Assembly (NCBI GenBank): GCA_950295325.1
Contig: OX485807.1
Span: 35,556,440-35,620,439 of the forward strand
Source of the DNA: Polytrichum commune
Lineage: Eukaryota > Streptophyta > Polytrichopsida > Polytrichales > Polytrichaceae
Direction: 5' to 3'
Length of the DNA stretch: 64,000 bases
Part shown: piece after piece, positions 1 through 64,000 of the stretch
Layout of the letters: each line of letters opens with the position of its first letter
Numbering within the stretch: the stretch's first letter is position 1
Translations under genes and position numbers: made by a program
The notes under the pieces: model-generated
Databases searched by the model: none
Told to the model about the DNA's origin: nothing
The model's input: the letters and a program-made list of their open reading frames with translations, nothing else

Positions 1-517
1 TATCCGATTAAATGGAATTCATATCCGCACTAATTGTTTAAAAAATGTATGAAAACTTATTAGAAATCATTTCTTAGTACAAAATCTTGAATAAGTGAAA
101 AGAAAGGCATGTTCAAAACTTTAAATTTGAAGAGTTAATATCCTTGGCATGAATTGAACCTAGCAATGCCTTCACCGCTTGAAGGCCAAGGGTCCCCCAA
201 TTCTTCATAGAAGCAATTGGATTTGGTCATGGAAAGGTTGCATAATTCAAAAAGTTTAAGGTTTAGGGTACCTCCTCAAGTGCATCATTAGATGCCCCAG
301 ACAAATAGCGCTCTGGATGCTCCCGGATGAAATCCAGTAACTCACAAGAAGAATCAGCTAAATTTCCGGGACATTTTTTGGTCCATCGACTAATTGCCAG
401 AGGATTGAAATTACAGTCGGATTGCCATCCGATGGTTGAAAATTTAGACCGGCCATGAGGGGAAATCCATCGGCTGATAATGAACTAGCCGTTGGTTTTC
501 CCCGAACATAGCTTGGG
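1..517. other. Intergenic DNA, nothing assignable
   Basis: AT-rich sequence with no convincing ORF. The only opening above 60 codons (358-543, minus) has no family signature and runs into the Mutator-type repeat that begins near 518. No tRNA, simple repeat or inverted repeat was recognised. Confidence 0.4.
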
Positions 518-750
518 CCGTGTCCGGAGAGATTTTGGGGCATAAGTTAATCGACCGGGATCCCCGCGTTCCCAAGTCGAATCGTCGGCCATAAGTTAAT
601 CAAGTCTTTCGGGGTGCTCTTTATGAGTTTTGAGGTATATTCCATATGAAACGATCGATGTGTTTTTCCCTGAAGTCTCCAACTTCAACCGGTTATTTCT
701 CTAACTCAAGCGGTTCATTTGTAACTAGAGGTCCCTTCTTCCCATTCATT
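518..750 (-). mobile_element. Mutator-type MITE, family A (degraded copy)
   Basis: Copy of the ~230-bp repeat seen best at 14746-14973, here reversed. Its diagnostic blocks are present: a GTGTCCGGAGAG end, CCAACTTCAACCGGTTATTT near 675-700, and a GGTTCATTTGTAACTAG block near 712. Flanks are TAGCTTGGG (509-517) and GCGCTTGGG (753-761), a plausible decayed 9-bp target duplication. The middle (550-640) has diverged. It encodes nothing. Confidence 0.6.
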
Positions 751-1971
751 GTGCGCTTGGGGCCCCAGGGAGTGCACTGTTCAAGTATTGTATTTATACA
801 CGTGGGTGCACAAAAGGGGTATTATTTAAAACAAGCATGTACAAAATGTACATACAAGAGACATATTGCTATTAAGCAAGAAGTAGATATACATGAGGCT
901 ATAGAAAAATATATGTAAAGTACGGATTTACGCGTTTACACGTTCAAGTCAGACCTGGACCAAGAATCATGTGTTTTTTCATCCACTAAGTAACGACTTT
1001 ATAACTAAAAATCCATGATTTGATATTATACATATAATAGGGCCATATTTTTGCATTTCCAAACATTTGTACACATGTTATATACAATTTCTGTATTTGT
1101 TTTTGGACCCTTGTGTACGTATGGAAATGTATTTTGAAGCAATGAGATTTGTAAGTATATTGCTTGATTTTAGCAAAAATAAAATGTATACAAGGGTATT
1201 TTAATAAGGGGCATGCACGCACGTGATGCTTGGTTTTAATGAATAGTGCACTCCCTGAGCTTGGGGCCGTTTTACACACGGACCAAGAGCCATGGAATTG
1301 TAAGGGCCCTTGAAAACCGTCCAAAGACTGTGTCGTGGGAAATGGAAAGTCAATTTTGCAATTGGTGAGCCCTCAAGCTTAGTGCGAAGTGAAAGTGGAT
1401 CATGTTGAGGGGCTGCAACATATTTTATGGAGAACATAAAACTAGTAGTTTGGGACCCATCGTGGCGATCCACTGACAATTTAAATGTTAGCTACAACCC
1501 CTAGTTTTGCTTCAAACTCACCTCTCTTTGATGAGCCTATTGCATTGTTTGGTAGACCACGAGACATTATCCACTAAATGTCATATAGGACGCAATGTAG
1601 AATATTTTCATCCATTCAAATTTCTTTTGTTCCTTCATGCCTTCAAAGTCTGGGTAAAGTGAGCATGGACCATCTTCATCATCTCCATCACTTACATAAT
1701 TTGTATATCATGGGTCGAGGGCCCTCAAGCTCTAGTGTAATGTGGCCCTTGGGTACATCACTTGCCTCCAACATCTAGTAGTAAGAAATGTGGGCCTCAT
1801 GTGGTCACTTCTAAATTGGACGCCTATATTTGAGTGGTAAGTATATGGCAAGGCTTGCAATCAAGAACATATTGACTCCCAAAAGTCACCTATTACAATG
1901 ACATTGACTTAAACTTATGTGTTGTGAACATAAACAACTTTCTAGATTAAAAAATGAACACAACTCGGAGG
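751..1971. other. Repeat-derived DNA without a recognisable gene
   Basis: ORFs here (646-918 plus, 986-1324 and 1201-1479 minus) lack family signatures. Around 1255-1300 there is a stretch resembling the start of PIF-type family B (a GGCCGTTTTACACACGGACC-like end followed by AAGAGCC), too diverged to delimit. Nothing else was recognised. Confidence 0.4.
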
Positions 1972-2170
1972 GCCTATGTGATCATTTAAAGATAAAGATG
2001 ATATCTACATTTGACCTCGTGTAACTTCTACATTCAACTCCAAATCTGAAACTTGAAATGACAGTGTTTGTGATTTGCAATTGCTAACATGATAAGGCAT
2101 TATATGATCCGTTTCAATAGTCCACGTTGCGTGTGGAGGTGGAAATGCCCATAATAGGGCCACCTACCAA
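1972..2170 (-). repeat. Interspersed repeat family E
   Basis: About 200 bp, reversed relative to copies at 28455-28655 and 39372-39530. Shared landmarks are a CTATGTGATCA-type end, a block around CTTGAAATGACAGT, CAATTGCTAACATGAT, and a terminal GGAAATGCCCATAATAGGGC. Small size, many copies and lack of coding potential suggest a MITE, but I see no clear inverted ends or target duplication, so the class is open. Confidence 0.5.
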
Positions 2171-2976
2171 GTCATATGAAAACTAGTTTGGCAACCCATG
2201 AGGAGTTTGCCAATTAAGTTATTTGTAAAGTCCGCCAAAGGAGAACAAAACCATGAGATTGGTTTCCTCTTTGAGAAATTTCATTTCTTTAAGAGCTCGT
2301 TAGCATGTCTTGTCTTGGAACCTTATTTTAAAAGTTGGATGAAAATCCTTGCATCTCCTCTTTCGTCCAAATAGCTTCAAAAGAAGCTATAGGATCTAAA
2401 GTAGGGTTTGTCCATGGGACTCACCACATTAAGTCCTCGCTTGGCCTATGTGGGCCCTCCCATCCTAATGTGACAAGCTAGTTAAAATGTTTTTGATAGC
2501 CCGACGCCTTTCTCTTAGCATGTTAGTTGAAGGCTTAAGAGAAATTGGATGACTTTACGGATATCTTCTCAAACTCATCTTTTAGAGTTTGATTCGGAGA
2601 CTCTTTGAATAACTTTAATACAATAACAAGGTTGAGTGGAGAGCCATTTTACTCACGTGACGAAAGGCCCCGAGGAAAAACGATTTAGGATTTCTCGTGG
2701 TCATGGTCAACAATCCAAAGACCATGACCAAGATAAATTCACATCACTTCTTAAAAATCTTGGTTACGGGACATAGTGTAAAGTGGACTCCCGGGGAAGG
2801 CACTTATACAGAATATTGGCATACACATGCTCTGACATGCTCACTCATTTTTTGACATGTTCACCCATGGTCACTTCATTTTCGGTGACCTGTGTGAAAC
2901 GAAGTGGGACTGCCACTCATTTCTCAACCAATGAGAGATTTAGAAAGTGGTGGTCATGGTCACCAGTCACTATACT

Positions 2977-3180
2977 AAATATGTTATTTAGTGTCACCAA
3001 TTCTATTTGTCTTACTCAATATTAATTGTAAACTACCCATGTAGTGTCACCAAGACTAAATGAAAACCTAACACTATTTGTCATTCCTTGTACATCATTT
3101 TGGGCATTACAGATCTACAATGTTACAATTAATGTCACTTACTAAGTAAATTTTCATCCAAATCAATCATACATGAAAAT
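2977..3180 (-). mobile_element. Truncated TA-type MITE, family H
   Basis: Reverse complement of the right half of the element at 61427-61800. It starts with CTAAATATGTTATTTAGTGT, which like the intact copy's end is itself nearly palindromic. The other half is missing, so this is a truncated relic. Confidence 0.5.
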
Positions 3181-3348
3181 GTCTAATCACATAAATGTTA
3201 AAATGCAAAAATATACCAAAGTTCTTTCAATAATTGGCATTTGAATGAACTAAAAATCAATTGGGGTGACAATATTTGTAAACTTATTCATAAAAAGTGT
3301 CATTATTAGAAAATTTATCAGAACGGCAAACATTACCCTAGACACTAA

Positions 3349-3821
3349 TGGCCACTTCACACATGACACTGAGAGCCCGCGAACATTGCTCTTCAAGCAC
3401 TCATTGGTGGAAAACACGCGGAGCCGGTCCAAGTTCGCTTCACACTACGCTTGAGGGACCAACAGAGTATGTAAATGCAAGATGGATGTAAAATATACAT
3501 GGATTTCTACATGGCATTGAATGGATCGTGTTTCATGGTCACTTAGACTATTCTCAAAAACCACCTCTTGGATGTAGGCCTAACACTAAACCGGGAGACC
3601 GTACGATCACAACCGCTAGTTTATTATATCTTATCATGTGTGAGGAACTTGCATGAATAGAAATTCATTGAAATAGCATTTGGTTGAGGGCCCGGTCACA
3701 TATGACTTCACACTACACTTGAGAGCCCGTGACCACACCACATGATTTTGGAAGTGTGTTGGGACGGCCTTGGGACTCTTTCTTTTGGGCTCTCACAATT
3801 TCACGGTCACGGTCGTGGCCC
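3349..3821 (-). mobile_element. PIF/Harbinger (Tourist-like) MITE, family B
   Basis: A 473-bp element, reversed relative to 6011-6497 and 47545-48037. It begins with TGGCCACTTCACACATGA and ends with GTGGCCC. The three bases on both outer sides are TAA (3346-3348 and 3822-3824), the 3-bp TWA duplication typical of PIF/Harbinger elements. The right inverted end has lost most of its inner part. No coding potential. Confidence 0.7.
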
Positions 3822-3824
3822 TAA

Positions 3825-6007
3825 ATACAATATTTAATGTAGTGGAGACTGGCCCAAGGTTGGCGGGCTGAGCCGTGCTTGGTTCGGTTATTTGTGGCCG
3901 CTGCCCAAGTGATGAGTCTGCCCGAGGTCATCGAAATTTCGACCCCACGCAAGGCTCCTCGTTTGTAGAGAGGTGCATGAACCCCAGTTTCATCAATTGG
4001 TGGAGTAACGTAGCAGGAGGACAAAGATTCGTTTCACAAACGCGTTTAGGGTAACTGATTTTGGGCCCTATGTATATATTAAGAAGAAGAAAAGGCAAGG
4101 GTGGGGTGGGGTGGGGGGGGGGGGTTGGTGGTAAAGAAATAGAGGATTTTGAAATGATTTTGTGGGTGGAAATTCATCAAATAGTGGCTCTTACGCAAGA
4201 ACTTGAATTCGGTTCATCTTTTAACCCTCCAAGGTTCATGCAACTCGATTTGGGTTTTGTTTGATGTGTGACTCAAGGTATGTCGAATGATGGAGCTTCA
4301 AGGGTTCAACGTAACCTTAAAGGTCAAAGGGTGTTTTTGGAAAAAATGAGATGACTTGTGATGGAAGTTGGAACACTTTCAATGTTTACATATTGTTTAT
4401 ATCAAAAGAGGTTTGACAAAACACTTCAAGATTACATTCATACAGTTGAAAGTCGAATGTAGCTTCCTAGTGTGTCGAAACCCCCCCTAGAAATCATGCA
4501 TAAGATTTTCATTGTAAATTCCTAAACTGACATTTAAGTGTATTTAACAAACCACGTGGCCAAAGTTAATAAGGGATGTGCACTTGTGGAGACAAAAACA
4601 TCAAACAACAATAGCAAAAGCAACAACACAACAATCACAACTTTGAATGTTGGTATTTCATGTTCGCCAATCACCAAATTTGTGTAGTTTTGCAATTTAG
4701 TGTACGTCATGTTGGCGGTTGGAATTACCCAAAATTTATGCAAAAGTCCAAATTGACTCAAATCCTAGTTTCGACATTGAATTTTTTTTTCTTTCAAAGT
4801 TAGGCATTATTTTGATGAAATTGTGTCCGAAGATTGAAAAAAACTAATGTGTAACGCAATTTGAAACCAATAGAACCCTCTAGTATGTAAATACTAAAAA
4901 CCTAGAACCCAAATGCAAACCCTAACAAGAATATACATGGCAGTCATTACCATACAACAACAATGGACGAAAATGTGAATTGGATGAAACTAACTCATCT
5001 ATTGTCAAGTTTTTCTCTAACCCTAAGAGCCCCTTTTTGTACATCTACCTTTCCTTCAAAAAAAATGAATAACCCTTCTAGATGTACATAGTAGAGAAAA
5101 ATAATACCTCTCCCTTATGCATAATATGTACACTAATGCCTTGAATAATAACCCACCTTACACTCACGTTAGTTTCTACGTGGTATGAAGAGGAGTCCAT
5201 CCCCTAGGCATGTACATAACTACAAGTTATAATTTGTGTAGCATATGTATATGTGATATGGCAAAGTTCAAATTAGTACTCCTTTTGTGCACTCACATAC
5301 ATTCGTATGTGTCTAGTATAGTGAACCCCCTTGGTTAAATGAACGCACTAGAGAAAATAGTACCACTCCCTTATGTAAAATATCCATGCTACTGCCTAAA
5401 GTACACCCCTTCTTACACTCACGTTAGTTCGTACATGGTATGAAGGGTCCACCTACCGAGAGTTTTGTTCCATGACTAAATGCATGACACTGAGGTAAGT
5501 GGGCTTAAAATGAACGCTTTTTGTTTTGCACCCACTTGTCTTGGGATATTAAGCATACGATTAACACAAGATGACTAGCAAAACTCGAAAAAGTGCTATA
5601 GCCCGTTTTCCTCATAATTCTTGGAGCTCATATGAAAATTGATATACAATTTTTTGCATGCTTTCACCTTTCTTTTTGAGGTTGAGACTTGTATATTGAA
5701 ACTCATTATGTATGGTTATATAGGGCCACCAATAGAATTGACCGAGTTGGTACTAGGACAACCAAGAATACGTAAAAAAAATGCTTATGTAAACTTGGTT
5801 GCATCCTTTTGGGGACCAAAAGAACCATAAGTTTAAACATACTTCTAATGTGATTGAGAATCAAGTCATGGAGGATGCTTGGACCGAATGTGGAATCCCA
5901 AGAATTTCAATTCTACTTTAATTTTGTTTGAATGCCTAACTCAAAACATCATCAATGTATGTCAAGGGCCTTATTTGACCTCATTGTCAGAGCCCCCCGC
6001 CCGCTTT
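3825..6007. repeat. Gene-free stretch with a repeated ~120-bp block
   Basis: No convincing coding region. A block starting near 5078 (AGAGAAAAATAATACCTC, then ACACTCACGTTAGTTTCTAC and a GGTATGAAGAGG-like end) recurs at 5341-5460, about 263 bp away, and again at 19560-19680, so it is an interspersed repeat with a local duplication. A 12-base G run lies at 4113-4124. The ORF at 4061-4264 reads through that tract and is not a gene. Confidence 0.45.
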
Positions 6008-6010
6008 TTA

Positions 6011-6497
6011 GGGCCACTTCACACACGAGCCAAGAGCAGTGACCGTGAAATTGTGAGAGCCCAAAAGAAAGTGTCCAAAGGCCGTCCCAACACACCTCCA
6101 AAATCATGTAGTGTGGTCATGGACCCTCAAGTGTAGTGTGGAGCCATATGTGACAAGACCCTCAACCATACGCTATTTCAATGAATTTCAATTCATGCGG
6201 GCCCTCACACATGATAAAATAAAATAAACCAACGGTTGTGAGCATTCGGAGTGCCATGGTCCCTCTTATTTATGTTAGACCTTCCTCCAAAAAGAGATTT
6301 TCGAAGATAGTCCAAGTGACCATAAACCATGATCCATTCGATGCCATGTAGGAATCCATGTAGACTTTACATCCATCTTGCGTTCTGTCCCTCAAGCGTA
6401 GTGTGAGGCGAACTTGGACTGGCTCCGCCTCTTCCACCAATGAGAGTGCTTGAAGTGAACTGGTCACGGGCTCTCAGTCTCGTGTGTGAAGTGGCCC
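6011..6497 (+). mobile_element. PIF/Harbinger (Tourist-like) MITE, family B
   Basis: A 487-bp element with matching inverted ends: GGGCCACTTCACACACGA on the left and its complement on the right. TTA flanks both sides (6008-6010 and 6498-6500), a clean PIF-type duplication. ORFs inside (for example 6270-6467, minus) arise from the repeat and are absent in other copies. Confidence 0.8.
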
Positions 6498-6869
6498 TTA
6501 GATTCATGGAGCTTTTTACCCATGGCCAAATAGATGGGAAAGAACACTTGAAAGGTGTTGAGAATAACGCCTGCCCACAACAATAACATGACATGGGCTT
6601 GTCAATTTGAAGAAAAAAACAGGCATGTCGCATGCATATCTCCGAACCCAATACCATAATTGCCACTAAAAAAAAAACTCCTCATCCTGGTGTGAATGGG
6701 TTGTTCTAGTATACCCATGGTCGAATGGATCGGAAAAATTCAATTTGGAAGGCTTTGTTATGAGAACCACGTCCACTTCTAACACTTTCATACGACAGTT
6801 GTATGTTGCCAAGTCTTTAAAAAACAAGCACAACGTACAAATGCATATCTCCGAACCCAACACCAGAAT

Positions 6870-7417
6870 CAGTGTCTGGGCAGATTTCTGGGCATAATCA
6901 GTCGAGATTCTAGTGTTTTTCAAGTCCAACCGGTAACTCCATGTTGTGATTGTTAGGTTTCTCTTTATTAACTTGAACTTCAACTTGTTATTTCTCAAAC
7001 TCAACCGGTTCATCAATAACTAGAGTAGAGGAGCGTATTCCCAATCAAGACCCCATCGGAACCTATAAGGCCCCATGACTTTGATCAGGTTGGGACTGCA
7101 TTTCGATTAGGTCAAAACCAACTGTGCCACGACACATGCCCTTGGTTTAAGTGCTAAAAGTGATCATGAGGAGGAATGAGCAGTTATGGCAAACTCTAGA
7201 CATGGTAATATGTTCAGACCAACATCCGACTTCAAAAATTCACAGTAATTTCAATCTCAGGAATAAAAATACCATTTCTCTTTCTTTGACAATCGTCTTG
7301 ATTTCTATCTTCTTACACAAGAATTTTATTTTGCACCGCCTTATACTTCTCTAGATTTGGCACAAACTCTCTTAAGTGATCGATTATGAGCACCTCTACT
7401 CTAGCAGTCCGTTCTCC
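6870..7417 (-). mobile_element. Mutator-type MITE, family A, split by an insertion
   Basis: Reverse-orientation family A copy. The left part (6870-7020) has the CAGTGTCTGGGCAG end and the CTCAACCGGTTCATC block. The missing right end, AGCAGTCCGTTCTCCCGATT, resumes at about 7404 after a 379-bp insertion (family M). Joining the two sides across the insertion recovers the normal family A order. Confidence 0.65.
7023..7401 (-). mobile_element. TA-target MITE, family M, nested in family A
   Basis: A 379-bp element with short inverted ends, GAGTAGAGG on the left and CCTCTACTC on the right, flanked by TA on both sides (7021-7022 and 7402-7403). It lies inside the outer end of a family A copy, so the empty site can be inferred. 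Related copies, in opposite orientation, occur at 60455-60828 and 60891-61290. A TA duplication suggests the Tc1/mariner (Stowaway-like) group, but the ends are not classic Stowaway. Confidence 0.65.
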
Positions 7418-7423
7418 CGATTA

Positions 7424-7441
7424 CCCCCCCCCCCCCCCCCC
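7424..7441. repeat. Poly-C tract (18)
   Basis: Uninterrupted run of 18 C. One of nine G or C homopolymers of 11 or more bases in the window. Confidence 0.95.
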
Positions 7442-7717
7442 TCAATCCCAAGTAGTGTGAATAGGCCTTCCAAGTGCACCTTCAAGGCTTAGCCGCGAGT
7501 GCGATGGATGCAGGTGTATATGGTTGTCATCTTCGTTCATAAGTTGCTCCGTACCCATTCATTGCATTTCCCCTGACAAATGGCTTATTAATAATAATAC
7601 TATTATTATTTAAAATTGATTTGTGTCCTTGCCGCGTCAGAAAACTGTGTACCATAATCTGAGACCTGGGCGGTGATAAGGAATTTCACCTTGTCTCTCA
7701 TTTTCTAGTGATTTGAT

Positions 7718-7755
7718 CACACAGTCAGTCAGTAGGTCAGTCAGTCAGTCAGTGA
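7718..7755. repeat. (GTCA)n microsatellite
   Basis: Imperfect tetranucleotide repeat interrupted once by AGTAG. It lies about 140 bp upstream of the exon-like ORF at 7895 and may be in its 5' leader. Confidence 0.85.
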
Positions 7756-7894
7756 GGCCATTTTGATATCTGGAGGCACATTTGCAGTCGTCAGATTTGT
7801 GTGCCGGCAATTGGCCTTCTGAATCTGAGCCTAATTCTGGCAGGCGGCGATTGCGTGTTGTGGGAGGGGATTAACTGAACAACTTCACACCACA

Positions 7895-8056
7895 ATGTTC
7901 ATTCATGTGATGGGAGGGAATTCTTCAGGTAGACCTCGTTCGCTGCATTTCCGTAAAACGAGGCCAAAGCCAACGTCGATTTCCGACGAGCCTGAGCTTG
8001 TTTCTGCAATGTTTAGGAAGGATCGGCTCCTGTGGTTGCGTGAGGAGCTTGCTTGA
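7895..8056 (+). CDS. Short ORF resembling a 5' coding exon, unknown function
   Basis: A 54-codon frame (ATG at 7895, in-frame ATG at 7910, TGA at 8054-8056). The second methionine is followed by GGNSSGRPRSLHFRKTRPKP, then an acidic/hydrophobic stretch and MFRKDRLLWLREELA. Composition and codon use look coding, unlike neighbouring chance ORFs: basic N-terminus, then an amphipathic helix-like end. Upstream sequence is GC-richer, like a leader. A family A MITE begins only 37 bp after the stop, so the rest of the gene may be disrupted, spliced away or lost. I do not recognise the family. It could be the first exon of a nuclear gene or a captured gene fragment. Confidence 0.4.
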   Translation: MFIHVMGGNSSGRPRSLHFRKTRPKPTSISDEPELVSAMFRKDRLLWLREELA

Positions 8057-8092
8057 TGCTGTTGCAGAATGTGGTGATAGCTCTGCCTAAAC

Positions 8093-8321
8093 TAACGTCC
8101 GGGGAGATTTCTGGGCATAATCGGTCGAGATCCGAGTGTTTCCAACTCCAACCGGTTGCATGTCGACATCTTTTGGTTTCTTCTTTATGGAATTGAGGCA
8201 TATTCTACGAGTTTTTCTCAAAATGGTCAGTAGTTTTCCTGAAGCCATGATGAGCTTCAACCTGTTATTTCTCAAACTCAACCAGTTCATCTGTAACTGG
8301 CAGTTGATTCTCCCTGGTCAT
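8093..8321 (-). mobile_element. Mutator-type MITE, family A
   Basis: Reverse-orientation copy: ACGTCCGGGGAGATTTCTGG on the left, CTCAACCAGTTCATCTGTAA near 8275, and a GATTCTCCCTGGTCATT end. No clear 9-bp duplication is visible. It directly follows the exon-like ORF ending at 8056. Confidence 0.65.
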
Positions 8322-8372
8322 TGGTATAAAGTGAAGTTTTAAGGTGAATATATGATACCACTGTATACAAAA

Positions 8373-9065
8373 TAGCAGCTGCTCTGAGGCTTGTATGTGG
8401 TGCAACCATGTGTAGAAGACACTACAAGCATGTATGAGTCTTGGGCAAGTATCGTGCATCACTGAAAAATTGCTCTACGTTACTGGAAAATCTACAAATC
8501 TATCATGATGGTAGATTTCATCTATCTTTCATTGATGCAGGATGATGGCCTAGGACTCATATGTTGGAAGTGAAAAGGAAACGAAGATTATAATGATTAT
8601 ATCATATTACTACTAACATACAAGCCTCATGCAACATGACTTGTGTCATTGGAAACTTTCCAAATCTGTTGTTATATATGATAGTTTGCAAAGAAATTCA
8701 GTTTTGCAGGTAATGTGGTCTGTGACTTGCATTCTAAAAGCTCTACCAACATATATATGAGGCCTAGGCAATCATCCAACATCAATGAGAGAAATACAAA
8801 AATCTACCACTGTCATAGATTTCTACAATCTCCATTGACGTAGGATAATTTCTCAGTGACACAAGTCAATTCCCCATGACTTGTATGCTTGTAGTTAAGT
8901 GATGCCACTACAAGCGTACAAGACTTAAGCAACACATCCTATGTCAATGAAAATTGTCTTGCGTCATTAAAAGATATGGAAATCTACCAAGAAGGTAGAT
9001 TTGCATACTATTCCACTGACACATGACATGTTGCCCAAGTCTCATACACTTATAGTGATGCAACC
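8373..9065. repeat. Cluster of hairpin MITEs, family R (at least three units)
   Basis: At least three ~150-bp inverted-repeat units lie in a row (8420-8574, 8732-8899, 8906-9057), with fragments at the edges. Arms carry CACTACAAGC followed by a TATGAGTCTTGGGCAA-type block. Unit centres contain small perfect hairpins such as AAATCTACC-AAGAA-GGTAGATTT (8980-9003). The third unit is flanked by ATGC on both sides. The CACTAC start recalls CACTA transposon ends, but the whole-unit hairpin form fits a foldback MITE. No coding potential. Confidence 0.6.
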
Positions 9066-10904
9066 ATTGCTCCTTCGAGCTCTTACACTAACACCATACG
9101 AGTCCCAGTCACTAACGGGAGTTAAGTAATCTCCTGTAGTGGATTGATCCTGACTTCAGAGCTTTATTGCTGAAAATTTAGCTTCTCAAAATTCGCTTAA
9201 ACCTTAATCTGAGTTGCAAAAACAGAGTGAAGCATCTTCTCATCACTTAAAATGAAATCTCTAGTGTTAAGAACCTGGCCGGCCCCTTCTATATCCATGA
9301 GTTCATCACTAAAGATTCTTTCAGGTTTCATCATTCTCGAGGGCAAGGTTGATTCATCCTACCTTGAGATTGAGCAGCTGCCTGCTAGGCTTGAGCTCTG
9401 TGATACTCCAACTCTGTAATACTCCAATTCGATCATCAAAACTCAAGTATAAAGTTAAATTGCAAGAGGTAAAATTGTTTCAGGCTTAAAAAGTATCAGC
9501 AAATTGCATAGGCTGGGCCACTCTGTCAGTGTTCTCATTTCGGGCGAGAATTACAAAGCCAGTCGGAAGAGGATTTGATTGCCAGGCTTATCAAAAAGCT
9601 AAATTTTCCATAGCTCCACCTGATGAGTTGGCTTCAGAGATCACATCCTCTAATATAATACTCAGTTTCGTATATGTGAGGAATCAAAAGAACACAAATT
9701 AAATTACATTCAAGCTCCACAAATGTGTGCTGGTGATGGTTTCGTGAACCAAAAAGTGGCATTCTGCAGCACATTGGGAGGCTTCTCATTTGACGTCAAT
9801 CCCATTTCCTAAAATTCACAAACATTGATCAGGAATCATATAAATGCAACATTTGCCCCAAAGGTTGCTTCACCAGAAAGATTGCAACATCCACCAGGAG
9901 GTAAGCGGTTACGCACATTGCAATTAGATCAGAGTTGCTCGGACCATCACTAAAGTAGAATCCACATGAAGTTAATTCACATGACTTTTAGGACCAACTT
10001 TTTCTTAGTGAATTTCTTGATCGACGTCCTATAATCATCAATGTCGTGCGATCGGCCAGTGCAAAATCCTCCAGACCATCCATGGTAGCTTTAAGCAGAG
10101 GAGGGATAAGTCGAAACCGTTGCTTTTATAAATCAGGTGACAGGCCGCGAATGCGTCTAACGATTCAACGCAAGGATTCAATGCCAAGATTTCATGAGAA
10201 ACAAGTATGATAAACCCGATCTAAAAGAAATGTACGGGAACACCAAACAAACTTTCGACTTTTATAAGAAAGAGATTGCACAGCTGTGATGCAAAGAGAA
10301 CACACAACTTTTATTACATTGAACTGCTGCTCTCATACAGGGAGGGATACCATGGATACTCCTGAAAGAACATAATATTTTGAATTTTGTGCCCAAATTT
10401 GCTTTTAGTGGGATGAGTCAAGTTATGTCTCATTGCATCAATTTGGCAGGAACTACAAACAATCGAAACTCAAAACTAATTGCCACATAGGTGAGTACCC
10501 AGTATTTATGAAGTCAGATTACTTAATTGCGTTATTCCACGTTCATTTAATCTCCTGACAGGCTGCGTCACAATGGTGTTAATTTATCTAAGACAATGGG
10601 TGTCTCTCATATTGAACTTGAATACCATCTTTGAAGCATGTGTGGTCCCACCTCTCCTTTTTCATTTCTTGCATCCACCTAGGAGATGTTTTGTTTGTTT
10701 CACAAGTTTTTAAGGAATTGTGTTCAGCACTTCAAAGAATCGAAGGGAGGCAATAGTATTCAATTTGGTCTCAGGGGTTTCAGAGTGAATATTTATGAGC
10801 ATTGTGGTTCACTTATGTCACAAGTCAATTTCTGAGAGTTCCACACATTAGTTGTGCTGAATGAACTATTTGGAAAAGCGACCATTTATGACCCATCTAC
10901 TTAC
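9066..10904. other. Low-repeat stretch, possible intron or flank of a disrupted gene
   Basis: No long ORF and no repeat family recognised. On the minus strand near 10690-10780 there is a short frame reading HSETPETKLNTIASLRFFEV before a stop, which looks helical and could be a terminal exon, but I cannot place its 3' splice site securely. Otherwise nothing assignable. Confidence 0.3.
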
Positions 10905-11033
10905 GTGCTCAAATATTGAGGTTGGAGCGATGCAGGATGATGGGTTGTTGTCTACAAATAAAGCTTTGTGAAACGACACATAAAGTTCATCTTCGTAAGT
11001 TGAAAAAGCCACTCCAATGCCATCTACGTAGTT
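10905..11033 (-). CDS. Predicted internal exon, unknown protein
   Basis: Minus-strand frame of 43 codons, beginning NYVDGIGVAFSTYEDELYVS, continuing FHKALFVDNN and ending FEH, followed at once by a strong 5' splice site, GTAAGT. The 3' splice site is an AG directly before it (…CACCGAG), though with a poor pyrimidine tract. The residue pattern of alternating hydrophobics with acidic turns looks like a genuine beta-rich protein. The complementary frame is less protein-like. I do not recognise a family. It may belong with the minus-strand coding-like stretches at 11304-11644 and 11948-12229. Confidence 0.35.
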
Positions 11034-11303
11034 CTCGGTGGTTCATATCTGCTTAGTTTCATAGCAGAATCTGTTTCAGGGATCATGATTTGCCCCTTTG
11101 TGCCTTCCAAGTCATGCAATTTAGATCCTTGCTTGTATTGTATTCCCAGCAGACCCTCAGAGATTGATCTTTCTGAGCACAACAGTAGATTTTGCAGTGG
11201 ACCCTCAAATTGTGTATTAATATTATGGCCTTGGCATCATCGGCCCAGAGTGCGCTCAATTCATCTGCTTGAACCAATGTGTAAAAGGTCTACCTGACTT
11301 TAT

Positions 11304-11644
11304 TTAAGATTCTACAAATTCATAGGCATGACAAGTCGATGTCAGATTTAGCTCCTTTTGGACAACACCCGGTTCTAAAACTTGCTCTTTTTTAATATGT
11401 CAACATAGCCAATTTCTAACTCTGAGGTGGGACATTGAAAGGTATAAGTTTCACATTTCCAAGGCTGGAGACATACACAGAACTTAGGATTTTCTTTGCA
11501 GATTTTACAAGTTTTTGGGCGGGATATTTTTGCTGGGGAAACCATGGGGGGGACAAATCGAGTGCAATTCTGGAGCGGTTTAGTTAAGAAACTAAATATG
11601 GTGAAGATGGCGCACTGACCACAATGTAAACGGGACGCCACCAA
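11304..11644 (-). pseudogene. Coding-like stretch with an apparent frameshift, unknown
   Basis: One minus-strand frame carries KTCKICKENPKFCVC and ELEIGYVDILKK. At a run of six A the reading shifts, and a second frame continues as EQVLEPGVVQKELNLTSTCH…FVES to a stop at 11304-11306. Read together they look like one protein broken by a 1-base change or a missed splice. The cysteine spacing (C-x2-C, then C-x-C) is not specific enough to assign a zinc-binding family. Confidence 0.25.
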
Positions 11645-11947
11645 GCTCGCCGAGTTCCATAATATGCCAACCTCTCGCCAATCTCAAATCCTACAATATA
11701 CAGAATCACTAAGCTTCTGAATCTCCAGATCAGACAACCTACCAAACTGCAACGAAATTTGCTACATCCGATTCTTGATTTCCTTGAAAAATAGGAGTTA
11801 ATAACTATGTTGGGACAAAGTCTTTCAAGAACAAGAGCTGGGGCTCATATGAACTTTTTCAATCTTCAGTAACATGTTTCCCAGAAAGAAGGCTATATTT
11901 GAAGAAAGTGCTTGTATGGAAAATAGGAATTGCTGCAGATGTAGCAT

Positions 11948-12229
11948 TCAAGGAGTCAAGAGATTAACTATGGAGCTCTTCTGAGTTCGTAATAAGGTGT
12001 GGCTATGGCCAGACATTGCATATCCACCCACCTCAATGACAACATGAGCCTGACTTCCATGAGTTAGGCCTAATTTACAAACCTTCTCACCACCACAGAA
12101 GGATGCAGACTCTCTGGACACACTTGCACGGACACCAGAAAGGCACATGTTATGAATCTGAGATTGGTTCTTACATATGCTCGAAAGATGGACAACTTGT
12201 CTTTCACTTTGCCCCCTTATAACTTTCAA
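11948..12229 (-). CDS. 93-codon ORF, possibly part of a split gene
   Basis: Minus-strand ORF containing GVRASVSRESASFCGGEKVC and GSQAHVVIEVGGYAMSGHSH. It is uninterrupted and more protein-like than most ORFs here, but no domain is recognised. Its relation to neighbouring minus-strand exon-like pieces is inferred only from strand and closeness. Confidence 0.25.
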   Translation of the reverse strand: MKVIRGQSERQVVHLSSICKNQSQIHNMCLSGVRASVSRESASFCGGEKVCKLGLTHGSQAHVVIEVGGYAMSGHSHTLLRTQKSSIVNLLTP

Positions 12230-12680
12230 ACATCAACATTAATCATTTTGTAACTTGAAATGACTATCTTTGTGCAACTTTGTAATTGCTAACAAGATGT
12301 CAAGATAATTTTCAATCCAATCTTATGGCCAAAATCATCTGTGGAGTTGGAAGTGTCCACCATAGGGCCACATACACATAGTTGCCCTACTTCAAAATGA
12401 CAAATCGAGTTGCAATTCTAAATACACTTCACGAGTGTTGTTGACTTATTTTTAATAGGTGAATCCGCAAGGTGAATCTACTTGAGGAACAGTTTCTCTT
12501 GATTATGTAGAGCTGCAACTTGAAGTGAGTTTAAAGTGAGCTTCTTCCCCAGTCCCAACCAAAAGTTTCCTCCATCTCAACTTCATGAGAACTGTCATTC
12601 TCCGATTGAAGCATTCATGACTGTTTCCACAAACATCCAATGAATTTTCCTTCTGTGGTCTTCAACACACTTAATTACAG

Positions 12681-12938
12681 CTTTCAGCTCCTCTGTCTGT
12701 CTTGCAATTAATAATACGGCAACCTGTTACTCTCTTGAGTTTCTCTGCAATAAGGTATATGTGCCTAAATCCAACACAATAATAATTTGGATCACTTTTG
12801 TTTGAGTGGTGTGAAGCAACACCAGAAGCAACACCAGAAGAGATCATCAAAAGAAGAAAGCCTGCTCTCCCTCACTCTCAACTAGATGCAGAGCGATGGA
12901 AGTTAAAGAAGCTCCAGAATGGCAACGCTGATGACTAA
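12681..12938 (+). CDS. Candidate 3'-terminal coding segments, unknown protein
   Basis: Two plus-strand pieces. 12681-12754 follows a 3' splice site (…TTAATTACAG), reads FSSSVCLAINNTATCYSLEF LCNK and ends at AAG|GTATATG. 12807-12938 follows TTTGTTTGAG, begins WCEATPEATPEEIIKRRKPA and ends NADD with stop TAA at 12936-12938. The phases agree if 12755-12806 is removed. That gap is only 52 bp, short for a plant intron, so a frameshift is an alternative. The charged C-terminal helix looks genuine. No family assigned. It lies on the opposite strand from the exon-like pieces at 10.9-12.2 kb. Confidence 0.35.
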
Positions 12939-13133
12939 GTTAGAAGCGTTATTGGTACAGACAACAAAACACAAAGTTCCCTTTCTAGGTAGTTAAGAGA
13001 GGTTGCTGGTTTCAAGACAGAGACCTGTGGGCTAAGGTAAAAGAATTTTGGCCTTGACATGTGCCTATCCTTGAGGACATTGGTTGTCCTGTTGGGTCTT
13101 TTTTTAAATTTATTGTGTGTAGATATCCATTTT

Positions 13134-13279
13134 CATAACATTACTAGACTGATGAGTTGTTTTCATGGGCCCACCAAGAGATTCGAGAATAAAGACTCCG
13201 GATGCCAGAATCCCACTGCTTCAAATTGAATCTTAAGTCAAGGTAGCAAAACACAACTCATCAGTTGAGTAATGTTATG
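13134..13279. mobile_element. Hairpin MITE, family Q
   Basis: A 146-bp inverted repeat starting CATAACATTACTAGACTGAT and ending with the near complement (…TCAGTTGAGTAATGTTATG). Other copies are at 13456-13610 and 41407-41589. Terminal TAACATTA also resembles the hairpin family at 21311 and 51736. All copies carry TA next to ACATTA, compatible with a TA target. Confidence 0.65.
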
Positions 13280-13455
13280 TTCATCTCCAATTCAAGACAA
13301 CGGTTTTGTAAGGCTTAAAACCTCCGCTATCTATGGGAGCTTTTGATAAGGAAGCATTCGTCCTGCAACATGCTTGGAGATACCTTGAAATACTAGCCAA
13401 AGCTTTGTCGATATCGGAGAAGTCTATTTAACTTCACCAGAACAGCCCGACACGT

Positions 13456-13610
13456 CATAACATTACTAAGCACTTAGTGCTTGTTTTGTGGGCCGTCAGA
13501 ATATAACAGTGGGATACTTGGAAATCTACATAAGGTGATTCAGATTTAGACTAAGATCCCAACATCCCACTATTATATTCCAAGAACCCACATCGTTGAG
13601 TAATGCTATG
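13456..13610. mobile_element. Hairpin MITE, family Q (second copy)
   Basis: Ends CATAACATTACTAAGC and GTTGAGTAATGCTATG, with inner arms TGTTTTGTGGG / CCCACATCG. Its interior differs from the copy 180 bp upstream, so the two are separate insertions or strongly diverged. Confidence 0.6.
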
Positions 13611-13855
13611 ATGGAAATCCTCCCTGATCATTTCAAGATTAACTCAAGTGCCTTGTGTCCAATAGCAATGGGCATGCATTGTGGACCCAGACTATGTATT
13701 GTGGTTCTTATATATTGGTATGCAATGATTGATGTATCCTCAAATTTCGTAGTGTTGTAAAGTATTCAAACAACCACAACTTATTCAAACTCAAATCATA
13801 TCACAAACCTTAAAGTTTTTAGAGGTCTTTCTTTCTACAAATAAATACATAAAAG

Positions 13856-13879
13856 AGTTTGTTTGTTTGTTTGTTTGTT
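13856..13879. repeat. (GTTT)n microsatellite
   Basis: About six uninterrupted GTTT units. Confidence 0.9.
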
Positions 13880-14260
13880 AGAACATCTGTGCATTTACAC
13901 CAACATGAATGTGAACATGTATTGCCTCTATGATATACGTTGGTGAGCCAGGTATCATTATAAGGCTTATCACCTACCTTTTGGCAAGTGAACTTTATTG
14001 AGAATTCTTTCTACAATTCAAGTCTCCTTAGATAGAAAAATCTTGGCAGATCCAAACGAAGACCACGAGAGTTGAACTCGTTTGTTTTTGGAGTCAAGTT
14101 AAGAATCTTCTGAATGATTAAAATGTCACTTGTAAAAATTAATCGAAGAAACTCCTTCCAAGTGCATAATCTCAAACTTGAATGTGTGCATATATGCTTG
14201 AAACCATCTAAGGTAAATTGTCAGTATAAGGAGCATCTACCTCAGTTAAAAGCCAACCAA

Positions 14261-14690
14261 TCAATATGAGCATTTAGTGAAGGTCAATTTCTATGCCATC
14301 AATCTCGTAACTGCCGATTGATGTGAGAGCCCGTCAATATGAGCACTTAATTGCAGGTCAATCTCATAACTGCCAATTGAATGGGAGATTTGAATGGACA
14401 TATATATCTCAGTGTTTGTCAGGTGGAAAACTCCATCAATCTTATAACTGCCAATTGTAAGCTTAGACATTGATTAAACAGATCTCGGTATATTGTCGGG
14501 TAACTTTACACACACTGACAGAAGGGACAGGCACCCCCAGAAGTCGACATGTACATATATAGTATCCGGTGCAATAAAGTTTTAAGAGCCTATTAAGTTA
14601 CATCAAATCCTCGGACTTCGCGGCTCATGAAAGTTTGAGCTTGTCCTCGGACCTTGCGAGCTCATGAAGCTTTGTCGAGCTCAGATTACT
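14261..14690. repeat. Small tandem duplications
   Basis: A segment TCAATATGAGCA…GGTCAAT followed by ATCTCGTAACTGCC-type sequence recurs at ~14334 with a period near 73 bp, and its tail recurs near 14432. A second local duplication, TCCTCGGACTTCGCGGCTCA against TCCTCGGACCTTGCGAGCTC, spans about 14608-14670. No coding meaning is apparent. Confidence 0.55.
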
Positions 14691-14745
14691 CACGGGAGAT
14701 CATATATAGATGGGCCTCAAACAGTTCTCTCTTTCTCCCTAGGCC

Positions 14746-14973
14746 TATGATCGGGGAGAACCGGCAGTTAGTTGCAGATGAAGCGGTTGAGTTTGAGAAA
14801 TAACTGGTTGAAGTTCAATACTTCAGGAGAATTACCGATCATTTTAGAGGAATTTATAGAAGAATATACCCCAATTTAATAGAGGAAAATCGGAGGATGT
14901 CAACATGTAACCGGTTAGACTTGCAAACACTAGGATCTCAACCGATTATGCCCAAAAATTTCCCCGATCACTG
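14746..14973 (+). mobile_element. Mutator-type MITE, family A (reference copy)
   Basis: A 228-bp non-coding element with ends TATGATCGGGGAG and CCCCGATCACTG, whose inner parts are inverted (TGATCGGGG / CCCCGATCA). It is flanked on both sides by the identical 9-mer CCCTAGGCC (14737-14745 and 14974-14982). A 9-bp duplication is the usual signature of Mutator-like elements. The interior repeats the CCGGTT / AACCGG word several times. Further copies are at 518, 6870, 8093, 34469, 51968, 62331 and 62892. Confidence 0.85.
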
Positions 14974-15004
14974 CCCTAGGCCACTTCTTCTAGGATACTA
15001 AAAC

Positions 15005-15592
15005 ACGCATTTAACATGAGATGGTTGGCATAAGGTAGATGAGGCTAATGTAGACACCTTCAACTATGTGGAATCATCCAGTTGATGGATTTGAGCATTA
15101 GAATCATGAGTAGGTTCGTATTTGTAAATTTGGACTAAATAATCTGAAATCATTGAAATTGGAAATGAGGAAGGTGTTGGCCTAGGTTCTGGAATCAAAG
15201 ATTCTCTACTTTCCAATGTGGTGTTATAGGTGGGAAACTCTTTTATCTTTTAATGTTGTGTAAGTGCACAACATCATTAGTAGATTCTACATGGATCATT
15301 TGCCAATGAAAACAAAAGTTCGTTTCCATATGGGTTGTGTAATGTTTTTAAAGTGGTCACATGTAAGATAAAATGTTGCTGAATTGTTTTTTTAATTATA
15401 GAATACCCACAATACAAGTTGGTCAACACCTCACAATTACATATCGCCTCTTGTGCACCTCATACACAGAAATCAAGCTTGTCATAGCTTGGTGGATAGC
15501 ACCCATTTTTATAGACAATGGTGGTGTAGTTTGAATTTTGTGAAGGTGACTAACCCAAATATCCATCAAAGTGGTGGCTAAATTCCCCGAAT
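15005..15592 (+). repeat. Truncated copy of repeat U with a Pol III A-box-like word
   Basis: Direct copy of the interior of the element at 50322-51186. Matching blocks include GGCTAATGTAGACACCTTCA, TTGTGTAAGTGCACAACATC, AGATAAAATGTTGCTGAATT and AATATCCATCAAAGTGGTGG. Near 15483 GTCATAGCTTGGTGGATAGC resembles a tRNA A box, with a weak B-box-like GTAGTTTGAATTT about 44 bp later. The long inverted ends of the full element are missing. Confidence 0.6.
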
Positions 15593-15685
15593 TAGAGAAG
15601 ATTGAGAAAACTCGATAATCGAAATGACGATTGGGAGCCGAAAGCATATGAATAGCAAGCGACACATAGCCAGATCAGGAGGGCT

Positions 15686-16473
15686 ATGAAATGGACCACG
15701 AAACTAGTAAAGGAGAAAATGGAGAATAACACCACGATCGTAGCTGAATTCAAAATGAAAATGGCTATGATCCTAAGGGAAAATGAAAGGATAGAGGACT
15801 TAAGGTTCAAACCGGCAGCCATGATAAAGAACTTTGAACCAAAGGCAATTCAAAAAGATTATGAAAGTAATTTTCAAATATAGGACTAAACACCTAGCTA
15901 AGGCTGAACGGGAGAAAAATACCATCAAATGTAAAACACTGAATGCAATCGTTAGATGATGGTTGAACTAAGCGGCAACTCCCATTTTTGGCATGGTTAA
16001 GTATTGGCCAAGCACCTTAATGCAAGGCATTGACGCAAATAAGCCTTGCAACGAGAACCGCCCCACAACGAGCTAAAGTTAGAAGGTAAAAATGCCCTAA
16101 ACCAAAGATATATTGGATCGGTCCATAAATTTTACTATTAGATGTATGAAGGAAGAGCCAACTGGACGGAGGTCAAAGCCACAACGGCAAAGCTCTATGA
16201 ATTTATCCGATCCAACTTTACAAGAGAAGTCATTCAGGCAAACCAAATCGTCCCATTCCCGCGATGAAAGGGATACTTACAAGAACTATGGCAAAACGAC
16301 GAGGAACCGGGAACCCCGTTCTAGATAGAAGTGAACGATGTGATGAGAATGACCCAGTGATCAAACGAACGTACAAAATAATTCGCAAAGGAGATGGTAA
16401 CCGAGGCCCGGAATACAACGATATCACATATTGCATATTGAAACAATACGAGAAGAACACGTTGACTAAATAG
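15686..16473 (+). pseudogene. Fossil coding region of unknown origin
   Basis: Plus-strand frames with protein-like, lysine-rich composition broken by stops and shifts. The first (15686-15883) looks like a coiled coil: KWTTKLVKEKMENNTTIVAE followed by ILRENERIEDL. Near 16140-16250 another frame reads YEGRANWTEVKATTAKLYEF, then IRSNFTREVIQANQIVPFPR, before a stop. Codon use and amphipathic pattern suggest a decayed gag-like or host gene. No catalytic motif is visible. The start of the repeat copy just upstream may mark a breakpoint. Confidence 0.3.
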
Positions 16474-16539
16474 TTGATCAACACATTCATGGTCCAAACA
16501 AAATTTGGCATAATACACTCAGCCTCTAAACTAGGTTTT

Positions 16540-17096
16540 CTATCTTATATTCCGAAATATCAAAGCGAAGATTTTTGTGTTCATTAAGAGATCATAATGG
16601 CCTTCCCCCCCCCCCCCCCCCCCCCACTTTTTGAGTGTTGAATCTAGAATGTTAATCATACTATGAGCATGCTGTCCAAGTTCTTTTTGATACATGTCTT
16701 TTCGGTATCCGTTTTTGGAGCCATGTTTATCCACATACCACTCAGATATGGGTGTCCGATTAAGACAAAGGACCAAATTAGCCACGTCTGCCTTGGAGAA
16801 GTTAGCATCAATTGTGGCCATGTGTGGCATTCAAAGGTATCATCACAACTAGTATTTGTGGCCCGATTCATAACCCAACTACCAAATGTCTCCTTGACCT
16901 TAAAATCTCCACACACAAAGTTCACAAACTCATGGAAACTTTCCCTCCAATTGTTGTTTAATACTTAACACACATCACCCTCAATAAATGCACACTTGAA
17001 ATGAAGCAAGTTGGGGTCCCATTAAATCACTTTTTCAAATTCCTCAGTCCACCTATTGAAAAATAGGCAATAAGTCACCTTTGCACCCCCCCCCCC
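16540..17096. other. ORF overlaps on both strands and poly-C tracts
   Basis: A 21-base C run (16605-16625) and an 11-base C run (17086-17096). Between them both strands are open for 90-100 codons (16663-16968 plus, 16540-16830 and 16656-16925 minus). None shows a known motif. The minus frame with NFSKADVANLVLCLNRTPIS is the most protein-like but reads into the poly-C tract as glycines. Probably a decayed coding fragment. Confidence 0.25.
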
Positions 17097-17233
17097 ATGC
17101 CCACACAAACAACAAGACATGTTTCTACATCAGAGCCCAACATTTTCCCCTAATTTTGCACCCATACCCATACCATGCCCATCAACAGCGACCTATGCCC
17201 ACCCATGCCCACACATAGCATGACATGTGCGCA

Positions 17234-17252
17234 CCCATGCCCACCCATGCCC
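17234..17252 (-). other. Potential G-quadruplex in hAT terminal zone
   Basis: Four CCC runs separated by 3, 1 and 3 bases on the plus strand, giving a canonical G3 quadruplex pattern on the minus strand. It lies in the minisatellite end of hAT copy 1. Confidence 0.6.
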
Positions 17253-17335
17253 ACACATAGCATGACATGTGCCTACCCATGCCCACCCATGCTATTCAAA
17301 TTGCACCCATGTATTCAAAAATTGTGTAATGTGGA

Positions 17336-17917
17336 TTACCCGCCTACACCAAGTCTTGGTTGGATCGGACAAAGAAAAGGTCGTTCACTATCGTTGGCTT
17401 CAGCCCGGAGCGCTTCTTGGTTAGCGTATTCCCTGCATCCGAGAAGTTTGACTCCGATTTGGAGTTGGTTGCAAGGATGCACAAAACCAAACGCGCCACG
17501 CGCGACATGATGGGGAATGTGGGGGCTCCTTTCAGCTTCCACCAGAATACTGAATTTAGCAGTGGTATCCCGATTCATTGGCAATGCTAAGCTCACCACT
17601 GCAATGATCTCATTTTTTTCGAGATCAGTGACCTTGTATGTCTCATACATACTGAACTCAAGCTCAATACTTGCGTTGAAGTTGCTAACAACTACGATCT
17701 CAACCCCATTGTCATGAATCTCTTCCAACCATTCAATAACCCCTTCCAATATACTTTGCTTTAGCCCATGCTCACCCATGAATAATAATATCGAACCCAT
17801 GCCCACCCATGAACAATAATATCGCACCCATGCACAGCCATGCCCGCCCATGAACAATAATATCGCACCCATGCCCACCCAAAACCCATGGGCATGGGTG
17901 GGCATGGGCATGGGCAC
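17336..17917 (-). CDS. ORF inside hAT copy 1, unknown protein
   Basis: A 193-codon minus-strand ORF. The first ~45 residues are a translation of the G-rich minisatellite (repeated MGGHG-type units) and are probably meaningless. The core contains GVIEWLEEIHDNGVEIVVVS, YETYKVTDLEKNEII and ALPMNRDTTAKFSILVEAE, with a regular strand/turn pattern. The same core stays open in copy 2 (28877-29347), with about a dozen amino-acid differences that give no obvious sign of strong purifying selection. Antisense frames are also open for ~76 codons. Family unknown. It may be a captured host fragment. Confidence 0.4.
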   Translation of the reverse strand: MPMPMPTHAHGFWVGMGAILLFMGGHGCAWVRYYCSWVGMGSILLFMGEHGLKQSILEGVIEWLEEIHDNGVEIVVVSNFNASIELEFSMYETYKVTDLEKNEIIAVVSLALPMNRDTTAKFSILVEAERSPHIPHHVARGAFGFVHPCNQLQIGVKLLGCREYANQEALRAEANDSERPFLCPIQPRLGVGG

Positions 17918-18522
17918 CCAATGTAGGGCTCTGTTCTACATGGATGTTCCTTTCTCTTTTCTTTTTCTCTATCATTTGAAGGTGACACAAAAATAATGTA
18001 AATTTATATCTTGATTGGAAACATGTTGTGGCACTATGCATAAATGACTTGCTTGAAAGAACTTGGTACCTATGTGAACTAAGTGGAATTATTTTTCCCT
18101 TTGGCAACTTTATATTTGGTTTGGGCTATTATTTCACGAATTCAAAAGCGTGGAAAATAAATATTGGTGCTTAAACATAATGATGAATGAGAGCATGTGT
18201 GCCTTACGCTAATTCGCTTATCTATGACGACTACCATGAGGCGCATTGATATGCCGTTCCCAAGCTTGTTGTTGATTCATTCCAAGAAGGTCCCATAAAA
18301 CTAAATCAAGGTGAGAGATTTGGGACCCCATGGACCATTAGAGGGGTATATCAGCTACAACTAGAATTCATTAGGGAATACAATGTTTCTCTACATTTTC
18401 ACCTCTCTCAAGGTAGATGGCATGAAACTTTACCCAGTTGAGCATGGTCGCCAATGCAACTCAAAGGTGTGTTTTCTATCCTTCAAACACAAAAATCAAT
18501 ATGAAGTTGAGTTCTAGAAGTT

Positions 18523-18523
<1 letters not shown>

Positions 18524-18557
<34 letters not shown>
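18524..18557. repeat. (ATT)n microsatellite
   Basis: About eleven ATT units. The surrounding 18.0-19.2 kb is AT-rich with no supported gene. Confidence 0.9.
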
Positions 18558-19227
18558 TGATAATATTGTCATTGATCACCTTGTGCTCAAATTAAAAACA
18601 TGTTTCCTTAACCCCCTCAAGGCATGGGGGTTGTCTACATGTCAAAGATGTATTATAATCGGTGGTTAAAAAACCTAAATTGGACGTAAATTCAAAAATG
18701 AAATTTGAACTATGAAATTTAGAATGAATCTATACAATGGAAACAAACAAGTTTGTCTTTTGATTGTTCCCAAATCATTCTTCAATTCTTACAACTTTAC
18801 AAAAAAATTATTAAAGCTTTTGTATAGCAAACTTGGACATTGAACACTCTTTATCCCAAAACTAGTGCAAAACTTCTTTTGGAGCTAAAATTGCATAAAT
18901 ATATGATCACATGCAAATAATGTGAGGCGAAGGTTAAATTTGGGACACTATACATAGTGTTTTATTAAGTTGTGTAAGTGTTCGTGGTAAATCATTATTA
19001 TGGAATATTAAAATCCTGGAGATCAAAGCCAATAATGTCCCATACTTGAGCTTATCCATTACACACCTCTTTCATTTATCAATCACCAATTGTCAACAAA
19101 TAAATGGGTTCCACCAACAAATCATCCATTGCTATATTCAACATACAATATCAAAGATAATGTTGTAGAATAATTAATTAATAAAAATAAAAATATATAA
19201 ATTTAATATCTCACAAGGTATTGGTTG

Positions 19228-19330
19228 CACTAGTAGAAAACTATGCTCAAAACAATTGCAGTCGAAATTGGTTGCGGTTTTTTTTACCAGCCTCATATGC
19301 AGTCACTTAACGATTACAGTTTTTCATTTT
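19228..19330 (+). mobile_element. CACTA-type transposon end (left)
   Basis: Begins CACTAGTAGAAAACTATGCT, close to the plant CACTA (En/Spm) terminus CACTASWAGAAAA. Subterminal words AATTGCAGTCG, GGTTGCGG and GCAGTCACTTAACG vary on one theme, as in the subterminal repeats of such elements. A matching right end was not found, so this is an end relic or a diverged non-autonomous copy. A related piece lies within 54600-54760. Confidence 0.5.
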
Positions 19331-19362
19331 TCATTTTGCAACTGAACGTTTTGAAATTTGGG

Positions 19363-19409
19363 GTGTGTAATATACTGCTGGAAAGGTATTTTCAAGACCT
19401 TTCCAATGG

Positions 19410-19448
<39 letters not shown>
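19363..19448. repeat. Hairpin with a (CA)n expansion on one arm
   Basis: GTGTGTAATATAC (19363-19375) pairs with GTATATTACACAC (19409-19421). Inside it GGAAAGGT pairs with ACCTTTCC around a 9-base loop. The CA repeat (about 19416-19448) continues directly from the right arm. Confidence 0.7.
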
Positions 19449-19449
<1 letters not shown>

Positions 19450-19699
19450 AAATAAAAATTCCTAAAATTTTAGTCGCTAAACCAAAACATAAATATACAA
19501 TCGTTAATCATTTAGCGTCTACAAATCATATTGGTCACTAATAGCCTTTTTAAATGTGCACACTGAGAAAGTTAATGCCTTTCCCTTATATATACTATGT
19601 ATGCTAGTGCCTCAAATAATACCCCTTCTTTCATTCACTTTAGTTTTTACATGGTACGAAGAGTCCATCCCCAGGTAGAATTGTAAGCTCACTAAGTTT

Positions 19700-19895
19700 G
19701 ATTTTCTTGTGCCTTGTTCATGTGGTTTGGGGGTTGTCTTGGGTTGGTGGGGTTATTTGTGATGGGTGGGTTTGTTTTAGTGTGGCAGTGTGACATGCTT
19801 GAGGGGCTCTACTTCCCCTCCAAGTGGGTGCGCCTTCTTGGTTCTTGATTCATTCTTGGCGTTGGCTTGATATTCTCATGTCTCAAAATAAGAAT
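19700..19895 (+). repeat. SINE-like repeat, 3' part
   Basis: GT-rich sequence ending GGCTTGATATTCTCATGTCT then CAAAATAAG. It resembles the tail of the SINE-like copy at 34205-34375, which ends CTTATGTCTCAAAAAAA. The tRNA-like head is not clear here. Confidence 0.3.
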
Positions 19896-20467
19896 AGTCA
19901 TAACAATCATAATTCTTAAATTGTTTTGGATTAGTCTCTAGGAGTTTCACCTACATTATATTTAATATTTAAGTAGTTGGGAGGAAAAAAGCTTCGAGTT
20001 CCTTTTTAATCCTAAAGAAGATTAGTATTTATCCAACGCCTCTAAATGTAAACACCTATATTTGTGTGGTGTGTGGTTAGATGGGGGTCTAAGAGCATAC
20101 ATCAAAAAGGCATGTGTTTAAAAGAGATTGGACTACATGCCCAAAATATATTAACCATTATAAGTTGAGGCCAATTGACACTAGATATCCAAATTCTCGT
20201 CAAGAAGCTAGAGACAGTCTTGGACAAAAATTGCTACAAATTTGAAGCGGTGAATTTTATTAAAACACATAGTCAATCTATAGGTTAGCCCATAACTGCT
20301 CATCTAAATACTATTTATTGTCTATGACGGTTGTCAAAACTCTTATGAGGGTAATCAATCACAAGCCACCACCACATAATCCTTAACTACGTTCACCTAA
20401 AAAATATAGTATTGGCATTACATGTACCTAGTGAGCAGTTAAATTAACCGGGTCAACTACAAATCTC

Positions 20468-20806
20468 GGGGGGGGGGGGCAGTGTGTTAAAAAGTTAAGG
20501 ATATACGTGCGAACAACCACTATTTTATAGGGGGGGGTATTACTTTCAATTCTCTTTTTCTTTTCACATGCTATCATTATGTAATTTTCTACTTTGGGTT
20601 AATAGAAAAATGGCTTGCATTACTTATAATTCCAAATTACCTATTATTCCATACCCTATAGTACTTTAAAGATGTCATGTGCCATTCTTGATACCCTATA
20701 TTACTCTTAAGTCCAGTTATAATTTTTGCCCCCATGTTTTTAAAATACCCTATCATTTGTTTGCACGTATATTGCTACTCCAACCAATGACTTACCCCCC
20801 CCCCCC
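20468..20806. repeat. Poly-G and poly-C tracts
   Basis: Twelve G at 20468-20479, a shorter G run near 20531, and twelve C at 20795-20806. No gene lies between them. The ORF at 20679-20894 is a chance frame through the C tract. Confidence 0.85.
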
Positions 20807-20938
20807 GAGCTACAAATGCCTCAACCTTAGGATTTCCATCTCAACTTTGATTTTTAAAATTGAAATGACAATCTACGTGATTGGCAATTGCTAACCATAT
20901 GAGACAACGCCTTAGTCAATCTAGTGGCCAACGGAATG

Positions 20939-21187
20939 AGATGATGTTTAATGCGCTACAATGGCCCATTGAGAAAACATGTCAAGTCATTTGGGATGTC
21001 TTGCAAGAATATGGTAGGATTGAGTGGCAACGGACTCTTGCGGATTTGGAGAAGGCCCCGGACATTGCCTACCAAGATGTTCTTAACGAATTCAATTCGA
21101 CTTTGGAGGGTAAAAGGTCTTATTGTGACCCATAATAACTTAATGGTCACGTGGAAGGCTAGGCCCCAAATGGGCATTATTTCTTAA
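20939..21187 (+). pseudogene. Duplicated coding fragment X, copy 1
   Basis: Plus-strand frame reading MMFNALQWPIEKTCQVIWDV, then LADLEKAPDIAYQDVLNEFN, with a break near 21105 after which another frame continues KGLIVTHNNLMVTWKARPQM. The same protein pattern occurs reversed at 52484-52762 (EKAPDMAYRDILNKFNLTWG, GLIVTHSNLVVMWKDRPQM). Conservation of residues across a frameshift shows a decayed coding sequence, probably from a transposon or captured gene. Protein family not recognised. Confidence 0.55.
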
Positions 21188-21310
21188 TGTCCCCTCGATT
21201 TGCGCTGGTTCTCCTGAGGTGATTGTATTTTAAATGTAAAAATGTAAAAATGTAAATGTAAAAATGTATAGCAACTAATTGTAATGCTAACAGTTATTGT
21301 GCCCAAATCT

Positions 21311-21460
21311 ATAACATTATTCAGATCCATAACAGTGTTTTGTGGGACTGATAGTATTCCACGGAACATTTCATGATGTTTCTCATATTCAGACCGAATG
21401 TGGAAATGTCGGGAATATTCCATGGAATATTGTCAATCCATAGAACATTGTTATGGATGT
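21311..21460. mobile_element. Hairpin MITE, family P, copy 1
   Basis: Near-palindrome of ~150 bp. The left arm, ATCCATAACAGTGTTTTGTG, pairs with the right part …CATAGAACATTGTTATGGAT. A copy with matching sequence is at 51736-51892. Both lie just 3' of a copy of coding fragment X, allowing for orientation. Confidence 0.6.
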
Positions 21461-21855
21461 TTAAATCCTCAATCCTTAAACTCTCAATTTTTCATTCAAA
21501 CTAAACTCTCAATCTTTCACTCAACCTAAACTCTCAATCCTTAAACTCTCAACAACAAGTACATGTGTTATTGGGTGATCTTGATCATAGAGTTATAAAA
21601 ATCATAGTAGGGTTGCAACAACTTTGGACTGCGTATTATCAACCATCCGTATTGTATATTATTTGCTATTGGACATATGAAATAAAATTGTGATTTTATC
21701 CTTCAAATGTTGGCCATGGTTACATCTTCGAAATGCTCAAACTTCAAACAAAACATTAGATGTAAGAATGGCTTTGGATGAAATAAAAATGAAAATCAAA
21801 TGAAATGAAAGAATTCCCGAGGGCTTTTACACAGATATTGAGAAATCTCCAAAGT

Positions 21856-22383
21856 CTTGAAATTAAGCATGTTGGTGTTGAGATGATTAATATCAACATT
21901 TGGGTGCCTCTAAATTTCTCTCATATTTTTATTTTATTTTTCTCAAATAGTTGGAAAATGATCCTCACAAAGCTTATAGCATTTTTACACCAATTTTCCG
22001 ATACCACCATAGTTTTGAAATTAATCATCTTGGTGCTAAGTTGCATAATATCAACATTTGGGTACCTCTAAGTTTCTTTGATAATTTGTATTTTATTTTT
22101 CTCAAATAGTTTTCAAATGGCATTGCAACACCACCTAGCTTTTTTACACCAATTTTGAAAACTTTCCAAAATTTTGAAATTAATCATCCTAGTGCCAAGA
22201 TGACTAATATCAAGATTTGGGTACCTCTAAGTTTCTCTCACAATTTGGTGTTTTTTTTTTGCCTCAAATGGTTTACAAATGGACCTCCTAGTGCTTCCTA
22301 GTCTTCTTACACCGATTTCTCCAAAAAATTTGAAATTAGTCATCTTGGTGTTGAGATTACTAGTATCAATGTTTGCATACCTT

Positions 22384-22433
<50 letters not shown>
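21856..22433 (+). repeat. ~158-bp tandem satellite, four units, with a (CT)n tract
   Basis: Unit marker TTTGAAATTAATCATCTTGG, followed by AATATCAACATTTGGGTACC, starts near 21856, 22016, 22174 and 22329 (spacing 160, 158 and 155 bp). The fourth unit ends in a (CT)n microsatellite at 22388-22433, in the place where other units have TTTCTCTCAC. A displaced fifth fragment is at 23020-23110. Non-coding. Confidence 0.75.
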
Positions 22434-22440
<7 letters not shown>

Positions 22441-22671
22441 TCTAGTTTTTTCAAATGATTTACTACACTAAATATACCAATTAGTGATAGTGGTACTAAC
22501 TCAAGTCACACACACAATCTCAAAGCTACTGAGGGCTAAAGTTGCTACTGAGTGACACCAAATTCATGAAGACCGTAAATTCTATATCCATTTACCATAG
22601 ATTTCAAGAAAATTAATGTGTGCCACATGTTTTTCAATTAGTAGTGTTGAGTGTTGATACTTATAGTTATT

Positions 22672-22825
22672 AGTGCCAAGTGCAAGTACTTTCATGCCAA
22701 GTGCCGATACTTTAGTGCCAAGTGCTAGTACTTTCATGCCAAGTGCCAATACTTTCATGCCAAGTGCCGGTACTTTTATGCCAAGCGCCGATACTTTCAT
22801 GCCAAGTGCCAATACGTTAAGTGAA
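22672..22825 (-). repeat. 21-bp minisatellite, about seven units
   Basis: Units of the type CTTTCATGCCAAGTGCCGATA vary at the last positions. Because 21 is divisible by three the minus strand is open and reads ALGMKV-type heptads, explaining the ORF at 22582-22812. It should not be taken as a gene. Confidence 0.8.
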
Positions 22826-23077
22826 TAATGCCAAGTGCTAAGATGAACAATGCTTCCTAGATTTTTGGTGCCACTAATTCATAGCCTAAGGGAATATAGT
22901 GTCACATTCATTAATTTCCCACCCTCATTATTTTTCCATACTCACTAATTGGTATACTTAGTGCAGTGGTTTTCAAAGTGACCTTAAATAATCTCAATTT
23001 GTTTTAAAAAAATTGTGTGCTTGGTGCCAAGGATACAAATATCAACATTTGGGTAGCCTTGAAGATAGCTTAAAATG

Positions 23078-23094
23078 TTTTTTTTTTTTTTTTT
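23078..23094. repeat. Poly-T tract (17)
   Basis: Within a displaced fragment of the ~158-bp satellite. One of only three A or T runs of 11 or more bases in the window. Confidence 0.9.
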
Positions 23095-23739
23095 CTCAAA
23101 TACTTTGTAAATGGTGGTGTCAAAACTATCGTATGTGCTCCTATGGCAAGGAGTTGTGTTGTCCTAAGTAATTAGCCAAAGGTAGAAATTGGTTGTTTTT
23201 GAGGTGGTAACCACAACTATTAGCAAAGGAGAAGATTTATGAAAGATAAATATAAGAGCAATGTTTGTAACCCTCAAGATGATTGCATAAGAAGTGGTGA
23301 TTAGGATAGTGAACCGAGGGTATCTTAGGCCACAAATCCTAGTACATACTTAGAAAGTGTAAAAGTGGGTGAGCAGTACAAGGAAGTGGTGAAGTTTTGT
23401 GGTGTACAAACTTGCTAATGAATGTACTAGTGTTGGTCCTTGGAATATTAGTTTTTGGGTTGGAAGGAAATCCTAACTTGTTTGTGGTTGTAGTACGGCT
23501 CGCCATTGTGTAAGCAATTAGTTCCAAGAAGTCTTGGAGGGATGAGACTTATGTATATTTTTCCTTCATTTTTCCTAAAATCGAGAAGTATCTACCAGAT
23601 TCGTGTTAGAGTTAAAAGGACTAATTTGGTCAACACCTCAATATCACTACCGGCTAGGGACCCACCCTCTACATTATAGTTGTGGTAATCTTGGTCATTA
23701 AGACTAACTTAGGAAGCTAGAAGTAAATATGGTAGATCA

Positions 23740-24190
23740 ATAAGGGCAAGAAGTGTATATTCACGTGTTAGAGGGTTATAACCAATGTTGGACCAGTGTA
23801 TAGGTGAATGCATGGTATCAATAATCAACATTAATAATGGTAGCAAAGAACCTACCTATGGGTATCAAAATTGTATTACCAGTTAAACATTGATATTTGA
23901 TGGGTAAGTCAAGGCGAGAGAATCTTTGTATACCCAAGTTATTATTTGGGTCAATACCATTCTAAATTATATTGATATTAGTACAATTTTACCTAGGTAC
24001 AAAGGCCCTTGCATGATATATATATATATATATACCCGAATGGTATCTAATAAAAACAATACTAGTCCAACATTGGTTATAATGTTGGCAGTACGAGAGG
24101 GAGTAAATCAAAAGCTATATCCTATAACTAGCACATAGATAAGGTTGTAAGTAGGTCAAATTTGAAGGTAGTACATCTATGAGTTTCAAC
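23740..24190 (-). repeat. Interspersed repeat D, diverged inverted copy
   Basis: Reverse complement of parts of the tandem repeat at 34897-35515: CCTAGGTACAAAGGCCCTTGC, TCTTTGTATACCCAAGTTA and CCATTCTAAATTATATTGA-type blocks match. The middle is replaced by a short (AT)n tract at 24018-24034. Non-coding. Confidence 0.5.
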
Positions 24191-26339
24191 CAATATCAAG
24201 GGGTGGGCAATACCAGTACAACCTTCAAGAATAGTATCATTGGTGACATGGTAGTCCAAACAAAACATGCATTCAAAAGAGATTTGATTACATATTCACA
24301 GTTTGTTAGCCTTTGTAAGCCCGATAGTTAACATAATAGGGAAGGGGGAGACAATTTTGATCATTTAATAAGACAAATAATATTCGTGTCAATAATAAAT
24401 AAGATGTTCATTCTAGCTTTGAGAATTATGAGGAAAATAGCTACGTGTATGCTTTACATTCATTAATCCTCTCCCAATAATCCCATGTACAATATATTAT
24501 AAGAAAGAGGGTGTAGAGCTAAGTGTGTCCATTTAAGACTCACTCACCTTATGATGGCATGGTATCATAAACTTATACAAAATAATATGTTGTCTATGCA
24601 AAAGAGATATCTAAAGTGAGGTGGACATGACACTTAATTGAACTGTACTAAGTACTAGATAATGACCATTGGGTGAATCACAAGAAAAGATAAGTACTAG
24701 ATAACCGCCAAGCAACTGATAACCGCAAGCAGGGATCCACTCCATTGTCTAACCTAATTTTCAATAGGAAAACTTTATACGCATAATTGAAATTCAAAAA
24801 AGAAAAACATGTGCATTTTTAATTTTGTGTGTGTAAGGTGAATATGTTTGAATGTGTGGTTCTCCCTAAGGAAAACACTAGGTGAAAAGGTTGGCATTGC
24901 AATCACAAAGATCACCATTTTGCGAGAAAGATATTTTAAAATGTTGAAAAAAAAAGAGGGTGCGGTTGGTCGCTTGAGTTTGCGGTTGTCCATCAAGCAC
25001 ATGAGAATATTGAGATTGTCAACGACCAAAGCCGGTCTTTGTGGCTAAACTTAGGGTGTCGGAAAGTAGAGACCCAAAATTTTGAAGCATCTTTCGGTCT
25101 TGAAAGCTATAATTGGTAATTCATATGCATGATTATCGGTTTGGCCTATGTAGGCTCACTTTGTTCACAACAAAAAGTATATAAAAGAAATGGAGGAATA
25201 TAGAAGCTAGAAAAGAAGTGTCCAAATGACAAGCCTAGATTACGATTCGAAAAATGTTCCATGCAATTCTAGCATAATCAATAAGGGTAATATCAATGGA
25301 AAAACCCATGTTGTACGGGTCACCCTACAATCCAAAAGCTTATGTATGATGGTTACCGTAGCGTCAACCATGCATATATGACGTTTGTCATCAACATCAA
25401 TGATGAACTTGGCTCTCCACAATAGGACGGATAGGGCAGCCGTTTACGACAATGTGATCGGCATGTATGACAATACATGGGGAGGAAAGGAACTTCTCTA
25501 CCACAAAGATAACACTAGAACCATGCAATGAACACTAGAGCGCTTGACGTGGGCTTAGTCAATCATGTCACATGTTACTTTAGTTCCATCAGGTGCACCC
25601 AAAAGAACTTGCCTAATTCTCCTTTTTGGGTCTCCGGTGCCTTTGTATGATTGGTTGGCACTGAAATCAAATCGTTTCAATTGTCTCAAAAAGAAAAAGA
25701 AAAGAAGTAGCCTATATTATTATTAAATTGTAAGAAGTTGCATATATACAAGAGATATTGTTTTGGAATGTCCATAGAGAGTGTTATGGTCCTTCAACAT
25801 GGCCCATTTTGTACTAAGCTTGAGGGCCCATGACCAAGCAAAATTGGAATTTATGTTACCCATGGAACAATCTCTGGATGAGTTTCAAGGACCCTTAGAA
25901 TTTCAAGATCATGGCCCTTGGTGACTCTATGTATGAAACTATTCTCAAGTCTTGAGCATCTAGACTCTCACACTTGGTACCTAAATCACATGATAAAGAA
26001 TCGTTTAAAGTACACACCATTGGTTGTCTTTATTTTTAGTGATAACAAGGGATGAATGTGCATGAATGACAACCAAAACCACAACCTCTCTTACTACTTC
26101 TAAATGATTGTGGCACATGAGGGCTTCATACTTGAAATGGTCACTTGTGGATAACTAATGATTGGCCTTTTATTGTTTTGGGTTTAAGGTGACCATCTTA
26201 GAGGATCTCAAGTTGGTCACCCAAAGTTAGAAGAAGCTCATTCCATGGTGACCAACTTGAAATGGTCATCGCCATCCAAAAAACAAGAAGACACAAACAT
26301 CAAATAATTGTTCGTCATTATTTTGGGTTGGACACCTTC
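24191..26339. other. Stretch without recognisable gene or named repeat
   Basis: ORFs 24775-25029, 24848-25048 and 25240-25422 show no family pattern. Sequence near 25790-25930 (GGCCCATTTTGTACTAAGCT, GAGGGCCCATGACCA) is faintly like PIF family B. Nothing further. Confidence 0.35.
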
Positions 26340-26870
26340 CTCTCATAGTCATGTAGTTGTTAATAACGATGAGGATAGTTGTTATGATTGTAGTTTATGT
26401 TAACTAGTTCCATTTTGTTTATAATGATTACTTGGCATTTATGGGAGAGGGTTGTAGGAGGCAATCATATGAAGATAACTTCAATGTTGTCACTAGCATG
26501 AAATATGTTGTTGCTTCATTTTCAAGTTGGTGTAAGTTTATTTGTAATCCCAAAACAAGTTTTACGAGAATTAGAGGGTCCATGATGACTATTGCCTCAT
26601 TTTGAATGTGAATACCTTGAATGGGCGGGGACAAGCTGATTGGGCAAGCCCCTAATATTTTTTCACATGGTTGGTTGAAAGTATTTGGTTCACCCAATAC
26701 CCCCTATTATGATTGGGTGGATCATAGGTGGTAAGGTGCACCAAAAATAAAGTGCTACGAGTTTCACCCATTTGAGTACTATTCTGGCATTAAGCGGCTT
26801 AACCTTGGAGTGCATGTGGCTTGTGGGATCCGGGCTCAGGCCTTGGGTTTAAGCCACCATTCCTTTATGA
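26340..26870 (+). repeat. Interspersed repeat K, copy 1
   Basis: Diverged direct copy of 42440-42960. Shared words include TGTTGTCAC, GTTGCTTCATTTTCAA, CACATGGTTG, TATGATTGGGTGGA, and a final GGGATCC…CCTTGGGTTTAAGCCAC segment that looks like a tRNA B box (GGTTCAAACC in copy 2). It could be a long SINE or a decayed LTR-type sequence. No coding motif. Confidence 0.45.
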
Positions 26871-27493
26871 ATACACTACAATACAAGCTATCAAATGGTT
26901 TACTTTATGTCTTGCACTACACCAATGGAGGGACAATCCCTCTCAATACAAGCCCATGGGGATGTAAATGCTAACATGCTTCCCTGTGCATTGGCAAGGC
27001 ATGTCAAGCTACAAGAAAAAAAATCTTGCATGCAAGGGTGCCTCTCATCCATCGAATATAAAAACTCTCACAACCCGACATGCCTTGCCCACACCTTGCA
27101 AAACGCACATTCTCAAGGGCTTATGATGTTAGGAGAAATCAATCCATTCTTCAACTACAATCACACCTTGTTCGTAAAATGCAAAGAATAGTTGTATTAC
27201 GTGGTTAAGGAGGGGCATGAATTACAACCAAAACCACTCACATGTATTGTTTCCAAACACACACATGACCTTATTGTTTGTAGGCACACAATAGTCTCCT
27301 AAAAGCTCAAGCTACTTTTGGACCTTAAAACATCAACAAGTAAGCTCTATGGTGCATTAAGTAAGACAAAGCTAAAAGCAACTGATCATACGTAACATTG
27401 AGTATAAAATAACATCATTTTGGCCAATCATAATGGAAGTGTAAGAATTGTGTTTGAATAATTAAAGAAGATCACCAACTTTGGCCAACATCA

Positions 27494-27997
27494 GTGATCA
27501 ATCTAGGACCTACCCACTCAACGAGGCTATGTAAAATGTGCTCCACAAAAGATGAAGAATACCCTCATTTAATAGAAACCGCTCACCAGTTACAAGAACC
27601 ATTTTGTGGCCGTTTTCACCTAACAATCCAACATCAATGGACCTCTCCCCTCCCCCTAATAGACAAAAAAGGCTTATATCCTGAAACAATTTTTGTAGAA
27701 CTTTGTAGGTTGAATATGGTCTTGTTTCTTTATAAATTAAACATAAACTGTTCAAACTTTCCACATTATTTGCATATTGATATAATAGTTTTGATCTTTT
27801 TGAGCTCTATAACTTATGTGAAAAATGCTCAGATTAGAGGTTTTCTCAGGGAAATAAATAAAGAAATGACCAACACGGGGCAATCCGACGTGAATTTGAG
27901 CCCATTGTCCCTACCCTACTCAATAATCCTCTTGATGCATGATGGAATTTATTGCCTACCTTGCGGTGGGTGGGCTCTTGACTTCCTACCTACCTAG
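27494..27997 (+). pseudogene. 167-codon ORF, possible LINE zinc-binding remnant
   Basis: Longest plus-strand ORF in the window. Near its start it reads RLCKMCSTKDEEYPHLIETA: a C-x2-C followed by acidic residues and H-L, the layout of the zinc-binding segment after LINE reverse transcriptases. The last cysteine is absent and the rest (hydrophobic, 27720-27830) has no match I know. It may be a chance ORF. Confidence 0.2.
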
Positions 27998-28002
27998 CTA
28001 GT

Positions 28003-28110
28003 TTTTTCCATCAAGTAGAGAGAAGATTTCACAGCAAGAATTGAACCACCAACCACTTGATTCATAAATAGGTACCTCTCCACTATCATCTGGTAGTTTA
28101 GGACCATTTT
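28003..28110 (-). repeat. tRNA-derived SINE-like repeat, copy 1
   Basis: On the minus strand a TAGTGGAGAGG A-box-like word is followed 38 bp later by GGTTCAATTC (B box), then GCTGTGAAATCTTCTCTCTA and CTTGATGG. The last block is shared with 34205-34375 on the plus strand, where the B box is GGTTCAAATCCC. Two diverged copies with a Pol III head and common body argue for a SINE family. Confidence 0.5.
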
Positions 28111-28454
28111 CTCAGGGATGTTATGCGAGCCTAGTTTGGTGTGCTTCTAGTTTTCTTTTGTGAAGAATGATGGTAGTGAGGCATTGGATGGTTGTCGTGT
28201 GTTATGTGGGTTTGAAATGAGATTATTATTAAATATAGGGGGTTATGACTATTAATACAAGGATTATGTAATGGGGAATGAAATAAGGAGTTTGGGTGAC
28301 AACTTATGATGGACCACCACATGTAGGAGGCCTCTCTATGTCTCTTTAGTATCAAATAAACTGTTTTAATAATCTTAACCACATGTTAAAAACCATAATT
28401 AGTCTAGTTGTGTGTAAAAGTGGCCTTTTAAGACTTCAATGGAGTTGGCGGCCT

Positions 28455-28655
28455 CCTACTACGGTATATGGCCCAATTGTGGGCACTTCCAACTCTACAA
28501 AACAATTTTGATAATTTGGAAGGACTCGGTCATTCCCATATGCTTAACAATTGTAAATCACAAAGACTATCACTTCAAGATTCATAATTAAAATATCGAT
28601 GTAAAGTTGTAGAAAGTCAAAGTGAGGATTACCTTTATGTTTAGGTGATCACATA
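28455..28655 (+). repeat. Interspersed repeat family E
   Basis: Starts ATGGCCCAATTGTGGGCACT, contains ACTTCAAGATTCATAATTA and ends TTAGGTGATCACATAAGG. It matches 39372-39530 directly and 1972-2170 in reverse. Non-coding. Confidence 0.55.
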
Positions 28656-28809
28656 AGGTAGAGGGTGCTAATCTCGGTCTCACATTATAAGCACACGCTA
28701 TGCATGCTTCCTAGACTTTTGACTAGAGGACACCTAGAACCGTCCTTATGTCTACGGCAGAGCCCTACATTGGGTGCCCATACCCATGCCCATGCCCACC
28801 CATGCCCAT

Positions 28810-28829
28810 GGGTTTTGGGTGGGCATGGG
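28810..28829 (+). other. Potential G-quadruplex, left end of hAT copy 2
   Basis: Four GGG runs with loops of 4, 1 and 3 bases. Confidence 0.6.
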
Positions 28830-28876
28830 TGTGATATTATTGTTCATGGGCGGGCATGGGTTCAATATTATAATGG

Positions 28877-29347
28877 GTGGGCATGGGTTCGATATTATTG
28901 TTCATGGGTGAGCATGGGCTAAAGCAAAGCATATTGGAAGGGGTTATTGAATGGTTGGAAGAGATTTATGACAATGGGGCTGAGATCGTAGTTGTTAGCA
29001 ACTTCGACGCAAGTATTGAGCTTGAGTTCAATATGTATGAGACATACAAGGTCACTGATCTCGAAAAAAATGAGATCATTGCAGCGGTGATCTTAGCATT
29101 GCCAATGAATCGGGATACCACTGCTAAATTCAGTATTCTGGTGGAAGCTGAAAGGAACCCCCACATTCCCCATCATGTCGCGCGTGGCGCGTTCGGTTTT
29201 GTGCATCCCTGCATCCAACTCCAAATCGGAGTCAAACTTCTCAGATGCAAGGAATACGCTAACCAAGAAGCGCTCCGGGCTGAAGCCAGTGATAGTGAAC
29301 GACCTTTTATTTGTCCGATCCAACCAAGACTTGGTGTAGGTGGGTAA
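28877..29347 (+). CDS. ORF inside hAT copy 2, unknown protein
   Basis: A 156-codon ORF homologous to the one in copy 1: EGVIEWLEEIYDNGAEIVVV, YETYKVTDLEKNEIIAAVI, MNRDTTAKFSILVEAER, then HHVARGAFGFVHPC, ending RLGVGG. The first ~10 codons are minisatellite. Preservation of the frame in both copies could reflect function or simply recent insertion. The substitutions I see are mostly amino-acid changing, which favours recent duplication without strong constraint. No domain recognised. Confidence 0.4.
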   Translation: MGMGSILLFMGEHGLKQSILEGVIEWLEEIYDNGAEIVVVSNFDASIELEFNMYETYKVTDLEKNEIIAAVILALPMNRDTTAKFSILVEAERNPHIPHHVARGAFGFVHPCIQLQIGVKLLRCKEYANQEALRAEASDSERPFICPIQPRLGVGG

Positions 29348-29394
29348 TACACATTACACAATTTTTGAATACATGGGTGCAATTTGAATAGCAT

Positions 29395-29475
29395 GGGTGG
29401 GCATGGGTGGGCACATGTCATGCTATGTGTGGGCATGGGTGCGCACATGTCATGCTATGGGTGGGCATGGGTGGG
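29395..29475 (+). other. Potential G-quadruplexes, right end of hAT copy 2
   Basis: Two separate GGGTGGGCATGGGTGGG motifs (29395-29411 and 29459-29475), each with loops of 1, 3 and 1 bases, within the minisatellite zone. Confidence 0.65.
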
Positions 29476-29810
29476 CATAGGTCGTTGCTGATGGGCATGG
29501 TCTGGGTATGGGTGCAAAATTAGGGGAAAATGTTGGGCTTTGGTCTATGGCACATAGCGGGGGCAAATTTTGGGAGAAAGTGGGGTTATTTTTGAGTGCC
29601 CATCGGTACATAGCTAGGGGTGTATTAATTATATATGTATTTCATTTGGAATCCCATAAAAGAAATGACAAGCCTCCCTTTTTATGTTTATTTTATTGAG
29701 TGGAGCCAAAGGGTTGATTGTGTGAATTATTGAGCCCAAAATGGTGTCTATGTTTTGAAAGCTCACACCAATCTCATCGTGTCATATGTATGTTGTTTCA
29801 TGTTCTTCAC

Positions 29811-29915
29811 TACAAGCATTGCTACAAAGGGCCACTTCTTGCAATGTGAGTTGGCTGCAAAGGCTGCTTCTTGCATTTTGTTATGACCGCAAAGGATGCT
29901 TATTGAGGTAGTCAA
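29811..29915 (+). mobile_element. CACTA-like end with subterminal repeats
   Basis: Starts CACTACAAGCATTGCTACAA. Three variants of one word follow: GCTACAAAGGGCCACTTCTTGC, GCTGCAAAGGCTGCTTCTTGC and ACCGCAAAGGATGCTTATTG. Short subterminal repeats behind a CACTAC start are typical of CACTA elements. No right end was found. Confidence 0.4.
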
Positions 29916-30326
29916 GGCTCAGTTGAAGGCAAAGAAAAAAAGTATCCTAGCATATATTTAATGGCATCGTGTAAGTTCATCCATGGCCCTAGAACCCACA
30001 TATGGCTAGCGTAATTACTCAAGCTAGGGGGTGGCTAAGGGTGTAGGTAAGTGTAGTTCTAGGCAACATCTAGGGCTAGAAAGGCCACCAAAAAGATGAA
30101 CACAAGTAGGGGTTTACAGATGCCATTAGGAGCCTATTATATGTCACTTTCATATATTCATATTATATTCATATCTCATCCAAAGAAACTAATTTTTGGA
30201 TTAGCCTTTACTATTTCGAAATGCTAACCTAAATATATGATTATAGTCACCATATCAATGTCACAAATAGTGTGACCAACTCAAAGTGTTGGTTTAAGCC
30301 ACCTTTACCTTATATACCACACGAAC

Positions 30327-30635
30327 ATGTTTCATGGTCACTTGTATTATTTTCAAAAACCACCTCTTGGAGGTAGGCCTACCCCAAAACCGGGAGACCG
30401 TGGCATTCCGAAATCTCACAACTGTTTGTTAATTTTATTTTATCATATGTGAGGATTTCGCATGATAAGAAATTCATTGAAATAGCATTTGGTCGAGGGC
30501 CCAAACACATATTACTTCACTTCACACTACACTAAATGGCCCATGACCACACTACATGATTTTGGAAGTGTCTTGGGATGGCCATTCGACACCTCTTTTG
30601 GGCTCTCATAATTCATGGTCTTGGTTCTTGGCTCG
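30327..30635 (-). mobile_element. Partial PIF-type MITE, family B
   Basis: Reverse-orientation body of family B (CATGTTTCATGGTCACTTG through GGGCTCTCATAATTCATGG to TTCTTGGCTCG). Its outer end is replaced by the large palindrome that starts at 30639. Confidence 0.6.
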
Positions 30636-30638
30636 AGT

Positions 30639-30873
30639 CCTTTGGACTTTGGCCTCTAGTTTGAAGGGTCAAGAGGCTGAATTCTTGGTTTCTTGCAATC
30701 TGATTGGTGGAAATCGATGGCCTCGCCACCTTTGGCCATAGTGTGAAGTGGACCTCCGGGTTGCTTCACACTATGGCCAAAGGTGGCGAGGCCATCGATT
30801 TCCACCAATCAAATTGCAAGAAACCAAGAATTCAGCCTCTTGACCCTTCAAACTATAGGCCAAAGTCCAAAGG
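30639..30873. repeat. Nearly perfect 235-bp palindrome
   Basis: Two 110-bp arms (30639-30748 and 30764-30873) around a 15-base spacer. I aligned them base by base and find two mismatches and no gap. The arms begin CCTTTGGACTTTGGCC and end CCATAGTGTGAAG. The inner CTTCACAC word is shared with PIF-type family B and with sequences at 31126 and 31334. A transcript would form a very long hairpin. The plus ORF at 30704-31039 crosses it and is not a gene. Confidence 0.9.
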
Positions 30874-31125
30874 CCGTCGCTCTCCAAAATGCCTACATGG
30901 CAATACTTTTTTACCAAGGCGACAGACTCTCGAAGGAAGTTTGGATCAGACAGGAATGGAAACCCAAACTATGATTGAGAGGCCGTCGATTTTTTCATTA
31001 AAAAATCAAAGATTGATAAGATCTTGGCCGTTAGATTAGAGGGGTTGTTTTGGGCAGGGAATAAAGTGGGATGCCTGCCGGACAAATGACATGGGTTTGG
31101 ACTTTGGACTTGACCTTTGGAGGCT

Positions 31126-31344
31126 TCACACTATGGCCGTCCAAGTCGAGAGGCGCTGGGAGTTCATGACCAAAGGTTTGGACTTTGGGCTCGGCCTCTG
31201 GAGGCTTCACACTATACCTTGCCGAAGGCTCCAATTCCTATATTTTATCGACGATTCTCAGCCCGTTGCTTTGGACTCTCAACAAAGTGTGGTCATTCAA
31301 TCCCACGGCCTCTCGACTTGGACGGCCATATATAGTGTGAAGCG
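31126..31344. repeat. Second inverted repeat with related ends
   Basis: CTTCACACTATGGCCGTCCA followed by AGTCGAGAGGC (31126-31156) pairs with GCCTCTCGACTTGGACGGCC and ATATATAGTGTGAAG (about 31307-31341). GCGGCCC then TTA follows, as at the right edge of PIF family B elements. Probably part of a larger disrupted PIF-type element together with the palindrome upstream. Confidence 0.5.
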
Positions 31345-31369
31345 GCCCTTAGTACCCACTTAAGTTACA

Positions 31370-31579
31370 TTGGTTTGTGAGGCACACGGCACTTGTGGGT
31401 TCAATTTTGAGGAGTTCAAGGACGAGCTCCATGAGGCACACCTGATGAAACATTCGTGCAGGCTGGCAACTCAAAAACGAAATGTGAAGGGGACACATGT
31501 CGACAGCCAAATAGAAAAGGGGCTCCGCTTGTCTTTTAGCGCCGACCATAAGAGGCCAACTGAAATCGCTTATTATGTA
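31370..31579 (+). CDS. Orphan exon-like ORF, unknown protein
   Basis: Plus-strand frame containing EAHGTCGFNFEEFKDELHEA, HLMKHSCRLATQKRN and FSADHKRPTEIAYY, immediately followed by a strong donor GTAAGT (31580-31585). There is no ATG at its start. It is open upstream only from about 31370, after TTGGTTTGTGAG, a possible 3' splice site. Balanced, protein-like composition stands out from its surroundings. It sits 26 bp beyond a PIF-type end, so it may be a captured or stranded exon. Confidence 0.35.
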
Positions 31580-32320
31580 AGTATGGTCAGAAATTATTAG
31601 TCGAGCCTGGCCTCCACCTTTAGATTCCTTGCCATTTCCAGTTCACCTCAATCACACACTCATGAAGGAAATCGAGAGTTGTTGATTGCTTCGTTCTTCA
31701 TGTATTCCACCACGTATAACATTCCTCAGCACCAGGGGTCGGTCATAACATAAATATGGACACAATTTCCCTTTCATGTCAGGCTTCCCTTGTATAATGA
31801 ACAACACTAAATCTAGGTATTGTCATTTTGCCATACTAAACTAATAGGGCGGGAGTTGTCGGGTTTGTTGAATCATTTGGTTATCTTCGGACATAGCCTT
31901 CCGTTGCATGGTAAACTCGTCGAGGTTAGCCGGTGCGGGTGTCCCACGTGGGGCGGCATATCACCATAGCATATCATTGTCATGAATATATATGTGGTCA
32001 TGTAGCTCGAGAATCGCTTTGGATATAGGCATACAAATCTTATATAGGTGAGCCATTCCCCATTGTTTGCGCCTACTCCTCCTCCTTTGGAATGGGTGCA
32101 TAAGGGGTAGATTACACAATGTTATGATCTTCTCCTAATCGAATCTATGTAAGGAAATTCATTAGGAAATCTATGACGAAGCATTGAGGTGAAAATCGAA
32201 TTAATTGTTGGACCTTCCTTGGAGTTGATATGATTGGTATAATTGCTTGTGTGCTTAACATTTTAGTGCTAATGAGGAGGTTTGGTCTCTCCTAATCTGT
32301 GATAAATTCCGGCAAAACTA

Positions 32321-32658
32321 CACTAAATAGGTAGATTAGTGTTAGATGAAGATTAGTGTTAAATGCAATAGTTACCTAAAACACTAATTTTCAACTGATA
32401 TTACAATTAGTGTTTGAATAGGGTTTGAACAAATTATACCTTTTACGAGGTTCTCATATTCTTCTTCCTTCAATTCTTCATTCCAAGATTTACAAAATAT
32501 CATCTAACACTAAATGCGCTCATGTAAATATTTAAAGTTACTACTTGGTACAAATAGTGTTAGAGTTGACATTTAGTGTTCTAACACTATAGAGACAATT
32601 TACATTTAGCATTTTCGTCGACTATTAATGTTTCCAACACTAATCTACCTATTTAGTG
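32321..32658. mobile_element. TA-target MITE, family W
   Basis: A 338-bp element with inverted ends CACTAAATAGGTAGATTAGT and complement, flanked by TA on both sides (32319-32320 and 32659-32660). The end CACTAAATA is shared with the element at 61427-61800. AT-rich and non-coding, with internal copies of the word TTAGTGTT. Confidence 0.75.
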
Positions 32659-33533
32659 TAGTTGTCTAGAAAATCCTCTATGAAATTAAATGTCATTTTT
32701 ATGTCTTTAAAAAAACTTAGAGAGAGTTGGGCATTTCTTGAGCAGTTCTATGCTTGCTTTCAAGCTTACTTTCATTCTTAGTACATCCTCGTGTTCAAAG
32801 GCCATTCCATTCTCCTACATATTTATGTAGCCTCCAAAATCCGGGAGGGTGGGTGGGACCATCCCTCCAAGAAAATCTCTGCCTAACTAACTCCATTCAT
32901 TTGGTAAATTCCCATATAGGTTTGCCTACCCAAAGTCAAAATTTATAACCTCAATCAACAAACTAATGGGGTTTTACCCTCTTCAAACTTAGGTAAAATT
33001 TTGTGCTACATATCCAGAGTTTACATTGTTAAGTTCAAAGGTGTGTACAAGACATACTCAAAAAGAGCCTCAAAAGTCTACCTCAAATCACAGAGAGGGT
33101 TAGTAACATACATGAGATAAGGAACATCATAACCCAATTGTTATCTATGTCACACACTCATGTACAACATAATCATACATTTTGTATCACCGAATACACA
33201 TACTACCATCGAGTATTTTACCATGTTCACTACTGTAGTTATTTGAACCTTGTGAGACTCGGCTTTGTGGTAGGTTACACACTCCTTCCACCTTTACTAG
33301 TCTTCACTACTTATCCTAATCTCAGGGGTTACTCACGGTAAACGATTGTTGTCGCTTAACCTTTGAGTGAGGGCTTTCATGGTTTCCCCTTTACTTATTA
33401 TAGGATTGGGTAAGTACCCTTGACCACATATTCATAGAACTGGATCTACAATGAACGTTTGTTTGGTAGATTTAACCTAACCCTAAAGTAATTTTTTTTG
33501 TCAAGAATTTTTTTGATATGGGGTGGATTCATT

Positions 33534-33556
33534 AGAGAGAGAGAGAGAGAGAGAGA
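33534..33556. repeat. (GA)n microsatellite
   Basis: Uninterrupted GA dinucleotides. Confidence 0.9.
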
Positions 33557-33900
33557 TTATGGTTGGTGTGAATGAGAGACACGTCACCCTTGATCAAAGT
33601 TGCAAGCTTAAATGCATGCATGAGACAAGTTACAACTAGTTGACAAGGCCTATTGCCTGCTATTGGAGGTGGTCCCTTTTTGGAAAAAGGTGAGGGCGAA
33701 GTGCCCTCCGGTATCATGTAGGCATATTTGGGGCATGGGGTTGGTGGGAATGGATTTATGGTGGGGGATTGTCACCTCAAGGTTGCGTAGGATGGTTGGT
33801 GGGTGCCTAAGTTTGCGAGACGTGAAGGTCTAGGTTTGAGCTCAAGTGGCTTTTAAATGGGTCGATGTGTGTGAGAGGTTCACCATCCTTGGGTTAACAA

Positions 33901-33917
33901 CCCCCCCCCCCCCCCCC
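33901..33917. repeat. Poly-C tract (17)
   Basis: Uninterrupted C run following a GT-rich stretch with a B-box-like word (AGGTTTGAGCTC near 33832). Confidence 0.95.
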
Positions 33918-34204
33918 AACCCCTCTCCCCACCTCCAATATAAACAATAAAGTAAAAATTGTGCATAGTGTTGAGCATCAATTCAAATTTAGTTTATTTA
34001 TAATAATAAAAACACACTCTATGAGTATTTAGTTTGAGAAATGGAGCTACCTGCTTGTGAACCAGACATAAATATCTGAATAGGGTCACAAACAAAGTTA
34101 GAACATCGCAATTCTAAAGCGAGACACCTGATAACCAAATCGAATGACAAGCCTCAGTTAAATCACACAAGGGTTTGGTAACTCAAGACCTGGAGCCTGA
34201 AGCT

Positions 34205-34375
34205 ACCCTTATTTGGTTTCTTATAGTTTCACTGTCTTTTTGGCTGTGACACTAACAAGTGAACAGAGGTTCAAATCCCGGCTGTGAAATCTTCTCTCTA
34301 CTTGACGGAAAACTTGTCAGGTGGTCAACTGTCTCCTGTGCTTTGGCATTGGCCTGTCGGCCTTATGTCTCAAAA
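34205..34375 (+). repeat. tRNA-derived SINE-like repeat, copy 2
   Basis: Contains GGTTCAAATCCC (B box, 34268), preceded by GTTTCACTGTCTTTTTGGCT in place of an A box and followed by GCTGTGAAATCTTCTCTCTA and CTTGACGG, as in copy 1 at 28003-28110. It ends in ATGTCTCAAAAAAA, an A-rich tail. Not an intact tRNA gene: no acceptor stem pairing is visible. Confidence 0.5.
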
Positions 34376-34468
34376 AAACAAGTGAATAGAGAACCAATTG
34401 AGTTGTTACCAACTAAGCTTAAGTCAACGTCTTCATTTACACCTTCAGCCTCAGCTTGTGTCCAGTGC

Positions 34469-34704
34469 TATGATCAAGAAGAATCAGCAATTAGTTACAA
34501 ATAAACCAGTTGAATTTGAGAAAATAATTGGTTGAAGTTCGAAACTACAAGAAAATTAGTAATTACCGATCATTTTAGAGGAATTTATAGAATACACCCC
34601 AACTTAATGAAGGAAAACCGGAGGATTTCATCAACATGTAACCGGTTGGACTTGCAAACACTAGCATCTCAACCGATTATGCCCAAAAACCTCCCCGATC
34701 ACCG
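34469..34704 (+). mobile_element. Mutator-type MITE, family A
   Basis: A 236-bp copy from TATGATCAAGAAG to CTCCCCGATCACCG. Flanks are GTCCAGTGC (34460-34468) and GTCCAGTGT (34705-34713), a 9-bp duplication with one change. ORF 34532-34756 lies across it and is an artefact. Confidence 0.8.
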
Positions 34705-34896
34705 GTCCAGTGTTTCGTGTTTTGGAATGTTATGGCAAATGTGCATAAGTAAGTAAAGAGCACGTCCAACAGAGTGAGGAGGTGAGGTGACATACTGTAA
34801 GTTAATACCACGTTATGGCTCACGAGCATGGAAGAGTAGATTGTACGTAAGTAGACTTACTTGTCAGGCTCCCTCCGTCCCCATGATATGTTCCCA

Positions 34897-35515
34897 GCCA
34901 CACACGATCTCCATTGAGACTACCCCAACATTGACGTCAATTCAGGTATGTGGTGGTGTTGGACTGGTATCGTCTTTTTTTTACTACCATTTGGGTATCT
35001 ATAATGAGGGTTTCATACTTTTCGACAAGTATGGGTATGGGTATTTGATGGTTGTTTTGTTTCTGGTATCATCCGGGTCTATATGGTATGCAAGAACTTT
35101 CATACCTAGGTGAAATCACCCTGGTATCATTATGGTTTAGAATGGTATTGATCCAAACAATTACTCGGGTATACAAAGATTCTCTCACCTTGACATATCC
35201 ACCCACACATGATCTCCATTGATAACATTGCAACCCTGATGTCATTTCAAGTATGTGGCAGTGTTGGACTGGTAGCGTTTTTAAAAAAAAAAATTAAGTA
35301 CCATTCGGGTAATTATAATGAGGGTTTCATACTTTTCGACAAGTATGGGTATGGGTATTTGATGGTATTTTTGTTTCTCATATCATCCGGGGCTATATGG
35401 TATGCAAGAACTTTCATACCTAGGTAAATTCACCCTAGAATCAGTATGGTTTAGAATGGTATTGACCCAAACAATAGCTTAGGTATACAAGGGCTCTCTC
35501 ACCTTGACATACCCA
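34897..35515 (+). repeat. Tandem duplication, repeat D, unit ~308 bp
   Basis: Two head-to-tail units starting at CCACACACGATCTCCATTGA (34899) and CCACACATGATCTCCATTGA (35207). Shared blocks include GAGGGTTTCATACTTTTCGA, AAGTATGGGTATGGGTATTT and TATATGGTATGCAAGAACTT. Both units can be translated in part (for example FDKYGYGYLMVVLFLVSSG near 35015), but the frames carry poly-T/poly-A runs and no known motif. A diverged inverted copy lies at 23740-24190. Confidence 0.75.
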
Positions 35516-35707
35516 CCGAATATCAATATTTGACTAGTATTACAATGTTGACACCCACAAGTAGATTCTTTGATACCATTCTTGATGTGGATTATTGATA
35601 CCATATATGTTGGTCCAACATTGGTATGTGGCCCTATTGTGGGCACTCCCAACTCCTCATACACTTTTGGTTGTTGGATCGGATTGGGAGTTGTCTAAGG
35701 GTTGGTT

Positions 35708-36089
35708 TAGACTAAGGTGAAGAAGTGCACTCGTCAAGAATTTTAGGGGCATGGAGCAATCCGATTGGCTACAAAATGGGTTCTTCATTGGTTGGGATTT
35801 ACACTACAGCCAAGACTTCTTCAATGGATAGCTTCAAGCATAGATGTAAAAATTACATGGTTGCCAATATGGAAGCACTTTTTGCTAGGGGAGTTCTCCG
35901 GATTCAAGTTTTCTCGAGCAATCTCAAACCCTCGAACAAGAAACTTGGCCTCCAGAGAACTCCAACTGGAGGCATTTTTTTGGATTTTTTTTTACCATCT
36001 TGTCCATCACACTAACCATTGCCTCGAATAACCTTGTCTTGGGTTGAATTTCTTGGCCAACCTATGCACTACTTCACCATAGTCTAAAT
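35708..36089 (+). mobile_element. MITE, family G, copy 1
   Basis: About 380 bp with inverted ends TTTAGACTAAGGTGAAGAAG and GCACTACTTCACCATAGTCT then AAA. The interior is homologous, in reverse, to 53828-54202 (for example CTACAAAATGGGTTCTTCAT). The ORFs here differ between copies. Target duplication unclear. Confidence 0.65.
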
Positions 36090-36098
36090 CGGTCATAA

Positions 36099-36453
36099 GG
36101 GCCACTTCACACATGAGATTGAAGACTAGTATCCATTGCATTCTAAGATATCTCACTGGTCGAAAAGGCCGAGACTGTTCAAGTTCACTTCACACTAGAA
36201 GATGAAGCCAAGGGCCCAAAGAAATTATCATGGATGAAAGTCTACATGGATTCCTACACGGCTCACTGTGGATAATATTTCACGGTATGCCAAAATTTGT
36301 GTTAGGTCCACCTCCAAGTAGTAGGCTTGAGGCAAATTCCAACATACCATATCAAAGTCAAGGGCCTTAGACAATTGGTAAAACCTTTGGATGAGAGTCA
36401 AGGGCCCTCACGATTACATGATTACAACCCTTGGCTTTTGTCCGAAGTGGCCC
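36099..36453 (+). mobile_element. PIF/Harbinger MITE, family B, internally deleted
   Basis: A 355-bp element, GGGCCACTTCACACATGA to GTCCGAAGTGGCCC, flanked by TAA on both sides (36096-36098 and 36454-36456). It directly abuts the 3' part of the LINE at 36457 and probably inserted into it. Confidence 0.75.
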
Positions 36454-36456
36454 TAA

Positions 36457-37358
36457 TATGGTTAGTAGTTGCGGTTCACATAGAAGGTCATTGAGTGTTT
36501 GTGTGAATTGTTTGCTAAATGTAGTGGCATATCTTGGGAGTAGGGAGAATGCTTCAATGCCGAACGTTTTGCAAGGTAGTTGGCCAAGGATATTAGGGGC
36601 GTCTTTGGGGATGTTACATATGAATTTTATGAGTTTGATGAGGAGTTTATCCAATTTCTTGATGTCTGGGACAAAAAATGAGGCAACATAAAAGGCATAT
36701 TCGATGCCTAGGCAAATGAATGTTGAGGATCTTTGCTTTTTGTTGTAGTGATGTGGGGGATAGTAGTAAGGTCATGCTATGATATGGTGATTACTTTCTA
36801 TATGGTTCGTTTTGTGAGAGGATTGGGAGTTGTTGTTGTTTATAGTTGATGTTTTGGGTTTTAGGTATGTGGTAAATGTGAGGGGTTGTAGTTTTGATTC
36901 GTTGGTCAACCTATGACTCCGCATTTGTTTATGCCCAGTTCCATGTGTACCCAATCGAAATATTGTCTTAGTTTGTTAAGTTGGGGTTGTATGCGTTCTA
37001 TGTTGTCACTGAGGATGCCTAGGTCGTTGGTGTAGGTTGTGGTTGTGATAGTATTTGGTGAGTTATTCAAGTGAAATCCTAGTTGATCTTTCTCTAACCA
37101 TCTAAGTAGGGGTTCTAAATAGATGATGAATAAGTATGGGCTCAAGGTGTCTCTTGGATGGTTCTATGGCTGATATGAATGGGTGTTTTTGTTGTAAAGT
37201 GTACACCCTCAAAAGGATGTGGTTGATTTGGTGTAGATATTGCCGACTGGTTCAATGACATATGGTAGGTATCCAAGGTCTTCCTTTATGGCCAATAATC
37301 TAAGGTGGTTTATGAAGCCAAATGCGTTTTTAAAGTTTATGTAAGTAAGGTAGATGTC
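36457..37358 (-). pseudogene. LINE reverse transcriptase remnant
   Basis: Minus-strand non-LTR reverse transcriptase in broken frames. In coding order: IYLTYINFKNAFGFINHLRL and LLAIKEDLGYLPYVIEPVGN (37211-37357), matching the DFKNAFGSIDH-type region; then SPYLFIIYLEPLLRWLEKD (from ~37142), with YTNDLGILSD in place of the catalytic YADD motif and MELGINKCGV; then a thumb-like segment, KFICNIPKDAPNILGQLPCK and FGIEAFSLLP (36450-36654). The DD catalytic pair is degraded (TND) and there are stops and shifts, so it is dead. The 3' end is cut by the PIF-type MITE at 36453. Confidence 0.8.
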
Positions 37359-39022
37359 TTTTATTTGTGAAATTGACATCTTCTAAGGCAGCAATGTTTG
37401 CTTGAATTAGTCTAGTCGTATTTCACATGGGTAAACTGTTTTTTCTTTGTCATGGGTATTGGCGGATGACACACATGCATCCTGACGGTGGCTATGTTGA
37501 ATCTAAGCATAGAAGGGTTTGTCTTTGGAATGAATTTTGTGTATGGAGTAAATGACATTTGAAATGGCATCCACATGTGTGGCTAAGTTTCCATCTTTAT
37601 TTATGAGACAATAAAGTGAAATGGAGTTTTGATGATTGAAATTCTTTTGTAAATCGTTTTTGTTTATTTTTAGTAGAGCTCTATAAATTTGTATTGATCT
37701 TTTGCGGTTTTGGGACGTTTGTGGAGTGGATATTTTTTGGGCATTTGTGGGAGAGGGCGCGCGCGCGCGGGGGGGGGGGGTTCCCCAAGTGGATGGCTAT
37801 TCTATCATGGTTGGCGGCTTGAGGTTGATTTCCGGTTGGACGTTCTTGAGAAGTACAAAGTTATAGCAAGCAACCACCGTTTCTGGGTGTGATTGCCTCC
37901 AATTGCATGTTGATGTCTTCATCTTGGTGTGGGGTTGAGTTGGCACTTGTTCTTTCTACATGTTTGATGTTGCGTTGTTGGTGGTTGCTCCGGGTTGTTA
38001 GGGCTCTACTACCTTGACATGGCCACTCAGCATTCACTCTCGTAAGTTTTGTTGACTGTGCCTATGTTGGCCATTTTTTGCTTCGGGGTTTCTTCTAGTG
38101 ATGGTGGCTACAAATGCAAGTATTTTAATGCATTGTCTGTTAGGTTTGTTGATACTGGTATGGGGATGGTTGCAAGGAGGGTTGATGTTGAGGTCATGGT
38201 TGTGGGGGCCTGATGGATAAGTACCAATTTGCTATTGCTTGTAAGACTTCATTAATGGGAGTTGATGTCGGGTAGGAGTGGCCTTTGGGGAGGGTTTTGG
38301 TATTTTGATGCAAGTTTGCAGGGATGGGGTTTGTCTAGCACGTTGTCCAACAGGTTGTGGTTGTGGTTGAGGTTGTATTGAGCAGAGAAGTCCCTAGTGC
38401 TTGTGGTGATGGTGAGGTTGAGGTGGCAAATGCACATCTCTATTGTAATCCTTGGTGATTGGTGTAAAGGTACAGATTAAAGTTGTGTGTGTTGGTTGTG
38501 TTTGCATTGATTTGTTGTTTTCGGTGGAGAATGGTGTCTTGACTAGGTGTGATGGGTGTTTTTGGTAGGAGTGATGAGGCTAGTGTGTTGGGTTGTGGGG
38601 TTGGTTTTAATAGTTGTTATTTTTATTTATTTATTTATTTTTGTAGTCATTGTGATTGTTTTTTTCTTTGAGATGCATGATTTTTTTGTTGTGTATGAGC
38701 CAGTGTTGCTGATCTTGGTGGTGGTTTGTGCATGTTGTAGTTGTAAAAGGTGGGTTTTTTTGGGGGAGTTTGATGTGGGACCACTTTGTTGATTTGGATA
38801 TGTTCTTGAATTAAGGTGAGGCATAGGAATGGTTGGGGGCAGTGTATTTCGTAGCGAGTGTGAGGAATATTGTTGACTAGCATTGGGAGCTTCTTTATAG
38901 TTTGAGAGGAAGTATATCGGTTTAGGTTCTTGTTGATGGTTGGTGGTGGAGATTTTGATGAGAATATGGAGTTGGCGCTTGGTGGAGAGGGTTTTGCTTG
39001 TGGCAACATAAGACGCAGTCAT
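37359..39022 (-). pseudogene. Probable 5' part of the same LINE
   Basis: Minus-strand, proline/threonine/histidine-rich frames continuing upstream of the reverse transcriptase. ANIAALEDVNFTN just 5' of 37358 fits the same protein. Farther up, two overlapping ORFs (38627-39022 and 38647-39009) could be parts of the N-terminal region, but I cannot identify an endonuclease. The strong A/C bias of the coding strand is shared with the LINE at 45.9-47.1 kb. A (GC)6 G12 tract at 37757-37780 interrupts it. Confidence 0.45.
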
Positions 39023-39092
39023 ATAGATTAAGCCCTATTATAGAATCACCATGAAAAGTAAGTGCCACTAAAATTCTTGGGCCACATGCAAA

Positions 39093-39137
39093 TTCTTCTT
39101 CTTCTTCTTCTTCTTCTGCTCCTCCTCCTCCTCCTCC
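39093..39137. repeat. (TTC)n(CTC)n microsatellite
   Basis: Trinucleotide repeat with a switch from TTC to CTC. It gives a poly-leucine ORF on the plus strand (39062-39259) and a glutamate/glycine ORF on the minus strand, neither real. Confidence 0.9.
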
Positions 39138-39371
39138 ACCATCCCTCAAAATGTGATGACCTACTACAAACTCCAACCACACATCAAATGACCAGTTATA
39201 TTATAATCAAAGCCATATCACATGAAAACTTCATTGATATTTTCTTGGAACTCCAATGAATGTATTTGTCAAGGGCGGCAAAACCTTGACGGCACAATAA
39301 GGCCGTGACTTTGGTGCTCATAAGAAAATAATGCCATAGGGGTTCTTCGTTATAAGAGACAAGGTTAAGGT

Positions 39372-39530
39372 ATGCGGCCCTATTGTGGGCACTTCCAACC
39401 TCACCAACAAATCTGATTGTTGAGAGCAACTATCATTTCAAATTTTAAGATTGAAATAGAGATGCAAAAGTTATAAGAGTCCAAAATATATAATATCAAT
39501 CTCTTCACACAATCACATAAGTCCTCTCAA
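39372..39530 (+). repeat. Interspersed repeat family E
   Basis: TATGCGGCCCTATTGTGGGC at the start, AACTATCATTTCAAATTTTA in the middle and CACACAATCACATAAGTCCT at the end. Confidence 0.5.
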
Positions 39531-40477
39531 TTGTGTTCATTATTGAGCCTATAATAGTTTAATAAGTTTAGAGCACAAAGTCCAACCTCATGATAACACA
39601 TGTCTTCTTGGTGCATAAGCATCAATAAATGATCTCAATTTAGTCAACACCTCTATAAAGAATTGCGAAGACTTTGTTTTTGTTTCCTTATCCACCTCTT
39701 AATGAAACATTTACTTTCATAATTTGCATTTATGCGATAATGCGATTGAAAAAAGTCGGTAGCTCTAATGGAATTCTCTCTGCTACTCATGTTAACTACC
39801 CATTCTAGTGAACACTACCCTACTACCTAGACTTTATTGTGTCCCTTCTTATATTCACGCATAAGTACACATAACTCATATATAGGTGTTCGTTCAAGAT
39901 GGGTAACCAAATTAGGGCCGCTTATCTTACATACCAAATTCTAGTCAACCTTGAATACATAGCAATTGCATTCTTGCATAAGATGCAATACAACAATTTC
40001 CATACACTACACATCAAATGGATGTTGTGGTAACAATAAATGTTTAGTGAAGTGCGGCCCACACCATTCATCACCGATCCACATTAAATTATCTTGCCAT
40101 CATTGGGTGAGATCTAGAAAGGGTTTCACACACCACTTTTTGTTGCATGACAAGTCACGAAGACCGCTCCAATCACATAACACACCAATATTAATGCCAC
40201 GCTAATCAAATGTTTAATGTTACCTATCATGGGGTGTAATGATAGCATGTCTCTATTATAAGCTTGTGGTTGATTGGATTCTCATGGTTTCAACTGCATT
40301 AAATTGGGGTGTTTATTCTTAGTTATGGTGTTAAACTATCTTAAAAATCTAGATATCAAGTTGTAGGATGTTACACCCTCCATCACAAACTTGCAAGTGG
40401 TGGTGTGTAATATGAATATCATGTAATAAATGTATCTATCTTGTGTAATAATGTGTTTTGCAATACATTGTTCATGG
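39531..40477. other. No recognisable gene
   Basis: AT-rich. The ORF at 39966-40205 has no family signature. No repeat family was assigned. Confidence 0.35.
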
Positions 40478-40680
40478 TATTTAGTGTCAATTACTATTTG
40501 GAGTTATGTAGTGCTATAAGTATTTATTAAGAATGTGATATTTTACCAAACAAAGTCATTCATATTCTATAATGTCCAAATAAACTATTTGACTTTTGTC
40601 AGTAATGAATAAATAATGAGTTATGAGTAAGAAGTTATTGCATCGCGTTATTCTAAATAGTAAGTGACACTAAATACCAT
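40478..40680. mobile_element. MITE family I, copy with different outer ends
   Basis: Inverted ends ATGGTATTTAGTGTCA followed by TTACTATTT on both sides. The interior TGTGATATTTTACCAAACAA and TTCTATAATGTCCAAATAAA matches copies at 56590-56797 and 61396-61995. The outermost 16 bases differ from those copies, which end in a CTACACTRATTATCCC-type sequence. Confidence 0.55.
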
Positions 40681-41406
40681 AAATGGTGTAGTGAAAATGT
40701 GGCACACAATAGATGAGAACAATGAATTTGTGTAGTAATTATCACGTGAAATGAATTTTATATTTCCATGTCAAATTTTAATGTTTTTGGGTAAAAATTT
40801 AGCCTCCAAATTTTGGGATATCCTCTACTAGTTTTGATGAATCTTAACCCACAACAACCACACTATTTGTAGTAAATGCCACATGCATACTCCGAGTGTG
40901 ACATACCCTTTGATGCACTATAATATGATGCATAATATACATCATCATGCATTAAATAGCAAGAAATACTTTAGGGATTTTTTCCCATCAATGTCTCCAC
41001 ATACTTGTCCTACGGTCTACTCAAGCGGATTCGGTAGAAGTTCTATTATTTTGGTAAACACCGATATTAAGGAAAATCTACTTCTAGACCAATAGCATTT
41101 AATGATATTTTGGGGAAATGGCTATTTTAAATATTAACATAGTTTGTTTTTGGATATATATATATAAAACTTAAAATTCAAACTCATCCATATAGGACAT
41201 ATATAAACCTAATCTCACTTTGTTGCAAGTCTCTCAATGCACACTAATCTACATGCAATATTAAACATTGTACCCTACAACGTAGCTCCACATTATATAA
41301 TGTGGGTTGGAATATAGTGTGCATCTACTGTATTAACCCTGGTACTTTTGTGTCAGTTTCCTCGTTCATAGTGTGGCCCACAATATCTATCACAAACAAT
41401 GTACTT

Positions 41407-41589
41407 CATAACATTATCCAACTGAGTATGTAGGGTGGGTGGGCTGGGAACAACTCATATATTGTTTGAAAACTACATCATGATTATTCTCTTACTAGCC
41501 CTGTTATTAGAGATTCAACGTGATAAACTCGAGTGAAGTTCTAAATATTATTAAAACACATTGATTGATGGCAACTGAATAATGTTATG
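41407..41589. mobile_element. Hairpin MITE, family Q (third copy)
   Basis: Ends CATAACATTATCCAACTGAG and CAACTGAATAATGTTATG. Interior unrelated to the two copies at 13.1-13.6 kb. Confidence 0.6.
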
Positions 41590-42439
41590 TGGGTGAAAGA
41601 CTAATAAGAGAACAAAGATTTTTTATGCTTGTGAATTTTATATCTTACTTGTAAGGGATTAAATATGATGTCCCACAAACAAGACCTACTTCTCAAGTCA
41701 ACTTCACACCAAATTAAAAAGAACTCCCCCAAAGTAATCCCCCCCCTTTGCCATCCCCACAAAATAGTCTCACTATTCTCTCGATGGAGCCGCGCCTACT
41801 CTCTTCCAAGAATTCCGACACTTTCTCGGGGGACGTCGTTTGACTAGAAAGTTGTCGGAATCCTTTGGGGGACACCATTTACAATCATGACTCGGGAGAT
41901 TGGGGGAGATTATATTGTAGCCCCGTCGACCTAAACTTAGTCAAGCTTGCCCAACGTTGTCAATGGTTGGATTAAGGGCACACTTCCATCCAGGGGCGTC
42001 GCCAACCTTGATTTTAAGGGAAGGTCCGCTCGGAAAATCAAATTTTATTTAGGGCATATTTTTTCAAGAAAAAATCATTTTCTGTATATGAACTAGGCTT
42101 TTGGACCCAGGGTAGGCATGGTCTTGCGACACCCTTGCTTCCATCATCCATGTGATGCTTATGTTTGCAAAGAAATTTAGACTTGGCCGTTGATCCAACT
42201 CTCTCTTGTTGGCTGAGCGTGACTTCATGTCGATATGTCTTGTTCTTTAACATGCAAGTTGGAATATTGTTAGTCATCGTATCATCATTTTGAATGTTGC
42301 ATGGATGGATTTGTTAAACTTCATATATCGGTTAATTAGACATAAAAAGTTAATTTTCAAAATATGAATTCATTGAGCAAGGTGAGATTTATAAAGTTAT
42401 GTTGCCAACCTAGCCATCCTATTTATGGTTTGATGATGG

Positions 42440-42960
42440 TAAACAACTATAGACCTATTAAAAACATAGTATACTTTTGCCACATGGTTTAGTTAAATTG
42501 GTTGGAAGAGATGACTAGTCTTTGATGTTGTCACCAATGTGAACATTGGTATAGTTGCTTCATTTTCAAATTAGTTAGAGTCTTTATGTAAATCCCAATA
42601 CATGCAACACAATAACTATAGGTATTGAAAGATTATTGCTTCCTTTCAAGATAAACCTCTTGAATGGGTGTGAACAAGTTGGCTCAAACATTTTTTTTCC
42701 CCAAGAACAAGCCCCTAGATTCCCACATGGTTGATTGAAAATAATTGGTTCACATGGATACCCCCACTATGATTGGGTGGACCATTGTGAATCATGATAT
42801 ATGGGTATTCCCTAGACCGTAGGTGGCAGGATACGCCAAAAATCAAGTGCTAGGAAGGACACCATCCAAGGATTATCCTAGTCTTAGGCAGCTTAACCTC
42901 AAAGTTCCCATGGGATCCAAGTTCAAACCTTGGGTCTTAGCCACTCTCAAGTTGGATATC
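42440..42960 (+). repeat. Interspersed repeat K, copy 2
   Basis: Homologous to 26340-26870 in the same orientation. It includes GATCCAAGTTCAAACCTTGG, a B-box-like word near its 3' end. Confidence 0.45.
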
Positions 42961-43536
42961 GCTTGTAATGATGTCAAGCCCCTCTAATCTCAAGAGCATG
43001 ATGTTATTATCACTATTAACTACACTTATTCGACTAAATAACGTTGTTGTCTACTTTGAGTTACACATGGCTACAATGTTTTAATGAAAATAGGCATCAT
43101 TCATACTTTTTTTTAATATTCTATCGTGTGCTACATTGGTAGACAAAATGAAAAGATCAATGTAAAGAAAACTATGCATAACGTTGAATATGCATAATCC
43201 CAACATGTCTATATATTCTAAATAAGACTCTTTTGGAAACAAGGTTTGAGTTATGCCATTGAATTTTGGGCCAACCTTGCCATTAGTGGGGTCTAGACCC
43301 ACCCTCTCCAATGGGTGTCCCCAAATGCTAGTTGAAGGGGCATGGTAGAGATGCCCTAAGGTGGATGTTAGTTAGGGTATCTTCACAACTATAATCCGAT
43401 GAATGATTGTGAACATGCAATCTAGGGGAGGATGTAGACTATGGTGCAAATAGGGTTGGCCGCATGCCTTCACATGCGATTTGATGTAAGTCGATGTGAT
43501 GAACATATATTTTCATACGCTAACACTACATAGTAT

Positions 43537-44115
43537 AGTAATCTCCCACTTAAGTACGCATCCCGGTTAAGTGCACAATTTTTTTGACAAAAGTCAGGGT
43601 TCATATTTTATCATTTGAACATGTCATGCAGAGTCATTTGCCGCGAATGCATGCATTTTTCATGCTTGACATTCAATGTCAGTTTGTTAATGTTTCACTG
43701 AAATGTCTCAAACGATCGTCGCAATTCATCATACATTTGTCTAGCTTCCGTTTGAACATTAAAGCAAAGCAATTGGTCGTCGATGTCGGGGATAGTGTTG
43801 TGCAGAGCTTCAAAGCCTTTGAAGTCGGTAGCACTTTCAGATTCAAAAAATTTCTCGATAGGTTGGATTTCGTCGTCGATAGGTGATTCTTCTTATGAGG
43901 TTGTCGAAGCTTGTCCATCACCATCAAGCCTCGATGGGAAGGGGATCAAACAAAACCGGCAGCTTTGTGAACACCCTAACATGTATTCTTCAGGGGTAAG
44001 CTTAATGGGTATTAAACGGTTACTTTTTCCGACTAGCCCAGTAAAATACGCACCTACCAACTAAGTGCGCACCAATGGCTCCGGTTCAAAGTGCGTACTT
44101 AAGTGGGAGATTACT
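43537..44115 (-). mobile_element. Pogo-like (Tc1/mariner) deletion derivative
   Basis: A 579-bp element with perfect 24-bp inverted ends (43537-43560 and 44092-44115) starting AGTAATCTCCCACTTAAGTA. Subterminal CCGGTTAAGTGCAC / CCGGTTCAAAGTGCG words recall pogo/Tigger ends. The target duplication is not clear (AT on the left, TT on the right). The interior holds the 3' end of a transposase-like gene on the minus strand. Confidence 0.6.
43611..43892 (-). pseudogene. C-terminal fragment of a pogo/Tigger-like transposase
   Basis: A 94-codon minus-strand frame with one internal TGA (43695-43697). It reads PIDDEIQPIEKFFESESATD, GFEALHNTIPDIDDQLL, EARQMYDELRRSFETFQ, stop, then KCMHSRQMTLHDMFK and a terminal stop. 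The acidic tail followed by a short RQxTLxxxF motif just before the stop resembles the PCNA-binding-like C-terminus of pogo-type transposases. The DDE core is missing. Assignment is by pattern only. Confidence 0.45.
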
Positions 44116-45917
44116 TTAATTAAACTTGACTAGGCCTTCGACATCCACTCAAACAAGTAGGGGTTGTGGACTTGGTGAAGGCCACCCCATCCTCCATTAT
44201 AGCGGTGGAGGGAGCAATAGTTTAAGAAACAACCAAGTAACACATCGTATACCCTTTCATTATGATAATTATAGGGTTAGTTGAGTGGAGTGGTGGAAAA
44301 GCCTATAGCCAAACAAATGTTATATTGTTGCTGTAAATAACTAGAAGATGTAGAAGAAACTAGATGGATATTTGTCATGTCTATTTAACTATTGTAATCA
44401 CATCACATACGAGTTTGTTGGTGGAAATACGATGATATTTAAGTTGCCCTTGTATTTCCGCATTCCATGTGTTGGTTGTGAACAATTAATATCTATTATT
44501 GGAACACAATGCATGACTTAAAGAAAGTAGGTTTTAAACATTGCAGAAGGTGTTTGCTTAGTTGTGGATTGTTGAGCAAATTATCTTATTCATACAACCT
44601 CACAAGGCAAATAAGGTCCAAATGGAGGCAATATGCTTACAATTTTCCTCTTGTTACTACAAGTTACAAGTTACAAGTTTTTATGTATATATAAGTAAAT
44701 GAACATGGTATTGTCATTGTTGGTGGTTGTCCTAATGTTGGCTTGTTGAGGGGAGGCGAAACGACCTCCTAATGACAGGTGTCATTCACGTTGCAAATTG
44801 AAACACATAGTGCGAACAAAACCATGGCAAAACTGCTACAAAAATGATCACCTTCTAGAGAACCTCATTTTTCAACATCAAATTGTAAGGAAAAATGCAA
44901 GGCCATGATTGATGTTCAATAATTAAAATACTAATATTAAAGAACGTCAACTTTTGCCACCGTGAGGCCAGTCCGTTAGCCATCTCATTACTTCACCGTA
45001 AAGCCATGGTTGATGTCCATGTTGTTCATAAAGCACGAGTTAACTAAAATAAAGATGTGGCTTGTTTGCTAACAATGGTAACATGGAGAAACTCTTGAAC
45101 AATACGCGGTCGGGGGTTGGGGGGGGAGGGCTTATTCACATCAATGTAATGCATTGATATTATAATTTAGTATTTATGATGATTATGATTACTATTATAT
45201 TGATTCCTATAGGGACTACAAGCATTCTTTGATAGCCGAAGTTTGAAGAGAGTTCATCCTATCATGAGCTGACACCGTTTTACTTTTGTTGGGCATTTAG
45301 TTGCCCAACCACAAAGGTGTGATGGGAGATAAAAGGGTGAAGGTGCCGGTAAAGCAGCCATACAAGAGACTTGGAAATCAAGGTTGTGAGCACTGGTATT
45401 GGATGTGACAAAGTCGCATTCCAAGCTTACCTGTGTGTGAGAGGCCAATCTTTCGTGAGTCATGTGGGTCCGGAATAGGTGTGGCGGGGCTAAATAAAAA
45501 AATAAAAAATAAAAATAAAAACGTAAAATAAAAAGTAACATCGGTGCTTTCGTCGTTTGTACCGATGTGAATGGGAGTATGTTCCTCCTTTCCTTCATCA
45601 TGTTTTACCAAGCTTCAAGGTAGGAGTATTTCTCTTCTTTCGAAAGGTGGGCTACGTATAAGTAAGATAATTGACTTATAGCCCACCCACACTTACTGGT
45701 GTGGGCCACCAATGAATGGTGAGTATCATCATTAGTTACATCTTGTGGCTCTCACTAGCTAAACCAACTCTAAAAGTGGCCCTTGCTGGTAGGAACCGTT
45801 CACTGGTGGTCTGCACCAGTATGTGTGGGTGGGTTGTTAGTTGGGGTGTGTTGTTTTATTAGTTTATGGTTAGGGGGTGAGTTTTGTTTTGGGTGGCTTA
45901 GGGTCCACCGGTGGTTG
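44116..45917. other. No recognisable gene
   Basis: ORFs at 44509-44694, 45254-45601 and 45378-45611 have no motif; the last two run through an A/T-rich TTTTATTT-type stretch. A G-rich patch lies at about 45109-45130. A small tandem ACAAGTT repeat is at 44660-44680. Confidence 0.35.
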
Positions 45918-47143
45918 GTTGTTGTCTAGTTTTCTTTTGTTAAGTATCAGGTAAGTGAGATGTTTTATGGTGGTTTGGTGTATGTGTTTCATGATGTTTT
46001 TTTGACTTCACTTTTGGGTATTTTGAGGTTTTCTAGTGTTGTTAATGAATGTTTGTGGATAGTGTTCCGTACTCTTGTTGTGATGATGATGAAGGGGTTG
46101 ATTGTCCATACAATGGGTTTTAGTGTTTGGATGAGGGGGTTGTATTTTGTTGGATTTTTCTCTTATGGCATCATTGGGGAGTATGTCATGACAGTAGGTG
46201 AATTCTACAAATTATGTGATTTTTGGTGAGGTGGGGGTTATAGAGGTTGGTTGTCTCTAGGGACACCGAGGATGTAGAGGATGTTGGGGCTTTACCTAGT
46301 TGTGTGTGTGCATGGGGGTGGTGGGGCTTGTGCATTGTAGTAACCATTATGGGATCGTGGTGTCTTGGGGGTGAGAATGTTGGTTACTTGCTTATGATTG
46401 TGTAGCATCATGGGTGTTTATTGGTTAGAGTGCATGGGCTATTTGATGTATAGTTTGGTTATGTCTAGTTGTGCAGAGGTCTTTTACATGTGGGTGTGTG
46501 CATGTTGATAATAGGTGTGGCCACGTGTTGATTGCATAGTTTGGGCATGATGTGCAATTTGGGTTTGAGTGGGTTGTTGACCAAAAGATGCTTTGCCGAT
46601 GGTTTCCCATGTACTGGACGTATCAGAATTTGAGAGATTGTGTTATTCGGGCATTTGAAATGCCTTTAGCTTTCCAAAAGTGGTTTGATAGCTTGTGGTG
46701 AATTTGATCATTAGAGACCCACTTGACAACATATGTGAATTTTTATTTTCACGATTCTGATTTCTTGTTCTTGGTGGGATTTGTTTATGTAGGTTTGTAG
46801 GTCTATGTTCACTGTCATAATTTCTTTGAGTCAATAGGGTGTGGCGTGTGCAATGTGTATGTGGGGTGTGGGGTGGGTTTATTGCGGGTGGTTCCTTCAT
46901 TTGCTAGTTGGTCCACAATCTCATGGCCCTTGATTTGAACATGTGCTTTAATTTTTGTATTTTTTATGTTATGTTATGTTCGGTTCATAGTATTTGGTGG
47001 ACAATGGCTAAGATGAGTAGTTTGTCTGGGTGATTGTGTTGGGATGTTGGGTGTTGAATGCGATTGCCAATGAGGTATGTGTTGTTAATGTTATCAATTA
47101 ATATAAACGTGTTTTGGGGTTGGTCTTTTATGGTTGTTAAGGC
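45918..47143 (-). pseudogene. LINE 3' half: RNase H, Zn-knuckle-like segment, possible endonuclease tail
   Basis: Minus strand, several frames. RNase H: FILIDNINNTYLIGNRI, QHNHPDKLLILAIV (47143-46988), then in another frame IKAHVQIKGHEIVDQLANEG (46954-46889), the conserved H/D-containing C-terminal RNase H block. Next, CTSCPNYAINTWPHLLSTCT and a TTRHNQTIHQIAHAL segment (46425-46610): C-x2-C…H…C spacing of LINE zinc knuckles. Last, PNILYILGVPRDNQPL followed in another frame by VEFTYCHDILPNDAI (about 46290-46140), spaced like the P-D…E-x-T core of restriction-like endonucleases with D changed to N. Many stops and shifts: a dead copy. Confidence 0.65.
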
Positions 47144-47319
47144 GATGAAGAGGGTGTATAATTATGCGTGTAGTATATTTGGTAGGCTGGGAAGGTTCTA
47201 TGCGATGTGGAGCTCATTTTTTGGGTTATATACTCTAGAGCATGCTACATTACCTATCCCATGTTTGTCTCGTGGGATGAATGAGTAGTTGATACAAATG
47301 CATTTTGTGGGGGTTACAC

Positions 47320-47320
47320 T

Positions 47321-47349
<29 letters not shown>
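47320..47349. repeat. (GT)n microsatellite
   Basis: About 15 GT units, followed by a G-rich patch. Confidence 0.9.
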
Positions 47350-47354
<5 letters not shown>

Positions 47355-47544
47355 GAGGGGTAGTATGTGGTAAAATAGTTATGGTAGGGGGGTTGAGTCA
47401 TTGCTAATGGGGGTTGGGGTGGTGTTTGGAGTTGTTCGCCATAGTTTTGTGAATTTAACTTTGTGTTTTATGGATGTGCTTTGAGTAAGGTTAATTCTCA
47501 CTTGTACGTTGTAGAGTTATGATATGTTATGGCATGTCTAATAA

Positions 47545-48037
47545 GGGCCACTTCACACACGAGCCAAGAGCCGTGACCATGAAATTGTGAGAGCCCAAAA
47601 GAAAGTGTCCCAAGCCCGTCCCAACACACCTCCAAAGTCATGTAGTGTGGTCATGGACTCTCAAGTGTAGTGTAAAGTCATGTGTCACCGGGCCCTTAAC
47701 CAAATGCTATTTCAATGAATCTCTATTCATGCGGGTCCTCACACATGATAAAATAAAATAAACCAACAGTTGTAAGCGTTCAAAGTGCCATGGTCTCCCG
47801 GTTTTGTGTTAGGCCTATCTCCAAGAAGTGATTTTTGAAAACAATCCATGAAACACGATCCTATCAATGCCATGTAAGAATCCATGTAGACTTTACATCC
47901 ATCTTGCATTCACTTATATACTCCGTTGGTCCCTCAAGCGTAGTGTGAAGCGAACTTGGACCGGCTCCGCCTTTTCCACCAATGAGAATGCTTGAAGTGT
48001 AAGGATCACAGGCTCGCAGTCATGTGTGAAGTGGCCC
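47545..48037 (+). mobile_element. PIF/Harbinger (Tourist-like) MITE, family B
   Basis: A 493-bp copy, GGGCCACTTCACACACGA to CATGTGTGAAGTGGCCC, flanked by TAA on both sides (47542-47544 and 48038-48040). Collinear with 6011-6497 throughout. Confidence 0.8.
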
Positions 48038-48040
48038 TAA

Positions 48041-49276
48041 GAAATGCACCATAACTTAAGCTTAGTATTTGAACAAACACGGAGATTTCAGGCCAATGCA
48101 CAAACCCACAAATTTTCGGACAATAACACAAAATGTAGAGTCTAGCCATGTGAAGATGGTTATGGATGGAGCTTTGGGGACCCAACGTAAACTCGTCGAC
48201 ATGACATTCCAAAAGCCTTCATGACTCATTCCATGGGCCTAGGGACAACTTAAGATCATTGCTAGGATCGTTATATTACAAACCTTCTCCATCCAAACTC
48301 AACGCTTAATTTGGTAAAGGCGTGGTGAAAGATACAACCACATGCCACTAGCTTGGACCCGTATTATCCTGGCCCAATGCACATGTGCATCGATATCCAA
48401 GCAATCCTGAGCCCATGTGCCATGCCCATGCATACTTGTCATATTCATGTACGCCCGTGCCCTGCACCTCCCATGGATCCCTCCCACCATACCTACCTTT
48501 TGCACTCGTGTCCTCTCATTTTGTAAAAAATATTTTAATTTTTTTAGTCACATGCTTTTTGTTTTCATTTTGAATATTTGACATGTGGTTTCCTATTTTG
48601 GAAATATTTTAAATGTTTGGTGTTTTTAATATTTTCCACTAGCTTCTCTGATTTGGAAAGAGAATTGAATGAAACCTTTGAATGATGTCGTGAATTGTGG
48701 ATGAAGGGGCTTCAGTAAAAACAAGTCCCATGTAGGTTGACAACCAATTTATTCCAACTAGACCTCTGTAGACTGACTTGAAATTCTGGAGTCAAATAAT
48801 ATAAACATGTACATTTACAACCAATAGACTGGTTCATTATGTTTTTTTCACGTTTCCAATGGATATATTAACATAGACATCATGAAGCTTCAACCATGTC
48901 ATGACATGTAGAAAGGACATGTCATGTCATGACATGTAGAAAGGACATGTCATGTCATCCAAGTTGAAAGGACTTGTTGGGAATTATTTGTACCAAGATG
49001 TCTCATGAATTAACATGACAATGCGTTGGGATTCACAACTCACATTGGCATGGAGTGGATTGTTGCATATGGGGGAAGCTCCCATCCACCCATGCCGCAA
49101 AACATTGCCCCTTTCTAAGTGTATAGTTAATCACAACCAAATATGTCTCACAAGACTAAATCGAGGTCTTTGAAACTACGTTCAACGTCAACTTTTCCTA
49201 AAACAAGTAGTCTAGCCTAGACATTATTTTAGCGTGTCCTTCTTAGGTTGATGATGAGAGGCATGATGTATGAGGG
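48041..49276. other. No recognisable gene; small palindromic tandem repeat
   Basis: A 28-bp unit at 48895-48922 is repeated exactly at 48923-48950, with a partial third copy. Each unit contains the self-complementary 14-mer CATGTCATGACATG. ORFs 48299-48505 and 48385-48573 are antisense to each other without motifs. Confidence 0.55.
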
Positions 49277-50136
49277 TGGAGAGAGAGGGATTTGTCACAT
49301 ACGGGTGTACCTCTCATCCATCCAACATAAAAACTTTACCCCTTGTACGTTTATGGCTTATTTATCTCAAAGGACTTGGACTAGACTAATTCCAAGTTTT
49401 CAAAATAAATTATGGCATCAATTCGACTAAAACATATGACATGGGTGCAAGCATGGTAAAGTGGACCAAGAAAGTGTTTCAATAACTTAAATTCATAGTT
49501 TTTTTCTTCAAACATCTAAATGTGTTTTTTAGATTGAATTTTTTTTCATAGTGACCTCTGCTATCGTGCTAAGTGCTATTGATATCAATATGAGAATATC
49601 AATTTGAGATCTTCCACACTTATCATTGAAATCAATGTTCAAAAGAAAATGGCTAGATTTGGTTTTGGACGTAATTTTCATGACCTTAATTATTCTGAAC
49701 TTGGATGTTTTTTTCCCTTAATTCACTGTACACTTGAGGTCATCATCAATTTTTTTTTGAAAATTAGCAATTCCATGTAATTTATCACATATATATATAT
49801 ATGGAAAATTACTTGTTTAATATCACCACTTGCACACCCACTTGCAATATCTTCTAAAATATGTACACTTTTTCTTCAGATTTTTTTGTCAACATAAAGT
49901 ACTAGGCTTTGTAGATCAACATGTTTTTTAAATGTTAATTATGTTAATTATGTTTTTCACAAAATTCAAAGTTAATATATTGTTTTAAATCACTTTCACT
50001 TAAACATGTGCGAAGGATCAAGAGTTGTCCACTTTACCATGCTTGCACCCACACATGGAGAACTCCATATTGTTTCATGACTTTTATGTTGAATGAATGA
50101 AAGGTACACTAGTATGCGATAATTCCCTCTCTCCAT
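49277..50136. mobile_element. Element U, copy 1, with a second inverted pair inside
   Basis: Outer inverted ends of about 50 bp: GAGAGAGGGATTTGTCACAT, then GTGTACCTCTCATCCATCCA on the left, with the complement ending …CGATAATTCCCTCTCTC on the right. A second pair, ATGGGTGCAAGCATGGTAAA then GTGGAC (49441-49466), is perfectly inverted at 50027-50052, so another 612-bp element probably sits inside. The interior is AT-rich with no coding motif. Confidence 0.6.
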
Positions 50137-50194
50137 GCATGAGTGCTCAAACATTGTAATTGGTCATTTTTACCCCCACACTTGGTAACATGTC

Positions 50195-50221
50195 AAGAAG
50201 AAGAAGAAGAAGAAGAAGAAG
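50195..50221. repeat. (AAG)n microsatellite
   Basis: Nine AAG units between two U elements. Confidence 0.9.
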
Positions 50222-50321
50222 ATATGCATTCTCACTTGGATTTGTTGCACATGAACACAAGATTTGCTTCTGCACCTTATGTGTATGTTTGAAGAAGACT
50301 CTGTTGATCATGTGATGTCGA

Positions 50322-51186
50322 GAGGGAATTTTCATACATGAGCATACCTCTCATCCATCTAACATAAGAACTTGACACCCTATAGGTTTGTTGCCGATTC
50401 GTCTCAAATGACCTTGGATACATGAAGGTAAATAAGGCTAATGTGGACACCTTCAACTTCATGGAATCATTCAACTGATATATTTGAGCATTAGAAGCTT
50501 GAGCATGTTAGCAATTATGAATCAAAACCAAAGAATTTCAAATCATTGAAACCGGAGTTGAGGAAGGAGATTATCTACTTCCCAATGTGATGTTATAGGG
50601 GGAACTCTTTCATCTTTCATTGTTGTGTAAGTGGACAACATCGTTAGCGAATCCTACATGAGTCATTCGCCAATGAAAACCAAGTAACATGCCATTTGGT
50701 TTTGCCATGTCTCTAAAGTGATCATGGGTAAGATAAAATGTTGCTGAATTCTTTTTTCATTATAGACTACCCACAATACAAGTTGGATAGCACCTCCTAG
50801 CCACATGTCGCGTCCTAATTTGCCCACTCAGGCACACAAAACAAGCATGTCATAGCTTAGTGGATAGCAGTCCTCGTTATGGAGGATGGTGGGTGTAGTT
50901 TGGAATTTTCCAAGGTGATTAACCCAAATATCCATCAAGGCGGTGGCTAAATCACCATGTATTACTCACCCACTGAATGAAAGCAACTAAGCCACTGATT
51001 AGGAGCCAAAAATAGGTGTTTGATTAAGGAAACTAATGGAATTAGCCTCGTCTCCCTTAAGTTGGGGCTTTGAAACTAGTTCCAATGTCAAATCAACTAA
51101 AAAAAGGTTATCTCTAGGCTGCATACTATTTCAAGGTTTTATGTTGGATGAATGAGGGGTATGCTCATATACAATGATCCCCTCTC
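50322..51186. mobile_element. Element U, copy 2
   Basis: About 865 bp, with inverted ends GAGAGGGAATTTTCATACAT, GAGCATACCTCTCATCCATC and complement GGTATGCTCATATACAATGA then CCCCTCTCTC. The interior (50423-50962) matches 15005-15592 in the same orientation. Near 50853 it contains CATAGCTTAGTGGATAGCAG (A-box-like), with GTTTGGAATT 44 bp on as a weak B box, the spacing found in tRNA promoters. No protein motif. Confidence 0.6.
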
Positions 51187-51541
51187 TCTTGTCGAGAGTG
51201 TCTATTCCCCTAAAATTTGCAAGATTTGATGTGTCTAAGCTAAGGGCCCCTTCAAATGACACCCCAAGGGTTCTTGTTGATTTTAGGTTTCTTACTATAT
51301 CTGAATAGAGTCAAGAAAAGTAACCTGTACGGCTAGAAAATGGGCTTAAAACATGCCCCTTAAATTATTAAAATTTCCAAATGTTTTGGTTGCAACCCCT
51401 TCAAATCAGCAGTGCAAAGTGCATGGGAATTTTGGAATTTTTGGTGTCACATAAGGGGTTGCACTACTGTTGGATTACTAGGTGAAAATTATCTCAAAAT
51501 CAATCTTATAGCATGCAAATGCCTTTTATTCAACGAGGGTA

Positions 51542-51735
51542 TTGTTCACCTTCTGTAGAACATTTCTTACACACCTTGTTGAGCATGTAGATCTTGGATT
51601 AGCCATTGTGTTTGGTCAAAGTGTTGCTATTCCTACAAATTTGTTTGGTGATTCACTTGCTGACACTCTAAAGATGGAATATAGGCATCACTTTAAGGTT
51701 GGTGTTACTTTTAATTCACATATACCTTTTAGCTG
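51542..51735 (+). pseudogene. Coding-like fragment next to hairpin P, unknown
   Basis: Frame containing THLVEHVDLGLAIVFGQSVA, FGDSLADTLKMEYRHHFKVG and VTFNSHIPFSC, which looks like real protein. The ORF then runs into the palindromic MITE at 51736. No family recognised. Possibly a captured fragment. Confidence 0.3.
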
Positions 51736-51892
51736 CATAACGTTATTCAGACCCAAAACAATAATTTGTGGGATTGATAATATTCCACAAAATATTCCCC
51801 ACATTCAAACCGAATATGGGGAATACATAAGAATATTCTACAAAATATTGTCAGTCCCACAAAACATAGTTATGGATCTTAATAATGTTATG
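51736..51892. mobile_element. Hairpin MITE, family P, copy 2
   Basis: A 157-bp near-palindrome starting CATAACGTTATTCAGACCCA and ending TGGATCTTAATAATGTTATG. Arms contain TTTGTGGGATTGATAATATT and complement; the central loop is CCCCACATTCAAACCGAATA-type. Matches 21311-21460. Confidence 0.65.
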
Positions 51893-51940
51893 TGCAGACA
51901 ACTAATAATTCTAGAGTTTTGAACATTTGGCTCGGGCAAA

Positions 51941-51952
51941 CCCCCCCCCCCC
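51941..51952. repeat. Poly-C tract (12)
   Basis: Uninterrupted C run between the hairpin P copy and a family A MITE. Confidence 0.95.
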
Positions 51953-51967
51953 AACATGCTTTAGGAC

Positions 51968-52165
51968 CAGTGTCCGAGAAGAATTTTTGGCCATAATTGG
52001 CAAAATGAGATCACAGTGTTTCCAAGTTGAACCAGTTACATGTTGACATCTTTTGATTTTTCTTTGTTAAATTGGGTACATTCTGTAGATTGCTCTTAAT
52101 TAGGAGGTTTACATTCTATAGTTCTTGTGAGGTCTTGAACTAGTAGCGGGTTCTCCCTGTTCATA
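51968..52165 (-). mobile_element. Mutator-type MITE, family A
   Basis: Reversed, from CAGTGTCCGAGAAG to GGGTTCTCCCTGTTCATA, with partial loss of the CCGGTT-rich centre. No 9-bp duplication can be seen. Confidence 0.6.
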
Positions 52166-52483
52166 GTTCATGATTGGGGAATAATAAGGGGCCTTGGGTA
52201 TTTCCTGTGATGTTGCTATGGACTTTCGACACCCGGGGTTTAGAAATGTTCAATACCATATACTTCAATGCCACTGTAGAAGTCATTCACTCTAGTGCCA
52301 AAATTGATTCCCATGAGGTTGATATTGGGTCCCGCTCAACGTGCATAACAGTCTCCTTGCGTGGCTTATGCTTCCAACATAACATTACCCAACCCCCCCC
52401 TGGTGAGTCGTGGGCCATGCATCTGAGCTGCTGAGAATATGAACATTAATTACCTCATGAACATGAACAATGTTAGCGTGAGC

Positions 52484-52762
52484 TCATGCGAGGCTTGAAA
52501 GTGTTTTATTTTTGGGCACAAATTGAAAAATCGATTGCAAGAAGGAACCCAAAATACAACCAACCCAGGCGAACCAGTGCACCCCGAGTGGAGATAAAAA
52601 AATAATGCTCATCTGCGGCCTATCTTTCCACATGACAACTAAGTTACTATGAGTCACAATAAGGCCTTTGACCCCCCAAGTCAAATTGAATTTGTTAAGA
52701 ATGTCCCGATAGGCCATGTCCGGGGCCTTTTCTGGGTCCATGAGAGTCCCTTTTCCATTCAA
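52484..52762 (-). pseudogene. Duplicated coding fragment X, copy 2
   Basis: A 92-codon minus ORF: MDPEKAPDMAYRDILNKFNL, GLIVTHSNLVVMWKDRPQMS, IIFLSPLGVHWFAWVGCILG and a C-terminal KNKTLSSLA. It continues beyond the point where copy 1 (20939-21187) breaks and shows the better 3' part. The closely spaced hydrophobic C-terminus could be membrane-associated. Its family is unknown to me. Confidence 0.45.
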
Positions 52763-53827
52763 ACGGTGTGGTAGTCACGAACGAGAAACTATAATACCCG
52801 ATATCAAAACCGTTTTGATGTTTTGACCACGCCTTGAAAATATGCTAAACTCTCAAATCCTATAGTACGGTCCACCCTTCATCAAATTTGTATCACATGA
52901 TTGGATGACATGTACACTTCAAATGTACATACGGTTGTCAAGAAGAGTGAAACGTTGCCTATATTCAAAATTTGTACGGTTGAAGCTTTAGTACTCCCTA
53001 ATCCTCAAGATATCATTCTTGAGGCAAGGAAAGGAGCAATGTTGGCCCTACAATATCATAATAGTTGGTCAACAACAAATTAAATATTTAAAAAACGTAG
53101 TGTTACAAAATGTGTGCCCATTGAATGATGTCAAAGTAGGGCCACCCACTCCACAAGTGGAAGCAAGGACAAGAACTCACAACGCTCATTTAGGCAAAAA
53201 TTCGAACCTCAGTCAAGCCTCCCCCTCGAAAGCCCTTTCCTCCCTCCCGGTCCTTGCAAATAAATTATAATTTAAAAGTACAAAGCCAACCCTCCTCAAG
53301 GCCTCCCTCCTTTCCTTAGACAAGGTAGAAATATCATAAATCATGAACTACCTTCTACATGTGCAGTAGACTTCCGCCATAATAGTGAAGTGTCATTTTT
53401 GAAACCAATAATTGTGAGGTTGGCTGCTTCGTATGCGTGTACAGTCAGTTTAGTCATGTTTGACTATCATCAATCATAGTTTAATATACTCATGAGTTAA
53501 CTGGTTTAGGTTATGTTCCGTGTGGAAATGAACATTACCGTGTTCGGTTTAAGAAGAATCTAGTGAACGAGTAGGGGGTTTGACAAACTTTCCACTTTGA
53601 AAAATTCTATATTTTTTAAAACAAGAAATAAAATATGAAACAACTTGCATTCTTCATGACTCCTTCTCTTCTATCTTGGAAAATTATCTCATGATTTTAA
53701 AGACCACATCTTCAATGCGAATCACCTTATTTTCACGGTTTATGGTATTTCTACCTTATTGGGTCCAAGACTATTCAAGACCCCCAAAGGAGTTCGTTTC
53801 TTATTTGAACCTAAGGGCAAGTATAGA
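52763..53827. other. No recognisable gene
   Basis: ORFs 52901-53083, 53019-53270 and 53676-53894 overlap without motifs. No repeat family was assigned. Confidence 0.35.
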
Positions 53828-54202
53828 CTACGGTGAAGAAGTGCATCGGTCGGTCAAGAATTTTAGCCCGATACAAGGTTATTTGAGGCAATGATTGGTA
53901 TGATGGACAAGATGGAAAAAGAAAAAGAAAAAGAAAAATGCCTCATGTTGTAGTTCTCCAGAGGCCAAGTTTCATGTCGAGGGTTTGAGGTTGCCTGAGA
54001 AACTTGACCACAAGAGAGATCCCTTAACAAAATGTGTTGCCATGTTGACAACCATGCCATTTTATCATTCATGCTTGAAGTTCTCCATTGAAGAAGTCTT
54101 GGTTATGTTGTATCCACTAGCTAGTGAAGAACCCATTTTGTAGCCAATCATATTGCTTCATTCCCTTGATATTCTTGACTGGTGCACTTCTTCACCATAG
54201 TC
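53828..54202 (-). mobile_element. MITE, family G, copy 2
   Basis: Inverted relative to 35708-36089. Ends TAGACTACGGTGAAGAAGTG and GCACTTCTTCACCATAGTCT. Its right edge, TAGTCTAA, is the target of the next element. Confidence 0.65.
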
Positions 54203-54205
54203 TAA

Positions 54206-55285
54206 AGGCCGGTTTACAATATGGACCATGAAGTTGGACCAAGCCTCTGTAAGGCAGCTGATTGGCTGCTGAAGTTGTCCTGGGACAACTTCGGTTTACA
54301 CTAAGGAAAAAATGTCAAAGGGACCATGAAGGTCGAGGTCCCCAAAATATAGTTTTGAAGGCCTAATAAATGCATTGACATGGTCCAACGGGTTTTGCGG
54401 TGAGAGCGGTAAGAGAGGTGGTCGGGTAGGAAAAGGCAAGGGCCCATGGCAAAGAGATGTTGTTTTAACAAACTTCTAATGAATCTACCCTCTATGTGCC
54501 TTAATCATATCATAGCCCATGAGAAATACCATTACTACCTTGCCCTACCCCTTAAACTGGCTCCCACGTGTTTCACCAAACAACGTGGGCCATCTAAAAC
54601 TCAAGAATTTGAGTGCAGATTTGTTTTTTTTTTCCTACCAACTGCAATGTTTGGAATCTGGGGGCTTGTAATATACTGTTATATTACATGCTGCAAAAAA
54701 TTCTAAAATTACAGTTGAAAAAAAAAAAAAAAAATCTGTAGTCGTTTGGTGACTGTAGATCAGGGTGGTCAAAAGAACCGCAATGGGAACTCTTTTAACA
54801 CCAATTATCAAAGAATTGGACTTTAGTGTTGAGCAAGGTACGGTGGTAACAACATTAAATATAATCAAACACTAAATATCCTATTTAGTATAGTGACAAC
54901 ACAAGGTACATTTCACATGTACAAATTAAATTGCTCATTTTTTTTGTAAAAATTGTTGTGAGAAGATTTGCAAGCCACATCTTTGACACATTTAACAAGA
55001 AGTGAAGACAAGTGAAGCCCAAGAGAAAGACAAGAGAATGGTCAAACTTGAATTTTTTCAAAATTGCCCTTTTTGGGCATGTATTAAAAAAAATCAACAC
55101 CTTCACTTTTTGGTGCATGGTTATTTTTCTTGGTCCACATTTGGTTTACACCTAGTGAGGGGCCCAAGGCTCTCAAAACTAATATTTTATGAAGTCGGAC
55201 CATGGAAGTCGGACCATGAACTTGGACCATTGGCAAAGGCCATCTTCCATGGTCCAACTTCATGGTCCATAATGTAAACCGGCCC
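54206..55285. mobile_element. PIF/Harbinger-type element, family F (1080 bp)
   Basis: Inverted ends of ~35 bp: AGGCCGGTTTACAATATGGA, CCATGAAGTTGGACCA on the left and the complement ending ATGTAAACCGGCCC on the right. TAA flanks both sides (54203-54205 and 55286-55288). Inside, further GGACCATGAA / TTCATGGTCC words suggest rearrangement, and a CACTA-like relic (TTGTAATATACTG hairpin, 54600-54760) and poly-A (54718-54735) are nested. No transposase. Confidence 0.7.
54718..54735. repeat. Poly-A tract (18)
   Basis: Uninterrupted A run within family F. Confidence 0.9.
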
Positions 55286-55288
55286 TAA

Positions 55289-56366
55289 ACATGTCAAGAG
55301 GAGTCAAGGTTGCATGTACTTGAAAGCACCAAGCCAAGCCTCTTCAAGACCTCCTTCCCTCCCTTCCTTGTGCATTGGGCCCAAGACTATCCAAGACCCC
55401 TTAGGAGTGCATTTCTTCCTTCAACCTAAGATTTGCATCAAGCCCAATAAGTATAGCAGGAGGAGATTATTGTGCGCATACCTCTCTTTCATCCAACAAA
55501 AAAAAGCCTCAAATGGCATGGAATATGCAAATTACTACTCTTAATTGATACGACATTATAACATGTGCACTCCCTTATGGATTGACTTCATCCACAATGG
55601 CCTATGAGTGAGTGGGATGTTCCTAGTAAATGTAAATGTGGTGCTTTGAAAATGCTTTGTCCCTCATTCCTTTAAGGATCAAGGTGAGTGCACCTATTTT
55701 GAAGGATTTTTTTTTTGTTCTTCAACACATGTAGACATTTGATAACAAAATAAAAATCATAAAAACATAGTAGCAAATCCAAATGTCCTACACAAGAGTT
55801 GAGCTTGCTATTTTGGGAATAAAGTAAAATATTGTTTGAATTCTTGGACTTAAAATCATAGATGTCAACCTATTATGGTTTTCTTTTGGACATGTATGTT
55901 TCAAACTTATGTATGGTTGATAAGTTCATTTCCATTGCATGTCATGGTTCATGACATGTAAACTCACCTTAACCCATTTTTAACTACATTTTTCTTCTTG
56001 TAATTAGCTAAAACTGTAGTTGAAGACTCACGTTCAAATTCTAACACATGTGTCCTTGAATGCAACATGCATACTTAGTATATTGATCATCTTTGTCATG
56101 AATGAGTGGTTTTTTTATTTTCTTGTTGACATACAATAATTTTTAGTATGAGTGATTATTTCTTATTTTAAGAGTCGGTGAAGACTTGTAGAAGTGGTGT
56201 GCAGGCCTTGTGTCATCACTCATCCTAAGCAGACACCTAATTTTAGTGGTTCCTATATGGCAAGGTTTATAGTCAAGAATAGACACCAAAAGGACACATG
56301 TCACAACAAGATTGAAATATGTGCTCCCTACGTGCTCAAAATTTGTACACTATCATTAAGAAAATT
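55289..56366. other. No recognisable gene
   Basis: AT-rich. A fragment near 55468-55500 (CGCATACCTCTCTTTCATCC) looks like one end of element U. No other feature. Confidence 0.35.
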
Positions 56367-56572
56367 GGGAGGGCTATGTGACCACTTAAAGAGAAAGGGA
56401 ATCTTCACTTTGCTTCTCATAACTTTTACATCAGATCCGAACCCTAAACTCAATCACACACAATGCCAATTCAAGTTTGGTCATAATCAAAGTTGAGACA
56501 TGTAAGTTATGAGAAGTCAAAAGAAAGATTTTCATTCTCTTCAAGTGATCGCATAGACCCTCCCAATCATGT
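56367..56572. repeat. Inverted pair of repeat E ends
   Basis: GGGAGGGCTATGTGACCACT, TAAAGAGAAAGGGAATCTTC on the left pairs with the complement of …TCATTCTCTTCAAGTGATCG, CATAGACCCTCCC on the right. Arms are ~65-75 bp around a ~60-bp centre. They correspond to the CTATGTGATCA end of family E, so this is a foldback or two inverted copies. Confidence 0.5.
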
Positions 56573-56589
56573 CGATTGTAATAATTATC

Positions 56590-56797
56590 CCAATTAATGT
56601 GTATTACTATTCAAAATTAAGCAATGCTATTCCCATTTCACAAGAAAGTAATATTACCAAGGAAAGTCATTGATGTTCTATAATGTTCGAACAACCTATT
56701 GAAATGTTTTTAGTAAAATTTGAGCTCATGAGTTCGACGTTATTGCATTGTGTAACTCTAAACAATATCATGCAATAATTGGGATAATCAGTGTACT
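56590..56797. mobile_element. MITE family I, undisturbed copy
   Basis: About 208 bp from AATTATCCCAATTAATGTG to ATAATTGGGATAATCAGTGT. Contains TTACTATTCAAAATTAAGCA, TTCTATAATGTTCGAACAAC and GCATTGTGTAACTC. Serves as the unoccupied reference for the nested copy at 61396-61995. Confidence 0.6.
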
Positions 56798-56989
56798 AAA
56801 CCTAAATTCTCTAATATATATTGAACACATAGTCTGATCTTATCATAACACACCCCTTTTTGAGTCTCTATTCTCAACTACAAGCCTTGCTACATAGGTG
56901 TTCAGTTAAGAACAATAACCACACAAACCCCACAAACCCCACATACTTTAAGTTGTACATCAAGCCCCCCTTACCTAGTCCTTTGAGAG

Positions 56990-57494
56990 AGAGAGAGAGA
57001 GATCACTTACAAGCGTACGTCTCATTCATCCAACACAAATCCCTCGAAATATCGTATCCAACCCGAAGGTTATTATTTTGAGTTTGTTTGACATTAAATT
57101 TAGCTTGAAAGACTTACAAATTGTACCATGCCCACACAAAGGCCAGTTGTTGGTCATGCAAAGTAGGAGGAGCCCCTGCTGATAGATAAAGTGCATCTCT
57201 TTCCTAAGTTTACTGCCACCAGTAAGGATTCTTCGTCCTACACACAATACCCTCACTGAATGTAAACATAGTGCACTTTCACCAGTGCATGCAAAACAAG
57301 AACTCCTATCAAGATGGAAACTCTCCCAGTGCTGCTATGGACCAGTTGCTCTTCCTAGTGTGGACATGGCAGTAGTCTAGTCAAAGTCATTTGAGATGAA
57401 ATTGGCCATAGACCCATCGAAGGTTAACTATTTATGATGGACGGTGAGAGACGGTACAATGCTCGTGTGCGAGAATTTCCCCTCTCTCCGTCCT
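56990..57494. mobile_element. Possible third U-type element
   Basis: Starts in a (GA)n tract, GAGAGAGATCACTTACAAGC, GTACGTCTCATTCATCCAAC, and ends GCTCGTGTGCGAGAATTTCC then CCTCTCTCC. The ends resemble those of U but the match is weaker. The interior is unrelated to the other two. Confidence 0.35.
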
Positions 57495-58940
57495 TTGAGG
57501 GTTAAAAGCTAAGAAGTTATACTAACATATCTCCCTAGCCTTCCTTAAATATCACCGGTGAAAGTTAAAAGAGGGCGAAGCAGCCGGGGCCTTATAGCTC
57601 ATGTGGTGGAGAGAGTTTTCCAAGACTCTCTTTCTCTCTCTCCTCTTGTCCTCTCCTCTCCTCTTCGCCTTCGTGCTTGCAGGCCAGAGTTGGCTATGGG
57701 GAGAGATAAGAAGCCCCCCCCTTCCCTTATGCCTCTCACAACCCCTCGCTCTTTCCCTCTTGCTGGGTTTCCGTTTCTCTTCTCTCAAGTCGGTTGCTGC
57801 CCAGGCCCATCGATTCATCGGATGCACCGCGCTTGCATCATCATGCGTCTGTGGTTGCGGGTTCACTTCACTGTTTTGATTTGTGCTGTTTGAAAGCTCT
57901 GGTCTTGTTTAGTTTCTGACTGGCTTGGTCTGCTTGCTCGGTGTTGTATTGTATTTTGTTGTTGGGGTGTGGTGGAGGTCAGCGGGAGTGTGTTGTCGGT
58001 TAGGCACCTTTATCACGGTGCGCTCGTGGCGGTGGTGCAGAAGGTTGCAGCTTTTCAGAGCGGTGGGGAGAGGAGAGAGAGAGAGAGAAGATTAGATTAG
58101 ATTATGATGCCTGGGTTTCATGATGGGTCTCGTGGAGGTCACGGGGGATTGGAGCTGGGAAATCTGGCCTCTTCCTTTCTATCCTATCCTTGATGATGAT
58201 GATGGTTGTAGCCGACTTTCTTTTTTCTCCACCATTGTTGATGATACGAGTGGCTGGCACCGAAGTTTCCTGCCTGCCATTACTCATGATAGCTCAACAA
58301 TGTACTCGGACCTCTCACTTGTCGCTTCTTGTAGCACTGGCGCCATGTGTGAGGGGCGTTTTCCATCTCTTTTCTCTGTTCTCCACCAGATCGAGGGTGG
58401 AAGGAAGTGAGCCTTTGCTTATGTGATATACACCTGAACCGAAAGCACCTTCTCTTTTCTGCCATTTCGAGCATTCATTGCGACATGTTTCTTACCTGTG
58501 CTTCTCCATGTGGAAGTCATCCCTAACCTACCCGTTCATCCACCCTCCCATCTCCTTTAAAATGCAAGGCTCGTGAGTCCTTGTGGTGGTAGGTTTCTTC
58601 GGTCATGCCATGCGTCTCTTGCTCCGTCTTGCCTTTTTCTCCGTTGTTGCAGCCACGCCTTTGTAGTGCACTTAGGAATTCGTCACCTCCAAGTGCTCAG
58701 CCATGGTGGTCATGTTTTTCACATTCGCTCTCCTTCCATGTGTTATGGAGAGAATCTTTGCAGAGTAGTGTAGGCCGTTCTTATTTGAAGCTTTTGCAGG
58801 TTTTTGCTCAGGGGTCTCGTGCTTTGTTAACCTCTTCAAAGTACACTTCACAGGGTCTGTTGATGTTGTTGCAAATGGACACGGGAGTTCCTTCTTGTTT
58901 GTTTCGTGTCTGTTCTTGTGTTTCCTCGAGGTCGGTGGCT

Positions 58941-59214
58941 CCCTTGCTGTAATCCATATGTGACTTTCGAAGGCGAACCGCAGGTGTCTATATCCGGAGG
59001 GATTATGGAGACCTTTTTTGTTCGCAGTTCAATGAACGAGACACCTCTTGATCATTGGATTGCAGGCAAAGAGGCCCTCATATTTCCTCCTACCATACGA
59101 AAGGAAGATTCCTCCCCCAGTGGAGCATCGACGAAATGCTTGGCAGTAATCCGACAAATTAAAACTGTGCCCGGTGCCCGGCTACCTGGAGATGGTGACA
59201 CATGGCCTCGGTAA
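58941..59214 (+). CDS. Coding-like segment, unknown
   Basis: Frame reading NPYVTFEGEPQVSISGGIME, SSMNETPLDHWIAGKEALIF and IRQIKTVPGARLPGDGDTWP, then stop (59212-59214). A good 3' splice site inside it (TTTTTTGTTCGCAG|TTCAATG, 59027) suggests the actual exon may start there. Codon use is balanced. Function unknown. Confidence 0.3.
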
Positions 59215-59256
59215 CATGGTAGCTTTCATTCCTGGGATTGGCCTTTTTGCTTGCAG

Positions 59257-59353
59257 TTTAGTTCAGCTCGCTTACATATGTGTCCCTGCTTTAGATTATC
59301 ATGGCAACCTCAAGCAGAGTCATATATGTAATCGTGCAGAACTGAACCAAGTC
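59257..59353 (+). repeat. Duplicated exon-like segment, copy 1
   Basis: A 97-bp segment preceded by TTTTTGCTTGCAG. It matches 59474-59570 over the same length without gaps, offset 217 bp. In one shared frame the copies read NLKQSHICNRAELNQV and NLKQRHIRKRAEVNQV. Downstream words (CCATGGAGGWTCCAA, GACTCCGWGCTTGTTC) are also repeated, so the duplication is larger than the exon. Confidence 0.6.
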
Positions 59354-59473
59354 AAAAAGCGACTATGCCATGGAGGTTCCAAAGACCAATGTCTTTTACC
59401 CTTGTTTCATTTTCATTGACTCCGAGCTTGTTCTTTCTTTCCTGCACTTTCAGATTGACTTTCTTGCTTGCAG

Positions 59474-59570
59474 TTCAGGTCGGCACGCTTGCATATACGT
59501 CTGTGGTCAAGGTTCCTATGACAACCTAAAGCAGAGGCACATACGCAAGCGCGCAGAAGTGAACCAAGTT
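59474..59570 (+). repeat. Duplicated exon-like segment, copy 2
   Basis: Partner of 59257-59353. Preceded by ACTTTCTTGCTTGCAG, another strong 3' splice site. It is part of a 155-codon plus ORF (59370-59837) whose other parts have no known motif. Confidence 0.6.
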
Positions 59571-60454
59571 TGGGTACTTCTCATGGCTTGCAGGATCGAA
59601 GATTGTTCAAAGACATGCAGCTCCATCCATATAATAAATGCGACAATGCCATGGAGGATCCAACACCAAAGTTTCCCCTGTTGCATTATGATCGACTCCG
59701 TGCTTGTTCAGATAGAGGCTCTTGGCGATTGGATGGGTGTACCTGTGTACGGTAGGACTGTGGAAGCAACCTGTATACCTTTGGTAAACATTTGTGGCTT
59801 TAGTAGTTTCTTCACCGACGATTCTATTAGTATATGATTATGTAAATGTGGTTTGGAACAGGCTAAGTCTTGAAAGATGATGGATTACTTGATGCTTGGG
59901 TTGAATCCCTCAGCATACAGATCTCGGCTAGAAAAATGTAACCTTCTGAACCTGATCTGCACAGATTGCGATTGGTATCATGGTATCCTCTTAATTTAGT
60001 ATATACAATTGCATTGAGCAAACCTAAGGTAGACAGGCCTGTCATGGAGCATTAGCCGTAAGCCATTTGTAACCCATGTATGCGAAGTATTATGAGTAAT
60101 ATTTTGAGAAATGGAATCAAATTCATCTTCGCTTCAAAGTTTGTAAGCGCAATGTCTATATTCTTCACGAACCTGCTACTGTGCCCATGTAATTTCCACT
60201 TCACTCTAGAGACAATCACCTGGTTTGACTGTTCAGCTCGAAGATTGTGTTTCTCATCAAACAATCACATTGACCTCTGATATATGCAATTGTAAGCTAC
60301 ACTGATATCTGCAATTAGCTTTCCCCACCTAACATATTGACATTCCACATTATTTTGCATACTAACTCAGCGACAACAATAAACTGGAAGTGTATTTTTG
60401 CTGTGATTGCTGTACACATGGAGAAACAGTTTTTGTAATTTGATTTTGATCGGA

Positions 60455-60828
60455 GGTAGAGCAGGGACCTTCATAATCGATCACCAAGAGAATTTGCCCC
60501 CAAAATCTGGAGATGTAGAAGGCGGTGCAATTTTTTCCCCCGTGTAGGAAATAGGAATTAGAAAGTTTTCAATTTATTTAGATAATTCTCTTCCTTAATT
60601 TAAAGCGAATGTGAATTTTTGAAGCCAAAAGCTGACCTGAATATATCACCATACCCGCTCATTTTAATCGTTCAGTCCTCCTCACTTTAGCACTCAAAAC
60701 CAAGGCATCTGCCATGGCACTATTGGTTCCAGTGCGATTGTTGTTCAATCCCAGCATGATCGAAATTGTGGTACCCAATAGCTGGCCGATGGGGTCCAGA
60801 TCGGGAATAGGCAATTCTACTGTAATTA
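60455..60828 (+). mobile_element. MITE family M, copy 2
   Basis: Homologous to the reverse complement of 7023-7401: TCATAATCGATCACCAAGAG, AAGGCGGTGCAATTTTTT, CTCCTCACTTTAGCACTCAA, GATGGGGTCCAGATCGGGAA. Ends are degraded. Confidence 0.6.
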
Positions 60829-60890
60829 ACATAGGTGAAGAGACAACCTACTTGTAAAGTCAAATGGTACACATTGGTGTAGAAGGCTAA

Positions 60891-61290
60891 GTAGAGAAGA
60901 AGCATCTATAATTGATCACTCAAGTGATTATGTGCCATTTTTGGAGAAGTATAAGGCTGTGCAAATTTTTTGTGTGTAGGAAGATACATGTCAGGAGAAT
61001 TGCAGCTTTTTTTGGCAATTTTATTCCTTATTGAAATTATTGTGAATTTTTGAGGCCAAAAGTTGGTTTGAACATATTACCACTGTTTGAATTATGTCAT
61101 AAGTGATCATTCTGACCGTTCATTCCTACTCACTTTAGCACTCAAACCACGGACACATGTCATGGCAGTAATCGTTCTAGCATGATCAAAATGCAGTCCC
61201 AACCTGATCAAAGTGTAGTGCCAACTTGATTGAAATTATGGCACCCTATAGGTTCCCGAAATGATGGAACCCTATAGGTTTCCAACACAC
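60891..61290 (+). mobile_element. MITE family M, copy 3
   Basis: Head-to-tail with copy 2 at a distance of ~436 bp: AGTAGAGAAGAAGCATCTAT, AATTGATCACTCAAGTGATT, CTACTCACTTTAGCACTCAA, AAATGCAGTCCCAACCTGAT. Either a tandem duplication or two insertions. Confidence 0.6.
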
Positions 61291-61395
61291 ATCCAAATAG
61301 TTGTGTTGCACTCATGGATCATGGGATGATTGAGTTAACTCTACATGATTGCAAGTCGGAATACATGATGTATATTCACATTAGGAGTTTAATGA

Positions 61396-61995
61396 CTACA
61401 CTGATTATCCCAATTAGGACGTGCTACACTAAATATGATATTTAGTGTCATATGGTATTTAGTATCACTATGGTGACTTTTTGGATGACACTTCCTATGA
61501 ATAAGTGAACAAATTTTGTCATGGATGATGGAGGAGTTCATCCATTGGCCAAAACCCTACCTTCTCTTGTCATCAACTTGTGATGAAATATTGTCATGGA
61601 TGATTGAAATTTGGATGGAAATCACTTTAGTAAGTGACAGTAATTTCAACACTGTAAATCTATAACACCCCCCCAAAAAATTACAAGGAATGACAAATAA
61701 TGTTGGGTTAACATTTAGTATTGGTGGCGCTATACCGCAATTTACAGTTAGTACCAAGCAAGACAATTAGAATCGGTGACACTAAATATCATATTTAGTG
61801 TACTATTTGGAGTTATGCAATGCTATAACTATTTATTAAGAATGTAATATTTTACCAAGCAGAGTCACTTATGTTCTATAGTGTCCAAACAACCTATTGT
61901 ACTTTTCATTAGTAGAAATTGAACTCATGAGGAAGATCTTGTTGCACTGCGCAACTCCGAATAGTAACATGCACTAATTGGGATAATTAGTGTAG
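61396..61995. mobile_element. MITE family I, interrupted by family H
   Basis: Inverted ends CTACACTGATTATCCCAATT and AATTGGGATAATTAGTGTAG. The right inner block CTATTTGGAGTTATGCAATG resumes at 61803 after the H insertion, matching 56590-56797 and 40478-40680. Confidence 0.7.
61427..61800. mobile_element. TA-target MITE family H, intact and nested
   Basis: A 374-bp element with perfect inverted ends, CACTAAATATGATATTTAGT GTCA and complement, each of which is itself a near-palindrome. TA lies on both sides (61425-61426 and 61801-61802). Removal with one TA restores the family I sequence, so TA is the duplicated target, as in Tc1/mariner. ORF 61557-61766 is inside and not conserved. Confidence 0.8.
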
Positions 61996-62330
61996 CACAT
62001 TGTGTACTACGGTTTTTGAAATACCTACACAAGGTCCGTGAGTACTGCACGTTGTATCATGTTGAGCACTAAGATATGTGGGTGATTATTCGGTTACTTT
62101 TCTTAATCGGATACGTCTATTTGAATGGTGTGTGGTTAGGTGAGGATTAAATGATTTACACCATCACATTTTGTTGATACTTCATTGTAGATTTGCAAAT
62201 GCACCACACGTTTCATTCTGTAAATCTAATCAACCAGCAAAAGTTGGACAACATGAACAACGAACCAAATAACACCCAACTGGTATATATGTTTTACATA
62301 TATACACAATTTGTTGATATATATGAACCA

Positions 62331-62562
62331 ATGCTCAAGGAGAACCAACGGTTAGTTACAGATGAACCGGCTGAGTTTGAAAAGTAATCGGTTGAAGTTC
62401 AAGACTTCAGGAGAATTACTGATCATTTGAGAGGAATCTATACAATATACCTCAAATGAATGAAGCAAAACCGGAAGATGTCAACATGTAACCGGCTGGA
62501 TTTAGAATCACATGGATCTTTGCCGACTGTATGTGCCCAAAAACTTCCTGGGCACTGATATA
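62331..62562 (+). mobile_element. Mutator-type MITE, family A
   Basis: From AATGCTCAAGGAGAACC to CTTCCTGGGCACTG. Flanking ATATATGAA on the left and ATATACGAA (62568-62576) on the right may be a decayed 9-bp duplication, though the AT-rich context makes this weak. Confidence 0.7.
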
Positions 62563-62891
62563 TATACGAACAACTGCAACTTTTACCATTTGTATCAGCA
62601 TACAGACAGCCTCAACCTTTGAGTTGCAGTTGAGATTGTGGAAGTTGTTGGGAATCTGGGATACGATTTCGTGAATCAATGTCTCTGTTGGGGACTTGGT
62701 TCTGTGCAGACGGGTAAATAATCTGGGAAACAGAAGATAGACTTGGCAGAGCTGAGGCTTTGAATGCACAATCAGACAAGCTATTAACTTACTCTCGGTA
62801 ACGATTGCTTCCTGTCTGGGTGAATGCAGGAAATGACAACTATTATGTTTCAAATGCTAAGAATCTTCCTCTGTAAGGTATAGATACACAG
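62563..62891. other. Spacer between two inverted MITEs
   Basis: About 330 bp, open on the minus strand (part of ORF 62452-62853). The minus frame includes SKPQLCQVYLLFPRLFTRLH, and a plus frame VEIVEVVGNLGYDFVNQC; neither is recognisable. It resembles unique gene-like DNA more than repeat. Confidence 0.3.
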
Positions 62892-63120
62892 CAGTGATCA
62901 GGGAGATTTTTGGGCATAACCGGTTAAGATCGATCCTAGTGTTTGCAAGTCCAACCGGTTACATGTTGACATTCTCCGGTTTTCCTTTATTAAATCGGGC
63001 TATATTCTATAGATTCCTCTTATATGATCGGTAATTCTCTTGCAGTCTTGAACTTCAACCGGTTATTTCTCAAACTCAACCGGTTCATTTGTAACTAACT
63101 GCCGGTTCTCCCCAATCTTT
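62892..63120 (-). mobile_element. Mutator-type MITE, family A
   Basis: A 229-bp copy in reverse, from CAGTGATCAGGGAG to GGTTCTCCCCAATCTTT. Flanks are GATACACAG (62883-62891) and GATACACAA (63121-63129), a 9-bp duplication with one change. Confidence 0.8.
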
Positions 63121-63462
63121 GATACACAAAGACCGGTGAAACTATGCCGATTCGGCCAGAATGAGTGGCTTGGAATTTGTGTGATATTTTTCAGAGATCG
63201 AGTAGAGGAAATGATGAGGACTGCAAGTTGTTGCATGCTTTTATTCCTTGTAAATAGTTAGTTACATTTTCTCAAAGAGGCAAGTAAGTGAAACCCTCCA
63301 ACTTGTATAGTAGAGTCTCCCTAATTTGAGCATCAAAACATTTGACTCTGCATTCAAATGCACACAATACGGTTAACTCAATGGCGCCCAAAAGTGAATG
63401 CAAGTGGTGTGGTAACTTTGTAGCAATTGATATTTTTATGTACATGCAATTTTTATTAGTTA

Positions 63463-63936
63463 CACTCTAAACTCCGTAATATCAACTTCCATAATGTCAC
63501 TCACTCTCTACTATCCCAAAACCCTAGGGAACGGACGTTCGTAGTTCAAATCTCACTCCTTATTGTCACATTTCTCTCCCTTGTATCCCTTATTTGTCAT
63601 TAATGCAAACCACCCAAGAAGTCAACCCACACCCTCGCATTGCGCCAGGTGTCAACATGTGCACTATCACCTTCTTATTCTTCTTCTTTTGCCACTTGTT
63701 GAATGTTGGTGCATACGTCCGCCACATCACCCGGGAAGACCAAGGGGAGTGGACCACACTAACGTAGGTGACGGGAGAACATATTCAAATTGTCCTCACA
63801 TCTCCTTTGTGTTATTCCACAATGTCACATGCTATACTAATTCTATAGTATCACGCATCCACGTTAACACTACAAAACTCCATAATATCACATGCACTTT
63901 GGTTGCCACAGGTGTGATACTACGGAGTTTAGAGTG
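63463..63936. mobile_element. MITE with CACTCTAAACTCC ends
   Basis: A 474-bp stretch with inverted ends CACTCTAAACTCCGTAATAT and complement (…GATACTACGGAGTTTAGAGT). The word AATATCACATGC / GTGTGATACTACGG is also repeated inside. The plus ORF at 63563-63964 spans its right end and shows no motif. Target duplication unclear. Confidence 0.5.
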
Positions 63937-64000
63937 GATCTACAAACTTGGTTGTTTACCTTGAACTCACCCATATTGAGTGAGTGCCACTGTACCACCA

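Follow-up and report, generated by a model that had tools for sequence, protein, structure and literature searches.

Introduction

In maize, Ds-del elements are short and simple internal deletions of the 4.6-kb autonomous element Ac, according to PMC3260210. For Hermes, a hAT element of Musca domestica, PMC10368747 describes a preference for nTnnnnAn target sites and BED-bound subterminal repeats. As to Hermes-type hAT elements in plants, the word 'plant' is absent from the main text of PMC8097297. A literature search listed general hAT papers, and the hAT family reported here was not seen among those listed, which does not prove that the family is unpublished.

Two inverted copies of one element were investigated in the window, a 64,000-nucleotide stretch of Polytrichum commune DNA. 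Both copies are almost certainly non-autonomous and derived by internal deletion from a cut-and-paste DNA transposon of the hAT type, with a transposase resembling Hermes in sequence. The genome also holds a RuBisCO large subunit (482-codon frame on C8), which points to a plant or another phototroph.

Results

Ends and bounds of the two copies

Both elements end in CAGAGCCCWACATT, as short terminal inverted repeats starting with CA. With up to 2 mismatches allowed, this end was located at four sites in the window, which were exactly the four ends of the two copies; shuffled windows had a mean of 0.89 sites, and none of the 100 shuffles attained four. The two inverted copies with common ends described in a first-pass annotation were thus confirmed. 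The start given there for copy 1 was correct, and its end was one base short (17933, not 17932). The copies were spaced 10.8 kb apart and shared 96.3% identity across 779 aligned bases; their features are listed in Table 1. Clean 8-bp target duplications had been claimed for both, and this was exact for copy 1, while the flanks of copy 2 matched at 7/8 positions. Dimer_Tnp_hAT matches in both copies, together with the CA-starting ends and the 8-bp duplications, upheld the earlier assignment to hAT.

Table 1. Coordinates of the features of both copies (positions in the window)
Feature	Position	Strand	Remark
8-bp target site duplication TTCTACAT, left of copy 1	17123..17130	.	
Copy 1, hAT internal-deletion derivative, 803 bp	17131..17933	-	
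Copy 1 terminal inverted repeat CAGAGCCCAACATT, element 3' end	17131..17144	+	
Copy 1 3' subterminal region, CCCATGCCC/ACCCATG repeats	17145..17343	-	Presumed transposase-binding, by analogy with Hermes and Ac
Copy 1 transposase C-terminus relic (Dimer_Tnp_hAT), past 5-bp deletion, including stop codon	17344..17543	-	
Copy 1 transposase C-terminal relic, upstream of 5-bp deletion, first-pass frame	17544..17728	-	
Copy 1 5' subterminal repeat region	17729..17919	-	
Copy 1 terminal inverted repeat CAGAGCCCTACATT, element 5' end	17920..17933	-	
8-bp target site duplication TTCTACAT, right of copy 1	17934..17941	.	
Target site duplication GTCTACGG, left of copy 2	28750..28757	.	
Copy 2, hAT internal-deletion derivative, 785 bp	28758..29542	+	
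Copy 2 terminal inverted repeat CAGAGCCCTACATT, 5' end	28758..28771	+	
Copy 2 5' subterminal repeat region	28772..28954	+	
Copy 2 transposase relic from codon 569 on, first-pass frame	28955..29139	+	
Copy 2 hAT dimerisation region relic, out of first-pass frame, including stop codon	29140..29339	+	5-bp deletion at about 29139/29140
Copy 2 3' subterminal repeat region	29340..29528	+	
Copy 2 terminal inverted repeat CAAAGCCCAACATT, one mismatch, 3' end	29529..29542	-	
Target site duplication GTCTATGG, right of copy 2	29543..29550	.	

Full-length element in the same genome

At C5:19121909-19126955 lies an element of 5,047 bp that shares its ends with the window copies; both ends had 0 mismatches, and the 8-bp duplication was exact (GCATGTAG). 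It carried an open frame of 697 codons matching Dimer_Tnp_hAT and the Hermes DNA-binding domain DBD_Tnp_Hermes of Pfam, the latter at 24.9 bits (cut-off 20.5). It was the one apparently intact transposase frame seen, and the 2.8 kb upstream of it may hold further exons. Comparison of the full transposase with PDB gave Hermes (5.3e-47) in an alignment starting at residue 33 and spanning the cysteine region, and cysteines and a histidine fall within it; zf-BED of Pfam was not matched at E 0.1. LDLWTD (from 203), VADCGSN (from 273), and SKSESNF (from 659) also aligned with Hermes, and we take them to be the putative holders of the catalytic D, D, and E. The dN/dS of the full element against L002 was 0.054/0.241, and that of the intact element against broken long copies was about 0.23-0.26. 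The full element is apparently an intact, autonomous-type hAT with a transposase that is Hermes-like by sequence.

The window copies aligned to about 1-237 and 4520-5047 of the full element and lacked the middle of about 4.28 kb, in agreement with the non-autonomous status proposed earlier. GAATG occurred on both sides of the deletion junction in the full element and was single in the window copies.

Copies of the family and their target duplications

Two similarity searches supplied the loci, one with the window copy, in which 40 of 710 candidates were scored, and one with the dimerisation region, in which 150 of 281 were scored. The resulting set held 89 tail-bearing loci, a choice that favours tail-keeping copies, and both ends (up to 3 mismatches) were present in 64 of them. 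Where one locus had several end pairs, the best value of duplication minus end mismatches was taken, so the following counts lean toward good duplications: 8/8 in 46 of the 64 end-paired loci, 7/8 in 11, 6/8 in 4, and fewer in 3. The first-pass annotation was right about the 8-bp duplications. The swapped-flank control (3,660 combinations) gave 8/8 in 1, 7/8 in 22, and 6/8 in 133. The nTnnnnAn pattern was present in 34 of the 46 exact duplications; 39 of the 46 had T at place 2, and 39 had A at place 7.

A good duplication was present at 61 end-paired loci, of which 60 were derivatives and the 61st was the full element. All 60 lacked the middle of the element and were internal deletions, and in all 60 the tail aligned to the full element. 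Their 3' breakpoints were at 17 distinct places, two of which were common to 27 and 14 copies, and some derivatives contained stretches unalignable to the full element, e.g., about 185 bases in L036. The remaining 28 of the 89 loci lay outside these counts: in 25, one end or both were missing from the fetched stretch, and the other three, L004, L006, and L077, had paired ends with a duplication below 6/8.

At least 48 end pairs were obtained from 67 left ends (C1 and part of C2), using 100 of 486 and 100 of 481 sites per end pattern, all with 0 mismatches; their lengths were 168-4,024 bp (median 426). Thirty-four of the 48 listed end-paired copies were 500 bp or shorter, which is too short for both ends plus the whole 129-codon tail.

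Searches with the flanks of the two copies, scoring 40 of 51 and 40 of 240 candidates, found no empty site spanning the insertion point; they matched only dispersed repeats ending short of the insertion points. This result among the scored candidates neither supports nor weakens the reading of the copies as deletion derivatives.

Selection on the transposase tail

Selection on the tail was tested in three frames by context-matched permutation. The first run (82 loci) included probable tails of longer copies, seven of which (L009, L012, L014, L020, L025, L038, and L039) adjoin transposase-core matches; the test was therefore rerun on end-paired derivatives only. Significant constraint on the tail was absent in both runs. 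The ratio for the 11 full-tail derivatives was 1.01, with no significant purifying selection, in contrast to the dN/dS of about 0.23-0.26 between the intact element and the broken long copies. A ratio near 1 and stops in most copies had been named in the first-pass annotation as observations that would refute its reading; the former was obtained, and a stop or frameshift occurred in only 9 of the 26 DNA-chosen derivatives.

The KP element of Drosophila is a dominant-negative regulator, and the C-terminal tail might likewise be kept as a short dimerisation-domain repressor of the full transposase, which we consider very improbable. It is equally improbable that open-tail derivatives, as distinct from the frameshifted window copies, yield a free-standing dimerisation-domain peptide poisoning the transposase multimer; if they did, the family would limit itself. 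In 17 of the 26 DNA-chosen derivatives the tail, as counted, was free of stops and frameshifts, and over the last 67 codons the singleton ratio, read in the transposase frame, was low without reaching significance (0.67, P 0.10, in the 26 DNA-chosen copies; 0.73, P 0.11, in 60 copies), which allows weak selection. For the 82 loci of the first run, a less clean set, this ratio was 0.72, with the lowest P obtained in the transposase frame (0.064). However, changes in these codons common to several copies gave ratios of 1.29 and 1.03, the full-tail set was without constraint, the window copies are frameshifted, and the 34 short pairs on C1 and part of C2 have no room for the whole tail. The loci were also chosen by tail similarity, so that retention of the tail is partly ascertainment.

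Relation of the two copies to each other

It is very improbable that the window copies are the two arms of one segmental inverted duplication and not separate insertions. Their inverted orientation, their spacing, and a 5-bp deletion that they alone share among the 89 loci would fit such an origin; however, their target duplications differ, and their inverted similarity stops at the element ends or within 5 bases of them, with no homology found well beyond the target duplications in this comparison.

Open frames in the window copies

The first-pass annotation had reported an ORF of about 150 codons open in both copies, regarded as not a recognisable transposase and as a captured or lineage-specific gene. 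The frame was indeed open, with 199 codons stop to stop in copy 1 (17336-17935, minus strand) and 157 codons in copy 2 (28874-29347, plus strand). A host homologue was sought by Pfam and by a genome DNA search with the window copy; the frame as read had no Pfam match above the cut-off (154 of 199 codons in copy 1, 157 of 157 in copy 2). A second open frame, overlooked earlier, was present in both copies (17344-17574, minus; 29109-29339, plus); over the 3' half, this is the frame of the transposase. Dimer_Tnp_hAT (PF05699) was matched in this other frame of both copies (2e-16 and 2.4e-17), and copy 2 matched Hermes in PDB (7.4e-8).

The 5' half of the long ORF is in-frame transposase, nearly identical to that of the full element. 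Halfway, the ORF leaves the transposase frame because of the 5-bp deletion, and its 3' half is the dimerisation region of the same transposase read out of frame. The supposed unknown gene is a frame-shifted leftover transposase tail, from codon 569. A non-autonomous element with a captured or lineage-specific host gene, which the frame of more than 150 codons open in both copies and its lack of a Pfam match would suit, is as good as ruled out by Dimer_Tnp_hAT in the other frame, the transposase identity of the first half, the 5-bp deletion, and the alignment of the tail to the full element in every derivative.

Discussion

The two copies and their relatives form, with very little doubt, an ordinary hAT system of the autonomous/deletion-derivative kind, comparable to Ac and Ds-del. 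The window copies retain 14-bp inverted repeats and subterminal CCCATGCCC-type repeats, which would be the ends that a transposase needs. A transposase supplied from elsewhere may mobilise the short copies in trans: it would bind their putative transposase-binding subterminal repeats, excise the copies, and reinsert them at 8-bp nTnnnnAn sites. The internal deletions may have arisen by faulty repair at short matches following excision.

Like the hAT MITEs, which reportedly include mar of Drosophila, the window copies are short non-autonomous hAT elements with paired ends; unlike them, many copies here still keep the transposase tail, by which their parent is traceable. With maize Ac/Ds, as presented in PMC3260210, the moss family shares ends common to derivatives, subterminal repeats, and 8-bp duplications, but its ends are different and its subterminal repeat is of the CCCATGCCC type, not AAACGG. 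Compared with Ds-del, deletion derivatives are common in one genome here (60 of 61 loci). The nTnnnnAn target pattern and repeat-rich ends resemble those of Hermes, as given in PMC10368747, and the transposases are homologous; however, the host is a plant and not an insect, the transposase has 697 codons versus 612 residues, the ends and repeats are other ones, and zf-BED of Pfam is unmatched, though the region aligned to Hermes includes cysteines and a histidine.

These observations require no new mechanism. What reads as a 'conserved unknown ORF' in a short transposon can prove to be the remnant of a transposase that has lost its frame. The hAT family documented here in a single plant genome comprises a 5-kb element that is apparently intact, long copies that are broken, and deletion derivatives with many different breakpoints, and it is useful for the study of how such derivatives arise and amplify.

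The reading frame in copies 1 and 2

The window contained two inverted hAT elements of about 0.8 kb, at the positions given in the first-pass annotation bar one base, and both ended in CAGAGCCCWACATT. The earlier assignment to hAT was confirmed by a second frame in each copy, which matched Dimer_Tnp_hAT (table below) and, in copy 2, also the Hermes transposase in the PDB (7.4e-8). The long frame noted at first, open from stop to stop over 199 codons in copy 1 and 157 codons in copy 2, gave nothing above the Pfam cut-off (154 of the 199 codons used in copy 1). Up to KFSIL, nearly every residue was the same as in the intact transposase; after it, 5 bp were absent from both copies, which throws the ORF out of the transposase frame and explains the blank Pfam result. 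The proposal of a captured gene was thus refuted, the ORF being transposase sequence followed by a frameshift; Dimer_Tnp_hAT in the second frame and the comparison with the intact transposase also ruled out an unknown gene.

Features of the window and the full-length element
Feature	Position	Strand or orientation	Description
Copy 1	17131-17933 (803 bp)	opposite to copy 2	exact duplication TTCTACAT
Copy 2	28758-29542 (785 bp)	opposite to copy 1	duplication GTCTACGG/GTCTATGG, 7/8
Second frame, copy 1	17344-17574	minus	Pfam Dimer_Tnp_hAT, 2e-16, 60 bits (cut-off 21.4)
Second frame, copy 2	29109-29339	plus	Pfam Dimer_Tnp_hAT, 2.4e-17, 62.9 bits (cut-off 21.4)
Full element	C5:19121909-19126955 (5,047 bp)		both 14-bp ends, 0 mismatches; GCATGTAG on each side
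Repeats left of copy 1	16838-17090		parts of dispersed repeats
Repeats left of copy 2	28459-28657		parts of dispersed repeats
Tandem array	21825-22282		159-bp unit, 2.9 copies, 78% matches; further diverged unit to about 22395
Tandem array	22674-22815		21-bp unit TGCCAAGTGCCAATACTTTCA, 6.8 copies
Open frame	36367-36771	minus	134 codons

Origin of the two copies and other window features

The element end (up to 2 mismatches) was found at four places in the window, all being ends of the two copies; none of 100 shuffles of the window reached four. Copies 1 and 2 shared 96.3% identity over 779 aligned bases. Their inverted similarity stopped no more than 5 bases from the element ends and their target sequences were unlike; therefore, they were two insertions. 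Among the 89 loci examined, the 5-bp deletion occurred only in these two, so both probably descend from one non-autonomous mother.

The left flanks held parts of dispersed, SINE- or MITE-like repeats of about 200 bp, with mostly 69-79% identity elsewhere in the genome (best 40 of 51 candidates for copy 1, best 40 of 240 for copy 2). Among the same candidates, no empty site was found for either copy. The 134-codon frame, which we take to resemble part of a LINE-type protein, had no Pfam match at E 0.01.

The full-length parent element

The full element, on C5 of the same genome (407.8 Mb), carried an open frame of 697 codons (GTG as the listed start, first ATG at codon 5) that matched Dimer_Tnp_hAT (1.2e-17) and DBD_Tnp_Hermes (1.6e-5) and aligned to full-length Hermes (5.3e-47); zf-BED gave no Pfam match at E 0.1. 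The window copies matched about 1-237 and 4520-5047 of this element, in which GAATG lay on both sides of the junction; the copies had a single GAATG there.

A genome search with a 300-residue stretch of the transposase core gave 29 matches, some being pieces of a single copy. The C5 copy alone had a complete stop-free match inside a 698-codon open frame; the other complete stop-free matches lay in frames of 405 codons (C3:46973598) and 369 codons (C6:35602685), and the rest were partial or stop-bearing. Two broken long copies, C4:54394791-54395681 and C4:54438775-54439665, lay about 43 kb from each other in opposite orientation and agreed in both score and stops; C4:50793900 and C4:50856187 formed a similar pair. 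Either inverted segmental duplication or the assembly itself may account for these pairs.

Deletion derivatives in the genome

The two end patterns occurred 486 and 481 times genome-wide (backward controls, 0 and 1). Both ends were present in 64 of the 89 examined loci bearing the tail, the C-terminal part of the transposase (87 elsewhere plus the window copies). Duplications among these 64 were 8/8 in 46, 7/8 in 11, 6/8 in 4 and lower in 3. Flanks paired across different elements (3,660) gave 8/8 in 1, 7/8 in 22 and 6/8 in 133, so 6/8 is weak by itself. The pattern nTnnnnAn, stated as the target preference of Hermes (PMC10368747), fitted 34 of the 46 exact duplications.

The element middle was absent from all 60 derivatives with a duplication of at least 6/8. 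After merging of 3' breakpoints up to 4 bases apart, 17 remained, two of them accounting for 27 and 14 copies, which suggests that deletion recurred often and that a few of the resulting forms later multiplied. Some derivatives, such as locus L036, had stretches not alignable to the full element. Shorter copies comprised 48 end pairs of 168-4,024 bp (median 426) among the sites listed for C1 and part of C2.

Selection on the tail and the full gene

In 11 DNA-chosen derivatives with a full tail, 17 of the transposase-frame singletons were silent, 44 were missense and 1 was a stop; the same mutation contexts predicted 17.1 silent and 44.9 non-silent changes (ratio 1.01; other two frames, 1.37 and 0.97). 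For the last 67 codons, singleton ratios were 0.67 (26 copies, P 0.10) and 0.73 (60 copies, P 0.11), shared changes gave 1.29 and 1.03, and the singleton ratio was 0.72 (P 0.064) in a first set of 82 loci, which was less clean. Constraint on the tail was significant in none of these sets, though the final 67 codons may be weakly constrained. A stop or frameshift was counted in the tail of 9 of the 26 DNA-chosen derivatives.

Between the intact element and the long broken copies L002, L004 and L005, dN (0.054-0.061) was well under dS (0.23-0.25), showing that the gene was constrained where complete; dN/dS among the three was about 0.34-0.55.

Proposed mobilization

The elements form a hAT family, novel at most in its family name, whose arrangement of autonomous element and deletion derivatives is like that described for maize Ac / Ds-del. 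RuBisCO large subunit occurred in the genome, on which ground the host is taken to be a plant. Repeats of the CCCATGCCC type were abundant in the subterminal regions. In the full element, the first 240 bases contained 12 occurrences of four 7-letter forms of these repeats and the last 138 bases contained 3, with none in the intervening 4.67 kb; the 62,380 window bases outside the two copies contained 28. Since such repeats are described as binding transposase in Ac (PMC3260210) and Hermes (PMC10368747), transposase from the intact copy may recognize the deleted copies through them and would then move these copies.
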